Source: Verrucomicrobiia bacterium (GTDB lineage Bacteria > Verrucomicrobiota > Verrucomicrobiia > Verrucomicrobiales > DEV007). Taken from it: a DNA stretch of 64,000 nt. The notes below the pieces were generated by a model, which did no database searches, had not been told where the DNA came from, and saw only the letters and a program-made list of their open reading frames with translations. The stretch covers positions 1 to 64,000 of the forward strand of contig JAUIAH010000041.1 of the NCBI GenBank assembly GCA_030425385.1. The letters are read 5' to 3'. The first letter of the stretch is position 1. Each line of letters starts with the position of its first letter. Both the position numbers and the translations under genes were made by a program. Shown here piece after piece: positions 1 to 64,000 of the stretch.

Positions 1-42
1 GACGCAAAGGTGACCATGCGCCTGTTCGTGTTATCGTCGTAA
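1..42 (+). other. Possible 3' end of an upstream gene
   Basis: Frame 1 is open from the window edge to a TAA at 40-42 and would encode the last 13 residues of an upstream protein. Too short to identify; the reading may be chance. From 43 to 114 I see no promoter or gene. Confidence 0.25.
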
Positions 43-114
43 GGGCCGGGACAATGATCGTTTACATTCATGCACCCAATATCGCACATTTATTTAAGAT
101 GTCTTAACTAAATT

Positions 115-3100
115 GTGCGCCATTCCCAAGCGGCGTTGTTGGGCACCGACCAGAGGAGGCTTCTCACTGAGGAGAGAAGTAGTAGTTTTGCATCTTCGAT
201 CAGTGTTGACCCTGCCAGTGGAGTCGTTTTCTACAATGTTTTCGACACGGAGTTGGTGCAGACTTGTATTCGTCGTGTTGATCCTAGCACGCTAGAGCAA
301 AGCGAGTTTATTCTTAAAGGGGATGGAAACTCGCTTCATGTTACGGCGAGCGAAGTTTTTGATTTCTTTTTCGGTATTCGCCTGGCGAATCGAGCGGATG
401 CTCAACCCGAGTGGACTTCCATCACCTTTCCGTTTGCGGAGGTCGTTACTTCGGTCGCCGTCGATCCCCAGACGCAAGACATCATCTTCAGCTACCCGAC
501 GAGTGCTCGGGCTCTCGGGGTGGGTCGGTATAACCGGGGAACTCAAGAGATACTTCAGACGGTTTTTTCAGGCCTTGATGGGGAGTCGGGAGGTATCAAT
601 CTGGTGCAAGGGACTGATATTGCCTACGTGGTTGCTGATGGAGATGTTGTGGAGATTGACATCTTAACTGGGTCCGAGAGGTCGCGATTTGCTCTCGGGG
701 CCGGAGTCGGGGCTTGGGCGATTGAGGTTGGGAAGCCGGTCGAAGATCCTGCTGATTCTGAGGTATTTGGCAGCCCGCTCATCCTCGAAGGGCCTGCGAT
801 GAGTGGTGCGTTTGGAACGGAGGTCTTTGCGCTGCCTAACGGAAACCTGGTGGTTACCGATCCCGAATACGATGACGGGGCCGGAGCGGTTTATCTGTAT
901 AGCCCAGCCTTGGTTCAGATCAGCCGTCTTGCTGGGGCGGTTGCGGGTGATCGTGTTGGTTCGGGTGGGGTGACGGTGCTGCCTAGCGGGAATTTCGTGG
1001 TCGTGAGTCCAGAGTGGAATGAGCACTCGGGAGCGGTCACGTGGTGCAGTGGGAATGATGGTGTCGACGGGCTCATTTCTTCGGCCAATTCTCTGGTTGG
1101 ATCATCGGCTTACGACTCGGTTGGTTCGGGTGGTCTCACCGAACTCCCCAATGGCAGTGTTGTGGTGAGTAGTAGTTTTTGGAACGGTGGGCGGGGAGCG
1201 GCCACCTTGGTGGATGGCGATCTTGGCGTGGCCGCGCCTGTGTCGGCGTCCAATTCGCTGGTCGGCGGTTCGCCTTTTGATCAGATCAGCTCTGGCGGGA
1301 TCACCGTTTTGGCAAATGGACATTATGTGGTTTCAAGTCCTCGATGGGATCGTGAGACCGTTACTGAAGCTGGCGCGGCGACCTGGGTCGATTCGGATAC
1401 GGGAGTCACGGGACTTGTCTCCGCCAGCAATTCGCTCGTGGGATCCGCATCCTTCGACTTCGTTTCGGGCTTCGCTGATACGGGGATCGTGGCGTTGGCC
1501 AACGGGAACTATGTGGTCGCTAGCCCCTTCTGGGACAATGGGCAAACGCCTGACATAGGAGCGGCTACTTGGGGGAATGGAACGACAGGCACGGTTGGGG
1601 AGATTTCGAGTGCGAATTCGTTGGTGGGGTCGTTTGATTATGATCGAGTGAGCCAGGATGGCGTGACGGCACTCACCAATGGAAACTATGTGGTCCTTAG
1701 CAAATCTTGGAATTCGGTGTCCGGCGCCGTTACTTGGGGCGATGGTGAGAGTGGCTCAATCGGTGCGATCTCGATTACAAATTCGCTGGTAGGTCAGAAT
1801 GCTTTCTACGGAGTCGGGTCTAGAGGCGTGACGGCGCTGGCCAACGGCAACTACGTTGTTGCAACAACCAACCGAACGGCGGCGACCTGGGCTGACGGTG
1901 ATAGTGGAATAAGTGGCACGATAAGTAGTGTGAACTCGATGCTTTTCCTAGGAGCAGGCCCGATCACCGTTTACGCTTTGTCTAACGGAAATTACGTGGC
2001 TTGGAACGGAATGTCCGCGGCTGCCTGGGGTGATGGTAGCCTCGGTAGTATCGGGTTCAGGAGTTCATCCAGCACCAGGTTGGAGAATATTAAATCGGTC
2101 ACGCCCCTTTCTGACGGAAATTACGCGGTAACGGCCCCTATTGTCAACACTTCGGGTAGCACGTGGGTAAGTGGCTCAGAACCGACTTTTGGACGTATCG
2201 GATCAACCCGCTCATTTGCGGGAGCGGTTGAACCTGTTGGCGTGGTCGAACAACACGTTGATCTTGGGAACGGCCACTATCTCATTCTCACCGACACGTC
2301 AGTGACTTGGGCGGAAGGAGGCAGGCTGCTTGTTGGCGAGATTTCTCAGGCCAATTCTCTCCTGTCGGCTTGGCCTGAGAATGAACTCGCCGCTAGCGTG
2401 GCACTGTTAGCCGATGGGAACTATGTGATAGCGAGTCCGAAATGGGGGCACGTCCCAGCCACGGCGGAGGGAGCCGTTACCTGGGGAGGCGTGGGAGGCG
2501 TTCAAGGGTATGTGGACGCAAGCAATTCGATCATTGGCGATTCTTCCAATGATGAAGCTGGATCAGGAGGGGTGTTTGCGTTGCCGGGAGGCCGCTATGC
2601 GATTCATAGCCCTCTCTGGGACAATCTTTCGCGGGCGAACGCGGGTGCGATGACGCTGGTGGAACCCAAAGAGGGGACAACCGGTACCATTTCATCGTCA
2701 AACAGCCTTCTTGGGACGGTGGCGGGTGGTGGCGATTCCATGTCCCACGCTTACGATTCTCGCTATCATCGACTTCTTGTGGGCTATCCCGCCGGGAACT
2801 ATGTGGGACTTCTTGGCTTTTCTGTGGGGATCACCGTTGAACAGCCCTTGGGCGACTCGCTTGCTCGGGGAGGTCGGCGAAGTTTTGGAGAAGTCCCCGT
2901 GGGGCGAGCCATAGACCTCGAGTTCGCGATTGCCAATCGAGGCTCGGTGTCTCTCACTGGAATTGAGATCACCATGCAAGGAGATGGTTTTGAAATCGTC
3001 GAGGCGCCAGCGACGACCATCAACCCGGACGAGAGCACTGTATTCACGGTCCGCTTCTTGCCCGATCTGCCAGAGGCTCGCTCTGCCACGGTGACCATTG

Positions 3101-3597
3101 CTTACGACCATCCCTCCAATGAGACGTTTGAATTCTCGTTGGATGGTCAGGGAATCGTCTGGGGCCTGGATGCTTGGCGATCCTCGCAGTTTTCCGAAAG
3201 CGAGTTGGCCGCCCCGGCGATCTCGGCGCCTGATGCGGATCCAGACGACGATGGTTGGGTAAACCTGCTAGAGTATGTGTTGATGGGATCTCCCAAGTTT
3301 GGTGATCCTTCGCGGCCAGCCTTGTCCGGTTTCGTCGACGATAGGCTAAAGCTCAGTTTCGTTCGCGATCGGGCAGCGGTGGATATTGATCTGATGATTG
3401 AAGCTGCGGACTCGCCTGCTGGCCCATGGGACCTGGCGGCGACTAGTCATGCTGGGGGGGCATTTATCGCTGAATCCGGCTACTCAGTGGAGGAGGACAC
3501 GCCCGCAGGGCGGGTGGTCGTGGCTGACAAGCGCCAGCTGTCCGCTCCGCTCTATCTGCGCCGGTTCTTGCGGCTAACGGCTGTGCTGAACGAGTAG
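115..3597 (+). CDS. Large repeat protein: propeller-like N-terminus, ~50-aa repeats, choice-of-anchor D, C-terminal module
   Basis: A 1160-residue protein of unknown function, probably a surface or secreted protein. Residues about 20-225 look like beta-propeller blades. Residues about 225-905 are many imperfect ~50-residue repeats built around phrases such as 'ANGNYVV', 'GAATWG' and 'SANSLVG', resembling a repeat of unknown function (DUF5649-like, from memory). Residues about 925-1012 look like a choice-of-anchor D (Ig-like) domain. Residues 1017-1160 are a module also found at the end of the next gene and as an orphan at 7087-7350. The start is a GTG directly after an in-frame TAA at 109-111. 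No signal peptide is visible, which is odd for such a protein, so the 5' end is probably truncated or frameshifted. Frame and repeats make the CDS certain; the role is unknown. Confidence 0.8.
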   Translation: MRHSQAALLGTDQRRLLTEERSSSFASSISVDPASGVVFYNVFDTELVQTCIRRVDPSTLEQSEFILKGDGNSLHVTASEVFDFFFGIRLANRADAQPEWTSITFPFAEVVTSVAVDPQTQDIIFSYPTSARALGVGRYNRGTQEILQTVFSGLDGESGGINLVQGTDIAYVVADGDVVEIDILTGSERSRFALGAGVGAWAIEVGKPVEDPADSEVFGSPLILEGPAMSGAFGTEVFALPNGNLVVTDPEYDDGAGAVYLYSPALVQISRLAGAVAGDRVGSGGVTVLPSGNFVVVSPEWNEHSGAVTWCSGNDGVDGLISSANSLVGSSAYDSVGSGGLTELPNGSVVVSSSFWNGGRGAATLVDGDLGVAAPVSASNSLVGGSPFDQISSGGITVLANGHYVVSSPRWDRETVTEAGAATWVDSDTGVTGLVSASNSLVGSASFDFVSGFADTGIVALANGNYVVASPFWDNGQTPDIGAATWGNGTTGTVGEISSANSLVGSFDYDRVSQDGVTALTNGNYVVLSKSWNSVSGAVTWGDGESGSIGAISITNSLVGQNAFYGVGSRGVTALANGNYVVATTNRTAATWADGDSGISGTISSVNSMLFLGAGPITVYALSNGNYVAWNGMSAAAWGDGSLGSIGFRSSSSTRLENIKSVTPLSDGNYAVTAPIVNTSGSTWVSGSEPTFGRIGSTRSFAGAVEPVGVVEQHVDLGNGHYLILTDTSVTWAEGGRLLVGEISQANSLLSAWPENELAASVALLADGNYVIASPKWGHVPATAEGAVTWGGVGGVQGYVDASNSIIGDSSNDEAGSGGVFALPGGRYAIHSPLWDNLSRANAGAMTLVEPKEGTTGTISSSNSLLGTVAGGGDSMSHAYDSRYHRLLVGYPAGNYVGLLGFSVGITVEQPLGDSLARGGRRSFGEVPVGRAIDLEFAIANRGSVSLTGIEITMQGDGFEIVEAPATTINPDESTVFTVRFLPDLPEARSATVTIAYDHPSNETFEFSLDGQGIVWGLDAWRSSQFSESELAAPAISAPDADPDDDGWVNLLEYVLMGSPKFGDPSRPALSGFVDDRLKLSFVRDRAAVDIDLMIEAADSPAGPWDLAATSHAGGAFIAESGYSVEEDTPAGRVVVADKRQLSAPLYLRRFLRLTAVLNE

Positions 3598-3703
3598 GTT
3601 CGCCGGTCCATTTCTGGATCGCAGCATAGAATACGCAGCCATTTCCAGAATCTTGGAAGTCAGAAAGTCTTGAATTCTAACGTAGAACAAGCAGTTTTTG
3701 ACC

Positions 3704-5740
3704 ATGCCACGTTTTCTTCTCCGAACGCAGTTTTTCCTTTTCTTGGCGATCGCCGGAGCCCTGGGGAACAACCGGCCCAACTTTATCTTTATCCTCGCTG
3801 ATGACCTTGGATGGGGAGATCTGGCATGCTATGGGCATCCGTACGTTCAGACACCCAATCTCGACGCCCTTGCTGCCAACGGCATGCTCTTCGAACAGGC
3901 GTATGCTAGTGGCGTGGTGTGTGGCCCTTCACGAGTGGCTCTTATTTCAGGGCGATTCCCAGCAGAATTCGGAATCAGCACGATCTTTCAGACTCCTGCT
4001 GTGAATCGAGCAAATGGGATGCCAGATTGGCTCGATCCAAACCTCCCAACCCTTCCACGCCTGCTTCGAGATGCAGGCTACAGGACTTTCCATACTGGTA
4101 AATGGCACCTCGGGAACAATTCTCCATCGCCAGATAATTACGGCTATGACGACTATCGAACGCGGGGTTATGGCGACAGCAGTTTGGCCATCAACTCAAA
4201 CCGATTCTGGCGGGATTGTACGGCGATCACCGTTGATGATGCTCTCGAGTTTATTGCCAAAACCAAGGAGACTGGCGAGCCATTCTACATCGATTTGTGG
4301 ACCAACAGCGGCCATCTTCCAATTGCTCCGCTGGACGAATCTTACGAGCCCTATGTCAATTTAGAGGCCTCCCCTTCCGATTTTCCGTCACCAACCCGCG
4401 AGTATCTAGAAGAAGTCGACGAAACCTATGGTGATGACTTGAGCGATCGGTTTCGACGGTGGTGTGCGACACTAACCCAGATGGACTTGCACATTGGTCG
4501 CTTGATGAAAGGCTTGGAAGAGTTTGGAGTGGCAGACAATACAGTCGTGGTCTTCTCAAGCGACAACGGCCCTGAGCAGCACTACATTCAAATCGGAATC
4601 ACCAATCCCGGTGTCAGTTCTGCAGGCCCCTTTCGCGGGCGGAAGCGCCGAATTTCCGAGGGAGGCATCAGGATGCCGTTCATCGTTCAATGGCCTTCGG
4701 GAATCCTTCCCAACCAGCGCAACCGCGATGCGGTCATCGCTGGTGTTGACTGGCTGCCGACTGCCTGCGATTTGGCGGGTGTTCGCGTTCCTCGGGACCT
4801 TCCTGGAACAAGCTTCGCTGAGGCGCTACGTTCCGAGCCGTTCCAACGCGAATCGGCTTTATTCTGGAAAACCAATTCCGGACACATCGCGCTAAGGCGA
4901 GACGACTGGAAATATAAGATCTATACCGACGAACGTGGGCACGAGTTGCACTTGCTCAAGGATACGGGCGAGGCCATTAACCTGATCGACCTGGCGATTA
5001 CCCAGCGTCAATTGGAGAACGAACTGACATCTTGGAATCAATCTCTCACCCCATCCTCTCCTACCGTGACCACCTCGCCAATCACTGGCTCGATCTTCGA
5101 TGGGTTCAAGCTAGATCTGGAAGCCCACGGCACAGCAATGCCCCCTCCTTCCTACCGCTGGTATCACGATAACCAGCCGCTTGAGGAGTCCAAGTTGGTG
5201 CGTGGAGTCCGGAGCCCCTACCTCACGATTACCCATGCAACTCTGCGCAACGCTGGTCAATATCACTGCGTCATCGAGAACTCGGAGGGCTCGATCGCTT
5301 CTGAGAAAGCAATGGTGACAGTCGTAGCCCCAACCTACGAAACGTGGAGTGCCCAATTTGGTGAGCTGTCTGAACAGGAGAAGCAGCCAGGGGCGGACCC
5401 AGACGCTGATGGATGGGACAACCTGTTAGAGTATGCTTTGCGAATGGATCCGATTGATGGTGATTTGTCCGACGCCATTTTCGAGGGATCCAATGATGGG
5501 CGATTAAAGCTGGCGTTCGTCCGCAATCGTGCCGCCGCTGATTTATCTTACGTTGTTGAAGCGGCGACTTCTCTTAAGGGGCCTTGGGAAATCGCCGCAT
5601 CAAGTAACCTTGGCGGGCCGTTTCTGGCGGCCCCAGGCTTCTCTGTGGAGCTGGACAATACCGACGGCCGGGTTGTCGTTGCGGACAGCCAATCTTTCTC
5701 AGCCAGAGGTTTTTTCCGCTTAACGGTAATTGCACAATAG
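3704..5740 (+). CDS. Exported sulfatase with Ig-like domain and shared C-terminal module
   Basis: Type I sulfatase (alkaline phosphatase superfamily) that would hydrolyse sulfate esters, most likely on sulfated polysaccharides, outside the cytoplasm. Start chosen at ATG 3704 because it gives a clean signal peptide (hydrophobic run after RFLLRTQ, ending near ALG); an in-frame TTG lies two codons upstream. The metal-binding Asp pair (ILADDLGWGD) is near residue 33. The CGPSR motif (Cys about residue 73) is the C-x-P-S-R site converted to formylglycine by an anaerobic or aerobic maturase not present in this window. The catalytic domain ends near residue 445. An I-set Ig-like domain follows (about 455-545), then the 134-residue C-terminal module shared with the previous gene. 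Tentative role: carbohydrate desulfation, with the C-terminal module used for secretion or anchoring. Confidence 0.93.
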   Translation: MPRFLLRTQFFLFLAIAGALGNNRPNFIFILADDLGWGDLACYGHPYVQTPNLDALAANGMLFEQAYASGVVCGPSRVALISGRFPAEFGISTIFQTPAVNRANGMPDWLDPNLPTLPRLLRDAGYRTFHTGKWHLGNNSPSPDNYGYDDYRTRGYGDSSLAINSNRFWRDCTAITVDDALEFIAKTKETGEPFYIDLWTNSGHLPIAPLDESYEPYVNLEASPSDFPSPTREYLEEVDETYGDDLSDRFRRWCATLTQMDLHIGRLMKGLEEFGVADNTVVVFSSDNGPEQHYIQIGITNPGVSSAGPFRGRKRRISEGGIRMPFIVQWPSGILPNQRNRDAVIAGVDWLPTACDLAGVRVPRDLPGTSFAEALRSEPFQRESALFWKTNSGHIALRRDDWKYKIYTDERGHELHLLKDTGEAINLIDLAITQRQLENELTSWNQSLTPSSPTVTTSPITGSIFDGFKLDLEAHGTAMPPPSYRWYHDNQPLEESKLVRGVRSPYLTITHATLRNAGQYHCVIENSEGSIASEKAMVTVVAPTYETWSAQFGELSEQEKQPGADPDADGWDNLLEYALRMDPIDGDLSDAIFEGSNDGRLKLAFVRNRAAADLSYVVEAATSLKGPWEIAASSNLGGPFLAAPGFSVELDNTDGRVVVADSQSFSARGFFRLTVIAQ

Positions 5741-5781
5741 ATCGTAGCGCATCACTTGCGCGGCTACTCTATCGACACCCC

Positions 5782-5916
5782 ATGAGCACAATCGTTTCAC
5801 TCACCATCCTTTGCATGACCGTCATCTTGCCATTGACGGCCATCTTCCTGTTCACGCGCAAGCGCACTTGGTGCGTGTCAGCTGCGACGCGTCGCCGGAT
5901 TCGCAGACGCGTTTGA
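5782..5916 (+). other. Short ORF with one membrane segment, possibly a gene fragment
   Basis: ATG 5782 opens a 44-codon frame whose first 24 residues form a hydrophobic helix followed by FTRKR. It resembles the start of a small membrane protein. The 3' half overlaps the antisense polX fragment and reads as basic low-complexity sequence, so only about 5782-5870 looks like original coding sequence. It may be the 5' remnant of a gene cut at the same junction that truncates polX. Confidence 0.3.
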
Positions 5917-6280
5917 GGTCCGCGATGGAGGCGACACCAAGATGCGTGTGGAGAGCCTTGATCTTCTTGGGACCGAGGCCGGGGATGTGAAAGAGTTGAA
6001 AGAGTTCGAAGATGGTGTCGGGAAACTCGGCCGGAAGTTTCTGATGATACTCCATTTCCCCCTCGGTCACCAACTGATGCACCTTCGTCGCGAGCGCCTC
6101 GCCGAAGCCCTTGATCTCGGTCAGTTTGTTGTCCCGCGCTTTCTGAAGGAAGTCTTCTCCGTAGTTGGCAATGGTGTCCGCGCCATTGCGATAGGCGCGT
6201 GTCTTGAAGGGGTTCTCGCCCTTGAGTTCTAGCAAGAGCGCGATTTCTTCTAAGACGGCGATGATCTCCTCACAAGTCAT
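5852..6280 (-). pseudogene. polX: Truncated PolX family DNA polymerase (N-terminal HhH domain only)
   Basis: The 142 residues match the N-terminal part of bacterial PolX (DNA polymerase beta-like, base-excision repair): the opening 'LEEIALLLELKGENPFKTRAYRNGA' region (positions about 9-33) and the helix-hairpin-helix 'IPGLGPKKIKALHTHLG' near residues 98-115. Bacterial PolX proteins are usually about 570 residues with a palm polymerase domain and a C-terminal PHP domain; both are absent. Homology seems to stop after about residue 135 (near 5875), followed by a few non-homologous residues and a stop. The missing part is not elsewhere in the window. This is a remnant; it could still make a small DNA-binding protein. 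Confidence 0.75.
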
Positions 6281-6334
6281 GCCGCCACCGTGGAGAAATT
6301 CGTTCTAGCGACAAGGAATTTCGTCGGGCTTCGG

Positions 6335-7086
6335 CTAGCGATGCCGGTAGGCCAGGCTGGCCAAGTCATGAGTGGTTTGATGATAGCCCGAGTACAAAAT
6401 GCCAGCATCGGGATCAATGTAGGAGGTCCGTTCATCAATCTCGCTCCAACCCCGGCGGAAATAGAGGCGTCCATCGCGGTGTTCCGTTCTGCCGAGCCAC
6501 CATCGGGAGTCATCGACGTCGTAGGAAACGAACGCACTGAGACTATCTTCAGCCCGTTCGACCCGGAAGGTCGAGTTGTAGAAATCGGAACGCGGTCTCT
6601 GCACTAACGTTATCCGATGCGCTGGCGTATCCACCGGGAGTTCCATTCGCCATCCGGTAAGGGAATCGAATGCCCAAGGAATCGTCGGCGCGAAGAACCC
6701 AATGGAGATGAGTGAAAGAACCAAACCGATCGTCCCAGCTGCACCTCGAAGGTCGGAAACAAAGTCCCGCAATTGCACCGCGCGATCCGCTAAAGCCGAA
6801 AGCCGCGCAGCAAACCCTGAATCGGTCCCAATCGCGCTGCTAACTTCCGCTTGCACATTGACCAGCTCACCGGGATCACAGGGCAAATTGCTCAGCGAGG
6901 CGCCAATGTAAGCATCCAAAGGACCGGCATCGGCAAGGTCGAGAAAGACAACGACTTGATCCAAGCCTGATTAATCGCGCCAAGTTTGGCGTCGATCTTT
7001 GCGAGGCTTTCACCTGCCAGATCTAGGTTGGGAATTTCATTGATCACACAATCCGTAATCAGTTGATCAATCTCACCGTCGCTCAA
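6335..7086 (-). pseudogene. Frameshifted coiled-coil/one-membrane-segment protein
   Basis: Two minus-strand frames join into one plausible protein. Frame A (7086 down to about 6955) encodes 'ESLAKIDAKLGAINQAW', a helical coiled-coil type start. Frame B (about 6964 to 6335) continues with a helical region (DSGFAARLSALADRAVQLRDF), a hydrophobic segment (GTIGLVLSLISIGFFAP) and a beta-rich tail. Frame B is closed by a TAA just upstream of the overlap, so a single frameshift near 6955-6965 explains the break. No family recognised. The 5' end coincides with the point where the plus-strand orphan module (7087-7350) starts, so the gene may also be truncated there. A sequencing error is an alternative explanation for the frameshift. 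Confidence 0.5.
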
Positions 7087-7350
7087 CCCGACGACCGCTT
7101 GAAGCTTAGCTTTGTGCGCGATCGGGCGGCGATGGATGTCGATTTGATCGTGGAAGCGGCGGCATCACCAGCGGGTCCTTGGGAGGTGGCAGCCGTCAGT
7201 CAAGCTGGCGGGCAATTCCTGCCTCAGACCGGCTATCTCATCGAGGAAGATCGTGTGGATGGGCGCGTGGTGATTGCCGACAAGGAGGTCGTTTTCAATC
7301 CGGTCCTCATGCGGCGCTTCTTGCGCTTGACGGCGACCCTACGGGAGTAG
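7063..7350 (+). pseudogene. Orphan copy of the shared C-terminal module
   Basis: From about 7087 the frame encodes 'DDRLKLSFVRDRAA' and continues to 'RRFLRLTATLRE', about 65% identical by hand count over 86 residues to the end of the protein at 115-3597 and clearly related to the end of the sulfatase. The body of the parent protein is missing; the first eight codons (7063-7086) are antisense to the neighbouring gene. It is therefore the 3' remnant of a third large exported protein left after a rearrangement. No start codon or RBS worth trusting. Confidence 0.7.
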
Positions 7351-7696
7351 GCGGACCTGAAAGTCTTTACCCAGTTGATCTCGCTGATCGTCTGCAAGTT
7401 GGGCTATGGCGCTGTGATTTCGGTCACGGTGCTCATTGATTGTTTCAAGGTGTTGGGCGTTGGCTCGGTGCGGGGCACCGAGCTGGCGGATACCGCATTC
7501 CAATCATTGCGACTCATTCCTGAGAAGATCGCGGGGTCGCCAGTGGCTCTTGTTTGAGAAAGCCGCTGAACCCTGATTATTAAGTTCTCTGTAATCTCAA
7601 GTCGCTCCGATTTCTAACCAGCTTTCCCCACCGCCTCCCCACGAGGCGTGCTGTGACGAGTTCGGGTCGGTGATCCTCTCTATCTTCGCGCCCATC
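7351..7696. other. Stretch without a convincing gene
   Basis: Short open frames occur (for example 7375-7557 on the plus strand) but none has a recognisable protein or clear RBS. The segment lies at the right edge of the fragment scar and may be degenerate coding sequence. It must also hold the promoter of the response regulator at 7697. Confidence 0.4.
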
Positions 7697-8140
7697 ATGA
7701 ATCGTAAACGCCTCCTGATCGTGGATGATGATGCCACGGTCCGGGCTTCTCTCCGTCTCTTCCTTGAGGAACGTTTCCATCTCGTCGAGACGGAATCCGT
7801 CCCTTCCGCTAACAATGCGCTTGCCGATCAGGCATTCGATGCCGTCATCCTCGACATTCAGATGCCCGGTGTTGATGGACTCCAAGCGCTACGAGAATGG
7901 CATCCCAGATTTCCCAATCTCCCCATTCTCATTCTGACAGGATACGCCGACGACGCCATGGTAGAGCAGGTCTTGGCTCTGGGTGCACGCGGCCTCATGC
8001 GGAAGCCCTTCGAGTTCATCGCGCTTCTGACGACCCTGCATGAGATGACTGGCTTGCCCACGGAATCGATCCCTGCTCGTCGCTCCCCTAGCGCGACCGT
8101 GGTCCGAACAGCGGCACCATCTCGAGCCCCTGCTCCATGA
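7697..8140 (+). CDS. Stand-alone response regulator receiver protein
   Basis: CheY-like receiver domain occupying nearly the whole 147-residue protein. The acidic triad is D10-D12 region (IVDDD), phosphoacceptor D53 (VILDIQMPG), T81 (ILTG) and K103 (RKPF). A 30-residue Ser/Ala/Pro/Arg-rich tail follows with no output domain. Start placed at ATG 7697, giving the standard 'MNRKRLLIVDDD' opening; a GTG nine codons upstream is possible but less likely. No kinase is adjacent; the hybrid histidine kinase at 30889-33300 is the only one in the window. The 3' end overlaps the convergent AsmA-like gene by about 50 bases. Confidence 0.9.
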   Translation: MNRKRLLIVDDDATVRASLRLFLEERFHLVETESVPSANNALADQAFDAVILDIQMPGVDGLQALREWHPRFPNLPILILTGYADDAMVEQVLALGARGLMRKPFEFIALLTTLHEMTGLPTESIPARRSPSATVVRTAAPSRAPAP

Positions 8141-9566
8141 CGGTATCCGCCTGATCGAGGACGGCGTTGCCCAGATCATCTATCGCTGTGCCCGTCGGTC
8201 CACCTAACAAACGGCTTGCTGTCCCTAACACACTTCGACTCACTCCCAAGGCAGTATTGGCACCAGCCTCTACGGTGCCCGTCACCAATGCCTGACGCAG
8301 ACGCGGACTCAGATCTTCTTGGGGCTGTGACAGGGTGCCGCCCAGTCGCATGGTCGTCCAGAGGTATCCCGAGCGTGCTTCTGTGAAGACCCGTTTCTCC
8401 GCGCCAGGAAGCCATTTGAGAACATCACGCACCACGCCTACTTGAAACGTACCAGCAAGCGTGCGTGTCGCCATTTCATCGAATGGTCGACTAACGTGCA
8501 CTTTCCCTAACACCTGTAGCAACCGATCTGACTTCAAGGTGAAGTCTTCTAAAACGAGCACCTCGTCTTCGTAGCGAAACTGCGCGTGCGCCTCGTGCAA
8601 GACCAAGCGTCGTAGGCGCTCCGTCCGCGCGTAGTCTGCGAGCTTATCGAGCACCGGTAGAGCCATGAGAACTCCGTCTTTCAATCGAATCTCGCCTTCA
8701 TGTCGCCAGCTTAGGGGTTCTGATAGGACGCCGCGGGTGTTCATGGCAACGTGCATTTCCCCTAACAATCGTTGACGCCAATCAGGACGGAACACGCGAT
8801 CCCCCCGCAGGCCATCTAACTGAGAACGAAGCGCGAGTTTTCTGGGCTTTCCTCCCAGATCACCCGAAAGCCGGAGCTTCGCATGGTCGAAGATCTCCAA
8901 GGTGGCCTCTTCCAAGTAGGCGCGCCCTGCGCCAAACCGGCCTCGCATGTCTACCAATGTCATCGGCTCCTCTTCACCCAGTTTAGCCATCCCTCCTGAG
9001 CCCTCGAAACGCCAGCCGGTGTCCGTTGGGCTGAGTCGCACGCGCATCCCTCCTCCTTTCAAGGAGTCCCCTACGGCAACGAGAAGGTCCTCGATCAGCA
9101 ATTCACTCACTTCCGCCTTTTGAGGCGTCCATCGACTCCAGAAGGAGGGCGACGGCGTCCTCTCAGACGCCCTGAATGGCGCATCGCTCGCAGTCGGGGC
9201 AAGGTTCACCATCGCACGATTCACTGTCACTTTCTCCACTTCCCACGCCTCTCGACGGAACGACCCAAAGTCGACAACGGCTCGGATGCCCTGCGCATCC
9301 ACTTCCTCTAACGAGCCCTTCCCATCTCCATGAAAGCGTGCCGAGTAGACCGAAGACCCCGTCCATCGGAAGGTATCGAAAGCACCGTCCACTTGCAGGA
9401 CGGAGGCAACGTGATCGCTCAGCAGTTCGCGAAACGCATCGCTTTTCAAGTAGCGCTTGGCACCGAGTGTCAGACCTCCCGCGCCCAATCCAAGCAACGC
9501 GAGGGCACTCAAAGGCACCCACCACATCCAAGCACGTTTACGGTGGTGGCGAGATCGGCGAGGCAT
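8088..9566 (-). CDS. AsmA-like inner-membrane anchored protein
   Basis: Protein of about 492 residues with one N-terminal membrane segment (WWVPLSALALLGLGAGGL) and a long beta-rich periplasmic part. The C-terminal half (DGVLMALPVLDKLADY ... LTLKSDRL-like stretches, FTLKSDRLLQVLGKVHV) is typical of AsmA/DUF3971-type proteins, which take part in lipid transport or outer-membrane homeostasis. Start placed at ATG 9566 (MPRRSRHHRKRAW), with a preceding ATG codon and a further ATG at 9596 as alternatives. It is convergent with the response regulator and divergent from the ABC transporter. No specific substrate can be inferred. Confidence 0.7.
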   Translation of the reverse strand: MPRRSRHHRKRAWMWWVPLSALALLGLGAGGLTLGAKRYLKSDAFRELLSDHVASVLQVDGAFDTFRWTGSSVYSARFHGDGKGSLEEVDAQGIRAVVDFGSFRREAWEVEKVTVNRAMVNLAPTASDAPFRASERTPSPSFWSRWTPQKAEVSELLIEDLLVAVGDSLKGGGMRVRLSPTDTGWRFEGSGGMAKLGEEEPMTLVDMRGRFGAGRAYLEEATLEIFDHAKLRLSGDLGGKPRKLALRSQLDGLRGDRVFRPDWRQRLLGEMHVAMNTRGVLSEPLSWRHEGEIRLKDGVLMALPVLDKLADYARTERLRRLVLHEAHAQFRYEDEVLVLEDFTLKSDRLLQVLGKVHVSRPFDEMATRTLAGTFQVGVVRDVLKWLPGAEKRVFTEARSGYLWTTMRLGGTLSQPQEDLSPRLRQALVTGTVEAGANTALGVSRSVLGTASRLLGGPTGTAIDDLGNAVLDQADTVMEQGLEMVPLFGPRSR

Positions 9567-9636
9567 CATAAGCAACCTATCCACGATCATCCACAATCGC
9601 CAGTTGCAATGCGCATCCCTGCGTCAACCCTTTCTC

Positions 9637-11451
9637 ATGCTTGAGCTACGCGGCGTGTGCTTCACCACTACCAAGTCGGGTGAGGAAACGGATCTCCTAC
9701 ACGAGATCTCTCTCGCAGTGCCCAAACAGCATTTCATGGCCGTGGTGGGTCCCTCGGGATGCGGCAAGACCACCCTCCTCAAGATTGTCGCGGGCATCCT
9801 TGAAGAGACACAGGGCTCTCTCCACTGGGACGGTCGCGATCTTGCAGAGGATGCGGACTTGGAGAGTGCAGAGATAGGCTATGTCCCCCAGTTCAGCGTG
9901 GCGTATGAGGTCCTCACGGTTGAGGAGAGTGTGGATAGCGCTGTCCAGTTACGAGTGCGAACAGCCGACCGCAAACAAGTCGAACAGATTGCTGACATTG
10001 TCCTTGAACAGACCGGACTGAAGGACCTTGCCGACCGACGCGTGGCCGTCCTGAGTGGCGGCCAGAAACGACGGCTCGGACTCGCGTTGGAACTCGTTTC
10101 CAATCCCCGCCTGCTCCTCTGTGATGAAGTGACTAGTGGACTGGATCCTCGTAGTGAGAAAGAGATCGTGCAGCTTCTGCATCATCTCTCACAGATGGAC
10201 GAAAGGATAGTCGTGAATGTGACGCACAGCCTTGCTCACCTCGAACTTTACGATTCCATCCTCGTCCTCTACGAAGGCTGCGCCGTCTACCATGGCGACC
10301 CGCAGAGCCTAGCACATTACTTTAGCGTAGAGCATCCCGAAGACGTCTACCCTCAGCTTGCCCTTCGCGACTCGATCCACTGGCATGTTTCCTGGCAGAA
10401 ACACCGGAGTTCCTACTATCAAGCCGCCGGGATCGACTCGCCAGCCGTTGAGGGTGAGAATCCCAAGGTTCTCATTCCCAGGGAAGATCGCACTGCCCCC
10501 CCTAGTCCGTCGACCACGACAGCCCTTCGAAAAGCGATGGGCACTGGGGAAGACTCGGTGCCAGGACCTTGGCGTCAATTTGCCGTTCTGCTAGGGCGTC
10601 GTTTCACCATCTTCCTGCGCGCCCGCGGGCAATTCTTCCTTCAGGCAGCTCTCCTATTGGGATTCCCGGCACTCGTCGTGCTCTTCACACCAGGGCTATT
10701 GGAGCCCGGCGAGGGCACTGGCATCCCTCCCATGCCCAATCAGCTTTCCTCGTCTGAGATCATCCAATCGCCAAACATGGCTCAACAACTCACGGAGGCC
10801 CAAGAGATCGCCGGGCAGCAGTTCCAACTCGGTGTCCTCCTATCTGGACTCGTGATGTTTCAAGTGATCTTGTTAGCCTTGATGGGTTCTAACAATGGAG
10901 CCAGAGAGATCGTCTCGGAACGCGCCATCTTCGAGAAGGAGAAATTGGCCGGGCTCAGCCCGCTCAGCTACCTCATGAGCAAGATCGCCTTTCTCGGGTT
11001 GCTCTGCCTTGCCCAGAGCGCGTGGATGGCTGTCTTTGTGAATCATTTCACCAGCATGCCGGGCAGTTTGGGGCACCAATGGGTTCTGCTCTTTCTCGTC
11101 ACCGCTTCCATGACGGCGGTCTGCCTGGCGATTTCGTCGCTCTCTAGTTCTACCGAGCAAGCCTCTCTGCTCAGCGTCTATTTGGTTGGATTTCAGTTGC
11201 CGCTTTCGAACGCGGTGCTCGCACTTCCCCCTATCATTGCTACCCTCACACAACCCTTCGTCGCCGCTTATTGGGGCTGGTCCGGACAGCTGGATCATCT
11301 CGTCCGCACGACCGCCTATGACGTTGGCATCGAGAAGGCTGTTCCCACCAGTCTCACCGCTTTCGAGATCTGCGTGACCGTGCTCTTGGCCCACGTTGCC
11401 ATCAGTCTCTTCGTCGCCTTGATCGGCGTGCATCGCCATCGCTGGGACTAG
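9637..11451 (+). CDS. ABC transporter, ATPase fused to ABC-2 type permease (ABCG-like)
   Basis: A 604-residue half transporter with ATPase first and membrane domain second, the order of ABCG/White-type proteins. Walker A GPSGCGKTT at residues 38-46, signature LSGGQKRRLGL, Walker B LLLCDEVTSGLD. The membrane part starts near residue 365 (FTIFLRARGQFFLQAALLLGFPALVVLF) and has about six hydrophobic segments ending in VALIGVHRHRWD. Start chosen at ATG 9637, where ABC homology begins (MLELRGVCF); the longer frame from 9457 has no such content and runs antisense through the previous gene. It probably works as a homodimer exporter; the substrate is unknown. Confidence 0.92.
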   Translation: MLELRGVCFTTTKSGEETDLLHEISLAVPKQHFMAVVGPSGCGKTTLLKIVAGILEETQGSLHWDGRDLAEDADLESAEIGYVPQFSVAYEVLTVEESVDSAVQLRVRTADRKQVEQIADIVLEQTGLKDLADRRVAVLSGGQKRRLGLALELVSNPRLLLCDEVTSGLDPRSEKEIVQLLHHLSQMDERIVVNVTHSLAHLELYDSILVLYEGCAVYHGDPQSLAHYFSVEHPEDVYPQLALRDSIHWHVSWQKHRSSYYQAAGIDSPAVEGENPKVLIPREDRTAPPSPSTTTALRKAMGTGEDSVPGPWRQFAVLLGRRFTIFLRARGQFFLQAALLLGFPALVVLFTPGLLEPGEGTGIPPMPNQLSSSEIIQSPNMAQQLTEAQEIAGQQFQLGVLLSGLVMFQVILLALMGSNNGAREIVSERAIFEKEKLAGLSPLSYLMSKIAFLGLLCLAQSAWMAVFVNHFTSMPGSLGHQWVLLFLVTASMTAVCLAISSLSSSTEQASLLSVYLVGFQLPLSNAVLALPPIIATLTQPFVAAYWGWSGQLDHLVRTTAYDVGIEKAVPTSLTAFEICVTVLLAHVAISLFVALIGVHRHRWD

Positions 11452-11458
11452 ATAAGCG

Positions 11459-12433
11459 TCAATCCATGCGATAGGCATCGTAGCCGCGCGATTCCACTTT
11501 CCGCGTCGCGGTTTGGAGGATCCCTTCGCAACCCACCGCGTCCTCGATCAGGGCTCGCCCTTCCTCTGGCCCCACGATAAAGGCCGAGGAAGCCAGGATA
11601 CCTGCTTGAAAGCACGACTCAGCCACCACAGTCACAGCCTGACAATCATGCCAAACTGGCCAGCCTGTGCGACAATCTATCAGATGGCCATATACGCGAT
11701 CTCCCAATCTCACCGCACGGCGATAGTCCCCTGACGACGCCACCCCCTTCCCAGTGAGACCGATCTTTTCCCACACCTTCCCTGGATGGATAGCGTCCTC
11801 AACACCAACGGTCCACACGGAACCATGCCCAGGATTTCCCATCGCCCGCAAGTCTCTGCCGAAATCAACGAGCACATGCTTGATCCCAAAGCCTTCTGCT
11901 AGAGACGCCACGCGATCCACCGCATACTCTTTGCCGAAGCCTCCCAGGTCCAAGGCCATCTTCTTAGATGGCAACCGGATCTTTCCAGGTTCGCGCTCAA
12001 CCTTTGACCATCCCACGAGCCCCCTGGTCGATTCCACTTCCCTTGCACTCGGTTCACGGCCCTCGTTCAGCACACGCGTCCACAGACGCGTGAGGGGCAG
12101 CACGGATGGATCGAGAACTCCCTTCGAAAGGAAATGAACCGCATCAATCAAGCCAAACATTTCTTCCGCATCGACGTCGAGAGGAACCCAACACCCATCC
12201 CCTGCGCCTCGATTGATCTGGCTAACCAAGCTCGTCTCCCTGAATCGGGAATAACGCTCTTCGAACGTCTCCACCCATGCCATCACGGCTTTGCGATATC
12301 CCAGAGCAGACGCCCACGCTTCTGATCGGAAAACCACCCGACAAGTCGTTCCCAGAGCAGGAAATCTGAGCTCGTAACGCTGCAACGGGGCGTCATCCGA
12401 CGTATCGCCGACTGGATGAGAATCGACTTTCAA
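11459..12433 (-). CDS. apbE: FAD:protein FMN transferase
   Basis: ApbE family enzyme, which attaches FMN covalently to Thr/Ser of target flavoproteins (for example NqrB/NqrC/RnfG-type subunits) using FAD and Mg. Family features: 'ERYSRFRETSLVSQINR' near residues 58-74, 'LDLGGFGKEYAVDR' (FAD and metal site), 'GDYRRAV' and 'GHLIDCRTGWPV'. The 324-residue length is normal. No signal peptide or lipobox is evident in the first 20 residues, unlike many periplasmic ApbE proteins. It overlaps the stop of the upstream TonB receptor gene by 4 bases (ATGA), so the two are translationally coupled. No ApbE substrate protein is in the window. Confidence 0.93.
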   Translation of the reverse strand: MKVDSHPVGDTSDDAPLQRYELRFPALGTTCRVVFRSEAWASALGYRKAVMAWVETFEERYSRFRETSLVSQINRGAGDGCWVPLDVDAEEMFGLIDAVHFLSKGVLDPSVLPLTRLWTRVLNEGREPSAREVESTRGLVGWSKVEREPGKIRLPSKKMALDLGGFGKEYAVDRVASLAEGFGIKHVLVDFGRDLRAMGNPGHGSVWTVGVEDAIHPGKVWEKIGLTGKGVASSGDYRRAVRLGDRVYGHLIDCRTGWPVWHDCQAVTVVAESCFQAGILASSAFIVGPEEGRALIEDAVGCEGILQTATRKVESRGYDAYRMD

Positions 12434-14421
12434 AAGGCATAGGTGGCACGGACGCCAAAGTGGCGCGGCTCCCCACTCGCCCCTGACATGGTGTCAAGAT
12501 TGCGGGAGGCGAAGTAGCGCTCATTCGTGAGGTTCTCTCCATAAACAGTCAAGGCCCAGTCCTCCTTCCGCCAGCCGACCTGCGCGCTAAGGATGCCATG
12601 ACTTTCCTCCTCCGCCAAGGAGACGTTGCTCTCATGAAACTGCGTCCTTCCAGTGCAGGCGTATTCCGCTCTCGCAAAGAAGCCACTATCATGTTGGTAA
12701 TCGATCGCCAGATAGGCATCCCATTCCGGGACATAGGGAGGAATCTTTCCGTCAAAGGACTCCCCCGTCGCCGGATCCTCGAAGGCATCGAAGCGGATGT
12801 GCGTGTAGCCGAATCCTCCTTGAAGCGATAGCGATTCTGTGAGCGCGATAGCGACATCCAGTTCCGCTCCATAAGTCGTGACGCGCTCAGCATTGAGGAC
12901 CACATAATCTAGAGGCGTCAGTTGCCTCTCCACTTGGTAGCCGTCAATCTCGCTGTAGAAGGCCGTGAGATTGAAGGAGAACGCGTCGTCCCAGCAAGCC
13001 GCCCGGAGACCGCACTCAAGGGTGAAGGCGCGCTCTTCCTCGAATTCCGCTAGAGTAGGATCGGTCGCCAGGCCGCTAAAGCCACCGGGTTTGGCAGCGT
13101 AGGTCACGGTGCTATAGGCGCTCAAGCTCTCACGGAGTTCGATCTGGACTCCCAGCTTCGGCTGCCAATGCCAGTCTTCCCTTTCGTCATCGAACCGACC
13201 ATGGAGTCGCTTCTTTGCATGATCCAGTCGCCATCCTGCCTCCAACCAGACGTGCTCTTTCCACTGCCAGCGCCATTCGCCATAGAATGCTGTAAGCGCT
13301 TCCTCAATGCGATAGTGGTCGTGATTGACCAGCCCAAGGGTGTCCGACCGCACGCTTCCTTCCGTGTCGATGTGAGACGCATGCAGTCCCAACTGCCATT
13401 GGAACGCACTCGAATCATCTGACGATTCCACTCGAACATCTTGGCTCAGATAGTCGACCCGCCCATGCACATGCGTGTCGTTGAGTGGGGCAGGCAGATA
13501 ATCCAAGTCCTGACGGTAGTCGAGTTCTGACCGACTCAAGGCCGTGATCGACACCAAATTCGCCACATCTCCCTCGTAGCGGACACGCATAGATCCCTGA
13601 TCCACATCACGCCGCACATGCCCCTGAAAACTTGTCGTACTCTCCCAAGGATCCGAGAAGATCGAGGTGTCTCGGGGAGAGCCGTCGTGATAGTCTAACC
13701 AATTACCAGCCCATTCCACCTCCAACTGATCCGTTGGTTTCCAAATCAACGCCCCTTCCAAGGTGCGATGCCTCAAGTTATCGGGCCGCTTTCCTAACAA
13801 GGCATGATCAAGATAGCCATCGCGCTCCAGGTAGCGGCCGCCTAACCGAAACCACCATTGATCGGCGATCAGAGGCCCCATGAGCCAGGCCTTCACGCCA
13901 CTGCGGGCATACTCTCCCCCATCAAGCGACACCAATCCTTCGAGCACGTTCCCTGGTTGTTTGCGAAAGACCTCGATCAGGGCTCCATATGGATTGCGCC
14001 CAAACCGCGTTCCTTGGGATCCGCGCGCGACTTCAACGCGCTCAATCGCAACCCAATCATCCCACGCGACCACTGGATTTGGCAGGGAAACGCCATCCAC
14101 GGCGATCACGACCGAAGGACTGCCAAACAAGGGACTATTGGTGAGTCCTCGGGCGGAGAGAACATCTCCCAACCCGCCAGAATGCGCGCGTTGCGTTCGT
14201 AAGTTAGGCACCCTTTGGGTCACGTCTTCAAAGTCGACAAGATCTTGTTCCTGCAAGGCAGTCGCCTCGAGGTGATTACTCATGTGCGCTCGGCTATCAT
14301 CGCCCAGCCAAGAGCTTCGGTACCCGATCACCACGGTGGGTTCTAACTGAAGCACTTCTGCTCCACCGATTGGTCTCAATGAGAGTAAAGCGATGAGCAT
14401 CAACCGTAAACGACGCGACAT
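12430..14421 (-). CDS. TonB-dependent outer-membrane receptor
   Basis: Outer-membrane beta-barrel receptor with N-terminal plug. The signal peptide starts at ATG 14421 (MSRRLRLMLIALLSLRPIGGA); the longer frame upstream to 14523 is not needed. The plug domain includes 'DFEDVTQRVPNLRTQRAHSGG', 'DGVSLPNPVV' and 'VEVARGSQGTRFGRNPYG'. The barrel ends with alternating residues and a C-terminal Phe (VRATYAF), as expected for BAM-assembled proteins; 'LTNERYFASRN' is the usual last-strand region. The substrate (siderophore, cofactor or glycan) cannot be told. The 4-base overlap with apbE hints at uptake linked to flavin or iron redox chemistry, which is inference only. Confidence 0.95.
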   Translation of the reverse strand: MSRRLRLMLIALLSLRPIGGAEVLQLEPTVVIGYRSSWLGDDSRAHMSNHLEATALQEQDLVDFEDVTQRVPNLRTQRAHSGGLGDVLSARGLTNSPLFGSPSVVIAVDGVSLPNPVVAWDDWVAIERVEVARGSQGTRFGRNPYGALIEVFRKQPGNVLEGLVSLDGGEYARSGVKAWLMGPLIADQWWFRLGGRYLERDGYLDHALLGKRPDNLRHRTLEGALIWKPTDQLEVEWAGNWLDYHDGSPRDTSIFSDPWESTTSFQGHVRRDVDQGSMRVRYEGDVANLVSITALSRSELDYRQDLDYLPAPLNDTHVHGRVDYLSQDVRVESSDDSSAFQWQLGLHASHIDTEGSVRSDTLGLVNHDHYRIEEALTAFYGEWRWQWKEHVWLEAGWRLDHAKKRLHGRFDDEREDWHWQPKLGVQIELRESLSAYSTVTYAAKPGGFSGLATDPTLAEFEEERAFTLECGLRAACWDDAFSFNLTAFYSEIDGYQVERQLTPLDYVVLNAERVTTYGAELDVAIALTESLSLQGGFGYTHIRFDAFEDPATGESFDGKIPPYVPEWDAYLAIDYQHDSGFFARAEYACTGRTQFHESNVSLAEEESHGILSAQVGWRKEDWALTVYGENLTNERYFASRNLDTMSGASGEPRHFGVRATYAF

Positions 14422-14479
14422 AGTGGCATCCTGAGCTTCCCCCGCCCGATTTGCCAAGCCTGCGCATGCCCCGCAGCCA

Positions 14480-15931
14480 TTACGGCAGTAAGAAAGCGCG
14501 CATGCTTTGACAAGGGACTGCAAACCGCAGCGTCATCTGATGATTCATGGAAAGAAAGAGCCCGCGATCCCCTTCGGCCCGACGGCCCAGCTTCAGGGCA
14601 CCTTCCTCCTCATGAACGGGCACCGTGTTGTAAGCGATGGACCGCGTCATCTCTACCATTCCTACCACGGACCCAAAGCGATCAAAGATCGGTGACCCAC
14701 TGCTCCCCAGCGCAAATTCAGAGGTCACCATCAGACGATGCCGATCGCGCTCACGGGTGTGACGAGCCAATTGTCCTTTTGTCAGGGTATAGAAGGCGTT
14801 GCGAGGATGACTGATAGCAAACAAATCCGCACCTACCCGCGCGGACGTCGCCATGGCAGCCGGCTGAAAGCCATGGCCATCCAGTTGGATGAGTGCCACA
14901 TCATCGTCCTCATCAGAGGCAATGATCTCCTTCACGCGGACCACACGGCCTGCCAACGTGGTCGCCACCACGATATCGGCTTGTTGAAAGGATTCCATCA
15001 CATGGTGATTTGTCAGGGCAAGACCATCGGCGGATATCACAAACGCACCCGCATGCCCTGGCCCAGCATCTGGCGATTCGCTGACGGCACTGAGAATGAG
15101 GACACTTGGCGCACACCGATCGTAGAGGCTCTCCGCATCTACCGGGATCTCGGACGGAGAGGTGAGGCGAAGCTCACGGTCCACGAAATCCCGACGCAAC
15201 TGGGATGCGAAGCCATTGGGGATCGGCGCGCGTTCTTGTCGCAAGAGATGCTTTCCCCACGCATCAATGTAGGTTGAAATCGCGCCATCTGACTCTAACA
15301 CACCGTCTTTCATCAACGGCTTGACGGCGGGCCGCTTCTTCTCGTCCAATCCTGACACAGCGATATCGAGAACGAGATCACTACTGCCGGAGTCCGATTG
15401 GTGCACGCTAATCGCGAGGAGATTCTCCCCTTCCTGAAGCTCCTCAGGTTCGAGATAGAATGCGTGGTAGTGCGACTCGCGATTGCGCGCTGAGGACAAT
15501 TTCCCAGCCGCAAACGTCCCCTCTCGAAGCTCTCCACTCGGCATGTTGTAACGATAGACTTCTTCGCCATTCAGATAGACAGCGGCACCATCATCGCATC
15601 GCAATTCTGCTAGCCACTGAGGATGCGCGGTGGGATCCTCGACGGCAAAGGCCAAGCGGAAGTAGGCCACCGCGTGCTTGTTGTTCTCTTGCCCTCCAAA
15701 GCTGATCGCCGTCGCAATATCGTCTTCCCCGTAGCCGAGGGGGGCTTTGCCTTCTTCCCATTCCGTGTCATCAAACGCCGCCGTCATCCATTCTTGGGGC
15801 GGCTGCTCTCCTTTATCCCAGAAATGCCACCCCTCCTCTCCGCGAGCCACGACGGCTACCTCCGCGCGTGCGGCGGTAGCGATTGGGATGAGGACCAGGA
15901 AGAAGGCGTAGAGCGAGAAGGGTGCGGACAT
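14480..15931 (-). CDS. Exported trypsin-like (Deg-type) serine protease with N-terminal beta-sandwich
   Basis: 483 residues. Signal peptide at residues 1-23 (FSLYAFFLVLIPIATAARA). Residues about 25-190 form a galactose-binding-like beta-sandwich of the kind fused to exported hydrolases ('DDTEWEEGKAPLGYGE', 'FRLAFAVEDP', 'YLNGEEVYRYNMP'). Residues about 265-460 are a chymotrypsin-fold protease: His in 'ALTNHHVMES', Asp in 'DEDDDVALIQL', Ser in 'ALGSSGSPIFD'. There is no PDZ domain, unlike DegP/DegS. It probably acts in the periplasm or on the surface, perhaps targeted by the sandwich domain. It lies 58 bases upstream of the TonB receptor and may be co-transcribed. Confidence 0.9.
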   Translation of the reverse strand: MSAPFSLYAFFLVLIPIATAARAEVAVVARGEEGWHFWDKGEQPPQEWMTAAFDDTEWEEGKAPLGYGEDDIATAISFGGQENNKHAVAYFRLAFAVEDPTAHPQWLAELRCDDGAAVYLNGEEVYRYNMPSGELREGTFAAGKLSSARNRESHYHAFYLEPEELQEGENLLAISVHQSDSGSSDLVLDIAVSGLDEKKRPAVKPLMKDGVLESDGAISTYIDAWGKHLLRQERAPIPNGFASQLRRDFVDRELRLTSPSEIPVDAESLYDRCAPSVLILSAVSESPDAGPGHAGAFVISADGLALTNHHVMESFQQADIVVATTLAGRVVRVKEIIASDEDDDVALIQLDGHGFQPAAMATSARVGADLFAISHPRNAFYTLTKGQLARHTRERDRHRLMVTSEFALGSSGSPIFDRFGSVVGMVEMTRSIAYNTVPVHEEEGALKLGRRAEGDRGLFLSMNHQMTLRFAVPCQSMRAFLLP

Positions 15932-16032
15932 GACGCAGACTACCCGATTCCCCTGGCAAATGCCAACGCGCTCGGGGTCAGTTGCCCCGAAGTCTAGTTG
16001 CCAAACGGCTCAGGCAGTCCACTTTGCTGATT

Positions 16033-16647
16033 ATGAAATCCCCAACATTCGCCGCAATTCTTGCTCTTGGCTCCGCAGCACTTGTGGGATGCCAATCGAC
16101 CGGAACCAATACCATCCGACCGATCGAATACCTTGAGGGGATTGGACCGGGACCCGGCCTCGGAAATGATCGCCCGCTCAATCCCATCGAAGCGGAAGGT
16201 TACTGGGACGGCGACGGCGTGCCGGGAGCTCCCAAGATCGTGATCGATCTCAGCGATCAGAAAGCTTATTTCTACAAATCTGACGCTCTCGTTGGAGTGA
16301 CGCCTATTTCCTCTGGAACCACCACGCACCCCACGCCCACTGGGAAATTTCGCGTGACGGAGAGAGATGAGGACCACCGCTCCAGCCGGTATGGTGACTA
16401 CGTGGATGAGTATGGCAATGTCGTGGTGAAGGACGTCGACAACCGCAAGGATAAGCGCCCTGCGGGAACGCGCTATCTTGGAGCAGACATGGGCTATTTC
16501 CTCCGATTCAATGGCGCCATCGGGATGCATCGGGGCTTCCTCCCGGGCTATCCTGCCTCTCACGGGTGCATCCGACAGCCCGAGCACATGGCCAAGAAAT
16601 TCTACGAGAACGCACCGCTGGGGACGCCCGTGCATGTGGTTCGGTGA
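16033..16647 (+). CDS. L,D-transpeptidase (YkuD) lipoprotein
   Basis: A 204-residue lipoprotein. Start ATG 16033 gives a lipoprotein signal peptide with lipobox 'ALVGC' (Cys about residue 20); the longer frame from 15982 would bury it. The YkuD domain covers about residues 65-204, with 'KIVIDLSDQKAYFYKSD' at its start and the catalytic motif 'GMHRGFLPGYPASHGCIRQP', whose His and Cys (SHGCIR) are the active-site pair. Such enzymes form 3-3 peptidoglycan cross-links or attach lipoproteins to peptidoglycan. It is divergent from the protease gene across about 100 bases. Confidence 0.93.
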   Translation: MKSPTFAAILALGSAALVGCQSTGTNTIRPIEYLEGIGPGPGLGNDRPLNPIEAEGYWDGDGVPGAPKIVIDLSDQKAYFYKSDALVGVTPISSGTTTHPTPTGKFRVTERDEDHRSSRYGDYVDEYGNVVVKDVDNRKDKRPAGTRYLGADMGYFLRFNGAIGMHRGFLPGYPASHGCIRQPEHMAKKFYENAPLGTPVHVVR

Positions 16648-16996
16648 CCGCACGCCGCTTCAAGAAAGTTCGCATCTGACAGATAAGAAGGTTGCTCCCA
16701 CAGCAATGCTTTCCTACCGTCTATTTGTAAACTTTCTTCGTCGCTGTGTCATTCATGTGTTCTTCGAGTCGAACCATCTCTCGTTTCCATAAACGCTGGG
16801 TGAGCTGGTGGAAATGGCCTTGAGCGGAGGCCGAGAGTGATCGCGGTCGCGATGGCGTGCAGGACAAGGGTGCTCGGAAAGGGCGAGGTAACCGATCGAA
16901 AGATTCCAAGTCCGAAGAAGACACGAGTGAACCGCTGGGCGGCAGCAAGAAGCACCCCTGGTGGCGGCGGTGACTGACTGCCCTAGAATCCAGGGA
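16648..16996. other. 349-base stretch without a convincing gene
   Basis: No protein could be recognised. A 22-codon ORF (ATG 16755 to TGA 16821) and a following Lys/Arg/Ser-rich frame ending at TGA 16971 are both Trp-containing at their ends but have no support. The region separates the transpeptidase gene from the 3' end of rnpB. Confidence 0.4.
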
Positions 16997-17400
16997 GGGG
17001 TGGGGCCATCATAAGCCGGATTCTGTCGCCGTCTAAAGAGACGGCGTGCGACCATTTGTCTCCCCCTCCGAAGAGAGGATCTCGCCGAAGCAAGATGCGA
17101 CTAATACCCGGAGATACCGTCGGCGAACCGACAACGGAGCGGGCCGCTCCTTCCTCCTGTTCTGTCTTGCACCACATGGGGTTTGTCCTGCCTCCTTCCT
17201 TACGGTTGGAGCGGTGAGCTCTTACCTCGCCATTTCACCCTTACCTGACCGGAGTCAGGCGGTATCATTTCTGCGACACTTTCCGTCACCGAAGGCTTAC
17301 GCCGTTCGATGCCCATGCTTTCACATGGCATGTTGCCCTGTGGAGTCCGGACTTTCCTCACGTCCAATGAATGAACGCGCGATCGCTCAGGCCCCACCCC
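16997..17400 (-). ncRNA. rnpB: RNase P RNA, class A
   Basis: Catalytic RNA of RNase P, which cuts the 5' leaders of pre-tRNAs. On the minus strand the 5' part carries the conserved GAGGAAAGTCCGGACTCC core (about 17342-17361) and the 3' end carries GACAGAATCCGGCTTAT (about 17009-17027), the two halves of the universally conserved core. The ends pair to form helix P1: 17390-17400 with 16997-17007 (GGGGTGGGGCC with GGCCCCACCCC). The length of about 404 nt is normal for type A. The exact ends are set by P1 and may be off by a few bases. Protein frames overlapping this segment are chance. Confidence 0.95.
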
Positions 17401-17437
17401 GCGCTATGGTGACAGCGATTTCTCCGCGTGCAACTGG

Positions 17438-18784
17438 TTAGGCAGAGGTCGTTGACAGTCTCGCGAGAAGGCGCTGCGCATAGATTATCGTGACAATGGT
17501 CATCACGACGTTGATGCCAGCCATCGTGAACCAGAACTGCGAAAGTCCGACTTCGTAGACGCGCACGACAAGGTAGAACAATCCTAGCGGAAGAACAATC
17601 TTGCGAATGATCGATTCAATGAAGCCATACATGGGGCGTTTCACCGCTTGCAAGAATCCGGTATGGACAAATGTCATGACATACGCCCATTGGATGAGAG
17701 CCATGATACGAATGTAATCGCCACCGAGCCGAATCACTTCTGGGTCATCCGTGAAAAGATCTACGAGAGGGTTTCCAAACACAAACATCAAGAGAGAAGC
17801 CACCACGATAAGGACGAAACCGTAACGCACGCATAAACGTACCGTCTCGCGCACACGATCCAGACGCCCGGCCCCATTATTCTGTCCCACCACTGAAACG
17901 ATCGCCGCCCCAAGGCCGATGGATGGCAGCAAGGCCATTTGCTCAATGCGCGTCCCCACGCCAAAGGCAGCCACCGCTGCCTTCTCATAGAACTTCAGAT
18001 AATAGGTGGTCACAAAGAACCCAAGCGCGATGGACATCATGTTAAAAGCCGTTGGGATCCCTTGCTGCAAGATCTCTCCATACGTCCTGAGATGCGGACG
18101 CAGATACTTCGAACACCGCACGGTCACATAACCCCTCCCTACCACTGTGCTCAAGAGAAAGCACCCTCCCATGGCCTGGATCAACACCGTGGCCCAGGCG
18201 ATGCCTGCGATTCCCAGCGGGGGCAAGCCAAAGCCTCCGTAAAGAAACCAGGGATCGAGAATGAGATTGAGAAAGAAGCTCACTACCAACACTTTACCAA
18301 AAGTCTTGCTATCGCCGTGGGCCAAGAGAATCGAGTTACTCATGCTGCTGAGGAGAAAGAACGGCGCTCCCCAGAAAAGTGGATGAATGTAAGAAAGGGA
18401 AAGCTCCAGGAAGGCGTCGCGAGCGCCTAACAACCGAAACAAAGGCTCCGCTGCGTTGTGACCAATCACCATCAACCCACAGGCACAGAGAAATCCTAGA
18501 GAGAAGACCTGACCGGAAAGACGCGCTTCTTTCTCCCGATCCTGTGCGCCGATCGCATTGGCAATCAGCGCCGAAGCCCCACGAGCAATGCCCTCACTCA
18601 TCGCGATGATGATGAAGAACACCGGAAACGATAGCGCTAGAGCCGCGAGAGCGTCCGTGGATACTTTTCCCGCATAATAAGAATCCACGACATTATACAT
18701 CGTGTTAAAGAAGAACCCGATGCTCATCGGCAAGGCGATGTTTCGGATATGCCGAGAAAGCGAGCCCGTCGTCAGCGGTGTCAT
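17438..18784 (-). CDS. MATE family efflux transporter
   Basis: 448-residue membrane protein with about 12 hydrophobic segments in two related halves. Characteristic features are 'ALPMSIGFFFNTMYNVVDSYYAGKVSTDALAALALSFP' at the N-terminus and 'GVGTRIEQMALLPSIGLGAAIVSVVGQNNGAGR' at the start of the second half, both typical of the multidrug and toxin extrusion family (Na+ or H+ antiport of cationic compounds). It is followed closely by rnpB in the same direction (about 38 bases), so read-through into rnpB is possible. Confidence 0.93.
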   Translation of the reverse strand: MTPLTTGSLSRHIRNIALPMSIGFFFNTMYNVVDSYYAGKVSTDALAALALSFPVFFIIIAMSEGIARGASALIANAIGAQDREKEARLSGQVFSLGFLCACGLMVIGHNAAEPLFRLLGARDAFLELSLSYIHPLFWGAPFFLLSSMSNSILLAHGDSKTFGKVLVVSFFLNLILDPWFLYGGFGLPPLGIAGIAWATVLIQAMGGCFLLSTVVGRGYVTVRCSKYLRPHLRTYGEILQQGIPTAFNMMSIALGFFVTTYYLKFYEKAAVAAFGVGTRIEQMALLPSIGLGAAIVSVVGQNNGAGRLDRVRETVRLCVRYGFVLIVVASLLMFVFGNPLVDLFTDDPEVIRLGGDYIRIMALIQWAYVMTFVHTGFLQAVKRPMYGFIESIIRKIVLPLGLFYLVVRVYEVGLSQFWFTMAGINVVMTIVTIIYAQRLLARLSTTSA

Positions 18785-18819
18785 GCGCTCAAGATGCGCG
18801 CTTCGCCCAGAGTGACAAG

Positions 18820-18844
18820 TGCCAGCATGGCACGTTTGCTGGCA
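18820..18844. terminator. Hairpin between rtcA and the MATE gene
   Basis: TGCCAGC at 18820-18826 pairs with GCTGGCA at 18838-18844. No T-run follows on the minus strand, so it is a weak candidate for a terminator of the rtc transcript or an RNA stability element. Confidence 0.35.
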
Positions 18845-18849
18845 TGATG

Positions 18850-19860
18850 TTAGGTCGTCACTTTCACATCGACCACGCCTGATTCCTCTTCGCGGGTAAC
18901 CATCTTGACCGGGAGAAAGGATTCGATGACCCGTCGGTTCGTCTCAAAGTGATTGCTACTGGACTCCATCCGAAATCGCGATCCTGGCGCCAAGCTCGCT
19001 GGGAGCAGCAATTGATCCCCCAACCGTCTTCCGACTGGGGCACCACTTTGAACGTAGCGACGCCAGCCCTTCACCGCCTCCCGCACCACGCTCTCAGAGG
19101 TGCGTCCCCGTTTTCCAAAAGTGGACACCCACTCGGATCCCTGCTCCCAGACGCCCCCTATCATCAGCACATTCCCAGGACCATCAGATTCCGTGATGAC
19201 CTCCGTTTGAAGAGCTTTCTCTGCCCAATCCAACCCCTTCGCGAGGGCGCGGCGTTGCCGTTTGATCACGCCCTCGTCGAGATGGGCAGCAAGCACCCGC
19301 GCTCGTTCTTCGAGACAGCGCCCGCGCGCGATCAAATGAATTGGCGTCAACGCGCTTGGTCGAATGCGCGCCCGAATGCGCCCACCACCAGCAGGTGCGA
19401 AGCCGTAGCGCTCTAGGGTCAGCGCCACATCTGCCCCCATCCGTCGCAGCACGGGTAGGAAAACGTCCTGCACATAATCCACCGGAGGTGCCATCGGATT
19501 GTGCGTGCCCCCTTCGATGACCACCGTGCTTTCGGCCTCCGCTTGCAGCAAAGGGAGCAGCAGCGTTTGCAGGACCAATGTGGTGCTACCCGCTGTGGAC
19601 ATGCGAATATGATAGTCTCCGGCTGCCACCTTGCCAGGATGAAACACGAGTTCTCGCGAACCCAGGACCGCGCCATCGGCCGCCCCCTTCCCGATCTCGA
19701 GCGCTGCCTGCACGCAGGTCAAATGCTGCCGTTTCAAGCCCGGCTGTTCGCGTTGCCCACGGATCTGGGTGATGCGGAATGCTTCCCCAGTCAACAAGGA
19801 TAATGTCAGGGAAGATCGCAAGATCTGCCCACCGCCATCGCTTCCGTCTATTGCTATCAT
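18850..19860 (-). CDS. rtcA: RNA 3'-terminal phosphate cyclase
   Basis: RtcA uses ATP to convert RNA 3'-phosphate into 2',3'-cyclic phosphate via an adenylated enzyme. The N-terminal 'IDGSDGGGQILRSSLTLS' and 'IRGQREQPGLKRQHLT' are family hallmarks, and 'THNPMAPPVDYVQDVFLP' marks the middle domain. The His in 'SSSNHFETNRRVIESFLP' near residue 310 lies where the adenylated His of E. coli RtcA sits. The 336-residue length is normal. It lies 75 bases downstream of rtcB with a strong hairpin in between, as the second gene of a sigma-54 operon. Confidence 0.95.
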   Translation of the reverse strand: MIAIDGSDGGGQILRSSLTLSLLTGEAFRITQIRGQREQPGLKRQHLTCVQAALEIGKGAADGAVLGSRELVFHPGKVAAGDYHIRMSTAGSTTLVLQTLLLPLLQAEAESTVVIEGGTHNPMAPPVDYVQDVFLPVLRRMGADVALTLERYGFAPAGGGRIRARIRPSALTPIHLIARGRCLEERARVLAAHLDEGVIKRQRRALAKGLDWAEKALQTEVITESDGPGNVLMIGGVWEQGSEWVSTFGKRGRTSESVVREAVKGWRRYVQSGAPVGRRLGDQLLLPASLAPGSRFRMESSSNHFETNRRVIESFLPVKMVTREEESGVVDVKVTT

Positions 19861-19892
19861 CTTTATCAGCTACGCTTGATCGCTCTTTCATG

Positions 19893-19925
19893 GGCAAGGC
19901 TGGTGGGAGGTTCCACCAGCCTTGC
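19893..19925. terminator. Perfect 13-bp hairpin in the rtcB-rtcA gap
   Basis: GCAAGGCTGGTGG (19893-19905) and its exact complement CCACCAGCCTTGC (19913-19925) flank a 7-base loop. On the minus strand there is no clear T-run, so it may attenuate, protect or process the rtcBA mRNA rather than end it. It could also be an intrinsic terminator for plus-strand read-through (GGTTTATTTGTT follows). Confidence 0.55.
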
Positions 19926-19935
19926 GGTTTATTTG

Positions 19936-21432
19936 TTAGTCATCTGCTTTGGCGGCGTCCTTGATCACAAAGCGCGCGCGCAATCGGGCCACCGTCTTTG
20001 CCAAGCCAGCCTGCTCGACCGAGCTCAGGACTTCATTGAAATCCTTATAGGCATTCGGGGCTTCATCGCGCGGATACTGACGGCAGTTGGTCAGGATATC
20101 CTCTGCATCAAAGTCGGCGTCCACAGCCTGCTGATCCAGGCGACGAAACGCTTCTTTGCGGCCCATGGCACGCCCCGCGCCGTGGTTGACGCTATAGCAC
20201 GACTTTGCCGCCGCCTCCTGAGCCACCATCACGACGGAACCATCACGTGGATTTCCAGGTAGCAGGATGGGATGCCCCGTGTCGGCGAAAGGCGTTTCCT
20301 TCAAGGCATGATGCCCTCCAGGAAAGGCTCGCGTCGCCCCCTTGCGATGGACCCAGCTCAATTGATTGCCGACCACTTCCTGTCGCGCAATGTTATGGCT
20401 GATGAAATAGACAAGGTTTCCCTCAACCCCGGGGAGCACTTCTTCAAATGCTTCTAACACGAGCGCATTGATCAGCAAGTGGTTCACCGTGGCAAAGTTC
20501 GCCCCCAATGCCATGTCATCCAGGTAGGCATTGGCCTCTGGCGTTCCCAAAGGTGCATACACGAGCTGCTTGTCTCCCGCCGGATACGGCGTGTTCCAGG
20601 TATCGAACTTGCCCTGTAGCGTGCGAAACTGGCCCGAGGCCAAGTCATGACCAAAGCCTCGTGATCCACAGTGCGATAGGAATGCCACACGCCCATCTCG
20701 CAAGCCAAAGGTATCCGCAGCGCCTCGCAGCGAGGGATCCCCAGAGAGTTCTACCACCTCACATTCACCAAAGTGGTTGCCGCCTCCATAGGAGCCTAAC
20801 TGCTGCATCTTGTCTGCAAATCGCCGAAACCGCCCTTCTTCTAACATCATTTCAAGGCGAGTTTGCAGACCAGCCATCGTCCCGTCATGCGCGACGTGAG
20901 CATGATCCTCACACCGTTGCGCCCACGAAGCCGGGATGCCTAACGCTTCGCAAACGCCAGGGCTTGCGCCTTCCGTGGCGACACGGAATCCCAGTTGCTC
21001 GTCCACTGGCCGCGCTTTCTTGACCGAACGCTGCCCTTTCCCCGCTCCTGTCGGCGTGCGCTCCACGATCGCATTGATCAAGGCACGGCGCGTCTGCTTT
21101 GAAGCGATCGCCTCTTCGGGAAGATTTAATTGCAACAAGCTCATCGAGCACTTGATGTCGACCCCCACGGGGCCGGGATAGATGTGCGAGGGAGACGCCA
21201 TCACGCAGCCCACGGGCGCACCGTAACCCGCATGGGCATCTGGATTCAGCACCACTTCCGTCACACCGGGAGCCGAACGCGCATTGAGCGCTTGCTCAAT
21301 GCAGGTGGCGTCAAATCCCTCCCGGATCGCATCGGTCCCGATCACGGTGATCGGCTTTCCCTTGTCACCACGTGCGGGGAGAAATCCCTCGGCTTCTGAA
21401 GTCTTGTGGATCGTTGGCGTATCGTTGTTCAT
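19936..21432 (-). CDS. rtcB: RNA-splicing ligase RtcB
   Basis: RtcB joins RNA 3'-phosphate or 2',3'-cyclic phosphate ends to 5'-OH ends using GTP and Mn. Motifs: 'NPDAHAGYGAPVG', metal-binding Cys in 'PVGVDIKCSMS', 'GGGNHFGECE', 'HCGSRGFGHDLA', and the GMP-accepting His region 'YSVNHGAGRAMGRKEA'. The 498-residue length is near that of archaeal/bacterial long forms. It is the first gene of the rtcBA operon, preceded by a near-consensus sigma-54 promoter about 70 bases upstream and divergent from rtcR. Confidence 0.96.
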   Translation of the reverse strand: MNNDTPTIHKTSEAEGFLPARGDKGKPITVIGTDAIREGFDATCIEQALNARSAPGVTEVVLNPDAHAGYGAPVGCVMASPSHIYPGPVGVDIKCSMSLLQLNLPEEAIASKQTRRALINAIVERTPTGAGKGQRSVKKARPVDEQLGFRVATEGASPGVCEALGIPASWAQRCEDHAHVAHDGTMAGLQTRLEMMLEEGRFRRFADKMQQLGSYGGGNHFGECEVVELSGDPSLRGAADTFGLRDGRVAFLSHCGSRGFGHDLASGQFRTLQGKFDTWNTPYPAGDKQLVYAPLGTPEANAYLDDMALGANFATVNHLLINALVLEAFEEVLPGVEGNLVYFISHNIARQEVVGNQLSWVHRKGATRAFPGGHHALKETPFADTGHPILLPGNPRDGSVVMVAQEAAAKSCYSVNHGAGRAMGRKEAFRRLDQQAVDADFDAEDILTNCRQYPRDEAPNAYKDFNEVLSSVEQAGLAKTVARLRARFVIKDAAKADD

Positions 21433-21502
21433 TTCTTCCTAAGTTCAGGTTCGTTGGTGCGGCGTTGAGACACAACCCGCGTTTGCTTGTATCGCCATCT
21501 AA

Positions 21503-21518
21503 AGAAAGTGCCGTGCCA
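21503..21518 (-). promoter_or_regulatory. Sigma-54 (-24/-12) promoter of rtcBA
   Basis: The minus strand reads TGGCACGGCACTTTCT. Against TGGCACG-N4-TTGCW there is one mismatch (T instead of G at -12). The -24 half is perfect. It points toward rtcB, whose start is about 70 bases downstream, and the neighbouring rtcR encodes a sigma-54 activator, which makes the call strong. Confidence 0.75.
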
Positions 21519-21557
21519 GGATGTGCTCTGGTTTCAATCACCGATCATAACCACCTC

Positions 21558-21569
21558 ATCATTAATGAT
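21558..21569. promoter_or_regulatory. 12-bp palindrome, candidate RtcR binding site
   Basis: ATCATTAATGAT is a perfect palindrome upstream of the -24 element and within the rtcB-rtcR divergent region. Sigma-54 activators bind upstream inverted repeats, so it could be an enhancer site, although AT-rich palindromes are common by chance. Confidence 0.35.
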
Positions 21570-21646
21570 TTAAACACCCACCAACTCGCCTCCAAAGATT
21601 CTCGAAATCGCAGACAGTTTAGACTAAAGTATCGCCTCTTATACAA

Positions 21647-23254
21647 ATGGATAAGATCGGTATCATCGGAATTCTGGGCACCAGCCTCGATCGGCCCACC
21701 GCGGTGGAGCGCTGGCATCAGTGGCGTCCCTCCGTGGCCATTTGCCAGCAAGACGATCTCATCGTCTCGACCTTCCTCCTCCTTTATCCTCCCACCCATC
21801 AGACGCTCGCCGACTGCGTGGCCCATGACATCACCCTCGTTTCACCCGAAACGCAGGTTGAGACCATTCCCCTTCCTCTGGAGAATCCGTGGGATTTCGC
21901 CGAAGTGTATGGTGCGCTCTTTGACTGGGCACGAGGCACCCGGTTTCATCAGGAGGAGACCGAGTGGCTCTTACACATCACCACAGGGACTCATGTCCAG
22001 CAGATCTGCCTCTTCCTCCTCAATGAGGCCCACTACCTCCCGGGGAAGTTGCTCCAATCCAGCCCTCCACGGGGAGGCAAGGATGATGTCCAGGGCTCCT
22101 ATGCATTGATCGATCTCGACCTTTCTAAATACGATCAACTGGCCGGACGTTTCCAACGCGAATCCCTAGCATCACAAGACTTTCTCAAATCTGGCATTGC
22201 CACAAAGAACGCCGCCTTCAATCATCTCATCGAGCGCATTGAGACCGTCGTGCTTCGTTCGACCGCGCCTATCCTCCTCACCGGCCCCACGGGAGCAGGC
22301 AAATCTCAACTCGCTCAACGAATCTATCAATTACGCCAACAGCGCTGCGCCCTCGAGGGCGCCTTTGTCGAAGTGAATTGCGCTACCCTCCGAGGTGATA
22401 CCGCCATGTCCACGCTCTTTGGACACGTGAAAGGGGCCTTCACTGGGGCCCAACGAGATCGTCCCGGACTCTTACGAGAAGCTCATGGCGGGCTCCTCTT
22501 TCTTGATGAGATTGGAGAGCTAGGATTGGATGAACAGGCCATGCTCCTTCGCGCCCTGGAAGAGAAAGTGTTCCTACCCATGGGAGGCGATCGCCCCGTG
22601 AAGAGCCATTTCCAACTCATTGCTGGCACCAATCACGACCTTGCCGCACGCGTTCGCGAGAAAGCGTTCCGAGAAGATCTCTTCGCCCGAATCAATCTCT
22701 GGCACTTTCACCTTCCCTCACTCTCGGAACGGCGTGAAGATATTGAGCCGAATGTCAGCTATGAGCTCGAGCGCTTTGCACAGGCAGAGAACCGACAAGT
22801 ACGCCTCAACAAAGAGGCACGCGACCGCTTCCTCCAGTTCAGTCAATCGCCCGAAGCTACCTGGAAAGCGAACTTCCGCGACCTGAACGCAGCCATCACG
22901 CGAATGGCGACTCTTGCCTCACGCGGACGCATCACCATTGCGGAAGTTGACGAAGAGATCGCTCGATTGCGGGATGCCTGGCAGGAAGCGCCCTCACAGA
23001 ATGATCACGAACGACTGATCCACGAGACTTTGGGACCTGAAGCCGCCTCTCAACTGGACCCGTTTGATCGCGTGCAGTTAGGCTATGTCCTTTCCGTTTG
23101 CCAACAGTCGCGCAGCCTATCTGAAGCAGGACGCACATTGTTTGCAGTCTCCCGCCAGAATCGGAGCCGCCCCAATGATGCTGATCGCCTCCGCAAATAC
23201 TTGGCACGTCATGGTCTCGACTGGGAGAAGTCACGTCACCAGGGCTCACTCTAG
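21647..23254 (+). CDS. rtcR: Sigma-54-dependent activator of the rtc operon
   Basis: 535 residues. The N-terminal ~190 residues form the RtcR regulatory (CARF-like) domain, opening 'IGIIGILGTSLDRPTAVERWHQWRPSVAIC'. The AAA+ domain follows: Walker A GPTGAGKSQ, the sigma-54 contact loop GAFTGAQ, Walker B GGLLFLDEIGE, and arginine-finger region 'FREDLFARINLWHFHLPSL'. The C-terminus has a helix-turn-helix-like segment (SLSEAGRTLFAVSRQNRS). In E. coli RtcR senses RNA ends through its CARF domain and activates rtcBA. The divergent layout here is the same. The 3' end overlaps the sialidase-like gene by 9 bases. Confidence 0.95.
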   Translation: MDKIGIIGILGTSLDRPTAVERWHQWRPSVAICQQDDLIVSTFLLLYPPTHQTLADCVAHDITLVSPETQVETIPLPLENPWDFAEVYGALFDWARGTRFHQEETEWLLHITTGTHVQQICLFLLNEAHYLPGKLLQSSPPRGGKDDVQGSYALIDLDLSKYDQLAGRFQRESLASQDFLKSGIATKNAAFNHLIERIETVVLRSTAPILLTGPTGAGKSQLAQRIYQLRQQRCALEGAFVEVNCATLRGDTAMSTLFGHVKGAFTGAQRDRPGLLREAHGGLLFLDEIGELGLDEQAMLLRALEEKVFLPMGGDRPVKSHFQLIAGTNHDLAARVREKAFREDLFARINLWHFHLPSLSERREDIEPNVSYELERFAQAENRQVRLNKEARDRFLQFSQSPEATWKANFRDLNAAITRMATLASRGRITIAEVDEEIARLRDAWQEAPSQNDHERLIHETLGPEAASQLDPFDRVQLGYVLSVCQQSRSLSEAGRTLFAVSRQNRSRPNDADRLRKYLARHGLDWEKSRHQGSL

Positions 23255-24379
23255 CGTTTCCCCTGCGAGCACCCAGGCGAGATTGAAGCGGGCCACCGTG
23301 GCATCGCCCTCCGGGCCACCCTCGAAGTGGAGATAGATCCAGCCCTCGCTGGGCGTGTCTGGCCGCCCGGAAGTCATGGAAGAATAGGCAAATTTGCCTT
23401 CGAATACCAGGCGCTTGGCCGTCCACGTCTGGCCACCATCAAGGCTCGCCCACACGGTCCCATGCGTCCGTCCACGCTCACTTTCACAATTGCTATAAAG
23501 GAGAATATCTTTGTCCACCACTGGCAACCGCACCAGTCCACCCATGCATCCGTAATTCGTGTCCTGCGGTCCGTCGGGAAGCGCTTCGACAATCTGCCAG
23601 TCTTTCCACGTGTGACCGCCATCATCACTCCAAGCGTGCCGCCGAAAGGTATTCTTCGGGCGATCCTGCCAATGAACGCGTGAATTGTAGAGCAAGCGCC
23701 CCGATGCCAACTCCGCGATGCACGCTTCCCCCGTACCGTTCTCGGGGAACGGTTCGCTCGTTTGCCAGGTCTTTCCGCGATCATCACTGTAGATGGCGTT
23801 GGTATAATGGTGAGGCCAACGCTCGCGGGCATTCTCGCCAGCGTAATACCGAGTGGCGCGGATGAGACGGCCCTTGTGTTTCCCATGGCGCAAGGTGATC
23901 CCATGATCATTCATGTGCATGGACGGCAGGTGCCCTTTGGAATCCGGCTCGATGATGGTCTCTTGGAGCTTCCAGGTCTTTCCATCGTCAGTGCTCCTGT
24001 AGATCTTGATGGGAGCTGGAGGGTGCTCATCCTCGATAAATGCGAGGATATCACCTGACACTTCATCCACCGTCAGCCCGCCCCCTTGGAAACCAGGATC
24101 CGCGATGACGATCTCGTCACCCCAAGTCTTCCCTCCATCCTCACTGCGACGCGCCCGGATGCGCTTGGTTCCCCACGTCACGAGGACAGTCCCCTTCATG
24201 GTGACAGCGACGTTGGGAAATCGCTCCTCCTGAAACACCGCCGTCATCTCCATCCGTGGTTCTCCCATGAACGGCGACTGAGGCCCTTCTGGCGAAGCGC
24301 TTTCTGCTAGAGCGGGCATCACCCCGCCGCCCCAGATGATGCCGACCCCTGCCAGGATTATCTGAAATTGCGTATTCAT
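23246..24379 (-). CDS. Exported sialidase-like BNR/Asp-box protein
   Basis: 377 residues with an N-terminal signal peptide (FQIILAGVGIIWGGGVMPALAES). At least five Asp boxes are present (SEDGGKTW, STDDGKTW, SDDRGKTW, SDDGGHTW, SLDGGQTW), giving a six-bladed propeller of the exo-alpha-sialidase family. The Arg-triad region is suggested by 'LIRATRYY' and 'RVHW', and 'YNSRVHWQDRPKNTFRRHAWSDDGG' resembles the catalytic face. It probably hydrolyses a terminal sugar of a glycan outside the cytoplasm; true sialidase activity is not certain because many verrucomicrobial members differ in substrate. Confidence 0.88.
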   Translation of the reverse strand: MNTQFQIILAGVGIIWGGGVMPALAESASPEGPQSPFMGEPRMEMTAVFQEERFPNVAVTMKGTVLVTWGTKRIRARRSEDGGKTWGDEIVIADPGFQGGGLTVDEVSGDILAFIEDEHPPAPIKIYRSTDDGKTWKLQETIIEPDSKGHLPSMHMNDHGITLRHGKHKGRLIRATRYYAGENARERWPHHYTNAIYSDDRGKTWQTSEPFPENGTGEACIAELASGRLLYNSRVHWQDRPKNTFRRHAWSDDGGHTWKDWQIVEALPDGPQDTNYGCMGGLVRLPVVDKDILLYSNCESERGRTHGTVWASLDGGQTWTAKRLVFEGKFAYSSMTSGRPDTPSEGWIYLHFEGGPEGDATVARFNLAWVLAGETLE

Positions 24380-24510
24380 AGCCCCCTGTCGTGCAACGCA
24401 CCGCCATGGCCGTCAATCCTTTGGTCACAAACCTGATCTGCCCCTCACCCCAGAGGACCAGGATCGAAATCGAAGTTGCATGCACATAAATCCTCATTAT
24501 TAGAGTGACT

Positions 24511-25209
24511 ATGAATAAACTCCACCAATCCACCCACTTTCTAGGCCTAACTGTTGTCGCTCTACTCACCTTCTCCACCGCCCGAGCAGAGCATCACGAG
24601 GAGAAGAAGTCGCAGCCGTGCATTGAGAGCAACGAAGACGGTGAGAAGTGTGAGGACAATAAGAAGGGTGAATGTGCTGAATGTGAGAGCACCCAAGAGA
24701 ACTGCAAGAAGAAGGCATGTGCCGAGTGTGAAGGCGAGAAGAAGGCTTGTGCCGAGTGTGAAGAAACAAAGGAATGTGACAATGACTGCGAGAACGAAGC
24801 ATGTGCCAGCGACTGCGAAGAAGGCCCATGTGAGGGCGAGAAGAAGGCTTGTGCCGAGTGTGAAGAAACAAAGGAATGTGACAGTGACTGCGAGGAAGAA
24901 GCATGCGCCAGTGACTGTGAAGAAGGCCCATGTGAGGACGCTTGCGAAGGGGACCGGTCTGCTCACCTATTCGAAGCGGCCGAACATCTTGAGCTGGCCG
25001 GCCTGCATGAGGAAGCCCAGAACGTTCGCGAACGGGCCGAAGCCATGCGTGCCTCGAATGGTGTTCCCCCAGCACTGATGCATCGCCTCAACGAACTTGG
25101 TGAACTCGTTCACGCTCTCCGCGAGGAGGTGCGTGAATTGCGACATCAGCTGGAAGAACGACGCCCCCAAAGTTCTCCCCGCCGCCGGGGCGGATTTCGT
25201 CGGCGTTAA
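24511..25209 (+). CDS. Exported Cys-rich acidic repeat protein with C-terminal coiled coil
   Basis: 232 residues from ATG 24511 (GTG two codons upstream is an alternative). Signal peptide at the N-terminus (THFLGLTVVALLTFSTARA). Residues about 25-150 are very rich in Glu, Lys and Cys: 22 cysteines, many as C-x2-C (CAEC), with two tandem 34-residue repeats. Residues about 150-232 are helical ('HLFEAAEHLELAGLHEEAQNVRERAEAM', 'LGELVHALREEVRELRHQLEERR') and end in Arg-rich sequence; this helical part resembles a motif common in exported PVC proteins. No known function. The Cys pattern suggests metal binding or a disulfide-rich surface polymer. Monocistronic, followed by a good terminator. Confidence 0.85.
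   Translation: MNKLHQSTHFLGLTVVALLTFSTARAEHHEEKKSQPCIESNEDGEKCEDNKKGECAECESTQENCKKKACAECEGEKKACAECEETKECDNDCENEACASDCEEGPCEGEKKACAECEETKECDSDCEEEACASDCEEGPCEDACEGDRSAHLFEAAEHLELAGLHEEAQNVRERAEAMRASNGVPPALMHRLNELGELVHALREEVRELRHQLEERRPQSSPRRRGGFRRR
24733..24936 (+). repeat. Two tandem 102-bp repeats in the Cys-rich gene
   Basis: Units 24733-24834 and 24835-24936 are nearly identical and encode 34 residues each, beginning GEKKACAECEETKEC. Only a handful of bases differ, so the duplication is recent or homogenised. Confidence 0.95.
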
Positions 25210-25247
25210 GCTAAGCGACTATTCCATCTCATAACAGAATGTCACGC

Positions 25248-25280
25248 AAAGGGCCAGCCATCAAGGCTGGTCCTTTCTCT
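25248..25280. terminator. Bidirectional intrinsic terminator
   Basis: AAAGGGCCAGCC (25248-25259), loop ATCAA, GGCTGGTCCTTT (25265-25276) then CTCTTT. One G-U pair, otherwise complete stem. It ends the Cys-rich gene and, read on the other strand, the M42 peptidase/fumC unit. Confidence 0.85.
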
Positions 25281-25291
25281 TTCGGAATCAG

Positions 25292-26389
25292 CTATCCTAT
25301 AAACTTGGTCAAGGACGCGGTCGCCTCGGCATCAAGCGCGCGGACCACGACTTCAATCAACTTGAGCGTCTCTAGGTAGTCTCGGATATCGAGGATGCCA
25401 TGATGCGAGTGGATGTAACGCACAGGAACCCCCAAGACGACACTCGGCACGCCGAGATCGTGAAGATGAAAGGAACTCGCATCCGTTCCTCCGCTACGAC
25501 GCACAGTCACTTGGTGAGCGATGCCCGCGTCTTTGGCCTGACAGATGACGAAGTCGACAAGACGCTTGCTAGACAGGGCACGCGGATCCATGACACGGAT
25601 CTGAGCGCCCTCACCGAGGGCTCCTTGGGCGCCCTCCCGATTCATCCCCGGCGCGTCATCGGCAGGGGGGCCCTCTAACACGATCGCCACTTGCGGCTTG
25701 GCGAGCGCAGCCGCCGTGACCGCACCCCGACAACCCAGTTCCTCTTGCACGGTCGCCACTCCCAAGAGTTGATTCGCGAGCGCTTCTCCCGCCAGGTTCT
25801 GCATCGTCTGGGTCAGCAGCGCCATGCCCACCCGGTTGTCAAAGGCCTTCGCGAGGAAACGATCAGGGTGTTGCAAGGCTTGAAACGGCGTGGCAGGCAC
25901 AATGGAATCGCCTAACTGAATGCCGAATGCCTCCATGGCCTGCTCACGGCTCTCCGCGCCCACGTCAATGGCCATCTTATCCAACTCCATGACCTTAGCA
26001 GCCGCCCCCTCTCCCAACTGATGTGGCGGGATGGAGGCAACGCACCCGGGTATCAGTGCCCCTGACTGTGTGACCACCGTCACTCCTTGGGCCAAGACGG
26101 TGTGCGACCACCACCCTCCCAAAGGCACAAATTCCAGGTAGCCATGTTTCGTCACGTTCTGCACCATGAACCCCACCTCATCCATGTGCGCCGTGACCAT
26201 CACGCGCGGGCCGTCGGGAGAGTCGCTCTCACGAGAACACAAGACACCACCGGTGTGGTCGGTGGCAAATCGGTGTCCAGACAAGGCACGCAACTCCTCG
26301 TGATAGGCCTCACGCACGCGATCCTCATTCCCAGAGGCACCCGGTGTCTCCGTGAACCGTTTGAGCAGTCTTACCGCTTCCTCTCGCAT
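25292..26389 (-). CDS. M42 family metallopeptidase (aminopeptidase/glucanase-like)
   Basis: 365-residue cytosolic dinuclear zinc aminopeptidase of family M42 (PepA/FrvX/CelM type, usually dodecameric). Metal and catalytic regions: 'VTAHMDEVGFM' (His), 'AKAFDNRVGMALL' (Asp bridging ligand), 'ATVQEELGCRGA' (Glu pair), 'RRSGGTDASSFH', and 'RYIHSHHGILDIRDYL' (C-terminal His ligand). It degrades peptides released by other proteases. Starts 8 bases after the fumC stop, so the two genes form an operon, although no functional tie is obvious. Confidence 0.93.
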   Translation of the reverse strand: MREEAVRLLKRFTETPGASGNEDRVREAYHEELRALSGHRFATDHTGGVLCSRESDSPDGPRVMVTAHMDEVGFMVQNVTKHGYLEFVPLGGWWSHTVLAQGVTVVTQSGALIPGCVASIPPHQLGEGAAAKVMELDKMAIDVGAESREQAMEAFGIQLGDSIVPATPFQALQHPDRFLAKAFDNRVGMALLTQTMQNLAGEALANQLLGVATVQEELGCRGAVTAAALAKPQVAIVLEGPPADDAPGMNREGAQGALGEGAQIRVMDPRALSSKRLVDFVICQAKDAGIAHQVTVRRSGGTDASSFHLHDLGVPSVVLGVPVRYIHSHHGILDIRDYLETLKLIEVVVRALDAEATASLTKFIG

Positions 26390-26396
26390 GATTCCC

Positions 26397-27791
26397 TTAG
26401 GCTGAAGGAGCCGTCATGGTCACAGGATCCAGGGCGGCCGCCAACTCGTCCTCTGGCAACACCTTCATTTCCTGACAAAGCTCCCGAACGGTCTTGCCTG
26501 TTTCCACCGATTCCTTAGCGATCTTGGCAGCCGTATCATAGCCAATGATCGGTGCCAGACTGGTCACCATGGACATGCTGTACTCGATCAATTCGCTGCA
26601 ACGCGCCTCGTTAGCCTCAATCCCATCCACACAGCGCTCTCGGAAGATCTTACAAGCGTTGGCCAACAAATTGATGCTCTCTAACAAATTATCTGCCAGC
26701 ACCGGCATCATCACATTCAACTCGAAATTCCCATTCGCGGCTGCCCAGGTCACCGTGGCGTCATTCCCAATCACTTGCGCTGCCACCTGCATAAGGGATT
26801 CGCTCATCACGGGATTCACCTTACCCGGCATGATAGAACTCCCCGGCTGGGTGGAAGGCAATTTGATCTCGCCAATCCCACAGCGCGGCCCACTACCTAA
26901 CCAACGCACATCGTTAGCAATCTTGAAGAGCGATGTCGCAATGGTCTTCAACTGACCACTCGCTTCGACGAGGCCATCCTTAGCAGCCTGCGCTTCGAAA
27001 TGATCCTCGGCTTCGCGAAAAGCGATTCCCGTCTGCTCCGCGATGAAAGCGATGGCTTTCGGGGGGAACTCGGGATGACAGTTGAGGCCTGTTCCCACCG
27101 CCGTGCCACCAAGGGGCAGCTCCAAGACAGCTTTCAAGGCCTTCTGCACGCGATCACACGCGAGTTCCAACTGCCTCGCATAGCCACCAAACTCTTGTCC
27201 CAAGCGCACGGGAGTCGCATCCATCAGGTGCGTTCTGCCGATCTTGATAATGTCGTGGAAAGCCTTCGCCTTGGCCTGCAAGGAACCTTGCAACGCCTCT
27301 AATTCCGGCAAAAGCGTGTTCTTCAAGGACTCGGCCGTGGCAATATGAATGGCCGTCGGAATGGTATCATTGCTAGATTGCCCCTGATTGACGTGGTCAT
27401 TGGGATGCACCGGATCCTTGGAGCCGATGGGCTTGCCTGCCAACTGTGAGCAACGATTGGCAATCACTTCGTTCGTATTCATGTTCGTGCTCGTGCCCGA
27501 GCCCGTTTGAAAGACGTCCACGACGAAATGCGCATCATGCTCCCCCTTCACCACCTCCTCAGCGGCCTGGGCGATGAGGTCGCACTTGTCTGCTGGCACC
27601 ACCCCAAGATCCTTATTCGCCAAGGCGGCAGCCCACTTGATCAGGCCCATGCCCCGGATCATGGAACGGTCAAACCCGCGTCCAGACACAGGGAAATTCA
27701 GAACCGCACGCTGGGTCGACGCCCCATAAAGGGCGTCAGCGGGAACGGGCATCTCGCCCATGGAATCTTTCTCGATGCGTTGCTCACTCAT
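26397..27791 (-). CDS. fumC: Class II fumarate hydratase
   Basis: 464 residues, normal for the iron-independent, homotetrameric fumarase that hydrates fumarate to L-malate in the TCA cycle. Signature 'GSSIMPGKVNPVMSES' (mobile loop with the catalytic Ser), 'GSGTSTNMNTNEVIANR', 'HPNDHVNQGQSSNDTIPT' and 'IGRTHLMDATPVRLGQEFGGYA' are all present. First gene of a unit with the M42 peptidase. Confidence 0.97.
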   Translation of the reverse strand: MSEQRIEKDSMGEMPVPADALYGASTQRAVLNFPVSGRGFDRSMIRGMGLIKWAAALANKDLGVVPADKCDLIAQAAEEVVKGEHDAHFVVDVFQTGSGTSTNMNTNEVIANRCSQLAGKPIGSKDPVHPNDHVNQGQSSNDTIPTAIHIATAESLKNTLLPELEALQGSLQAKAKAFHDIIKIGRTHLMDATPVRLGQEFGGYARQLELACDRVQKALKAVLELPLGGTAVGTGLNCHPEFPPKAIAFIAEQTGIAFREAEDHFEAQAAKDGLVEASGQLKTIATSLFKIANDVRWLGSGPRCGIGEIKLPSTQPGSSIMPGKVNPVMSESLMQVAAQVIGNDATVTWAAANGNFELNVMMPVLADNLLESINLLANACKIFRERCVDGIEANEARCSELIEYSMSMVTSLAPIIGYDTAAKIAKESVETGKTVRELCQEMKVLPEDELAAALDPVTMTAPSA

Positions 27792-27881
27792 AGTTGAGCG
27801 AGCTTCCGTCGAGTTCGCAAACTTCTCAAGTATTCTTGCTGCGAAGCATCCGAGTTCCTTCTAACAGCAACACCGAAACAC

Positions 27882-29135
27882 TCACATGGAGAAATAGAAG
27901 ACGTAGTAGGCCGTTGCCTCCAATTCCTCGGCCCGCATGCGTTTCCCTCGTGCGTGCTCGCCCCAGCTCTCGGCGAAGATCATCTCATTGCGATCCCCAT
28001 GGTAGCCCGTGATCACACTCGCGTGTGCCGGGGCTCCTGCCGCGGGCCAGGTGGTTCGATCTTCCTCAGTCGGCTCGGGCAGCGCTGTCATCGTGCCCTC
28101 CGAACGCGCCGCCACCGTATGCAGTCGGTTCCGCTGGCGGTCGTAGCGACGCCAGACCACCACGGGCAAGCCAGCATCAATCGATGCTTTCACCCGATCC
28201 ACATCGACCTTGGAAGCTCGACTCAAACGCAGGCGCCCTTCCTTTGCCGCAGCCTTGTAGGCCTCGATCATCTTGTGCCCACCCATCCCATAACGGAACC
28301 CTGAAACGGACGCCATCGTGGCCGGATCGATCGTCAGGCCCAAATACTGAGCCGCCATCAGATAGGTAGTGATGCCACAGTAAGCGCGCCCACCTTGATA
28401 GATCATGGGGATCCCTTTCAAGGTGACATCACCACCAGGCGCTCGACTCACATTGGCCTCAAGTGCACCCCCACGCTCGCGTTTTCGTAACGGGAGGAGC
28501 TCAGGTCTCAGGTAGTCTTCCTGCACGTTCGCAACCTGACAGAGATCCACCCGCACGTAGAAATTCCGCTCGGTCCGCAGTTGCATCGCCAAATCATCTT
28601 TCTCGAACTGCTGGAAGCGCCGTTTGAACATGACGGTTTTCCCTTCCACCTTGGCCTCCTGGCGAGTTGCTCGCCTCTCCAACTCCTTCTCAAGATTCCT
28701 CTCCAGCTCTTTGAAGATCTTGTGAAAGGTTTGCTGCTTCTCGCGCAAGACCTGTTTGCCTTCGTTAGACTCTTTCAACGTCGGCTCATAGCCAAAGAAG
28801 CTCCCCGCCTCCAGATAGTAGATGGACACGCGCTCCAGGGTCTTCTTATGATAGGTTGCTTCCACGCCAATTGGCACATGGCCAAAGAGATAGGGGGCCG
28901 CCGTGATGTGCTTCACCAGTCGTGGGCCAAACTGATAGGCTTCTTTCCAATCGCCAGGGAGATCGCGGTCCCCACGCCACACCGCAGGATCGAGAAACCC
29001 GTCCGTCATCTCCCGCCCATCAGGTCGCAAACCACCCGCCAAGAGATCCGATAAATCTCCGAAATCTTGAGGCAAGGCCCAGACGGAGACCACACACGAG
29101 AGCGACACGATGGCGTAAGAGAATAAAGATTTCAT
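27882..29135 (-). CDS. Exported C39-like (papain-fold) cysteine peptidase
   Basis: 417 residues, signal peptide at the N-terminus (SLFSYAIVSLSCVVSVWA). Residues about 60-240 are a helical, charged region of unknown function (long KELERNLEKELERR coiled coil). Residues about 245-417 match the C39_2-type fold: catalytic Cys in 'QGGRAYCGITTYLMAAQYLG', His in 'PAHASVITGYHGD', and the following 'FAESWGEHARGKRM'. Probably a periplasmic or secreted peptidase or peptidase-like protein; the coiled coil may be an inhibitory or binding region. Confidence 0.78.
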   Translation of the reverse strand: MKSLFSYAIVSLSCVVSVWALPQDFGDLSDLLAGGLRPDGREMTDGFLDPAVWRGDRDLPGDWKEAYQFGPRLVKHITAAPYLFGHVPIGVEATYHKKTLERVSIYYLEAGSFFGYEPTLKESNEGKQVLREKQQTFHKIFKELERNLEKELERRATRQEAKVEGKTVMFKRRFQQFEKDDLAMQLRTERNFYVRVDLCQVANVQEDYLRPELLPLRKRERGGALEANVSRAPGGDVTLKGIPMIYQGGRAYCGITTYLMAAQYLGLTIDPATMASVSGFRYGMGGHKMIEAYKAAAKEGRLRLSRASKVDVDRVKASIDAGLPVVVWRRYDRQRNRLHTVAARSEGTMTALPEPTEEDRTTWPAAGAPAHASVITGYHGDRNEMIFAESWGEHARGKRMRAEELEATAYYVFYFSM

Positions 29136-29228
29136 AAGAGGAGCAAATACCGCTCAAAACGTAGCGCCTTGCGCGTCGCAAGGCAAGCTCTCCTTGCCAC
29201 CTTTCGGCACGGGTGATAAGCCTCCCAC

Positions 29229-29681
29229 ATGCATCAACCCGGTGGCACTCCTGGAGGTTTGCAGAAGTTTGGGCTCGGGCTCCTCCTCTGCGCGGTCTCT
29301 CTCTATTTCTTCTTTGACTCCGTCCACGTGGAGACGCGCGGTCTTGGCTGGTTCTCCGGTCTCCTGGGCCGCGGCGGCACGACCTGGCAAACGACTTCCA
29401 TGGGCATTCTCTTTGTCCCCTTCTTCATCGGACTGGTCGCCCTCTTCTACGATGCCAAGCAGCGCTGGGCCTGGGCGTTGACCTGGATCGGGCTCGCCAT
29501 CCTGGTCATCGAGATTCTCAGCCGGATTCACTTCCTCATGAGCGTGAAGACCTCCCATCTCATTATCATGCTCGTCACCTTTGCCGCCGGTGCCGGCCTC
29601 ATGCTCCGCAGCTACCGTGATGAATCCCTCGCGCAACAGGCAGCCAATCGAGGCGAACAGCCCGCCAAGCCGAAATCCTAG
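29229..29681 (+). CDS. Small membrane protein of unknown function
   Basis: 150 residues with four hydrophobic segments (KFGLGLLLCAVSLYFFF, SMGILFVPFFIGLVALFY, WAWALTWIGLAILVIEI, THLIIMLVTFAAGAGLML). The first and second are separated by a Gly/Trp-rich loop (GLGWFSGLLGRGGTTWQTTS). I do not recognise a named family. Start ATG 29229. It is followed after 22 bases by another small gene in the same direction. Confidence 0.75.
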   Translation: MHQPGGTPGGLQKFGLGLLLCAVSLYFFFDSVHVETRGLGWFSGLLGRGGTTWQTTSMGILFVPFFIGLVALFYDAKQRWAWALTWIGLAILVIEILSRIHFLMSVKTSHLIIMLVTFAAGAGLMLRSYRDESLAQQAANRGEQPAKPKS

Positions 29682-29703
29682 CAGAACACCCAACTCAATT
29701 CTA

Positions 29704-30069
29704 ATGTCTCGATCCGTGAGGCACGCTCGCGCACTAGCTCATGCGGCCATCTTTCTCGTAGCAGCCACGACTGGGTTCGTCTTGAGAAAACACCATATGG
29801 AGGATGACAAGCTACCAGCCATGTTCACGCGCTCGTATTCCATCCCTCCGAATTTCGAATCATACGACCCCATGGCAGATACAGTCGTCTTCGATTCAGC
29901 CCAACCTCAGACAGCTCACGAAATGTTTGCGAGGGAAGGGATCAAGCTGCCACCCGGATCCAAAGTGTTCTTTGGACGCCCCCGGTCAGAGCTAACCGTC
30001 CACACATCGGCGATGTGTCATGAACAAATTCAACGTTTCGTCAGGTCTACGCAGGAAACAAGCTCTTAG
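29704..30069 (+). CDS. Small anchored protein with a verrucomicrobial STN-like module
   Basis: 121 residues from ATG 29704; the frame is open further upstream (to 29581) but that part overlaps the previous gene. One N-terminal membrane or signal segment (HAAIFLVAATTGFVL). The rest, 'RSYSIPPNFESY ... TAHEMFAREGIKLPPGSKVFFGRPRSELTVHTS', resembles from memory a short module seen singly or in tandem in exported Verrucomicrobia proteins, similar to the secretin N0/STN fold. Function unknown. Confidence 0.6.
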   Translation: MSRSVRHARALAHAAIFLVAATTGFVLRKHHMEDDKLPAMFTRSYSIPPNFESYDPMADTVVFDSAQPQTAHEMFAREGIKLPPGSKVFFGRPRSELTVHTSAMCHEQIQRFVRSTQETSS

Positions 30070-30129
30070 CTGGTTTCGATGCTCCCACGCTCGCTTGACC
30101 GCATCTCGATCCCATGAGATGAAGCGAGC

Positions 30130-30876
30130 ATGGCAGCATTACAAGATTTCGTAGCGGTGGTGACCGGCGCAGGCCGGGGCATTGGCGAAGCCGTGGCAAA
30201 GGCACTTGCCGATGAAGGCGCCAAGGTGGCGGTTCTGAGCCGGACGGCGGCAAATGCCGAACGCACGGCGGCGGCATTGAATGAAACACATCCTGGAAGT
30301 GCACACGCCTTCGCCGTAGATGTGGCGGATTTCGAAGCCATGCAGGCCATCGGTAAGGAGGTCATCAGCACTTGCGGCGGGTGTGATATCCTGGTGAATA
30401 ATGCTGGCGTGACGCGCGATGGCCTTTGCCTGCGGATGGGCGAGGATGATTGGGACACCGTGATCGATACCAATCTGAAAGGCGCTTTCAATGCCTTGAA
30501 GGCCTTTCAACGTCCTCTGCTCAAGTCCAAGAACGCACGAATCATCAATATTGGCTCCGTCGTCGGACTGATGGGCAACGCCGGTCAGGTGAACTACGCG
30601 GCGAGCAAAGCCGGACTGGTCGGCTTTACGAAATCGCTTGCTCGTGAATTTGCTAGTCGCGGCCTTACCGCAAATGTGATTGCGCCAGGATTCATCACCA
30701 CGGACATGACGGGCGAGCTGAGTGATGAGGTGCAAGAAGCGGCCAAAGGCAACATCCCGCTAGGCACGTTTGGGACACCTGAAGACATCGCTGCGGCCGT
30801 GACCTTTCTCGCCGGACCCGCCGCGAAATACATCACCGGTCAAGTGCTCGCCGTCGATGGCGGAATGGCCATGTGA
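30130..30876 (+). CDS. fabG: 3-oxoacyl-ACP reductase (SDR family)
   Basis: 248-residue short-chain dehydrogenase reducing 3-oxoacyl-ACP with NADPH in fatty-acid elongation. Cofactor loop 'VTGAGRGIGEAVA', NNAG motif 'LVNNAGVTRDGLCLRM' (typical of FabG), catalytic Ser in 'IINIGSVVGLMGNAGQ', and Tyr-x3-Lys in 'NYAASKAG'. The C-terminal 'ITGQVLAVDGGMAM' is also FabG-like. Length is normal. It stands apart from other fab genes, convergent with the histidine kinase. Confidence 0.95.
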   Translation: MAALQDFVAVVTGAGRGIGEAVAKALADEGAKVAVLSRTAANAERTAAALNETHPGSAHAFAVDVADFEAMQAIGKEVISTCGGCDILVNNAGVTRDGLCLRMGEDDWDTVIDTNLKGAFNALKAFQRPLLKSKNARIINIGSVVGLMGNAGQVNYAASKAGLVGFTKSLAREFASRGLTANVIAPGFITTDMTGELSDEVQEAAKGNIPLGTFGTPEDIAAAVTFLAGPAAKYITGQVLAVDGGMAM

Positions 30877-30888
30877 TTCGTCACTCTG

Positions 30889-33300
30889 CTAGGATGCGAG
30901 ACCTATCAAATGGTCCATCTTAGACTTGAGGCCATCCAGACTGAACGGCTTGTTGAGCCGATCAAAGCGTTCGCCCAATTCGCCAATCTGGCCGGGCAAT
31001 TCATCAGCGCTGTAGCCGGTGACGAAGAGCACCCCACAAGGGAGTTCGGTCGATTCACGGAATGTCTGAATCATCTCGGGACCAGTGAGGTGCGGCATGA
31101 GCACATCGCTCACCACGAGACGCAATTCACCATGGTGTTTCTTCAAGGCCTCAAGCCCTTCCTTCCCATCGTGCGCCTCAATCACGGTGTAGCCGAGCTT
31201 CTTGAGCATGGCATTGGTCAAGCGACAGACGAGCATGTCGTCTTCGACTAACAGAACGGTCCCAGGATCGTCCTCCGCTCCTAGGGCAACTGGTGAGGCT
31301 GCTGGCTTCTCTTCTGGAAGGGGTTTCTCTGCTGATGGAAAGACCAAGCTGACTACCGTGCCAATGCCTTCCTCCGAATCCATGCTCGCCCATCCCCCAC
31401 AAGCTTTCGCGAAGCCATACACCATACTGAGACCTAGACCAGAACCCTCACCATGTTCCTTCGAGGAGAAGAAGGGCTCAAAGACACGAGCGAGAGCCTC
31501 TGGTGACACGCCATGACCGTCATCCTGGAATCGCAATCTGACATACGTGCCAGGCTTGACCCACTCCTCGGGGCGAGAATCATCGGAGGCTATTTCTAAC
31601 TGATCCACACGAATGATCACCCGCCCACCATCATCGATAGCCTCGCGTGCATTCGCTAGGAGATTTGACAAGACCTGTCGGAGTGTGGGCGGATCCCCTC
31701 GAACATAGCAGTCTTCAGATGGCAATTCGACCTCGAGAGAGATCTTATCTGGCAATGCACCACGGGCGTTCGTCGCCCAGATGGCCAAGGTTTCAGCCAC
31801 GGGAGTCGGCACGAGAGCCACGCCATTCTCAGAGCCCAAGGTTCTAAGCTGACTCACCAAGGCCTTGGCACGCTCTGACGCTTGCAGCACCGGGCGCATG
31901 GGTTCGACGAGGCTCGCATCCTGACGTTGCTGCATCTCCACTTCACCGATGATCACCGTGAGCAAGTTGTTGAACTGGTGCGCAATGCCCCCTGACATCT
32001 TGGCATACGCCTCCATCTTCTGGGTATCACGCAGCCTGCGATTGACTCGATCCAAACGGTCCAGGGTCGAATTCATCCCCGTCAGCAAGCGAAGCCACTC
32101 CCCTTGGAGCCCCTCTCCATCGCCACGCATTTGCGTATCTCCGCGGTCCGCAGCGCCCTCCAACTTGACAAACTCCGCGTTCAGTTTGCTAACCGTTTCA
32201 TTGAGGCTAGCAAACCCACGTGCCACGGCAGCGATCTCATCGTTGGAATCAGTTTCTAAACGCAACGCAAGATCACCACGCTCCATCTTGGCAGTTGCCT
32301 CCGTGAGCGCTGCCAGTGGACGGGCGATGGATTGATACACCGCCATGGTGCCGATGACCCCTAACGCTAACAGAACACTTGAAATAAGCACAGCCGATCC
32401 GATGATGCGGTAGCGATCTCCCGACCAGGCAAGCAACTGATCGCGAATGGCGTGATCCATCTTCTGATAACGCTTTTGCAGAGCAGGTTGATAGAATTGT
32501 GTCAGCACTAGCAAAGCGCCTTCACTCACTGTTCCCAACTCGATATCGCCCTGCGTGAGCGCAAGCGCCTCCTCCTTGGATCGCTGTTGCAAGTGCTGCA
32601 GGTCGGATTCCCCCAGAAGCTTTTCCCCGGCCCCGTAGAAATTGGTGAGAAACCCAAGATTCCGCCTCAGCGTCGCCATCAATTCCTCGCCGTGAGGAGA
32701 CTCACGGACCCACTTGGAATCGCGCTGCCAAAGGAGGGCCAGGCGATCCGCGAGTTCTTTGGTGACTTTGAGAGAGGCATATCGTCGCAGCAGAGATGAT
32801 TTCCCCCGCGGCTCCCCTTTCGTCACCATCGCCTCCGCCAGGGCACGGCTCAATCGATAGCGATCCTGCCGAACCGTTTGGGTCGCCTGTTCGGAGGGAG
32901 ACTCATCCGCCCGGTAGGCAGCCACTAATTGGCGCGCACCACGCAAGTAGCCATCAGCCGCAGCGGCCTCGGTAGCGGATAAACCGCCCGCCATGGTCTC
33001 CAGTTCCGCTAGCGCCCGGTCTGTCCGACGCTGGGCAGGCAGCTCCGCCGCAGCGGCTCCCAACTGTGATAAGCGCCTCTCCCAATCCACCGCCGCCACT
33101 GCATCGGTGGCGATGCGATAGGCTCGCACAGAATCCGCGAGCGCGTCGTCCTCCTGAACGCGCTGCCATGCCTTATAGGTAAGGCCGCCCACACAGACGA
33201 GGATGGCAAGGATCGGCAAGATGCCGAGGACCATCAAACGCGTGCGAACCGTGACGCGACGGAGCCAGTGGGAAATGGGGAGATTCTGTTTAATAATCAA
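30889..33300 (-). CDS. Hybrid sensor histidine kinase with HAMP and C-terminal receiver
   Basis: 803 residues. A membrane segment (LMVLGILPILAILVCVGGLTY) and a second near residue 300 (IIGSAVLISSVLLALGVIGTMAV) flank a roughly 250-residue periplasmic helical sensor. A HAMP linker follows ('ARPLAALTEATAKMERGDLALRL'), then the kinase: H-box 'KMSGGIAHQFNNLLTVI', N-box 'QVLSNLLANAREAIDDGG', G1 'FQDDGHGVSPEA', G2 'GEGSGLGLSMVYGFA'. The receiver domain at about 680-800 has Asp in 'LVVSDVLMPHL', Thr in 'FVTGYS' and Lys in 'RLNKPFS'. No DNA-binding domain, so output must pass to another protein. It lies 64 bases downstream of the TPR gene, probably in one transcript. Confidence 0.94.
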   Translation of the reverse strand: MIIKQNLPISHWLRRVTVRTRLMVLGILPILAILVCVGGLTYKAWQRVQEDDALADSVRAYRIATDAVAAVDWERRLSQLGAAAAELPAQRRTDRALAELETMAGGLSATEAAAADGYLRGARQLVAAYRADESPSEQATQTVRQDRYRLSRALAEAMVTKGEPRGKSSLLRRYASLKVTKELADRLALLWQRDSKWVRESPHGEELMATLRRNLGFLTNFYGAGEKLLGESDLQHLQQRSKEEALALTQGDIELGTVSEGALLVLTQFYQPALQKRYQKMDHAIRDQLLAWSGDRYRIIGSAVLISSVLLALGVIGTMAVYQSIARPLAALTEATAKMERGDLALRLETDSNDEIAAVARGFASLNETVSKLNAEFVKLEGAADRGDTQMRGDGEGLQGEWLRLLTGMNSTLDRLDRVNRRLRDTQKMEAYAKMSGGIAHQFNNLLTVIIGEVEMQQRQDASLVEPMRPVLQASERAKALVSQLRTLGSENGVALVPTPVAETLAIWATNARGALPDKISLEVELPSEDCYVRGDPPTLRQVLSNLLANAREAIDDGGRVIIRVDQLEIASDDSRPEEWVKPGTYVRLRFQDDGHGVSPEALARVFEPFFSSKEHGEGSGLGLSMVYGFAKACGGWASMDSEEGIGTVVSLVFPSAEKPLPEEKPAASPVALGAEDDPGTVLLVEDDMLVCRLTNAMLKKLGYTVIEAHDGKEGLEALKKHHGELRLVVSDVLMPHLTGPEMIQTFRESTELPCGVLFVTGYSADELPGQIGELGERFDRLNKPFSLDGLKSKMDHLIGLAS

Positions 33301-33364
33301 CGATAACCATAATTATTAGGTATCGCAATCGTCGTGGACTCCAATCTTCTCGGGCGCCTAGAAA

Positions 33365-34273
33365 TCAAGAAACCGCGATTGGCTCCGGCTTGAGCGGCGC
33401 CTTGATTGGCTTCGGATCCTGCGCAGGAGCCACTGAGGCGCTACTCTCGGTCAGATAAGCAAGATTCTCCTCTGCGATGGCGTAACACTCGGGATCTGAC
33501 TCCTGATGTCTGGCGAGAACGTTGACGGCTTTCTGCGCGAATTTCTCGGCTTTCCGAGGCTTTCCGAGAGCGTGATAGGCGGCTGCCACATTGCTGAGCG
33601 ATTGCCCCACATCGTGACTATCTTTCCCCTCGAGGCCCTCACGCAACTCCAGGGCGGTCAATTGCATCTCCAAAGCGCGGTCCAGGTGCCCCGCAGCGTG
33701 ATAGAGCGCCCCAATGTTATTGTAGATCGAGGCCACTTCCAGCGACTCTTTCCCGTAGGCGTTGTCGAAGACATCGAGAGCGACAAGGTAGTGCTCTTCC
33801 GCCATTTCAAGGCTTTCGCGGCCTTTGAAGATCATCCCGAGGTTATTCCGCAGCTGAGCCGCCAACAGAGGCTCATTCACAGAAGGACTCTCAAAGATTT
33901 CCACCGCATCCTGGTAGAGCGGAATCGCTTCTTCCGTCCGCCCCTGAACGTCCAGAACGCCAGCTAACTCGCTCTTTAGCAGGGCAATGAGGCGCGGCGA
34001 GACGAGGATGCTTCCCCGCGCCAAAGTGAACGCTTCACGGTAAACGAGCGCAGCCCCATCGTGATCTTCCGCCGAGATCCGTACGGCGGCCAACTCGCGC
34101 AAGGCTTCCAGGAGTTGGGGCAAATGGGCATCGTCCTTCCCCGCCTGCCTCCGGGCAGATTCCACCGCCGTGCGGCTGATCTTGGAGGCCCGCTCAAGAT
34201 CGCCCACCTGCAAATAGTGCCTCAGGCGCTCCGAGAGCACCTTGAAGAGGTTGCGTTGCTGAGTGACCGCCAT
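33365..34273 (-). CDS. Tetratricopeptide repeat protein
   Basis: 302 residues of TPR helices, with repeats of the kinesin-light-chain (TPR_10/12) type: 'LRNNLGMIFKGRESLEMAEEHYLVALDVF', 'ASIYNNIGALYHAAGHLDRALEMQLTALEL', 'SLSNVAAAYHALGKPRKAEKFAQKAV'. No signal peptide or catalytic domain; it is likely a cytosolic protein-interaction scaffold. It may be co-transcribed with the downstream hybrid kinase. Confidence 0.9.
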   Translation of the reverse strand: MAVTQQRNLFKVLSERLRHYLQVGDLERASKISRTAVESARRQAGKDDAHLPQLLEALRELAAVRISAEDHDGAALVYREAFTLARGSILVSPRLIALLKSELAGVLDVQGRTEEAIPLYQDAVEIFESPSVNEPLLAAQLRNNLGMIFKGRESLEMAEEHYLVALDVFDNAYGKESLEVASIYNNIGALYHAAGHLDRALEMQLTALELREGLEGKDSHDVGQSLSNVAAAYHALGKPRKAEKFAQKAVNVLARHQESDPECYAIAEENLAYLTESSASVAPAQDPKPIKAPLKPEPIAVS

Positions 34274-34348
34274 GGGAACAGGGTTCAGGCTAGACTCACA
34301 TCGGGTGAGAATATTCTCAAATCTGTGAATCGAGATTCTTAGCCTTAC

Positions 34349-34873
34349 TTAAGAAGTCAGCTTCTGCAAAAGATCTTTTCGCATGGAGGGAATCTTCCCA
34401 TAAGCCTCCCCGATGCCTGCCACCCCTCGATCGCCCAGCCCCAGATGGACAGCGGTCTGCTCTTCAAAGTAGTGAACGGCCCTCAGCGTGGGGCGCTGAC
34501 GTGCGAGGTAATCTAGACCGCGCTCAAGGAGATCATCCAGCCCCTCCAGAGGAGTCCCCTCTTCTGCCACCAACACTATCAGTTTCGTAAAATAGGAAGC
34601 TGCTAGTGTCTGCACATAGGAATCACGGATGCCCAAGCGCGGGTCTAGCACAGCCACCTCCCGCAACGTATGAAGCGTGGAGCGCCGACTCGGGATAAAC
34701 TCAAGTTCCAACTTGAAGAACAGATCGAGTTTCCCTGCGAACCCACTCTTGGGACGCAGGGCTCCCTTGGCCACGGTCTGGATGAGTCCATGATCATGCG
34801 TGGACCAGTGCACCAGGCGACTCGTCTCACGGAAGGGGTGCCATTGCACCACCGTGCCAGTGGTCTTGATCAA
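34349..34873 (-). CDS. recO: DNA repair protein RecO, short form
   Basis: RecO helps RecF/RecR load RecA on SSB-coated DNA. The N-terminal OB-fold is clear: 'GTVVQWHPFRETSRLVHWSTHDHGLIQTVAKGALRPKSGFAGKLDLFFKLELEF'. The total length is 174 residues against the usual 220-250; the C-terminal part is short and the Cys4 zinc site of many RecO proteins is absent. Similar short forms exist in PVC bacteria as far as I recall. Divergent from prfB across 65 bases. Confidence 0.85.
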   Translation of the reverse strand: MIKTTGTVVQWHPFRETSRLVHWSTHDHGLIQTVAKGALRPKSGFAGKLDLFFKLELEFIPSRRSTLHTLREVAVLDPRLGIRDSYVQTLAASYFTKLIVLVAEEGTPLEGLDDLLERGLDYLARQRPTLRAVHYFEEQTAVHLGLGDRGVAGIGEAYGKIPSMRKDLLQKLTS

Positions 34874-34938
34874 ATGGAAGGGTCTTTCAGATTTCGCAGT
34901 TGAATCCCCGCATCGAGCCCCTTACAGCTTTATCCATC

Positions 34939-36067
34939 ATGAGCGATCAGAAGAAAGGGAATTCAGAGGAAATGGAAGGCTTCTCCACAGAGGCGCTCCG
35001 CACTCGGCTCGGAGAACTCCGGAGGTATCTTTGACCTCCCAAGCCTAGAATCACAGCTCGGGGCGTTAGAAGAAGAAATGACCGCCCCCGATTTCTGGGA
35101 CGATAAGGATCGTGCTCAGGGGAAGATGGAAGAGGTCTCACGGATCAAGAATAAGATCCACCCGTTCGAGAATCTCACCTCCCGTCTTGAAGACCTGGAC
35201 GTGCTCTATGAAATGGCACAGGAAGAGAACGATGCGGAATCGTTCCAAGAAGTGTATACCGAGAAATCGGCCATTGAGAAGGAACTCGGCGCCTTTGAAC
35301 TGAAACAGTTCCTGGCAGGATCCCACGATCATTGCAATGCCTTCATCACCATCCACGCAGGTGCCGGCGGCACAGAAGCGTGCGACTGGGTCGAAATGCT
35401 CACGCGGATGTATCAGCGCTGGGCCGAACGCTCCGGATTCCAGGTCAATGTGCTCGACTTACAAGAAGGCGAAGCCGCTGGCATTCGCACCATTTCCATG
35501 CACATCCTGGGCGAATACGCCTATGGCTACCTCGCCTGCGAACGCGGCGTTCATCGCCTCGTCCGCATCTCCCCCTTTGACTCCAACGGCAAACGCCACA
35601 CCTCCTTCGCCTCCCTCGATGTCACTCCAGAGATCAAGGACACCGGCGAGATCGAGGTGAATGATAGTGACGTCGAAATCACCACGGCCCGCAGCGGAGG
35701 GAAAGGCGGTCAGAATGTCAACAAGGTGGAGACCGCCGTCATCCTCAAGCACCATCCCACCGGCATCATTATCCGGTGCACGCAAGAACGCTCGCAAGGC
35801 CGCAACCGCGACCTCGCCATGGAAATGCTCCTCTCCAAACTCGCCCAGATCGAGGAAGACAAACAACGCGCCGAATCTGAACGCGCCTACGGTGAGAAAG
35901 GCGAAATCGCCTGGGGCAATCAGATCCGCTCCTACGTCTTCCAACCCTATCAGATGGTCAAAGACCTCCGCACCGGCGAAGAGACGTCGAATATCAACGA
36001 CGTCATGGACGGCGCCCTCGACCCCTTCATCGAAGCCAAACTCCGCGGACAAAAGCGCGGCGACTAA
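34939..36067 (+). CDS. prfB: Peptide chain release factor 2 with programmed +1 frameshift
   Basis: RF2 ends translation at UAA and UGA. The gene begins at ATG 34939, reads 31 codons to TGA at 35032-35034, and continues in the +1 frame from 35033 (D-L-P-S-L...), giving about 375 residues. Decisive motifs: RF2 codon-recognition 'SPF' in '[16 protein letters not shown]' and catalytic GGQ in '[16 protein letters not shown]'. The ATG at 35078 is not the true start. UGA read as an in-frame stop when RF2 is plentiful gives autoregulation, as known in E. coli. Confidence 0.96.
35020..35035 (+). promoter_or_regulatory. Programmed +1 frameshift site of prfB
   Basis: The sequence CGGAGGTATCTTTGAC has an internal Shine-Dalgarno (GGAGG), a three-base gap, and the slippery CTT followed by UGA-C, the same arrangement as in E. 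coli prfB (CTT TGA C). Confidence 0.95.
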
Positions 36068-36106
36068 CTACGGACCAATTACTATCTCAGCCATCCATTA
36101 CGCGCT

Positions 36107-36988
36107 TCAATTCGTCAGCGCGTAGAAGATGATGTTGATTCCCATAGGGAAACACAGCTTCTCGGAATACTTCTTAAAGAACCACGGCTCATAGCTTTCC
36201 TCCTCCCAGCCGTCTGCCAAGTCGTTGTTGTGACAGACGAGCATCATCATGCGCCCTTTCTCATCGTACCAGGCATAAAAGTGGGCTTCATTCATCGCCT
36301 CCTCGTCTTCGTAGCTGAAACCCTTGATCTCATAATGGTTATCAATGCCCCGATCCTCCCAATACTTAGCCGCATCGTGACTAGGAACCTGGGGCTTGTA
36401 GGGCAGCTTGAAGACGCAATTAAAGATCGGATGCTTGTTAGGATCATCAAACTCCAACTCCACTGGTTCAATGTCAGGAAAGACACCTTTCATCGCCTCT
36501 TTGACCTCTCCCCAACAGCGATCGCCCCATTGGTCATCTACCATGATGAAGCCCCCTTGCTGCATGTATTTGCGTAAATTCTCCTCCTCTTCGGGAGAGA
36601 ACCAGACATCCCGCAAATCACTCATAAACGCGATGGGAAATTGGAAGATGCGAGGATCATCGATCGCGAGATTCCAATAATCCGGATTCACTTCAATGGC
36701 GGTCAACTCTTGCAAACGTCGCGTGAAATTGGTGTCCGCTTTCGGGAAATCCGTGAACCCACCATCGCCATTGTGCCGTAACCGTAAGAACGTGAGGTGA
36801 TCGTGAGGGAAATCGGTGTCCTCGGTCCATTCACGGTCATCAGGCCGATTCACCTCCTGGCTTTCCGACACTCCCGGGATGTAGTCTCCCTGACGCTGCG
36901 CCCAGGCCGTCAGTCCCAGGCCCACCAACAACGTGGCGAGCACCCAGCGCCCGCCACCCACGATTCGAGTTGATTCGAGTCTCCGCAT
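36107..36988 (-). CDS. DUF4159 domain protein
   Basis: 294 residues from ATG 36988 with a signal or membrane segment (WVLATLLVGLGLTAWA). The body shows DUF4159 features: 'DFPHDHLTFLRLRHNGDGGFTDFPKADTNFTRRLQELT', 'YMQQGGFIMVDDQWGD' and 'CHNNDLADGWEEESYEPWFFKKY'. The family has a glutamine-amidotransferase-like fold and is often near MoxR/VWA genes; none are here. Function unknown. Convergent with prfB, divergent from the next gene. Confidence 0.82.
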   Translation of the reverse strand: MRRLESTRIVGGGRWVLATLLVGLGLTAWAQRQGDYIPGVSESQEVNRPDDREWTEDTDFPHDHLTFLRLRHNGDGGFTDFPKADTNFTRRLQELTAIEVNPDYWNLAIDDPRIFQFPIAFMSDLRDVWFSPEEEENLRKYMQQGGFIMVDDQWGDRCWGEVKEAMKGVFPDIEPVELEFDDPNKHPIFNCVFKLPYKPQVPSHDAAKYWEDRGIDNHYEIKGFSYEDEEAMNEAHFYAWYDEKGRMMMLVCHNNDLADGWEEESYEPWFFKKYSEKLCFPMGINIIFYALTN

Positions 36989-37092
36989 GTTCACGAAGAC
37001 GAAGGTTATCAAGCATTGGCCGAAAGGAAACTGCAATTCCCATGGGTTCAGTAGAACTTGCCGCCCGAGTCTTCCTGTGTAGAACGTTCGGT

Positions 37093-38385
37093 ATGAATCG
37101 AGGTTGTTTCATCCACGCTTTCTGGCTCGTCATCGCTCTCGCGGCTTTCGCCATTGGTCGATTCACCGTTGGCACGTCCTCGGAAGACGCCCCCACGGTC
37201 GTCGACCTCTCGCTTCAATCCACAGGCCCAGCGGGCCCAGGAGGCCTCCTACAGCGCCAGGCCGCTGACGCGGAGAGCCCAGTTTCCGCGGAAACGCTGC
37301 CCATCGGCGCGATCACCGCTCTGACGGAGGCTGATATCGAGACCATCGCCAAGGACGCTTTCTCCGATCCCAATCCGCTCAAGCGCGAACTCGCTTTCGC
37401 TAAGCTCCTGGATGGCCTGACGGCCGAGAACGCCGCCAAGATTCGGGAACAGATGCGTGCTGGCGGGGCCAACGGCGATCAGTGGCGATTGTTTCAGTAT
37501 GCCTGGGGTGCCGTCGATGGACCAGGCGCCATCGCTGCCGCTGGCGAGATCGAACGTGAAGATCGGCGGCGTGGAGCGATTTCCAACGCTTTGTCTGGCT
37601 GGGCCAGTGCCGATCCTCAGCAAGCGATCGATTGGCTTGGACAGTTAGAGGAAGAGGATCAGCGCCGTTACCAAGACGAACTCGTCAGTGGCCTCGCCGA
37701 TGGCGACCTCAACTTGGCGACCACCTATGTAGGCGAACTGGTCGATGCCGGTGATCGGCGCGCCCCCGATCTCATGGGGATCGTCGCGGGTGAGCAGATC
37801 CGCAAAGGCGGTCCCGTCGCCGCGGCCTCCTGGGCCGAGCGCTTGCCTGACAGCAATGCCAAGGGCGCTGCCCTCGACCGGGTGGCCAATGCCTATGTAG
37901 ATGAGGATCCAGCGACTGCAGCCAGATGGGCCGCCCAATTTGCAAATGAGGACTATGGCGCACGCGTGATCGAGGAAGTCGGCGATGAGTGGGCAGAGCG
38001 TGATCCCGCCTCGGCTGTGTCCTGGCTAGAGTCGCTCGATGAAAGCCAGGGCAAGCAGGAAGGCTTCGCTTCCGCCCTTGGCGAATGGGCGAGACGCGAT
38101 CCTACGGCTGCCAGTCAGTATCTCGTCGACATGCCCGCCTCCGAACTCAAGGACGTGGCCGTGAATGGCTTTGCGAGTCGTTTGGCGTGGGAAGATCCGC
38201 AGTCAGCGATTGCCTGGGCCGAATCCATCCAAAGCAACGAGATGCGTGTGGAAGCGCTCACTCGCGTGGGCCAAGCCTACTTCCGACGCGATCGCAATGC
38301 CGCCATCGAGTGGCTGGGGGCGAGTGGCCTTCCTGAAGCGGCGCAACAGCGCATCCTCGAATCGCGCGGACGCCGACGAGGTTGA
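37093..38385 (+). CDS. Exported helical-repeat protein
   Basis: 430 residues from ATG 37093 (MNRGCFIHAFWLVIALAAFAIGRF), a membrane or signal segment; the longer frame from 36970 overlaps the divergent promoter. The body consists of about ten imperfect ~30-residue helical repeats around 'A..DP.AA..W...L' (for example 'NALSGWASADPQQAIDWLGQL', 'ALGEWARRDPTAASQYLVDMP'), a solenoid pattern common in Verrucomicrobia. No catalytic motif. Likely a periplasmic scaffold or adaptor. Confidence 0.75.
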   Translation: MNRGCFIHAFWLVIALAAFAIGRFTVGTSSEDAPTVVDLSLQSTGPAGPGGLLQRQAADAESPVSAETLPIGAITALTEADIETIAKDAFSDPNPLKRELAFAKLLDGLTAENAAKIREQMRAGGANGDQWRLFQYAWGAVDGPGAIAAAGEIEREDRRRGAISNALSGWASADPQQAIDWLGQLEEEDQRRYQDELVSGLADGDLNLATTYVGELVDAGDRRAPDLMGIVAGEQIRKGGPVAAASWAERLPDSNAKGAALDRVANAYVDEDPATAARWAAQFANEDYGARVIEEVGDEWAERDPASAVSWLESLDESQGKQEGFASALGEWARRDPTAASQYLVDMPASELKDVAVNGFASRLAWEDPQSAIAWAESIQSNEMRVEALTRVGQAYFRRDRNAAIEWLGASGLPEAAQQRILESRGRRRG

Positions 38386-38420
38386 GAGACGCCTCGAAGG
38401 ATTCCGTTAGTCCTAACATC

Positions 38421-38909
38421 ATGTCTCCATCGCGCCTGCCCTTATGGCTCAAGGCGGTCCTGGCCATCATTCTCATTGAGATTCTCGGAGGGCTCGGCGC
38501 AGCCATCACGAGCAGTCAGATCCCCGATTGGTATGCGACCCTGACGAAACCACCAGGCACGCCACCGAATGCGGTCTTTGGGCCGGTATGGATCACTCTC
38601 TACGCGATGATGGCCGTGGCCTTCGTCCTCGTGTGGCATCACGCGCCGTCAAGTCCCTCCAAGACGCAAGCGCTCCAATGGTTCGCCATTCAGCTCAGTC
38701 TCAATCTCGCCTGGACACCTGTCTTCTTTGGCATGCATCGCTTGTTCCTCGCGCTCATCGTGATTCTTGCCCTCTGGATCGCCATCGCCACCACGATCCT
38801 CCATTTCCGCAAGCAGGTGCCGCTGGCGAGCCTGCTGCTCCTTCCCTACCTCGCCTGGGTCAGCTACGCGACCTACCTGAACGCTGGCTATTGGTGGCTC
38901 AATCGTTAG
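38421..38909 (+). CDS. tspO: TspO/MBR family protein
   Basis: 162 residues with five predicted membrane helices, the fold of tryptophan-rich sensory protein TspO. Family motifs: 'SSQIPDWYATLTKPPGTPPNAVFGPVWITLYAMM', 'SLNLAWTPVFFGMHR' and 'LPYLAWVSYATYLNAGYWWLN'. TspO binds or degrades porphyrins and is involved in stress responses. Start ATG 38421. It lies 36 bases after the helical-repeat gene, same strand. Confidence 0.93.
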   Translation: MSPSRLPLWLKAVLAIILIEILGGLGAAITSSQIPDWYATLTKPPGTPPNAVFGPVWITLYAMMAVAFVLVWHHAPSSPSKTQALQWFAIQLSLNLAWTPVFFGMHRLFLALIVILALWIAIATTILHFRKQVPLASLLLLPYLAWVSYATYLNAGYWWLNR

Positions 38910-38968
38910 CCGAATCGTAGCGGCCGGTGGTCGGCCTCATGTTAATCGGCAACTGGAATTCGAAGAGA

Positions 38969-39108
38969 ATGGTTCTCGCGACCCTTCAGGGCGCGGGGTG
39001 ATTCCGCGTCGAGACCCAAGCATGAATGCCTGGGCTGTGCTCTTTGGGGCCTTCAGCCCCTTGGTTGTTGTGGACTTGCCAGAGCATGGCTCTCGCGACC
39101 TTCGGCGC
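38969..39108. repeat. Imperfect direct repeat in an intergenic region
   Basis: ATGGTTCTCGCGACCCTTC at 38969-38987 recurs as ATGGCTCTCGCGACCTTC at 39086-39103; each continues into GGCGC-like sequence. Between them is a GC-rich inverted repeat (GGGGCCTTCAGCCCC, 39047-39061). No gene fits 38910-39160. It may be a relic of a REP-type dispersed element. Confidence 0.5.
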
Positions 39109-39120
39109 TCTCGCATAAAA

Positions 39121-39158
39121 GTGTTCTTTACACACGAAAGAAAGTGTGCATATTACAC
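39121..39158 (+). promoter_or_regulatory. Paired operator for the Nudix regulator
   Basis: Two 13-mers of the same form, GTGTTCTTTACAC (39121-39133) and GTGCATATTACAC (39146-39158), lie 25 bases apart directly before ATG 39161. Both are GTG-N7-CAC half-inverted repeats with the TTACAC ending shared. Their spacing of about 2.4 turns suggests binding of the same protein on one face. NrtR-type regulators are known to act at such inverted repeats near their own gene. Confidence 0.6.
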
Positions 39159-39160
39159 TC

Positions 39161-39850
39161 ATGCCACACACTTACGACTATCCGCGCCCCGCCCTTACGG
39201 TGGATTGCGTCATCTTTGGGCTGGATGACGAGGGCTTGAAAGTCCTCTTGATCGAGCGCGGCATCGAGCCATTCGAGGGTCAGTGGGCCATCCCTGGAGG
39301 ATTCGTTGCCCCAGGAGAATCCGTCGACGCTGCGGCTGTCCGCGAGTTGCAAGAGGAGACCGGCCTCAAAGATATCTACCTAGAGCAGCTCTACACCTTT
39401 GGAGAGCCGGATCGCGACCCTCGCGAACACGTGGTGAGCGTGGCCTACTACGCTTTAGTTAATTTGATAGAGCACGATTTGGAAGCGAGCACGGACGCCC
39501 GTAGTGCAGCGTGGTTCTCTGTCGATGATGTCCCTGATCTCGCCTTCGACCACAACCAGATCTTCGACATGGCACTCACAAGGCTCAAGGGCAAGGTCCG
39601 CTACCAACCGATCGGGTTCGAATTGCTTCCTAAGAAGTTCACCCTCACACAGCTCCAACGCATGTATGAGATCATTCTTGAGAAACCGTTAGATAAACGC
39701 AACTTTCGCAAGAAGGTGCTCAGCCTCGAAATATTGAAAGCGCTCAACGAGATCGAGAAGGACGTCGCTCACCGTGCCGCCCGTCTCTACAGCTTCGATG
39801 AGCGCGCCTACCGTCGGCTTCAGAGGAAAGGCGTTCACTTTGCCATCTGA
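39161..39850 (+). CDS. Nudix-winged-helix protein, NrtR-like transcriptional regulator
   Basis: 229 residues. Residues about 8-145 are a Nudix domain: '[58 protein letters not shown]' spans the region, with a Nudix box ([23 protein letters not shown], positions about 48-70) that keeps its REXXEE core. Residues about 155-229 form a winged-helix ('[25 protein letters not shown]', then '[15 protein letters not shown]'), the architecture of NrtR, which senses ADP-ribose and represses NAD synthesis and salvage genes. A plain ADP-ribose pyrophosphatase is the alternative. Two inverted repeats upstream suggest autoregulation. The next gene encodes a sirtuin, which consumes NAD. Confidence 0.85.
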
Positions 39851-39873
39851 ATTCGCCCAAACAGAAAGGGATC

Positions 39874-40691
39874 ATGTCAGCTTCTCATTCAGCAACCACT
39901 ATCTCGGTGATCGCCGCCGAACTCAAGAAGGCGCGCCGCCGCCTAATCATCACTGGCGCGGGCATTTCGACTGACTCCGGTCTTCCGACCTACCGAGGTA
40001 TCGGTGGATTGTATCAGGGCGGGCCACAGAGGACGGCATGCCGATCGAAGAAGCCCTCAGCAGCACGATGCTGCGAGATCGCCCTGAAGTCACTTGGAAG
40101 TATCTATGGGAGATCGCTGAGAAATGCCGGACCACTTTACCGAACCGATGCCATGAGATTCTCACCAACTGGCAAAAGCACACGCCTAATACGTGGATCC
40201 TCACTCAGAATGTCGATGGTCTTCACACCAAAGCAGGTAGCCAGAAAGTCATCGAGATCCACGGTCGTGCCGCCACTCTACGGTGCGTTCATTGTCCATT
40301 TCACACAGACGGCAACCGCTTCCTCCACGACGAAAGACGCTATCACTCTCCTCACGTTCCGAAGTGCCCAGATTGTGGCCACGTTCTCCGGCCCGATGTT
40401 GTACTCTTTGGAGAAGACCTTCCGAGACGAGCGCTGAAGGCTCTGGAACAGCTCGCAGAGGACGGGGTCGACTTGGTGATGAGCATAGGAACATCGAGCC
40501 TCTTTCCCTATATCACCGCGCCCATGCAACTGGCTCACGCGGCAGGAATCCCCACCGTCGAAATCAATTTGGAGGAAACCGAGGCGACACCGTTTGCCCG
40601 GCACATCCTCCGTATGCCCTGCACGGAGGCGCTAGAGTCCCTCACCAACAACGCAAACTTCATTCTACCCAATCATGCCGACAATGATTAA
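39874..40691 (+). pseudogene. NAD-dependent deacylase (sirtuin) with a frameshift
   Basis: The 5' frame has the NAD site 'LIITGAGISTDSGLPTYRGIGGLYQGG'. The 3' part continues in another frame from about 40020: 'TEDGMPIEEALS', 'ILTQNVDGLHTKAGSQKVIEIHG' (catalytic His), zinc site 'RCVHCPF' and 'KCPDCGH', 'RPDVVLFGEDLP' and 'VMSIGTSS'. Between 'YQG' and 'ATEDG' one base seems missing (about 40017-40026). With the shift repaired the protein would be about 272 residues and complete. Either the gene is inactivated, or this is a sequencing or assembly error. It lies 24 bases after the Nudix regulator, same strand. Confidence 0.8.
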
Positions 40692-40950
40692 TAACACGAA
40701 CGCAGACGACTGGATTCAGGAGTTGTTTCCGATCGAAGACCACACCATTCCCACTCGCGCCCTTCGAGCATGCCGCCTCTGTGGGCGCGAGGTTCACCCC
40801 ATCGAGGATCGTGACCAAGGCGTTTGGATTCTCCAATGCTGCCACCTTCCGTACGCTCATCGACGTCTGCAACGCGCTGCAGACGATTGGAATGACGCCA
40901 ATCCTCAAGAAAGGAATTCGCCGTGCGCCTCGACCGAAGAAGCCGCCTAG
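40684..40950 (+). CDS. Small zinc-ribbon-like protein
   Basis: 88 residues from ATG 40684, overlapping the sirtuin end by 8 bases (ATG 40675 is an alternative). It shows 'CRLCGREVHPIEDRDQGVWILQC' followed by a Cys/His pair (CCHLPYAH) and 'ADDWNDAN', a pattern like the small zinc ribbons of the restriction-alleviation (Lar-like) group. Function unknown. The overlap suggests translational coupling with the sirtuin. A competing frame (40781-41314) has no such features. Confidence 0.5.
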   Translation: MINNTNADDWIQELFPIEDHTIPTRALRACRLCGREVHPIEDRDQGVWILQCCHLPYAHRRLQRAADDWNDANPQERNSPCASTEEAA

Positions 40951-41007
40951 AAGGGCTCCTGTTAGGGACAGAATCGATAAACAAATAAGCCCTCTCCTTT
41001 CACGTTC

Positions 41008-42000
41008 ATGTGGTTTCACGGACTATTTGGATTTGAAGAAATCTCTCCTGATCAGGTGCGGTCACAGATCCACCTCGAAGGTGCCTATTTCACATCACTT
41101 GCCAATGGTCGCCGATTCACTTGGGGCCATTTGGAAACGCCGACACTTGCTGATCTTCGTCAGCGGGCGTCGACGCTCCCGATGTCTTCGCCTAACACCA
41201 TCCACGAGATCGTTGCGGATGCCCACCAAGTGCACACTTCTCCACAGGCGGCGGGCGCGCTCGTTCAGGTGGCTTCTCAATTCAATCTCTTGGAGATGGT
41301 CGGTCCTCAGGTGACACCCGAGCGCGGGATCGATATTTATGAGCGCGACTTCACCCAAGGCCCTGCCTGTGCCATCGCCTGCGGGGCGGGCACGCTCTAC
41401 CGCAACTACTTGGTCCCGATGCCCAATGGTGCCCGGGGGCAATCGCAAGATTGCCAGTTGGATTGTCTCCAAGACCTCGGAACGGCCTTGGGAAATGAAA
41501 CGGGCGCCCTATGGCGCATGGAGAATGGCTACGCACTGGCCACTGCCGAGGGCTTGGATCACCTCGCTGGGTTGATCGCTGATGCTACGACAGCGACGCG
41601 GAGGGAATGGCAGGCGGCGCTACGCATTGGCCTGCAATGGGACACGGAGGTCACCCTGCCAGGGTGTGACCACTGCCTCACACAAGCCTATTGCTCCGCC
41701 CTTCCTGTGGCGTATTCTTCGTTTCCCCAGAGCGCGTGGGAACCCTTTGCCCGCTTCGTCCTCGAGGCTTCCTATGAAGCGACCTTGCTGGCAGGAGCCG
41801 TGAACGCAGCGCGCACAGGCAATAGACGGGTCTATCTGACAATGATAGGTGGGGGCGCGTTTGGAAACGCCTCGTCGTGGATCATCGATGCTCTCACGCA
41901 CGCTCTTGATCAGCTGGGCCCGCGAGGACTGGAAGTGACGATCGTGAGCTTCGGGAGACCTTCTCCGGCCGTGGCGCCGTTACTTAACCGGGGCATTTAA
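41008..42000 (+). CDS. Conserved 330-residue protein of unknown function near a sirtuin
   Basis: Soluble protein without signal peptide. Well-ordered motifs suggest an enzyme: 'VQVASQFNLLEMVGPQVTPERGIDIYERDFTQGPACAIACGAGTLYRNYLVPM', 'QSQDCQLDCLQDLG', 'LPGCDHCLTQAYCSALPVAY', 'LEASYEATLLAGAVNAA' and 'LTMIGGGAFGNASSWIIDALTHAL'. The combination 'VASQFNLLEM' plus a Gly-rich 'IGGGAFGN' loop is reminiscent of macrodomain-type ADP-ribose binding, but I cannot place it in a named family. Gene order with a Nudix regulator and a sirtuin favours a role in NAD or ADP-ribose metabolism; this is inference. Confidence 0.8.
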   Translation: MWFHGLFGFEEISPDQVRSQIHLEGAYFTSLANGRRFTWGHLETPTLADLRQRASTLPMSSPNTIHEIVADAHQVHTSPQAAGALVQVASQFNLLEMVGPQVTPERGIDIYERDFTQGPACAIACGAGTLYRNYLVPMPNGARGQSQDCQLDCLQDLGTALGNETGALWRMENGYALATAEGLDHLAGLIADATTATRREWQAALRIGLQWDTEVTLPGCDHCLTQAYCSALPVAYSSFPQSAWEPFARFVLEASYEATLLAGAVNAARTGNRRVYLTMIGGGAFGNASSWIIDALTHALDQLGPRGLEVTIVSFGRPSPAVAPLLNRGI

Positions 42001-42105
42001 GTTTAAGGTTACGCGCCATGGCGGGCTGGGATGCTCTGCGTCTGGAGCAGGATACGGATTATTTGTTTGCATTTGAGCGAGGGCTAGACACCCTTTGCAA
42101 TCCCC

Positions 42106-42720
42106 GTGAGTACCGCTTTGAACAGGCAAGTGCTTGTGCTCAACCGGTTGTGGCAACCGGTCAATCTTTGCTCGGCGCGTCGCGCCATCACCTTGGTCTT
42201 TCTGGGGCATGCACAGGTGGTTGGGACGGATGCTGAGGATCAGTATTTTACTCACGATCTCGACTCCTGGATCCAACATTCATCCTCGTCTCGATCCGAG
42301 CGTGCGGTCATCCGATCCATCACTCAGTGCTTTCGCATTCCCGAAATCATCGTTCTCGCCATGTTTGACCGCCTGCCAAAGAAGCAGGTCAAGTTCTCCC
42401 GGGAGAACATCTATCGTCGTGATCGCTATGCCTGTCAGTACTGTGGCGAGAACTTTGAACCCAAGGACTTGAATCTTGATCATGTGGTTCCTCGCGATAA
42501 AGGCGGACGCACCACGTGGGAGAATGTGGTGGCCTCCTGCATCCCATGCAACACTCGGAAGGCCAACAAACTGCCTCAAGAAGCCAAGATGTTCCCGCAG
42601 CGCGACCCGAGGCCGCCCTCTTGGCGGCCCCTCTTCAGCACGACCGAGAGACCCTTGCCCTGTGATAGTTGGGGACAGTTCATCGATCTGAAAGAAAGTG
42701 AGGTCCTTCTCACCGAATGA
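42106..42720 (+). CDS. HNH endonuclease family protein
   Basis: 204 residues. N-terminal region 'VLVLNRLWQPVNLCSARRAITLVFLGHAQVVG' is found in a family of bacterial HNH proteins. The HNH domain is at about 105-155: 'RRDRYACQYCGENF', 'LNLDHVVPRDKGGRTTWENVVASCIPCNTRKANKLP', with two CxxC pairs for zinc and the DH..N..H catalytic set. Start GTG 42106, chosen because the conserved N-terminus begins there. The stop overlaps the next gene by 4 bases (ATGA). Function of this family is not settled; it is not obviously linked to a methylase. Confidence 0.88.
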   Translation: MSTALNRQVLVLNRLWQPVNLCSARRAITLVFLGHAQVVGTDAEDQYFTHDLDSWIQHSSSSRSERAVIRSITQCFRIPEIIVLAMFDRLPKKQVKFSRENIYRRDRYACQYCGENFEPKDLNLDHVVPRDKGGRTTWENVVASCIPCNTRKANKLPQEAKMFPQRDPRPPSWRPLFSTTERPLPCDSWGQFIDLKESEVLLTE

Positions 42721-43301
42721 TCGAATCCTTCAACCGCCTGCAGGCTGCGAAGACCGTGGGCGCACTCCTGTTAGGGACAGCCACGGCGGCCATCACCCTG
42801 ACATTCTTCTACTGGACAGCACTCGTTGTCCTCTCCGGCATGGGTGCTGTGAACCGGCAATTGGCTGCATGGACCTGCGCTCTTCTCGCTCTTGGCCTGG
42901 TGATGGTGGTAGGGTTGATGCGAGGGACTCAAGGACGCGGTCACTACAACTACGCAGAGTCAGGCTTGATGCCTGGCTTTGATGAATCCACGGCCAGTGG
43001 ATTCGTGGCAAACCGGAAGACGATGCGCCTGACGGCACCGGCCTACCTCTTGGGCCAGCTGTTTCTCGCATCCCCTTTGCAATTCCTCCAAGCCAAACGC
43101 CACTGGGAGCGTCGCCTTCCCGACGAGCATGGACTCGAATCGAACCTCCACGCTCTCCTCACAGAGATCGAATCCGTTGGCAAATGGCACGACGCGCAAA
43201 CTTATGACACACGTATGCGCGAGTTGCTCTTTCTCGTCCGTCTAGGAAGAGTCGAATTCAGCCCTCGCAAAGGGCGGGTACGCTTTGCGGCGAGATCCTA
43301 A
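42717..43301 (+). CDS. Membrane protein coupled to the HNH gene
   Basis: 194 residues with two adjacent N-terminal membrane helices (ALLLGTATAAITLTFFYWTALVVLS; LAAWTCALLALGLVMVVGLM), then a possible weak one (YLLGQLFLASPLQFLQ) and a charged cytosolic C-terminal region. No family recognised. The 4-base overlap with the HNH gene suggests the two are translated together. Confidence 0.75.
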   Translation: MIESFNRLQAAKTVGALLLGTATAAITLTFFYWTALVVLSGMGAVNRQLAAWTCALLALGLVMVVGLMRGTQGRGHYNYAESGLMPGFDESTASGFVANRKTMRLTAPAYLLGQLFLASPLQFLQAKRHWERRLPDEHGLESNLHALLTEIESVGKWHDAQTYDTRMRELLFLVRLGRVEFSPRKGRVRFAARS

Positions 43302-43312
43302 CACCTAGCCAT

Positions 43313-44782
43313 CTAGGCGCCTACTTCCTTCCACCCGCGGACGAACGCTTTCTCAGAGAACTGGTTCCAGAATTGCTCGATCTGTTCCTTGCTTTGTGAC
43401 ACACGGATGTCGCGATCGAGCGGCGATTTCCGATTGGGACTGAAGTCCGTGAAGTGAAGCACATAAGCGGGATGAATCTCGGACTGGTCTTCCTTATTCG
43501 TCTTCCACAGAAGCAACTTGCGCACCATCGTATTCCCCTTGAGCTCTTTGGTGTAGACGACGCGTTTGACCAGTTCTGATGGGGGTAGCTGAAGGTCTTG
43601 GAGGGTTTTCTCAGTGCCCTCGATCTCAACGATGGCGGTCAATTGCGGCACCCCGGTGTGCTCGGGTGACGCCTCTTTATCCTCACGGAAACGCAAGAAC
43701 TCAGGGGAGAGGATGCTAGCAAGTGGAAGCCGACGCTCCGTCAGCCATTTCCCTTCATTCTCATCCCAACGAATGACCATGCGATTGATCGATCCCCCGC
43801 GCGTGGTTTCCGATATCACATCCAAACAAGAGATTTCGACCACTTTGTCAGGACGAATCATCTGGTAAGCCACACGATCCGAGTTGACCTCCGCGTAATC
43901 ACTGGGGACAGCGAGATCTTTCAAATCCGAGAGGAAATCACGCCGTTGATCTTCGGTGAAGCCTCCCCCCACCCGCCCCATGATCTGAAAAGCGCCATCT
44001 TTCCGTACCAAGGCTAACAGAATATCGTGCAGCATCCCACTCCGATCATCGATCCCTTCTGCGAACCCCACGGCCACGGCATCAATGGTGTGGCGAGGCT
44101 TCACCTTGAAGATGCCTGCCGCATCACTCCGTGCGACGATGCCCTCGGCACCCTCCTCATCGACCCAGGTCTCGAACTGCTCCAGGATCGCCTTGGTTTT
44201 GTCGAGCGTGACGGTCTCGACCGGATGAATCAGCTTCCCCTCTGCGAACGTTTCCTTGAGACAGGTCCAGGTGTCTTTGTAAGACGGGAAGTCATCCTCA
44301 CCATCCCACATGATTCGATCAAAGACCGCAAATTTGAGCGTCTGCAAGGTCTTGGCGGATTCTGGGTTGCGCGCCACGCGCGAGACATCATGGACCCGCG
44401 GCCGTTTGCCGTCCGCGCGATCGACGTAGAGTTCGCCTGCTAAGAGGGTGGTCTTCTTGCAGCCGGCGGCTTTGAGTAAGGCAGCCGCTTCCGCCATGAA
44501 GGGCAGTCCGACGCGCACGGTTCCTCCAGGATTGATGGTGACCACCTTGCCTTCATCATAGATGAGCATGGTGAACTCGCCATCAATCTTGCGACTGACA
44601 TGGTAGTCCTGATTCGGTATGCGATGCTCCAACCCATCACGGTCTAACGGAATCATACGCGCACTGGCCGTGCGGCGGTAGTTCTGCGCATATCCCAGCC
44701 ATTGTGGGTTCGGTAGAGCCGTGGAAGAACCCGTGGCGTAGTCGCCGATCTTGATCTGCAATTGAGAATGGTCGATTTGCAT
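43313..44782 (-). CDS. ATP-dependent DNA ligase-like nucleotidyltransferase
   Basis: 489 residues. The catalytic Lys motif I is 'SRKIDGEF' (Lys about residue 65, K-x-D-G). Further ligase motifs: 'LLAGELYVDR' (motif III area), 'FAVFDRIMWDG', 'EEGAEGIVAR' (motif IV) and 'FKVKPRHTIDAVAVGF' (motif V). A C-terminal OB-like region is expected at about 250-360, and the last about 120 residues ('VYTKELKGNTMVRKLLLWKTNKED' to the end) are an extra domain I do not recognise. No Ku or polymerase partner is nearby, so this is not a standard LigD system. It lies 3 bases after the next gene's stop in the same transcript. Confidence 0.85.
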   Translation of the reverse strand: MQIDHSQLQIKIGDYATGSSTALPNPQWLGYAQNYRRTASARMIPLDRDGLEHRIPNQDYHVSRKIDGEFTMLIYDEGKVVTINPGGTVRVGLPFMAEAAALLKAAGCKKTTLLAGELYVDRADGKRPRVHDVSRVARNPESAKTLQTLKFAVFDRIMWDGEDDFPSYKDTWTCLKETFAEGKLIHPVETVTLDKTKAILEQFETWVDEEGAEGIVARSDAAGIFKVKPRHTIDAVAVGFAEGIDDRSGMLHDILLALVRKDGAFQIMGRVGGGFTEDQRRDFLSDLKDLAVPSDYAEVNSDRVAYQMIRPDKVVEISCLDVISETTRGGSINRMVIRWDENEGKWLTERRLPLASILSPEFLRFREDKEASPEHTGVPQLTAIVEIEGTEKTLQDLQLPPSELVKRVVYTKELKGNTMVRKLLLWKTNKEDQSEIHPAYVLHFTDFSPNRKSPLDRDIRVSQSKEQIEQFWNQFSEKAFVRGWKEVGA

Positions 44783-44785
44783 CCG

Positions 44786-45496
44786 CTAGTCTTCCTGCTG
44801 AGGTTCAGGCTGTTTCAGTTCCATATTCGAGAGATGGAGGATCAATGCGTAGCGTTCCCCATCCACCCTCCCTTCCAGAAAGCCGCGATAGGGAGTGCCA
44901 CTACGACGAAAGACCAGGGGTTGATTCCCCTTGGGACCTCCGGCGATGAGCAACAAGCTATTCTTATCCGCCAACTCTTTGGCCATCCCGTAGAGGAAAT
45001 CATACGTGAGGCCGTTGTGATGAATGATTTGAAGTTTGTGAGAGAAGACGAACCGGTTATAGACTTTATCCCGTGGCATCATCTTGCCGGTCCAAGTGAG
45101 TGGGATTTCCGTCGCCACGTTCGGCTCCACCATCTTCCGGGGTCGTCGCTCTTTCTCCTCGCCCTCGGGATCTCTTACAATTTCCCAATGGACCACACGA
45201 TGGACGATTTCGTTGTCCTGATCCATGTAGACGCGGGAAGCCTCTTCTAAGAACGTCCCATAGCTTTCCAGATCGACCTCCGGATCACCATCGATGAGCG
45301 CCTGCCCCACTTTGTTAAGTTCTCCAAACTGCGCTTCCAGCGCTTCAATGTCGCGATCGAGCGTTCCTTTGAGGATCTTTCGATTCACGACCTGACGCTT
45401 CTCGGCGTCAATCCAGCGCACTTTCAGTGGCTGCGAGACACTCTCCGCCACGACGGTTGCATCCCGGTTCTTGCTATTAGTGAGGTTGATTTCCAT
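44786..45496 (-). CDS. Unknown protein in the ligase cassette, middle gene
   Basis: 236 residues, soluble, no signal peptide. N-terminal coil region 'LDRDIEALEAQFGELNKVGQAL' then a mixed alpha/beta body with 'KMMPRDKVYNRFVFSHKLQIIHHNGLTYDFLYGMAKELADKNSLLLIAGGPKGNQPLVFRRSGTPYRGFLEGRV'. The last part may be an oligonucleotide-binding-like fold. I do not recognise the family. Stop to ligase start spacing is 3 bases, so co-translation is likely. Confidence 0.75.
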   Translation of the reverse strand: MEINLTNSKNRDATVVAESVSQPLKVRWIDAEKRQVVNRKILKGTLDRDIEALEAQFGELNKVGQALIDGDPEVDLESYGTFLEEASRVYMDQDNEIVHRVVHWEIVRDPEGEEKERRPRKMVEPNVATEIPLTWTGKMMPRDKVYNRFVFSHKLQIIHHNGLTYDFLYGMAKELADKNSLLLIAGGPKGNQPLVFRRSGTPYRGFLEGRVDGERYALILHLSNMELKQPEPQQED

Positions 45497-45511
45497 CGCT
45501 TAGTAACCTTT

Positions 45512-46135
45512 CTACATCAGGCCAAAGTCCATGAGATCCACTTCCCCGTCATCCGATCCCTCGTCTTCAGAGGGAATGGCGCTGCCAGATTCTGACAAGC
45601 CTACCATAGCAATAGACGTGGGTTTCCCTAACGCCAGCCACAACGCTCCATCCTGGCCTTGGAATAGGAATCCCTCATCGGGATCCAAGCCGCCGCGGTA
45701 ACTGAAGGGGAAATGGAAGATTGTTCCCTTCTCTAACGCTTTCACGAGCTTCTTTGAGAATCCTTCAGGCGCTTCCAGCGTGTAGACGGCCCGCACATTA
45801 TGCGAAAGATAGTCTTCGACCGTCACCTCTTCCGTCAACGCGATGGGCGCTTTGAAACTCGAGCCCACGGGATTCACAGGTTCATTCTCCAAATCCACGG
45901 CCTGGAGTGCTTTCTTATCACACCAGTGCCCATCGGGATCGAAGTAAGCGAAGGTGGTGCCACCGCTGCCGATCAGCGTGCGGCCATCAGAAGCCAGGGT
46001 CACGAGGCTGCACGGGTTCCCATTCTCATCCACGACCTCCTTCTCGACGTAGCCGTAGAGTTTGGAACGTTCGACTTTCGATAAATGACAGGCGGATTCC
46101 TCGCCTGCAAACTGGAAGATCAAGGGGGTCGCCAT
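45512..46135 (-). CDS. Unknown protein in the ligase cassette, first gene
   Basis: 207 residues from ATG 46135 ('MATPLIFQFAGEESACHLSKVERSKLYGYVEKE'); the longer frame to 46243 has no support. The body is beta-rich ('SLVTLASDGRTLIGSGGTTFAYFDPDG', 'GLDPDEGFLFQGQDGALWLALG') and the C-terminus is acidic (SEDEGSDDGEVDLMDFG), a tail such as proteins use to bind DNA- or RNA-associated partners. Family unknown. It begins the three-gene run ending with the ligase. Confidence 0.75.
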   Translation of the reverse strand: MATPLIFQFAGEESACHLSKVERSKLYGYVEKEVVDENGNPCSLVTLASDGRTLIGSGGTTFAYFDPDGHWCDKKALQAVDLENEPVNPVGSSFKAPIALTEEVTVEDYLSHNVRAVYTLEAPEGFSKKLVKALEKGTIFHFPFSYRGGLDPDEGFLFQGQDGALWLALGKPTSIAMVGLSESGSAIPSEDEGSDDGEVDLMDFGLM

Positions 46136-46266
46136 GACACTGATAGAGTAGACGAGGGCGTGCGTGCGCCAAGGAGAATTGTGACAAGTTGATCCTCGCG
46201 AGAGATCGCCACACAAACCGCGAGGCCGCAGTTGACACTGCACACAGCCGTGCGCACAGACTAGAC

Positions 46267-46743
46267 ATGTCTGAACAGCTTTTAAGGGATCCCTTCTATG
46301 GTCAACTCGTCGCCTCGATCGCCGTGACCACGGCTCTATCTGATCGGCAGGCGGAGAGCGAAGCTGGAGTGCGTTTCACTGACTCACAGGTGAAGGCGGT
46401 CTTTCATCGCGTGATCAAGACGCTGGAGGGCAAGCCCCCGAAAGCGAAGGCACCCACCTCTGAGAAAGAACGGCGCCAGCACCAGCTCTACGACGACCTC
46501 ATCGCCTTGCGTCCCACCATCCTCATCACCAACCGCGAAACGGAAGAGCAGAGTCCGCTCCCCGTGCCCATGTTTCTCCGAGCCATGCGCGCTGCCAAAG
46601 AGTCGCTCATTCGCAATCACATCCCCGAGCCAGGCTCGCGTGCCTTTCTGGAAAGGGCCCATCGCACCCTAGCTGATGTGGAAGCCACGAAAGAAGGAAA
46701 CGAAGAAGCGGCTTCAGATGAAGCCGCTTCGGAGAAAGCATAG
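46267..46743 (+). CDS. Unknown protein with acidic Ala-rich tail
   Basis: 158 residues from ATG 46267. Helical; 'GQLVASIAVTTALSDRQAESEAGVRFTDSQVKAVFHRVIKTLEG' and 'LERAHRTLADVEATKEGNEEAASDEAASEKA' with a charged tail. No family recognised. Convergent with rpsD; divergent from the ligase cassette across about 130 bases. Confidence 0.65.
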   Translation: MSEQLLRDPFYGQLVASIAVTTALSDRQAESEAGVRFTDSQVKAVFHRVIKTLEGKPPKAKAPTSEKERRQHQLYDDLIALRPTILITNRETEEQSPLPVPMFLRAMRAAKESLIRNHIPEPGSRAFLERAHRTLADVEATKEGNEEAASDEAASEKA

Positions 46744-46753
46744 AGGCTGAATC

Positions 46754-46811
46754 GCCCTTTCGGGCTTGGACCTTTGACGTTCGTCAACGGTCCAGGCCTC
46801 CCCTCATGGGG
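46754..46811. terminator. Hairpins between the unknown gene and rpsD
   Basis: GGACC-T-TTGACG (46768-46779) pairs with CGTCAA-C-GGTCC (46782-46793), a long stem with one mismatch; a small GCCC/GGGC stem (46754-46765) and CCCC-TCAT-GGGG (46800-46811) lie either side. They sit between two convergent genes and probably end both transcripts, though T-runs are weak. Confidence 0.55.
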
Positions 46812-46820
46812 AAGCCCCTT

Positions 46821-47432
46821 CTAGCGAGAGTAAAGCTCGACGATGAGCTGCTCGTTCACCAACGGATCGATCTCTTCGCGGGTGGGCTCACGCATGACCT
46901 TGCCAATCATCTTATCGCGATCCATCACCAACCAATCGGGGGTGACTGCAGCCTGAGTGAGGTCGAGCGCGCGCAATCCGAGTTGCTGAGATTTGGCGGC
47001 TTCCTTCACCGTGATGGTGTCGCCGGGGCGGCAGGAGTAAGACGGAATATCACACCGCTTCCCATTCACTAACACATGGCCGTGCCCCACAAACTGGCGA
47101 GCCGCGCTCCGCGTGTTGCCGAGCCCAAGACGGTAGATCACATTGTCCAAACGCTGCTCTAACAGCTGCAAAAGAATCTCACCCGTAACGCCACGCCGAC
47201 GGCTCGCTTCCGCGAAGTAGCGCCGGAATTGCTTCTCAAGGACGCCGTACTGATAGCGAAGCTTCTGCTTCTCTGCCAGGGCAACCGCGTATTCTGACTT
47301 CTTCCGACGACCGGCACGGAGTCCGTGCTGACCTGGAGGGTAATTGCGCTTCTCGAGCGAGCGGGAGGTGCCGAAGATGGGCACTCCGAAACGACGACTG
47401 ATCTTCTGCTTGGGACCGATATAACGTGCCAT
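46821..47432 (-). CDS. rpsD: 30S ribosomal protein S4
   Basis: 203 residues. The S4 RNA-binding domain with 'EQRLDNVIYRLGLGNTRSAARQFVGHGHVLVNGKRCDIPSYSCRPGDTI' is diagnostic; the N-terminus 'GPKQKISRRFGVPIFGT' and 'NYPPGQHG' also fit. Last gene of the rpsM-rpsK-rpsD run; there is no rpoA or rplQ after it, where they follow in most bacteria. Confidence 0.97.
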   Translation of the reverse strand: MARYIGPKQKISRRFGVPIFGTSRSLEKRNYPPGQHGLRAGRRKKSEYAVALAEKQKLRYQYGVLEKQFRRYFAEASRRRGVTGEILLQLLEQRLDNVIYRLGLGNTRSAARQFVGHGHVLVNGKRCDIPSYSCRPGDTITVKEAAKSQQLGLRALDLTQAAVTPDWLVMDRDKMIGKVMREPTREEIDPLVNEQLIVELYSR

Positions 47433-47453
47433 GATAAAGAAATTGCTAGGGGA

Positions 47454-48128
47454 TCAGACGCGGCGGGCTTTGGGCGGCCGGCAGCCGTTGTGGGGAATGG
47501 GAGTCACGTCCTTGATAGAGGTGACGTCGATACCTAGATTCTGCACGGCGCGGACAGCGGCTTCGCGGCCTGAGCCCGGCCCTTTGACCCGCACTTCCGC
47601 TTCCTTGAGCCCGTGCGACATTGCCTGGCGGCAGGCATCTTGGGAAACCAACTGGGAGGCATACGCGGTGCTCTTCCGTGAGCCCCGGAAACCCATCTTG
47701 CCAGAACTCGACCAGCCCAAGACATTTCCCTGACGATCGGTCACGGAAACGATGGTGTTGTTGAAGGTGGCCGAAACGTGCACGATACCAGTGCTGATGT
47801 TCTTGCTGCCCTTGGCTTTGACCACCTTGGGCTGCTCCCCATCGTTCGGATCGAGCTCTGCAAAGATATCCTTCTTCTTCTCAGGCAGCTTACGATTCTC
47901 TTCACCCTCTCCCTCGGCTGGAGCTGGCGTATCGCCTCCCTCAGCGGCGGCTGCTGGAGCATCCTCTCCCGCAGGGGCCTCATCACTTGCAGGGGCTTCC
48001 GCTTCCGCGTTTGCTTCAGCCTCCGCAGGCGCGGCGGCTTCCGTTTCAGCTGGAGCGGGAGTGGTGTCCTCCGCGGGACTTGCTTCCGCTTCTGCGTCAG
48101 CCTGAGGAGTTTCGGGTTCGTCTGCCAT
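47454..48128 (-). CDS. rpsK: 30S ribosomal protein S11 with long acidic N-terminal extension
   Basis: 224 residues against about 129 in E. coli. Residues about 108-224 are S11 ('[28 protein letters not shown]', '[16 protein letters not shown]', '[17 protein letters not shown]'). The first about 95 residues are Ala/Glu/Pro/Asp-rich and have no homology to normal S11. A GTG start at about 47827 (VVKAKGSKN) with a possible upstream SD could give a standard-length protein instead, but the extension stays in frame with no stop. Extensions of this type occur in Verrucomicrobia S11 as far as I recall. Confidence 0.93.
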
Positions 48129-48170
48129 AAGGTTGTGTTGAAATCTGGAGCCTTGAAATGAGCTAAGCTG

Positions 48171-48566
48171 TTAGACCTTACCCTTCTTCGCGTTGGGATT
48201 GCGAACCACACCGACGGTCCGCTTGCCGCCACGACGCGAGCGCCCATTAGTCTTCGTCCGCTGCCCACGGCAAGGAAGGCCCTTGCGATGACGGATCCCA
48301 CGGTAGCAGTTGATCTGCTGGAGGCGCTTGAGGTTCGTTTGCAGGTTCCGCCGCAAGTCACCCTCAATGACGATCCCTTCGGATCCGATGACATGGGTGA
48401 TCTTGGTGAGCTGCTCGTCGGTCAATTCACCGGTGCGCGTGTCAGGGTTGATCCCTGCCTGCTCAAGGATGCGCCGACTCGTGACCCAGCCAATGCCATA
48501 AATATAAGGAAGAGAAGCTTCAATGCGCTTCTCGTTGGGAATGTCGACGCCAAGTACTCTAGCCAT
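48171..48566 (-). CDS. rpsM: 30S ribosomal protein S13
   Basis: 131 residues from ATG 48566 ('MARVLGVDIPNEKRIEASLPYIYGIG'), the standard S13 opening; the longer frame to 48623 is rejected. 'GLPCRGQRTKTNGRSRRG' is the conserved C-terminal basic region binding 16S rRNA. First gene of rpsM-rpsK-rpsD. Confidence 0.97.
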   Translation of the reverse strand: MARVLGVDIPNEKRIEASLPYIYGIGWVTSRRILEQAGINPDTRTGELTDEQLTKITHVIGSEGIVIEGDLRRNLQTNLKRLQQINCYRGIRHRKGLPCRGQRTKTNGRSRRGGKRTVGVVRNPNAKKGKV

Positions 48567-48670
48567 TATAAAGTGTTGATCAGGAAGGTCTTCGTTCGCT
48601 GCGACAGGATAAGATGAAGACAAAGAGACAACGTCTCCGCTAACCCCTGGCGCAGGCGGACGGAATCCCT

Positions 48671-48676
48671 ATCATA
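48671..48676 (-). promoter_or_regulatory. Possible -10 box of the rpsM operon
   Basis: Minus-strand TATGAT about 105 bases upstream of the rpsM start. No good -35 at standard spacing; tentative. Confidence 0.3.
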
Positions 48677-48778
48677 CAATTCTCGTCTGGCAAGACTGGA
48701 ATTCACGCAAATTGACGCGGTTTCCAAAGCTCTCCACGCCACTCCTAACAGCCATAACGACTCACCTAGCCAAAGCTC

Positions 48779-50515
48779 TCACGATCCCGAGACGGCATCA
48801 CTCTCAACGTTCTCGTCGTCATCGATCAATTTGCTGCCTGCGATCCTCTCCATCACGATGCAGGCGGTCTGATCACCCGTCACATTCACAGCTGTCCGAC
48901 ACATATCCAGAAGGCGATCGACTCCGAGAATCAAGGCCACACCGCTCGCGGGAACGCCGTTGGCCTCCAGAATGCCACCAAGAACGACCAGGCCAACCCC
49001 AGGAGTCCCGGGCGTGCCGATTGATGCCATGATGGCTGTGGCAAGAATGACGGACACGGCGGCAAAAGTGACCGGCACCCCAAAGACCTGCATGAGAAAG
49101 ATCGCCGCCACCGCCTGGTACAAAGCGGTGCCATCCATGTTGATGGTCGCCCCCAGAGGAATGGTGAATCGCGAGATCGCACGGTGGATCCCGATCTTAT
49201 TCTCAGCGGTGTCGAGACTACGCGGCATGACCGCAGCCGAAGACGAGGTGGAGAACGCCAGCAATTGGAGTTCCCAAATCTTCCCGTAGAATTTCAAGGG
49301 CGAACGCTTGCCAATGACAGCTACGATGACCGCGTAGAAGATCAACAACCCTACCAGGCCTAACAAGACAGTGATGAAATAGGTAAAGAGTTTCCCTAAC
49401 ACTTCAATTCCTACCTGGGCCGTGATGTCTGCCATCAGACCAAACACGCCGATCGGCGCGAGTTTCATGGCCCACCCCACGACCGTCATGCAGATCTCCA
49501 GACCAAAGTTCCCCCACCCCACGAGTTGAGTGGCCCGACTTCGCACCTCCGGGCTCCGAGCTTCGCGCAAGACGAGAATGATGATCCCGAAGAGCGCTGC
49601 GAAGAGCACGATGTCTAACATTTCCCCTCCTGACAGAGATCCGAAGAGGTTTCCGGGAATCATCTGCTTGATATTGTCTCGGAAGGTCAGGTTGCTTTGT
49701 TCCACCACGACCTCTGGCGCATCCGCCATGCCGCGCTCTCGGAAGCTCTCCGGCATGCCTTCCCCCGGTTGTAAGATGACTGCCAATCCGCTCCCCAAGC
49801 TCACCGCCACAAAGGTCGTGCACAGGAAGTACAGGAGGATTCCCAGTCCCACTTTCTTCACCGTCGCCACGTCATCGTTGCCCGCGATGCCGATGAAGAC
49901 CGCGATGAAGACGAGCGGGACGACGATCGATTTGATCAGTCCAAGAAAGAGATCCCCAAAGATCGCGAACAGGCTTGCCCAAGGCTTGCCATGCGCGCCC
50001 TTCACTTCATCAAGCGTGCTTCGCACCGCGCCTAACACTTCCTTATCATCGGGAGGAATCACTTCTAGCCAGGCGCTCAAGCCTTTCCGCGTGAGGCGTC
50101 CGTTCGCATCCGTGTTCGCGGTCGCCGTGATCCCCTCGTTGATCTCACGATAGATGGTATCCGCTTTGTCTAGGTCCTCTGGCGAGAGTTTGCTCGAACG
50201 CTCCCAGCGCTTCAGTTCGGACCGATCCAGCACGCCGCTATCGTCGGTGTCCACCTTCGCCGCGCGTTCGGCGGCCAGCCAATTTGCCCATTCCTCCTGA
50301 CTGATCTTCCCGTCCTCGCCCGCAATCGCATCCAAGCGATCCTCATCAAGGCCATCGATCTTGAGAAGGGCCGTCCGCAGCAGCTTGGGATCCTCTTTCT
50401 CTAGGGGACCGTCCTGTTGGTGCAGGATCAATCCCACAATGATGCCAAGAACCATGCAAGCCAGAATGCGTGCAGCGAGAGGGATGGAGCCCCATTTCTT
50501 CCAAAGTCCGTTCAT
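48779..50515 (-). CDS. DAACS sodium:dicarboxylate/glutamate symporter with inserted EF-hand region
   Basis: 578 residues from ATG 50515. The first membrane helix (AARILACMVLGIIVGLILH) is followed by about 140 residues (about 35-170) containing a canonical EF-hand loop, DTDDSGVLDRSE (89-100: Asp1, Asp3, Ser5, Asp9, Glu12 fit), and two weaker ones (DAIAGEDGKISQEE, NTDANGRLTRKG). The transporter then resumes: 'LIKSIVVPLVFIAVFIGIAG', the re-entrant Ser-rich hairpin 'AFSTSSSAAVMPRS', 'IPLGATINMDGTALYQAVAAIF' and 'GVDRLLDMCRTAVNVTGDQTACIV'. All DAACS substrate-site motifs are kept, so it is likely an active symporter gated or tuned by calcium. Confidence 0.92.
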   Translation of the reverse strand: MNGLWKKWGSIPLAARILACMVLGIIVGLILHQQDGPLEKEDPKLLRTALLKIDGLDEDRLDAIAGEDGKISQEEWANWLAAERAAKVDTDDSGVLDRSELKRWERSSKLSPEDLDKADTIYREINEGITATANTDANGRLTRKGLSAWLEVIPPDDKEVLGAVRSTLDEVKGAHGKPWASLFAIFGDLFLGLIKSIVVPLVFIAVFIGIAGNDDVATVKKVGLGILLYFLCTTFVAVSLGSGLAVILQPGEGMPESFRERGMADAPEVVVEQSNLTFRDNIKQMIPGNLFGSLSGGEMLDIVLFAALFGIIILVLREARSPEVRSRATQLVGWGNFGLEICMTVVGWAMKLAPIGVFGLMADITAQVGIEVLGKLFTYFITVLLGLVGLLIFYAVIVAVIGKRSPLKFYGKIWELQLLAFSTSSSAAVMPRSLDTAENKIGIHRAISRFTIPLGATINMDGTALYQAVAAIFLMQVFGVPVTFAAVSVILATAIMASIGTPGTPGVGLVVLGGILEANGVPASGVALILGVDRLLDMCRTAVNVTGDQTACIVMERIAGSKLIDDDENVESDAVSGS

Positions 50516-50666
50516 GCAGGAAACCTGCGAACTCCCGTGGCGTCTGGCAAGCGTGACCACAAAGAGATTCCCGGCGACCAACGCTACAATCACTCAAGGC
50601 AATTGTAATCGCGATTAGATTGAATCTTTTCACAGTTCACCTGTCTGAAACAACCGACCACAAGAG

Positions 50667-51050
50667 ATGAACGACGATCCTCCACAGAACGAATCCGAGA
50701 ACCACACGGATGCGGGTAATCACGCCGACGAGCAACGCCCTCCCCGCGAACCCGAGTGGTCCCGATTGGGCGACTTATTCGCCGATGCCTTTCGCGAAGG
50801 GTGCCAGGCAGGCACAAATCAGGCGCACCGTGGCGCTGGTAAGTTTAAAGAAATGACGGAGAAAGGCATCTACGACGCGACCTACAGCTTGGCCTACGCC
50901 CTCGCTTATGGAGCCTCCATGGCCAAGGACGCCTTTGTCGACCCCATGAAAGAAGGGGCCAAAGCGGGCGCCTCTGCAGGCCAACAGGCCGCTCAAGATG
51001 CCCGTGAACGGGACACCGCTCCGGAAGACTTGGTTCCGGAGTCATCGTAA
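50667..51050 (+). CDS. Small acidic protein with glycine/alanine helix
   Basis: 127 residues; polar acidic N-terminus then 'AKDAFVDPMKEGAKAGASAGQQAAQDA', a Gly/Ala helix as in glycine-zipper proteins. No signal peptide. Function unknown. It precedes the Fe-S assembly pair on the same strand. Confidence 0.65.
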   Translation: MNDDPPQNESENHTDAGNHADEQRPPREPEWSRLGDLFADAFREGCQAGTNQAHRGAGKFKEMTEKGIYDATYSLAYALAYGASMAKDAFVDPMKEGAKAGASAGQQAAQDARERDTAPEDLVPESS

Positions 51051-51152
51051 ACTTTTCCAGGTTGGGTGCTGGAGAAACCCGTCTCTGAGCTTTCGAGCTC
51101 GGGGGCGGGTCATTCTTTTGACAAGCCCGCAAGCCATCGTTTCGTGCCACCA

Positions 51153-51515
51153 ATGTCCGAAGTCACTTACAAGGTAGGCAATGAGAAGCTGATCAAGGTG
51201 CTACCCACGGCCTCCAAACGCCTGACGGGCTTGTTGGAGAAACAAGGACGCGCGGCCGAAGGCGCTCTGCGTGTCGCCGTGATCGGTGGCGGCTGTTCCG
51301 GACTTCAATACCAAATGGACCTCGTCGATGGTCCCGCCAATCGCGACATCATGGTCGAGTCTAACGGCGTGCGGGTGGTCATCGATCCCAAGAGCGCCCT
51401 CTTTGTGACGGGCTCTGAGTTAGACTTCAGCGAAGATCTCCAATCAGGCGGCTTTAAAGTCAGCAATCCCAACGCCATCGTCACCTGTTCGTGCGGGGAA
51501 AGCTTCGCTGCCTAA
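51153..51515 (+). CDS. Iron-sulfur cluster insertion protein, IscA/ErpA type
   Basis: 120 residues from ATG 51153; the frame upstream to 51066 is not homologous. A-type carrier with the three conserved cysteines: 'GGGCSGLQYQMDL' and 'TCSCGESFA'. It transfers assembled Fe-S clusters to target enzymes. Adjacent to an HscB-like J protein, which supports an Fe-S role. Confidence 0.93.
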   Translation: MSEVTYKVGNEKLIKVLPTASKRLTGLLEKQGRAAEGALRVAVIGGGCSGLQYQMDLVDGPANRDIMVESNGVRVVIDPKSALFVTGSELDFSEDLQSGGFKVSNPNAIVTCSCGESFAA

Positions 51516-51527
51516 CACTTCCTCTTC

Positions 51528-52073
51528 ATGAATCCATTCGCCGTCCTCGGACTGCCCGAGCGCCCCACGCTCACCGACGCCGAGGTCACCGAACGCTTCC
51601 AAGCGCTCAGCCGTGAGCAGCACCCCGATCGCGCACACACTCCGAGCGACGCTTTCACGGAGATCACTCAAGCGTATCAGGCTCTCCGCTCTCGAGGACA
51701 GCGGCTCAAAGCCCTCCTTCAACTGCGCTTTCCTGACACTTTCCAACTAAAAGGCGTGCTCCCTGAAGGCCTGCTCGAACTCTTTAGCGTCGTCAGTCAG
51801 GCCCTGCAAACAGCCGACACCTACTTGGAGAAGAAACGCCGGGCCACCACCGCCCTCGCAGAAGCCCTCCTCGCCCCTGAACTCATGCAGGTACAAGCCG
51901 CTCTGCGAGAAGCCTCTCACGTAGTGACGGCTCGCCTTCAGGATATCGATGAGGAGATCGCCAAACTTGAAACTGCGTTAGCGTTAGAAACCGCCAGTCG
52001 CCTCTGCCGTGAATCCCTGTATTTGGAAAAGTGGCAGAGTCAGATCCAACAGCGTTTCCACGATCTTCTTTAG
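51528..52073 (+). CDS. hscB: HscB-like J-domain co-chaperone
   Basis: 181 residues. The J domain at the N-terminus includes the HPD motif ('REQHPDRAHTP'); the C-terminal helical domain ('LLELFSVVSQALQTADTYLEKKRRATTALAEALLAPE') is of HscB type. HscB delivers the scaffold IscU to the Hsp70 HscA. The 'ALRSRGQRLKALLQL' phrase fits. Start 12 bases after the IscA-like stop, so they form an operon. HscA is not in the window. Confidence 0.82.
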   Translation: MNPFAVLGLPERPTLTDAEVTERFQALSREQHPDRAHTPSDAFTEITQAYQALRSRGQRLKALLQLRFPDTFQLKGVLPEGLLELFSVVSQALQTADTYLEKKRRATTALAEALLAPELMQVQAALREASHVVTARLQDIDEEIAKLETALALETASRLCRESLYLEKWQSQIQQRFHDLL

Positions 52074-52106
52074 GAGTGAACCAGTAATGTCAGCTTCAAC
52101 AATCGA

Positions 52107-53195
52107 ATGCTCACTCGATCGATCAACTCCATTGCATTGCTCATCATGCTGATGTGCCCTGCCAAACTGTGCGCGCAGGACGAGGGTCCTCTCCATCTGG
52201 TAGTCAGCAAAGTCGGCAATAGCATGGTCACCTATACGTCGGAGGGGGAAGTCTTGTTCACTCTCATGGCAGAGATCGGAGGATCCCTCGGCTTCAGCCT
52301 GAACGGCGATTTCGCGAAAGCAGAGATCATCCGTGCTTCTACAGTCGCCCCAGACGGCAACTCCTATCAGCTAGAGACAATCGGCGAGCAGCCGCCCGCG
52401 AGACCTGGCAACGTGATGCGATTTCTCCATATTGTGCATGGAGATGCCCATACCGGTTTCTCAATTGGAAAGTGGAAGGTCACGGTAGAGTTCAAAGTCG
52501 ATGGTGAGGCCTACACTCACGAAGCGGACTACCTCGTCACATGGCGGAAACCCAATGATGGTATTTGGGGTATGCAGCGCTGGGCGAACGAATCAGCTAC
52601 TAAACAAGACGACACTGACAAACCCGCTACGGCTACAAACATCAACACCACCAACAAACCGACAACCAACACTAACGCTCCCCTAACTCTTCCTCAAGAG
52701 TCGGAATCTGAAGAGGACGATGAACATCAACAGGAACCGGTAGTGCCAGAGTTTATCAAAGTCGAAGAACATGGCGGTTGGTTGCGGGAGACCTCTAGCC
52801 TAAAGCACCGCGTAAGACTGAACCGGTTAACCTGGATTGAAGACCCCTCAATCATCACCTATCGCCTATTCATCGATGGGAAGAACCTTTGGACAATAGA
52901 AATCAATGGCAAGAACATCTTCTTCACCCCTGTAAGGATCGACAGATTCCAACATGTCTCATCCCATGTGAATCTGAATGCGCCAGGCCGTCTTATACTC
53001 GACCTCATGACTCCCGATCACACAGGCTACATTGCAAGTATCGCTTTCCATTCAGACGGAAAGGTGACCCTTGCTACCACCGAAGGACTTGAGGAACGTG
53101 CTTCATTGATGAACTGGACTCATTTGTCACCCTTCACTGGATCAGACTTTTCAGATCCTAAGTCAGTTTACAGACCAAGATTGCCAACACCGTGA
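52107..53195 (+). CDS. Exported protein of unknown function with Thr/Asn linker
   Basis: 362 residues with signal peptide (SINSIALLIMLMCPAKLCA). Two beta-rich regions (about 25-165 and 230-350) are joined by a low-complexity Asn/Thr/Glu linker (about 170-230, ...NTTNKPTTNTNAP). No family recognised. The start lies 33 bases after hscB, but the base composition is lower in GC and it may be an unrelated gene. Confidence 0.75.
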   Translation: MLTRSINSIALLIMLMCPAKLCAQDEGPLHLVVSKVGNSMVTYTSEGEVLFTLMAEIGGSLGFSLNGDFAKAEIIRASTVAPDGNSYQLETIGEQPPARPGNVMRFLHIVHGDAHTGFSIGKWKVTVEFKVDGEAYTHEADYLVTWRKPNDGIWGMQRWANESATKQDDTDKPATATNINTTNKPTTNTNAPLTLPQESESEEDDEHQQEPVVPEFIKVEEHGGWLRETSSLKHRVRLNRLTWIEDPSIITYRLFIDGKNLWTIEINGKNIFFTPVRIDRFQHVSSHVNLNAPGRLILDLMTPDHTGYIASIAFHSDGKVTLATTEGLEERASLMNWTHLSPFTGSDFSDPKSVYRPRLPTP

Positions 53196-53208
53196 CCTCG
53201 CAAGGCGC

Positions 53209-56200
53209 TCAATCAGAAAGTTCTCTTACGCGATAATAGCCCGTTGAACGTTGTCGCCGCGGGCCGTTGTCATCCATGATCGTGACCGAGTCTGCGTTCG
53301 CCTCGATCGGTCCCAGAACGCGTCGCCACCGAGCCGCGGGCTCCAAGGTTTCGGCATATTCTACCGCGTAGGTTTCTCCAATCCGACTCGACCATGAAAG
53401 CGCAATCGCGGAGGCAGTGCGCTCGATGGCGAGGATCCGAAGGCCTTCTGGGGCACTAGCGATTCTCTCCTCCAACGAGCGTTCACTTCCCGCCAATGAC
53501 TGAATTTCTGATAGAGCAAGCGAGCGTTCCCAAATGGCCACCTCGTCAATCAATCCGGCAAAGAAGAGTGCTGGGAACGATTGAGAAGGCGAGGTTGAAA
53601 GCGCCCCAATCCGGAGCGGCGAATCTGATAGAGTTGTGAAATGTGGCGCGACATAAGATCCATCTGATGAAACCATGCCATTTGAATAAATAGTCGTGGT
53701 ATTGGCATCCACATCGACCACTACCGCAAGGTGATCCCATCGATCCAAGGTATCGTGCGCTTCAGGAAATGCCGACGCAGGGCGGAAACCGACACGACCG
53801 CGTCCGTGACGCAGCGCCCACGAACGTCCATTGGTGAGAATGCCCAAATCGTAGACGCATCGCTCAGGCTCAATCGCGCACGTCATAGGATGTTCGTGAC
53901 GGAGCATCCACAACGCCACGGTGAAGCTCTTGCCAGGAAAAGAGAAGCGTGTGGTCGAAACGGATTCTACGTATTGATCGATTCCGTTCAAAGCCAAAGC
54001 GTTTCCAAATCGGCCTCCTTCCAAGGTGATCGGTTCCGCACCTTCTGGGTGCAAATGGAAGGGTCCATGGACATCCGCGAGGCTCTCATCAAAGGGCCAA
54101 TAACTTACCAAACCCGCGTCCAGGGACGGAAGTGAAGCTGCCGAAGATGGATTTGAATCGAAGGTGTATTCGACAGGATCATGCAGCCCATCTCCGTCTG
54201 TATCGAATTGATTGGGATCTGAAATAGAAACTGGGAGACCAGGAGCAAACTCCAAATCTGGATTCTCTTCCCCATCCAGGAGACCGTCTTGATCCGTATC
54301 TTCCAGTGTGGGGCTCGTACCCGTATCCGTAGCATTGATCCACACACGCGTTCCCGTCTCGACTGCATCGGCATAGCCATCGTGATCCGTGTCCGCCTCT
54401 TGCGGATTGGTCTGAAGATGATATTCCTGAGCGTTTGTCAGGGTATCGCCATCTGGATCCTCCCCGGCATCGGAGGCCTCATCGGGATCGAGTCCATACC
54501 GCTCCTCCCAGTCGTCTCCCATTCCATCACCATCCGTATCTACCGCAAGAAGCGTGGATAGAGGAGATCCTTGATTGCCCGCACGGTAGATTGCTTGGAC
54601 ATCGGAAGACGTCAGTCGGTGTCCCCAAATAGCCAAGTCATCAATCAAGCCAATCCATCCCAAGGTATCGGGATTCTCCGCAAACCCACCTATTTGCAGG
54701 CCATGCGTTTCATCGATCCCTTGAAAAGCTTGAGGTATGAACAAACTTTTGAGATTGGCAGTCTTCACGCGTGCTTGGTCAAGGAGAACGCCATCCACAT
54801 ATACCAAAGGAGGCCATTCAGGACCTCCATAGAAGCCTCCCTCCGTGAGCCGCAGATAAACCACCACTAGATGATGCCACCGGCGATCTGTGACTTCGAA
54901 TTCTCGAATCGTGTTCAGCGGAGCAAGATCCACAATGTGAAATTTTTCCGTATTGATGAACTCCCCACGAGGAACATAGAAACTCCAACCATGCTTTCTT
55001 GGTTGAGACGCGGACAATTCTGCGGCCACATGCCAACGTCGTTTCTTCCCATGACTGATCAGGACGTTGGTCGGTCGATTGCTCCAGTCTTCTAGCAACA
55101 CCCACGCGGAAACGGAGAAAGGGCTTCCCACAAAGCCGAAAGGAGCGGCATCCTCACCTGTATCGATATCAACGAATTGCGTACCATCAAGATGGAGCGC
55201 CTTCGCGAAGAGGCCACGCGAAGACAAGGCAGGCACATCCTGAAAACCACCATGACCCGTGAGATGGCCTTCGTAATCAGACACATCGTCGTGAAGGTCC
55301 TCATCGAAAGTCCAGTAACCACGAAGCCCTACATTTAGATCCGGCTTCGATTCGGGATCGCTAGGAATCGTGTTCCGTATGACTTCATCGCCATCAGCAA
55401 AGCCATCTCCATCGGTATCAAATCGAGTGGGATCAGAGGCAACGGGACCGATCGCTTCCCATCGATCACCCACCCCATCCCCATCCGTATCGGCCAGAAC
55501 TGGATTCGTTCCAGGTGAGTCTTCATCAATCCAATTCCCCGTTGATGTCTCAATGTTATCGTTCCAGCCATCCGAATCCGTATCTTCCCAGTAGGGCACT
55601 GTTCCTTTGATAAACTCAAGGGCATTTGAGAGGAAATCGCCGTCTGGATCACTGGAGGCTGTTTGACGACGCGTGTCGGCGAAATAGAACTCTTCCCACT
55701 TATCTGGCAATCCATCCTCGTCATCATCTTCTAACAGTTCGCGAATCGTGCGACCCTCTCCGCCATTCCAAATCGCCCCGACGTCGTCAACATCCAGAGG
55801 AGCACTCCAGATGGCCACTTCATCGAGGCTCCCTGCAAAGCCATCCCAAGGTGCGCCACGCGAGGCGCCAAAGCTTAAGCGATACTGACCAGAGGTATCC
55901 ATTGGCGCTCCCGAAGAAAGGAGCTCTCCATTCAAATAGAATTCCCCAATGAAATGACGGGAACCTCTCGCTTCGCGAATGTTCATCACGATATGAAACC
56001 ACTGGGCGGCAGTGGTTTCGTTATCTGCTGCGAAGGCTTGATGCACCGGAGCTCGGTGCCCATGCCCAAGAAAGAAGCCAGGAGTTTGGTAGCTCAGCGA
56101 CCATGAGAAATTTCCCGTCGCCAGAATCTTCCCACTTTTCCCGGTAACCCTGACCCAACATGAAAGCCCCATGGGCTCGATATCAAACCTCCCAACAGGG

Positions 56201-56439
56201 CTTTCGGTGATCTCCACAAATTCCCCCTGCCCATTCACTTCCAAGCCCTGGCCAAACTTCGATGGCGCGAAACGTGCAGCGATCGGCGAAGGATAATGGC
56301 GGGGCCGACCATGATGCCGACCAATGGGATCCACGACACTCCCATCGAGTGGCCAATACGCAATGAGATGGTCATCCTTAATCTCTGCTATTGTCAATCC
56401 AGTCAGAGACCACGAGATGAGAAATATCCGCAACATCAT
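53209..56439 (-). CDS. Giant exported protein with three LamG domains and TSP3 repeats
   Basis: 1076 residues from ATG 56439, which has a strong SD (GGAAGG, 7 bases upstream) and opens a signal peptide (MMLRIFLISWSLTGLTIAE); ATG 56445 is an alternative. LamG-like domains at about 35-250, 385-640 and 800-1000 (each with a 'W.....Y' type end such as 'GFAGSLDEVAIWSAPL', 'GWIGLIDDLAIWGHRL', 'FAGLIDEVAIWERSL'). Between them are calcium-binding thrombospondin-3/EF-like repeats (DTDGDG.., 'DADGDG-like'). A C-terminal ~80-residue domain ('YAVEYAETLEPAARWRRVLGPIEAN') is common in exported verrucomicrobial proteins. Probably cell-surface glycan binding or adhesion. Confidence 0.9.
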   Translation of the reverse strand: MMLRIFLISWSLTGLTIAEIKDDHLIAYWPLDGSVVDPIGRHHGRPRHYPSPIAARFAPSKFGQGLEVNGQGEFVEITESPVGRFDIEPMGLSCWVRVTGKSGKILATGNFSWSLSYQTPGFFLGHGHRAPVHQAFAADNETTAAQWFHIVMNIREARGSRHFIGEFYLNGELLSSGAPMDTSGQYRLSFGASRGAPWDGFAGSLDEVAIWSAPLDVDDVGAIWNGGEGRTIRELLEDDDEDGLPDKWEEFYFADTRRQTASSDPDGDFLSNALEFIKGTVPYWEDTDSDGWNDNIETSTGNWIDEDSPGTNPVLADTDGDGVGDRWEAIGPVASDPTRFDTDGDGFADGDEVIRNTIPSDPESKPDLNVGLRGYWTFDEDLHDDVSDYEGHLTGHGGFQDVPALSSRGLFAKALHLDGTQFVDIDTGEDAAPFGFVGSPFSVSAWVLLEDWSNRPTNVLISHGKKRRWHVAAELSASQPRKHGWSFYVPRGEFINTEKFHIVDLAPLNTIREFEVTDRRWHHLVVVYLRLTEGGFYGGPEWPPLVYVDGVLLDQARVKTANLKSLFIPQAFQGIDETHGLQIGGFAENPDTLGWIGLIDDLAIWGHRLTSSDVQAIYRAGNQGSPLSTLLAVDTDGDGMGDDWEERYGLDPDEASDAGEDPDGDTLTNAQEYHLQTNPQEADTDHDGYADAVETGTRVWINATDTGTSPTLEDTDQDGLLDGEENPDLEFAPGLPVSISDPNQFDTDGDGLHDPVEYTFDSNPSSAASLPSLDAGLVSYWPFDESLADVHGPFHLHPEGAEPITLEGGRFGNALALNGIDQYVESVSTTRFSFPGKSFTVALWMLRHEHPMTCAIEPERCVYDLGILTNGRSWALRHGRGRVGFRPASAFPEAHDTLDRWDHLAVVVDVDANTTTIYSNGMVSSDGSYVAPHFTTLSDSPLRIGALSTSPSQSFPALFFAGLIDEVAIWERSLALSEIQSLAGSERSLEERIASAPEGLRILAIERTASAIALSWSSRIGETYAVEYAETLEPAARWRRVLGPIEANADSVTIMDDNGPRRQRSTGYYRVRELSD

Positions 56440-56545
56440 CCACATACCTTCCTTCCACGAAATAATCATGCCCTCCACGGTGACCGATTTCGATCAAAGG
56501 TGGAAGGATGAAATAGCTGAATTGGCGCAGGCTGAAGCCCGCGCT

Positions 56546-58792
56546 TCACTTGCCGACACGGACGTCGTCAATGAACCAACCGGCGCCTGTTTCTCCATCG
56601 CCTCCTGCAGTGAGGAATTGGAACTCGATGTAGAAGGGCTCGTCTCGGTCTGGCAAAGGTGCGGTAGCCTGTGTCCATGCACCCGTATTGCCATCCGTTC
56701 CGATGAATGGATCTAACAAAGTGGCGACGGGGTTGCGATCAGCGTCTAGCAAACGCACCTGTCCACCTTCATCCGCGAGGACGTCCAAATAGTACCAGAA
56801 ACTCAAGCCCACGCGGGTGGCACCGGCCGTGTCGATGAGGGGCGATTGGAGGACGATCGTCGTGCCCGGGGCATAGTTGGCATCCAGGTCCGTGCCCGCC
56901 GCCTGCTGCCCACTGCGTGCGCTGACCGGGCCCTGAGTGGGTTCGCCAAATTCCCACGTGGTGTCCGTGGCCGATCCGCCTTGCGAGACGGAGACCGTCC
57001 ATTCTCCCATGCCATCCTCAAAGCTGTCATCAAGGAAGGGCGGCGCATCTGTCCGCGCGATCCGGTAATAGCGCACGGGGTCTTCACCTAAGTCGGTGTC
57101 GGTGTACGAGGTCGTTTCGATAGCTTGTGAGGATCCGACAGCATCGGCAAGCACCGTCCAGTTCTGCAAATCCGTACTGGTGGCGACTTCAAACCACTCA
57201 TTTGGTCCCGAGGTCCAGGTGGTGGTGATGGCACGTTGAGCCTCATCAAACGCCACACGGGTGATTTGGATGGGCCCAGGGAGTGGGTCTAACGCAATCC
57301 CACCAATATTGAAGCTCCAATCATCCACATAGATCTGTTCGCCACCCTTGGCGTCAGAATTCAGATCGCGGAAGCTGAAGATCAAATACGCCTCCGTGAC
57401 GGGTTCGCCGCTGTCTGGCGGCCATTCCGTGGGCACGATTCCTGTCTCTGTGTACTCCGTCCATTCCCCGGGTTGGAGAGCACTCCCCATGACAGCAGTA
57501 AAGGGGCCTGCATCAGGCTGCACACCATTCCAGCGAATAATGAATTGTGCGGCGTCCTCATCTGAAATGGCATTCTCTTCTGGTTTACTGAACCACCCCG
57601 AGAAGAACCACTCCTGTTCCCACATGTCTTCCGTGATCCGAATGTGATTGGTTGGACCGTCCTCAGGAGATAGCGGTGGTGGCTGATCCAAATTCACTGA
57701 TCCCCATTGTAAGCCTCCCGCAAATTCATAGACCGCGGCAAATTCTCCCGAGTGGACGGGATCCGTAATGGTCTTGAACGACTGACCGGAGCTGAACCCT
57801 GAGATGCTGCCCGCTTCAAAGTTCCCGTTGATGATCAATTCCGCACCCGTGTCGCCGATGATCAGAGCAGAGAGAGAAATGGTGATGTTAGGATCGGACT
57901 CATCGTTAGAAGATAGCACAAGTTCAGCATTGTAAGAACCCGCACCCTTACCAGGGATGAACCGGATATCGATGGAACGGACTTCTCCTGGCGGAAGCTC
58001 GAGGGGTATCTCTGTCATCACATTGAAGTGATCCTTGTCCGCACCCTGGAGCGTCGCTTCGCTAATCGTGAGTGTTTCACTAATGCCACTGTTAGACAGA
58101 CCTAAGGTGCCTGTCCTCGCGCTCAATCCCGTGTAGGTGCTGAATGGCGATGCCTGACTCACATTTAGATTAGGATCCTCACCCGAAGTCATGGCGGTAA
58201 CCTCGATGTTATCGACGTAGACCGCTGCGGGGCCCGCATCATCATCCTGATCGCGAAAGCTAATGATCGGACGGAGATGGGTGACCACTCCGTCTGGGAT
58301 GGCACCGGGAATCGGTCCTGATACCTCCATCGTGAACCACTCAGCCACGGGGTGCGCACTGATCGGTTGGTTGTTACCCACTTCAGTCTTGCCCGTCTCG
58401 GTCTCATCCACCCAGCGAGCGATCACGCCGAGGGTGTCCGGATCCACCATGGTAGTGTCCTCGGGCAAATAGAAATCCGCTTTCATCACGTAGGTATCGA
58501 CACCTGGGCTGATGCCCAAGGGGGCGAGCGGAACGCGCAAATCTGGGCTCGACCAGAGCGCCCCCCACTGCGCGCCACCGGTCAGATCGATCACCCCCAC
58601 TTGACCACGATCCCCCCCAGCCGGATCATCCGTGATACTGAGCATGGCATTGGCGTTCGGCGCGAAGGTAAGTTCTTCCACCACACCGCTTTCAAAGTCC
58701 TCTTGGATGACCAGGACCTCTTCCCCCTGACTCGGAGACATGCAGACGAACGCGAAGGCAAGGATGGCGACGAAAGGGAGTAATTTGAACAT
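56546..58792 (-). CDS. Exported beta-rich protein with choice-of-anchor and MAM-like domains
   Basis: 748 residues with signal peptide (LLPFVAILAFAFVCMSPSQGEE). Repeated carbohydrate-binding-like beta-sandwiches at about 25-200 and 330-510, a choice-of-anchor D type domain at about 215-320, an Fn3-like module at about 520-610 ('RVAFDEAQRAITTTWTSGPNEWFEVATSTDLQNWTVLADAV'), and a MAM-like C-terminal domain ('FLDDSFEDGMGEWTVS ... GAGWFIDDVRVGK'). No catalytic motif. Likely surface glycan binding. Divergent from the FG-GAP/ASPIC gene. Confidence 0.85.
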   Translation of the reverse strand: MFKLLPFVAILAFAFVCMSPSQGEEVLVIQEDFESGVVEELTFAPNANAMLSITDDPAGGDRGQVGVIDLTGGAQWGALWSSPDLRVPLAPLGISPGVDTYVMKADFYLPEDTTMVDPDTLGVIARWVDETETGKTEVGNNQPISAHPVAEWFTMEVSGPIPGAIPDGVVTHLRPIISFRDQDDDAGPAAVYVDNIEVTAMTSGEDPNLNVSQASPFSTYTGLSARTGTLGLSNSGISETLTISEATLQGADKDHFNVMTEIPLELPPGEVRSIDIRFIPGKGAGSYNAELVLSSNDESDPNITISLSALIIGDTGAELIINGNFEAGSISGFSSGQSFKTITDPVHSGEFAAVYEFAGGLQWGSVNLDQPPPLSPEDGPTNHIRITEDMWEQEWFFSGWFSKPEENAISDEDAAQFIIRWNGVQPDAGPFTAVMGSALQPGEWTEYTETGIVPTEWPPDSGEPVTEAYLIFSFRDLNSDAKGGEQIYVDDWSFNIGGIALDPLPGPIQITRVAFDEAQRAITTTWTSGPNEWFEVATSTDLQNWTVLADAVGSSQAIETTSYTDTDLGEDPVRYYRIARTDAPPFLDDSFEDGMGEWTVSVSQGGSATDTTWEFGEPTQGPVSARSGQQAAGTDLDANYAPGTTIVLQSPLIDTAGATRVGLSFWYYLDVLADEGGQVRLLDADRNPVATLLDPFIGTDGNTGAWTQATAPLPDRDEPFYIEFQFLTAGGDGETGAGWFIDDVRVGK

Positions 58793-58833
58793 TGATGGCG
58801 GGGTTAGCCTGGAGTGAACTCAAGTTCTGCCTG

Positions 58834-61800
58834 ATGTGGCAACCCTTTATTGTGAAATTCAGACCCCTTTCATTCATCCTTTGGCTGATCGTTGGCCTTT
58901 CCCCCTGTCTGGCGACTGAAGTGGTATCCAAGCCGCTCCGCGCCTCGGGAAAGGCCACCGGTTCTTTCTCCAAGCTACCGCTGAGCGAAACGGGGCTGGC
59001 TTTTGAGAATCTCCTCAAGCCGGAACATGTGAAGAACTACCTCCTCCTCGGAGCCGGCGTCACAGTGGGCGATATCGATGGCGACGGGTTGCCAGATCTC
59101 TTCTTGTGCAGCCAAGATGGCCCTAACAAACTGTTCAGACAAACCCGTCCTTGGACATTCGAAGACATCACTGCACAAGCAGGCATCACCCACCAACGCG
59201 GCTGGAGTTCCGGGGCGGCCTTTGCCGATGTGGACAACGATGGCGATCTCGACCTCTTCGTGTGCAACAAAGGCAATCACAACGAACTCTATCGTAATCA
59301 AGGCGACGGCACGTTCAAGGGCGGTTTCGTTCAGCAGGCTCAGCCCGAACACGCCGCTCCCACCATGGCTGCCTTCAGTGACTATGATAGGGATGGCGAC
59401 CTCGATCTCTACCTCACGCGCACGCGTCTCCTATCATTGCAAGAACGCTTTGGCTATCGGATTGGTCTCGTTCAAGACGATGCAGGCCAGTGGAAACCCC
59501 ATCCACAATACGGCGATGAGTTTGAGGTCATCGATCGCGTCCCGCGAGAACTTGGCGGGGACGACCAGCTCTTTGAGAACAGCGGTCTCACCGACTCCGG
59601 GATTCCTCGGTTCACGGATGTCACGGCGAAAGCTGGCATGGTCGCTGCCCGCGAGCATGGCCTCGCAGCGGTGTGGTGGGATGCCAATCAAGACGATTGG
59701 CCTGATCTCTACGTCTCCAATGACTTTCACACGCCAGACCGACTCTATCTCAATCAGCAAGACGGCACCTTCCAGGAGGCGAGCAAATCCGCACTCCCCT
59801 ACACCTCGTGGAGCAGCATGGGAAGTGACTTCGCGGACATCAACAACGACGGACTCTTTGATTATCTCAGCACAGACATGTCCGCCACGACGCATTACAA
59901 GCAGAAGACCATGATGGGATCGATGTTAGACACGGCTTGGTTTCTTGATCATCTCGAGCCCCGCCAGTACATGCGTAATGTGATGCTCGTGAACACGGGG
60001 ACGTCGCATTTCCTCGAATGCGCGCAGTTTGCCGGGATCGACAGCACGGATTGGACGTGGTCGGCGCTCTTTGGTGATCTTGATAGTGACGGCTGGGAAG
60101 ATCTCTTCTTTACCAATGGAATCGAGCGCAATGTGAACGACTCCGACCTCGCGCTTCGTATGGATGCACTCAAGAAGAAAGGCGCCCGTTTCGCCGAGAT
60201 TCAGCAAGCGATGTTAGACACCCCTCGGCATCTCGAAAGCAATCTCGCCTATCGCAATCTAGGCAACTTGCAGTTCGAAGATGTTTCCCAAGCGTGGCAG
60301 TTGGATTTGGAATCGGTCAGCCACGGAGCTGTTCTTGCCGACATGGATCGCGATGGCGATCTCGACATCATTGTGAACAATATGAACGATCCCGTGGCGC
60401 TCTATCGGAATGATATCGTGAGCAATCCTGCCAGTATGCTCATTCAACTGCGCGGCACGCAAAGCAATCACTTCGGCCTTGGAGCACGACTCGTCGCGGA
60501 GACCACCACTGGCCGGCACTCCCGACTCATGACCAGTTCTCGAGGCTACATGTCCGGGGCGGAACCAGTGATCCATCTTGCCGTGACCGACTCGCGATCC
60601 ATCGATCGCCTCACCATCCACTGGCCTTCTGGCATCATCCAGCAGCTCACTAACATCCAAACGGGCCAATTCCTAACCATCACCGAGCCTGACGAATCTT
60701 CAGAACAGCCCGAAGCGAACCAAGAAGCGAAGTCGCTCTTCAGGGAAGCTCCCTCGAACCACGGACTCACATTTGTCCACCGTGAAGATGACTTTGACGA
60801 CTTTGCCAAACAGCCGCTCCTTCCCAATCGACTCTCTCGCTTTGGGCCCGCCCTCGCGGCAGGAGACGTTAATGGCGACCAACGCGACGATCTCTTCGTT
60901 GGCGGGGCGGCGGGGCAAGCAGGAACGCTCTTTCTCCAATCGACGAACGGCACCTTCACGCAAGAAACCACCTTTACCACAGAGGCCAGTCATGAAGACA
61001 CCGCTGCCCTCTTTGCGGATCTCGATCAGGACGGGGATCGTGACCTCTACATCGTGAGCGGAGGCAATTCCAAACCCGCTGGAGATCCTCACTATCATGA
61101 TCGCATCCTTCTCAACAACGGCCGGGGCACCTTCACCCCCGCGCCTGCTAACCACTGGCCCATTCTTGGTGAAAGCGGTAGTTGCGTTGCCGCAGCCGAC
61201 GTGGATCGCGATGGCGATGTCGATCTCTTCGTCGGCTCCCGCACCATTCCGCAACGCTACCCGCACGCGAGCGCGAGCACGCTGATCCTCAATGGAGACT
61301 CTCCGAGAAGCATCTCCCTTGAGCTCGGCCTCGTCACCGCAGCTACGTGGGCAGATGTTGACGGCGATGGCTGGGTCGACTTACTCGTCACGCGAGAATG
61401 GGGAACGCCTGCCGTCCTGCGCAACGAAAAGGGGACGCTCAGCGATATTACCAGCGCTTCCGGACTCGGGAACGACGCCGGTTGGTGGAATGGGATCGCC
61501 ACCGGCGACCTTGATGCCGATGGCGACATCGACTTCGTCGCCAGCAATTTCGGGCTCAACACGAAGTACCATGCCAGTCAAGACAAGCCTGTGCACCTTT
61601 ACGCTGGCGACTTCGAAGGTGACGGCAGCCTCCGTCTTATCGAGGCCTCACACAAAGACAGCCAACTCCTCCCTCTGCGTGGCAAGAGCTGCTCCACCCA
61701 TGCGATGCCGCATCTTGCCCAGCGTTTTCCCACTTATCACGACTTCGCCTCTGCCACCCTCACTGAAATCTACACACCCGCGAAGTTGGACGCGGCCCTC

Positions 61801-62190
61801 AAGCTAGAAGCCACCACGTTGGCCTCCATGGTCTTTCTCAACGACGGGCAAGGCCACTTCACGGCCACTCCCCTTCCCACCCTCGCCCAACTCGCCCCCG
61901 GCTTCGGAATCGCTTTGCATGACATGGATCGCGACGGCCACCTAGACGGCTTCATGGCTCAGAACTTCTACCACCCTCAACGCGAAACCGGCCGCATGAA
62001 TGCTAGCCTCAACACGTTCCTTAAAGGCACTGGCAAAGGCACCTTTGAAGCTATCTGGCCCAAGGCGAGCGGCCTGCAGACACGAGAAGATTCGCGCGGC
62101 GTCGTTCTTCTCGACAGCCCCCAGTCGACGCCCCAACTCATCATCGCCGTCAACGATGGGCCACTGCGAGTCTTTCAATTTCCGAATTAA
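58834..62190 (+). CDS. FG-GAP repeat protein with ASPIC/UnbV domain (CRTAC1 type)
   Basis: 1118 residues from ATG 58834 with a signal segment (FRPLSFILWLIVGLSPCLATE); ATG 58792 is also open. N-terminal and central beta-propellers contain many FG-GAP/VCBS calcium-site repeats such as DIDGDGLPDLF, DVDNDGDLDLF, DYDRDGDLDLY and DVDRDGDVDLF. The ASPIC/UnbV domain lies at about 545-640 ('RGTQSNHFGLGARLVAET', 'VTDSRSIDRLTIHWPSG'). This family (human CRTAC1, bacterial UnbV) is large in Planctomycetes and Verrucomicrobia; the function is undetermined, probably extracellular. Confidence 0.9.
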   Translation: MWQPFIVKFRPLSFILWLIVGLSPCLATEVVSKPLRASGKATGSFSKLPLSETGLAFENLLKPEHVKNYLLLGAGVTVGDIDGDGLPDLFLCSQDGPNKLFRQTRPWTFEDITAQAGITHQRGWSSGAAFADVDNDGDLDLFVCNKGNHNELYRNQGDGTFKGGFVQQAQPEHAAPTMAAFSDYDRDGDLDLYLTRTRLLSLQERFGYRIGLVQDDAGQWKPHPQYGDEFEVIDRVPRELGGDDQLFENSGLTDSGIPRFTDVTAKAGMVAAREHGLAAVWWDANQDDWPDLYVSNDFHTPDRLYLNQQDGTFQEASKSALPYTSWSSMGSDFADINNDGLFDYLSTDMSATTHYKQKTMMGSMLDTAWFLDHLEPRQYMRNVMLVNTGTSHFLECAQFAGIDSTDWTWSALFGDLDSDGWEDLFFTNGIERNVNDSDLALRMDALKKKGARFAEIQQAMLDTPRHLESNLAYRNLGNLQFEDVSQAWQLDLESVSHGAVLADMDRDGDLDIIVNNMNDPVALYRNDIVSNPASMLIQLRGTQSNHFGLGARLVAETTTGRHSRLMTSSRGYMSGAEPVIHLAVTDSRSIDRLTIHWPSGIIQQLTNIQTGQFLTITEPDESSEQPEANQEAKSLFREAPSNHGLTFVHREDDFDDFAKQPLLPNRLSRFGPALAAGDVNGDQRDDLFVGGAAGQAGTLFLQSTNGTFTQETTFTTEASHEDTAALFADLDQDGDRDLYIVSGGNSKPAGDPHYHDRILLNNGRGTFTPAPANHWPILGESGSCVAAADVDRDGDVDLFVGSRTIPQRYPHASASTLILNGDSPRSISLELGLVTAATWADVDGDGWVDLLVTREWGTPAVLRNEKGTLSDITSASGLGNDAGWWNGIATGDLDADGDIDFVASNFGLNTKYHASQDKPVHLYAGDFEGDGSLRLIEASHKDSQLLPLRGKSCSTHAMPHLAQRFPTYHDFASATLTEIYTPAKLDAALKLEATTLASMVFLNDGQGHFTATPLPTLAQLAPGFGIALHDMDRDGHLDGFMAQNFYHPQRETGRMNASLNTFLKGTGKGTFEAIWPKASGLQTREDSRGVVLLDSPQSTPQLIIAVNDGPLRVFQFPN

Positions 62191-62286
62191 TTGGTTAGAC
62201 CATCCCCGTGCGGCTCCTCCTCCTGTAGGGCACGCACACGGTAGAATTGCGTGAGTCCCGATGATGGCAAGTCCGCTCGATAAACA

Positions 62287-62312
62287 ACGACACCCTCATT
62301 AGGGCGTGTCGT
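62287..62312 (-). terminator. Hairpin after the sigma factor gene
   Basis: ACGACAC..CCT (62287-62296) pairs with AGGGCGTGTCGT (62301-62312) with one bulged base, a strong stem. On the minus strand it is followed by TTGTTTATC, a partial T-run, and it stands 50 bases after the sigma gene's stop. It also lies just after the convergent FG-GAP gene. Confidence 0.6.
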
Positions 62313-62361
62313 CGTCAAGAAGGAGTTCCTCGTAAAAAAGTGCGGACTGGGCTCCTGAGGT

Positions 62362-62994
62362 CTAGCATTTCGAATCGGCTCCCATTTGAATCATGTCTGC
62401 TTCCCACTCTGCTTCGTCTATCGAACGAACCGTCGCGAGTAGGCGTTTGAGAACGCGACTCTTGTAGACGTAAACGGAACCAGGCGACATCGAGAGTTCT
62501 TTGGCTACTTGTGAGGTGGGGCAATCCTCCAGGGAAGCCCTCTTAAAGGCCTTCCAGGCTTTCTCGGAGAATTCTGGTTCGATCTTCTTCATCGCCCAGC
62601 GCAAGAGCTGACGTTGGTAGTCGGTTTCCCAGCGAGCGTTCTCTTCGGGACTAGCGACTTGATTCAAGAGATCGGTCGGGTCGTCCGTGTTGGCATTTCC
62701 TGGACGCTTCAGCTTCTTTGCCATGCGGATGATCTCCCGTCGGATGATGGTGAAGAGCCAGGATCGAAACGTCCCTTTCACCGCGTCGTAATCAAACGCA
62801 TGCATCGCCTTGGCCACATTTCGAAGCACATCCTGGGTGATATCCGGAGCATTGTCGCGGGTCACGCCGCGACTGAGGGCAAAGCGCTCGATCAGAGGGC
62901 CGTAGATGTCGACAAACTCTCTCCAAGAAGCATCGTCATTCTGATCGCGAACGCGGATGAGAAGGGAGGGACGGGTAACATACTCCTGGGACAC
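62362..62994 (-). CDS. ECF sigma-70 factor, PVC type
   Basis: 210 residues. Region 2 includes 'DNAPDITQDVLRNVAKAMHAFDYDAVKGTFRSWLFTIIRREI' and region 4 'EDCPTSQVAKELSMSPGSVYVYKSRVLKRLL', typical of extracytoplasmic-function sigma factors of Verrucomicrobia/Planctomycetes. Start is GTG 62994 (VSQEYVTRPSLL). Divergent from a Ser/Thr kinase gene across 111 bases. In these phyla such sigma factors are commonly paired with zinc-finger kinases in place of an anti-sigma factor; that role here is inferred. Confidence 0.92.
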   Translation of the reverse strand: MSQEYVTRPSLLIRVRDQNDDASWREFVDIYGPLIERFALSRGVTRDNAPDITQDVLRNVAKAMHAFDYDAVKGTFRSWLFTIIRREIIRMAKKLKRPGNANTDDPTDLLNQVASPEENARWETDYQRQLLRWAMKKIEPEFSEKAWKAFKRASLEDCPTSQVAKELSMSPGSVYVYKSRVLKRLLATVRSIDEAEWEADMIQMGADSKC

Positions 62995-63105
62995 GAATTG
63001 CTATTCTACCAGCTTCTTGAGAGAATGGAACCCTCTCTTAACAGCGAGAATTACGACTCCTTTATCGTTAAGAATCACGTCGGTTGAGGTTATCCCCCAG
63101 TATCC

Positions 63106-64000
63106 ATGTCTTTGAAATCGATCCCATGTCCGCCCGAGGCTTCGCTCATCGCCTTGATCGATGACACGCTTTCAGAGGATGAAGAGCGACTTCTGGCGAG
63201 ACACCTGGACGATTGTGAGGCGTGTCAGAAGGCGATGGACGCCTTGGCTGGTGCCAGTTTCCGAACACTTGCCAACGTGGAAGCCATGCTCGAAATGGAC
63301 GCGGAGGAGTCTCGGAATTCGAGTGCTAGACAGACTCCACCTTGGGCTTCTGTGTTCGACCGCGCTAGCAAGGACCCCACGGATGGTGTTCTCGGCTACC
63401 TAGGACGTTTCGAGATTGTGGAACACCTCGCGAGTGGTGGCATGGGAATGGTCTTCAAAGCACGGGACCCTGGCACAGATCGTATGGTTGCGTTGAAAGT
63501 GCTGGCACCCATTTGGGCGGCCAATCCCGTAGCGCGAGCGCGTTTCCTTGGCGAAGCCCGATCGGCTGCGGCCCTTGATCACGAGAATTTGCTCGCCATC
63601 TACAGTGTGGACGATGAGGGGCGCTATCCCTATCTCGTCATGCCGTTTAATGATGGCGAGACGCTGGAACAGCGAGTCCGGCAGCGGGGACGATTGGAAT
63701 TCGATGAGATCCAGCGAATTGGCCTGGGTATCGTGAAAGGATTGGAAGCCGCGCACGCTGGAGGAATCGTCCACCGTGATCTCAAGCCGGCAAATGTGTT
63801 ATTGAGAGGACAAGAGGCTGTTCGCGTGGCAGACTTCGGCCTGGCTCGCGCCGCGGACACGCCAGAACTGACGGTGAAAGGAAGCGTTCCGGGAACGCCG
63901 CAGTTCATGGCTCCCGAGCAAGTCAAGGGCCAGGAGGTCGATAGCCGCGCAGACTTCTTTGCCCTTGGCGGGATCTTGCAATACATGGCTACCGGAGCAC
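63106..64000 (+). CDS. Serine/threonine protein kinase with N-terminal zinc finger (3' end outside the window)
   Basis: At least 298 residues from ATG 63106, still open at the window end. Residues about 28-45 carry an HxxxCxxC site ('RHLDDCEACQKAM') like anti-sigma factors. The kinase domain starts near residue 100: Gly loop 'LASGGMGMVFKARDP', Lys in 'VALKVL', Glu in 'FLGEARSAAAL', catalytic 'HRDLKPANVLL', DFG 'VADFGLARA', APE 'MAPEQVKG'. All Hanks-type catalytic residues seen are intact. The zinc finger suggests it binds the adjacent sigma factor. Confidence 0.94.
   Translation, partial: MSLKSIPCPPEASLIALIDDTLSEDEERLLARHLDDCEACQKAMDALAGASFRTLANVEAMLEMDAEESRNSSARQTPPWASVFDRASKDPTDGVLGYLGRFEIVEHLASGGMGMVFKARDPGTDRMVALKVLAPIWAANPVARARFLGEARSAAALDHENLLAIYSVDDEGRYPYLVMPFNDGETLEQRVRQRGRLEFDEIQRIGLGIVKGLEAAHAGGIVHRDLKPANVLLRGQEAVRVADFGLARAADTPELTVKGSVPGTPQFMAPEQVKGQEVDSRADFFALGGILQYMATGA

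Follow-up and report, generated by a model that had tools for sequence, protein, structure and literature searches.

Ku forms a ring that grips broken DNA ends, and multiple Ku genes occur in Sinorhizobium. Bacterial end joining is described in a 2025 paper (PMC12784961) as the work of one Ku homodimer together with LigD. Mycobacterial LigC and Prim-PolC, with ExoIII homologues, appear in another paper (PMC5663958) as an established excision repair set. We describe a bacterial three-gene cassette, A-B-C, that on the strength of predicted structures and gene context is probably an alternative non-homologous end-joining system, with a Ku-like end-binder in two parts, a ligase of its own and an enzyme (AEP-HAD) in which a primase-polymerase is joined to a HAD phosphatase. 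Judged by titles and the openings of abstracts, no paper on such a cassette, or on a two-subunit Ku of this type in bacteria, was found; with the search confined to open-licence PMC papers, this is weak evidence of novelty.

The cassette and its distribution

The cassette lies in a stretch of 64,000 nucleotides (the window) from contig JAUIAH010000041.1 of a Verrucomicrobiia bacterium. Its features are as follows.

45512-46135, minus strand: gene A (207 aa), predicted Ku-fold subunit whose C-terminal tail is acidic
45515-45586, minus strand: the acidic tail of A, predicted to be disordered, with the final residues ...DLMDFGLM
44786-45496, minus strand: gene B, predicted Ku-fold subunit (236 aa)
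43313-44782, minus strand: gene C, ATP-dependent DNA ligase with nucleotidyltransferase and OB domains (489 aa; predicted adenylation residue Lys65)
43316-43675, minus strand: domain at the C-terminus of C (residues 370-489, approximately), without known family

The coordinates were verified, and the three genes are packed as the initial annotation had described them, with 15 bases between A and B and 3 bases between B and C. Purine-rich stretches resembling ribosome-binding sites are visible by eye upstream of B and of C. The convergent neighbours had been called an HNH nuclease pair; the protein at 42106-42720 is indeed an HNH protein, and its partner at 42717-43301 gave no HNH match in a family-model scan. 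Ribosomal-protein-like genes lie near the cassette in the window, and in a same-genus relative an acyltransferase/acetyltransferase gene comes after the ligase.

A genome scan with B alone revealed 302 relatives, and the locus counts given here refer to the best 80 of them (L028, L032, L035, L049 and L095 among these appear to be contigs of genomes already found). A is present in 71 of the 80 loci and C in 77. The order A-B-C on one strand holds in 67 of the 68 loci with all three genes; its recurrence in many bacteria indicates that the cassette is not a product of chance. Where A is absent (9/80), the sequence is too short to hold it in four cases, and the same applies to one of the three loci lacking C. 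Deviations include L029, L072, L082, L088 and L097, with other ORFs between B and C, L104, in which A is divergent, and genome G013, with A about 1 kb from B. In G021, A is on a different contig; in G056 the ligase is diverged and contains an internal stop, and B is in two pieces; G024 (89% complete) has the ligase, with A and B not found. Despite such exceptions as G024 and G021, the check for a ligase found mostly alone, or for unlinked partners, showed neither, and the three genes do co-occur as a unit. A DUF932-like reading of the gene that follows the cassette at L019 was dropped, as it had no Pfam support.

Carriers are spread over several bacterial phyla, among them Pseudobacteroides cellulosolvens ATCC 35603, a named culture-collection strain (locus L101). 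The spread is patchy: C was found in 8 of 57 related genomes, and in another phylum 7 of 294 genomes had B. Scans of viral contigs with C and B and of plasmids with A and B gave no relatives, and a mobile-element reading was rejected for this reason. The plasmid scan with the ligase returned six records, which align over 19-42% of its length with identities below 60%; five of them bear a ligase or LigD annotation and the sixth has none.

The patchy spread would also suit an anti-phage defence module, as would the match of the AEP domain to the Pfam family of TOTE conflict-system AEPs. Against this stand the ribosomal-protein-like genes close by, the lack, at E 1, of a PADLOC match to any of the three proteins, the absence of recurrent defence genes by eye among the neighbour clusters listed, and the viral-contig scans with C and B, in which no relatives were found. 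The defence role that had been offered as one option is therefore very unlikely, and its companion, a repair or end-processing module, turns out to be the best reading.

The ligase

C scores 39 bits against PF04679 (cut-off 27.5) and 25.2 bits against PF01068, slightly below the cut-off of 26.2. In an alignment of 46 sequences out of the 74 available, K65, D67, G68, R90, E117, F154, E213, K226 and K228 are invariant; we take these residues to represent ligase motifs I, III, IIIa, IV and V, which bears out the initial claim that all nucleotidyltransferase motifs are there. The C profile matched archaeal, Lig1 and Lig4 ligases in the PDB (Lig4 at 4.8e-12 at best), and every chain matched at E 0.001 is named DNA ligase. 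Having both the nucleotidyltransferase motifs and the OB domain that define the class, C is, judged by its sequence, an ATP-dependent DNA ligase. It falls below the curated cut-offs for LigD and end-joining ligases (TIGR02776, 36.3 vs. 373.2 bits; TIGR02779, 48.5 vs. 227.75 bits).

The C-terminal domain of about 120 residues, previously noted as unrecognised, retained that status in Pfam and NCBIfam scans, which found no family for it. It carries the conserved stretches KELKGxxMVRKLLLWKTNKE and TDFSPNRKxPLxREIRVS; a WGR-like reading of it was an impression only and was set aside. This extra domain distinguishes the cassette ligase from that of Ku-LigD, although in both cases the ligase is linked to Ku-type genes.

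Predicted folds of A and B

At E 1, neither A nor B matches any model of Pfam, NCBIfam or PADLOC. The descriptions of A as a beta-rich protein with an acidic tail and of B as a mixed alpha/beta protein agree with the structures, which were predicted separately for the two: the A model (pLDDT 80.6) consists mostly of strands plus a disordered acidic tail, with pLDDT under 50 at residues 184-202, and the B model (pLDDT 77.4) is mixed alpha/beta. Conserved stretches of B are HINGLTYDFL, YRGFLEGR and LHLSNxELK. The acidic DFxM-type end of A is strictly conserved: among 71 homologues, position -4 is F and the final residue is L, M, I or V in all 71, and position -5 is D in 66. An SSB-like reading of A, suggested by this tail, was given up once the A model matched Ku.

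For each protein, all 50 Foldseek matches listed are Ku or Ku-containing entries, with best E values of 1.2e-5 for A (to B. subtilis Ku) and 1.4e-5 for B. The A model gives a VIA Z of 10.7 to M. tuberculosis Ku, and at full length the rmsd of A to Ku is large, 7.1 Å over 173 residues. The B model reaches a VIA Z of 12.5 to 9cq6_b and of 12.1 to M. tuberculosis Ku, the latter at 2.6 Å over 110 residues. Both models share an order of elements, namely two strands, an insertion and then beta-alpha-beta-alpha-beta-beta-beta; the insertion, of low pLDDT in both, sits at the place of the DNA-encircling arch of Ku.

The core beta-barrel of Ku is found in both predicted models, and SPOC domains have the same barrel. 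A and B might accordingly be bacterial SPOC-type adaptors, peptide-binding scaffolds for a ligase-polymerase complex that do not encircle DNA. For B, SPOC is tied with Ku within 1 Z unit (11.5 vs. 12.5), whereas for A it stays below Ku, with Z up to 8.8. The alignments to bacterial Ku extend over 159-175 residues for A and 110-165 for B, as compared to 101-104 and 108-113 for SPOC. Together with the origin of the listed Foldseek matches in Ku-containing entries, the insertions at the arch position and a gene context of break repair, this makes the SPOC reading unlikely.

By sequence, A and B are not members of the Ku family: neither matched PF02735 at E 1, and hhalign against an alignment of six Ku sequences from relatives gave 0.14% or less. 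Trimmed profiles of A and B showed no clear gain against Ku over profiles with shuffled columns, of which between 7 and 72 in 100 reached the score. The two profiles do not match each other, and a PDB profile search returned one weak, unrelated match for each. The Ku assignment of A and B thus comes from predicted folds and gene context, with the sequence-level link to Ku undetected. Even without its tail, A has a pI of 4.8, an acidity unusual in a DNA binder.

Unlike the single homodimeric Ku of Ku-LigD, the cassette has two distinct Ku-fold genes, both outside the Ku Pfam model, and the tail of A is acidic, whereas that of the canonical Ku in relatives is rich in lysine. Two different Ku-fold subunits with a dedicated ligase, whose profile finds Lig4, recall eukaryotic Ku70/Ku80 and Ligase IV; A and B are, however, too short for vWA domains, and the heterodimer here is one that we infer.

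Partner enzymes and the candidate pathway

The initial annotation saw no Ku, polymerase or primase neighbours. By annotation this is correct within the window, but it is misleading: A and B are themselves predicted to fold like Ku, and AEP-HAD is encoded at most two ORFs away from the cassette in 34 of the 80 loci and on another contig of the genome to which the window belongs. That genome (95.5% complete) yielded neither canonical Ku (PF02735) nor LigD_N. Its AEP-HAD scores 32.7 bits against PF22548 (cut-off 27), with 15 of 15 residues checked intact, and three other homologues score 32.2, 35.3 and 28.2 bits. The AEP domain profile finds 7nqf/7nqd, the former presumably AEP-TOTE/CRISPR-associated Prim-Pol. 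The cassette enzyme resembles that group in its AEP domain, above the PF22548 cut-off, and differs from it in being fused to a HAD phosphatase and co-occurring with a ligase and Ku-fold genes.

Among the 57 relatives, the five with AEP-HAD are exactly the five with A (Fisher 2.4e-7, kinship ignored). Of the 31 genomes that have C or B, 16 gave an AEP-HAD match, one being a weak HAD-only match; in the phylum of genome G340 both domains were matched in three of seven B-bearing genomes, and in P. cellulosolvens AEP-HAD was not found. AEP-HAD is not obligatory for the cassette. An ExoIII-like (EEP) nuclease, an addition seen in some proteobacteria, directly follows C in 17 of the 80 loci, and 14 loci have both AEP-HAD and the nuclease.

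Operons for repair of cleaved RNA, of the ligase, HAD and EEP type, have been described, and one of three AEP-HAD proteins scanned gave a weak match to the RNA-repair HAD model HAD_SAK_2 (0.0042, under the cut-off). An RNA repair module is nonetheless scarcely credible here, given a DNA-ligase-like C with an OB domain, whose PDB matches at E 0.001 are DNA ligases by name, and Ku-type partners, which bind DNA ends.

The ExoIII-like nuclease after C, the one gene of base-excision type seen to be linked to the cassette, would suit excision repair too. The LigC/Prim-PolC set likewise has separate ligase and AEP genes and ExoIII-type enzymes; the cassette departs from it in its Ku-fold partners, in a ligase that belongs to another family and has an additional domain, and in its fusion of HAD to AEP. 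In a gap-repair or base-excision system of this kind, AEP would fill short gaps, HAD and the ExoIII-like enzyme would clean 3' ends, C would seal nicks, and A and B, instead of binding double-strand breaks, would serve DNA with nicks or gaps as a clamp or adaptor. We regard this as rather unlikely, because A and B are both predicted to fold like Ku and inspection of the listed neighbour clusters by eye showed no glycosylase.

In the end-joining system that we favour, A and B would form a Ku-like clamp, probably heterodimeric, on the ends of DNA double-strand breaks. The disordered DFxM tail of A may recruit a partner enzyme, a task that the C-terminal region performs in other bacterial Ku proteins. 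AEP-HAD, in the many genomes that encode it, would fill gaps and clean blocked ends, the role of the LigD POL and PE domains, an ExoIII-like nuclease may join in some proteobacteria, and C would seal the break. The set parallels Ku-LigD in combining a component of Ku fold with an ATP-dependent ligase, an AEP polymerase and a phosphatase, except that ligase, polymerase and phosphatase are unfused in the cassette and HAD stands in place of PE. We lean slightly towards a stronger version, in which A and B are an obligate Ku heterodimer and represent an ancient Ku lineage of their own, one that sequence models fail to see and that works with a dedicated ligase and an AEP-HAD enzyme. Bacteria of many phyla would then have another end-joining pathway, independent of the first and built on two subunits in the manner of eukaryotic Ku70/80.

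The lead is testable, with genes of small size and one of the loci in P. cellulosolvens ATCC 35603. If true, it would provide new compact end-joining tools, allow Ku70/80 to be compared with a bacterial system, and alter the tally of bacteria able to join DNA ends without a template.

The cassette and its surroundings

The three tightly packed genes claimed in the initial annotation were confirmed as minus-strand ORFs arranged A-B-C, with gaps of 15 and 3 bases:

45512-46135, minus strand, ORF of gene A
44786-45496, minus strand, ORF of gene B
43313-44782, minus strand, ORF of gene C

The window belongs to contig C60 of its parent genome G000 (8.0 Mb), and ORFs upstream of the cassette are presumably rpsD, rpsK and rpsM. 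A small gene of no known family (46267-46743, plus strand) diverges from the cassette, with which it could have a promoter region in common. It has a counterpart at the equivalent place (L009) in G003, a genome of the same genus and the nearest cassette carrier found. The neighboring "HNH nuclease pair" of the initial annotation turned out to be one HNH gene; its partner is a protein without a known family. The two genes, which overlap, span 42106-43301 (plus strand, convergent with the cassette), and the partner looks hydrophobic near its start by eye. The HNH part matches IscB and Cas9d models below the cut-off. In G003, an acyltransferase/acetyltransferase gene follows the ligase gene instead. 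At 39874-40691 (plus strand), one coding region, which we take from its motifs to be Sir2-like (sirtuin), is apparently split between two frames, the ORF at 39874 carrying the N-terminal motif and that at 40038 the remainder; this looks like either a gene breakage or an error in the sequence.

Of 57 related genomes, 8 have C, 7 have B and 5 have A, and a 288-genome draw of the phylum of G000 (G000 counted) yielded B in 3 and C in 4. The order A, B, C is unchanged in two loci from two other families of this phylum, L019 and L020, the latter having an internal stop within B. Both loci have a double-AAA+ ATPase gene upstream of the cassette (L019:4977-7307 and L020:3887-6304), and a MoxR-like ATPase gene and a DUF2201 metallopeptidase/vWA gene are close by in L020. 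With B as the sole query, a search of genome contigs turned up 302 relatives, and the analysis kept the 80 best. Carriers among these best 80 of 302 include Verrucomicrobia, Planctomycetaceae, Pirellulaceae, Acidobacteria, Myxococcales, Anaerolineae, Granulosicoccaceae (Gammaproteobacteria), Neomegalonema (Alphaproteobacteria), Oscillatoria and Hormoscilla (Cyanobacteriota), and Pseudobacteroides cellulosolvens (Bacillota). Co-occurrence across genomes, which the initial annotation had proposed to check, was indeed observed, with A in 71 and C in 77 of the 80 loci found via B. In 69/80 loci, A shares the strand of B and lies upstream of it at a distance of at most 300 bases, and the C ORF starts within 300 bases of the end of B in 66/80. 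Where at least 700 bases are available upstream of B, A is present in 69 of 74 loci; where at least 1.5 kb is available downstream, C is present in 73 of 75. All three genes are on a single strand and in the order A-B-C in 67 of the 68 loci that have the full set. In L015 (genome G056), the ligase is diverged with an internal stop and the B gene is in two pieces; judged by sequence, this may be a decaying cassette or reflect assembly errors.

Predicted Ku-like folds and the acidic tail

AlphaFold2 models of A (from 65 sequences, pLDDT 80.6) and B (from 56, pLDDT 77.4) were searched against the PDB. For both, all of the best 50 matches (of 695 and 611, respectively, at E ≤10) are Ku or Ku-containing entries, the matched chain in complexes being taken as Ku by inference from the entries. 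The highest VIA-align Z scores are 12.5 (B) and 10.7 (A); Ku is followed by the SPOC and Integrator INTS13/14 barrels, with SPOC tying with Ku for B. The two models have an identical order of secondary structure, and in each the second strand is followed by an insertion of poor prediction quality, presumably at the place of Ku's arch. Neither A nor B matches the Pfam Ku model, hhalign against Ku gave at most 0.14%, and their profiles show no clear gain over shuffles against Ku. Since sequence methods detect nothing, the identification as Ku is structural and contextual.

The C-terminus of A is an acidic disordered stretch; on average, 7.6 of its final 16 residues are acidic and 0.04 are basic. 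Among the homologues, F is found at −4 in 71/71 and D at −5 in 66/71, and the last residue is hydrophobic in 71/71. That a disordered tail is so well conserved suggests a docking peptide. The disordered C-terminal region of bacterial Ku is reportedly involved in LigD interaction (excerpt of PMC12784961).

B is at least 360 aa long in 11/80 loci. Seven of these longer proteins were scanned: six have a SAM domain, and the seventh (L075) has a weak histone-H1-like match only. In six Granulosicoccaceae records (L081:9992-11299, L058:9992-11545, L056, L067, L084, L103), a long linker joins B to a SAM domain at its C-terminus, which suggests polymer formation.

The ligase and its enzymatic partners

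C matches Pfam DNA_ligase_A_C over the cut-off and DNA_ligase_A_M slightly under it; NCBIfam ligase models also match, none close to the cut-off. Its motif residues are invariant in an alignment of 46 of the 74 available sequences, and the best matches of its profile are archaeal DNA ligases (5e-21), followed by Lig1 and Lig4. We take C to be a distinct family of ATP-dependent DNA ligases, with a conserved C-terminal domain that matches no known family. In 17/80 loci, C is followed by a gene for an ExoIII-like nuclease, in one with an intervening ORF; its N, E, D, N and SDH residues are invariant (12 aligned), and both of the two scanned match Exo_endo_phos.

The commonest flanking family is a fusion of an AEP primase-polymerase with a HAD phosphatase (AEP-HAD), found in 34/80 loci, counting a fragmentary copy (L074) and copies cut by contig ends (L055, L098). 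It directly adjoins a cassette gene in 30 of the 34 and is at most two ORFs away in the others. All three homologues scanned match AEP-TOTE over the cut-off. The AEP half matches 7nqf and 7nqd, which the PDB calls TPR-region proteins and which we take to be CRISPR-associated Prim-Pol. Across 22 aligned sequences, the DxD, GxH and HAD residues do not vary.

The AEP-HAD profile also matches G000 itself (G000:C35:259812-260981, 3.4e-151), in a protein that matches AEP-TOTE over the cut-off and keeps 15/15 residues checked. A gene for a very lysine-rich protein (L128:5668-6570, plus strand) is convergent with it. Among the 57 relatives, AEP-HAD occurs in G000, G003, G011, G013 and G021 only, exactly the five with A, each time on a different contig from the cassette, some contigs being short, which limits inference on distance. 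Of 31 C- or B-carrying genomes (10 plus 21 from the 80 loci, three of the 21 already seen with AEP beside the cassette), 16 gave a match to it, one match being weak and HAD-only and one in pieces. In the phylum to which the Pirellulaceae MAG G340 belongs, a draw of 294 genomes contains seven with B. Both AEP and HAD parts are matched in three of the 294 (G340, G347 and G351), all with B, the draw being not fully independent, with G340 as its centre and G347 and G351 as carriers known beforehand; four genomes without B match one part only.

Canonical end joining and the proposed system

Prokaryotic NHEJ is described, in excerpts of PMC4538821 and PMC8656161, as Ku plus LigD, encoded by separate co-operonic genes in many species. 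Among 33 genomes with C or B, the Ku model PF02735 is matched in two and LigD_N in eight, six of them over the cut-off; scans of G000 found neither. PF02735 is present in 7 of the 57 relatives and in none of the five with A; the overlap is too small for this to establish mutual exclusion.

The present version of end joining was not found described in the open-licence papers searched. Taken together, the linkage, the catalytic parts and the predicted folds fit a putative end-joining system in which a dedicated ligase and AEP-HAD would work with two Ku-type subunits. End binding and a heterodimer of A and B are proposed. In such a system, the AEP-HAD enzyme would replace the polymerase and phosphoesterase of LigD.
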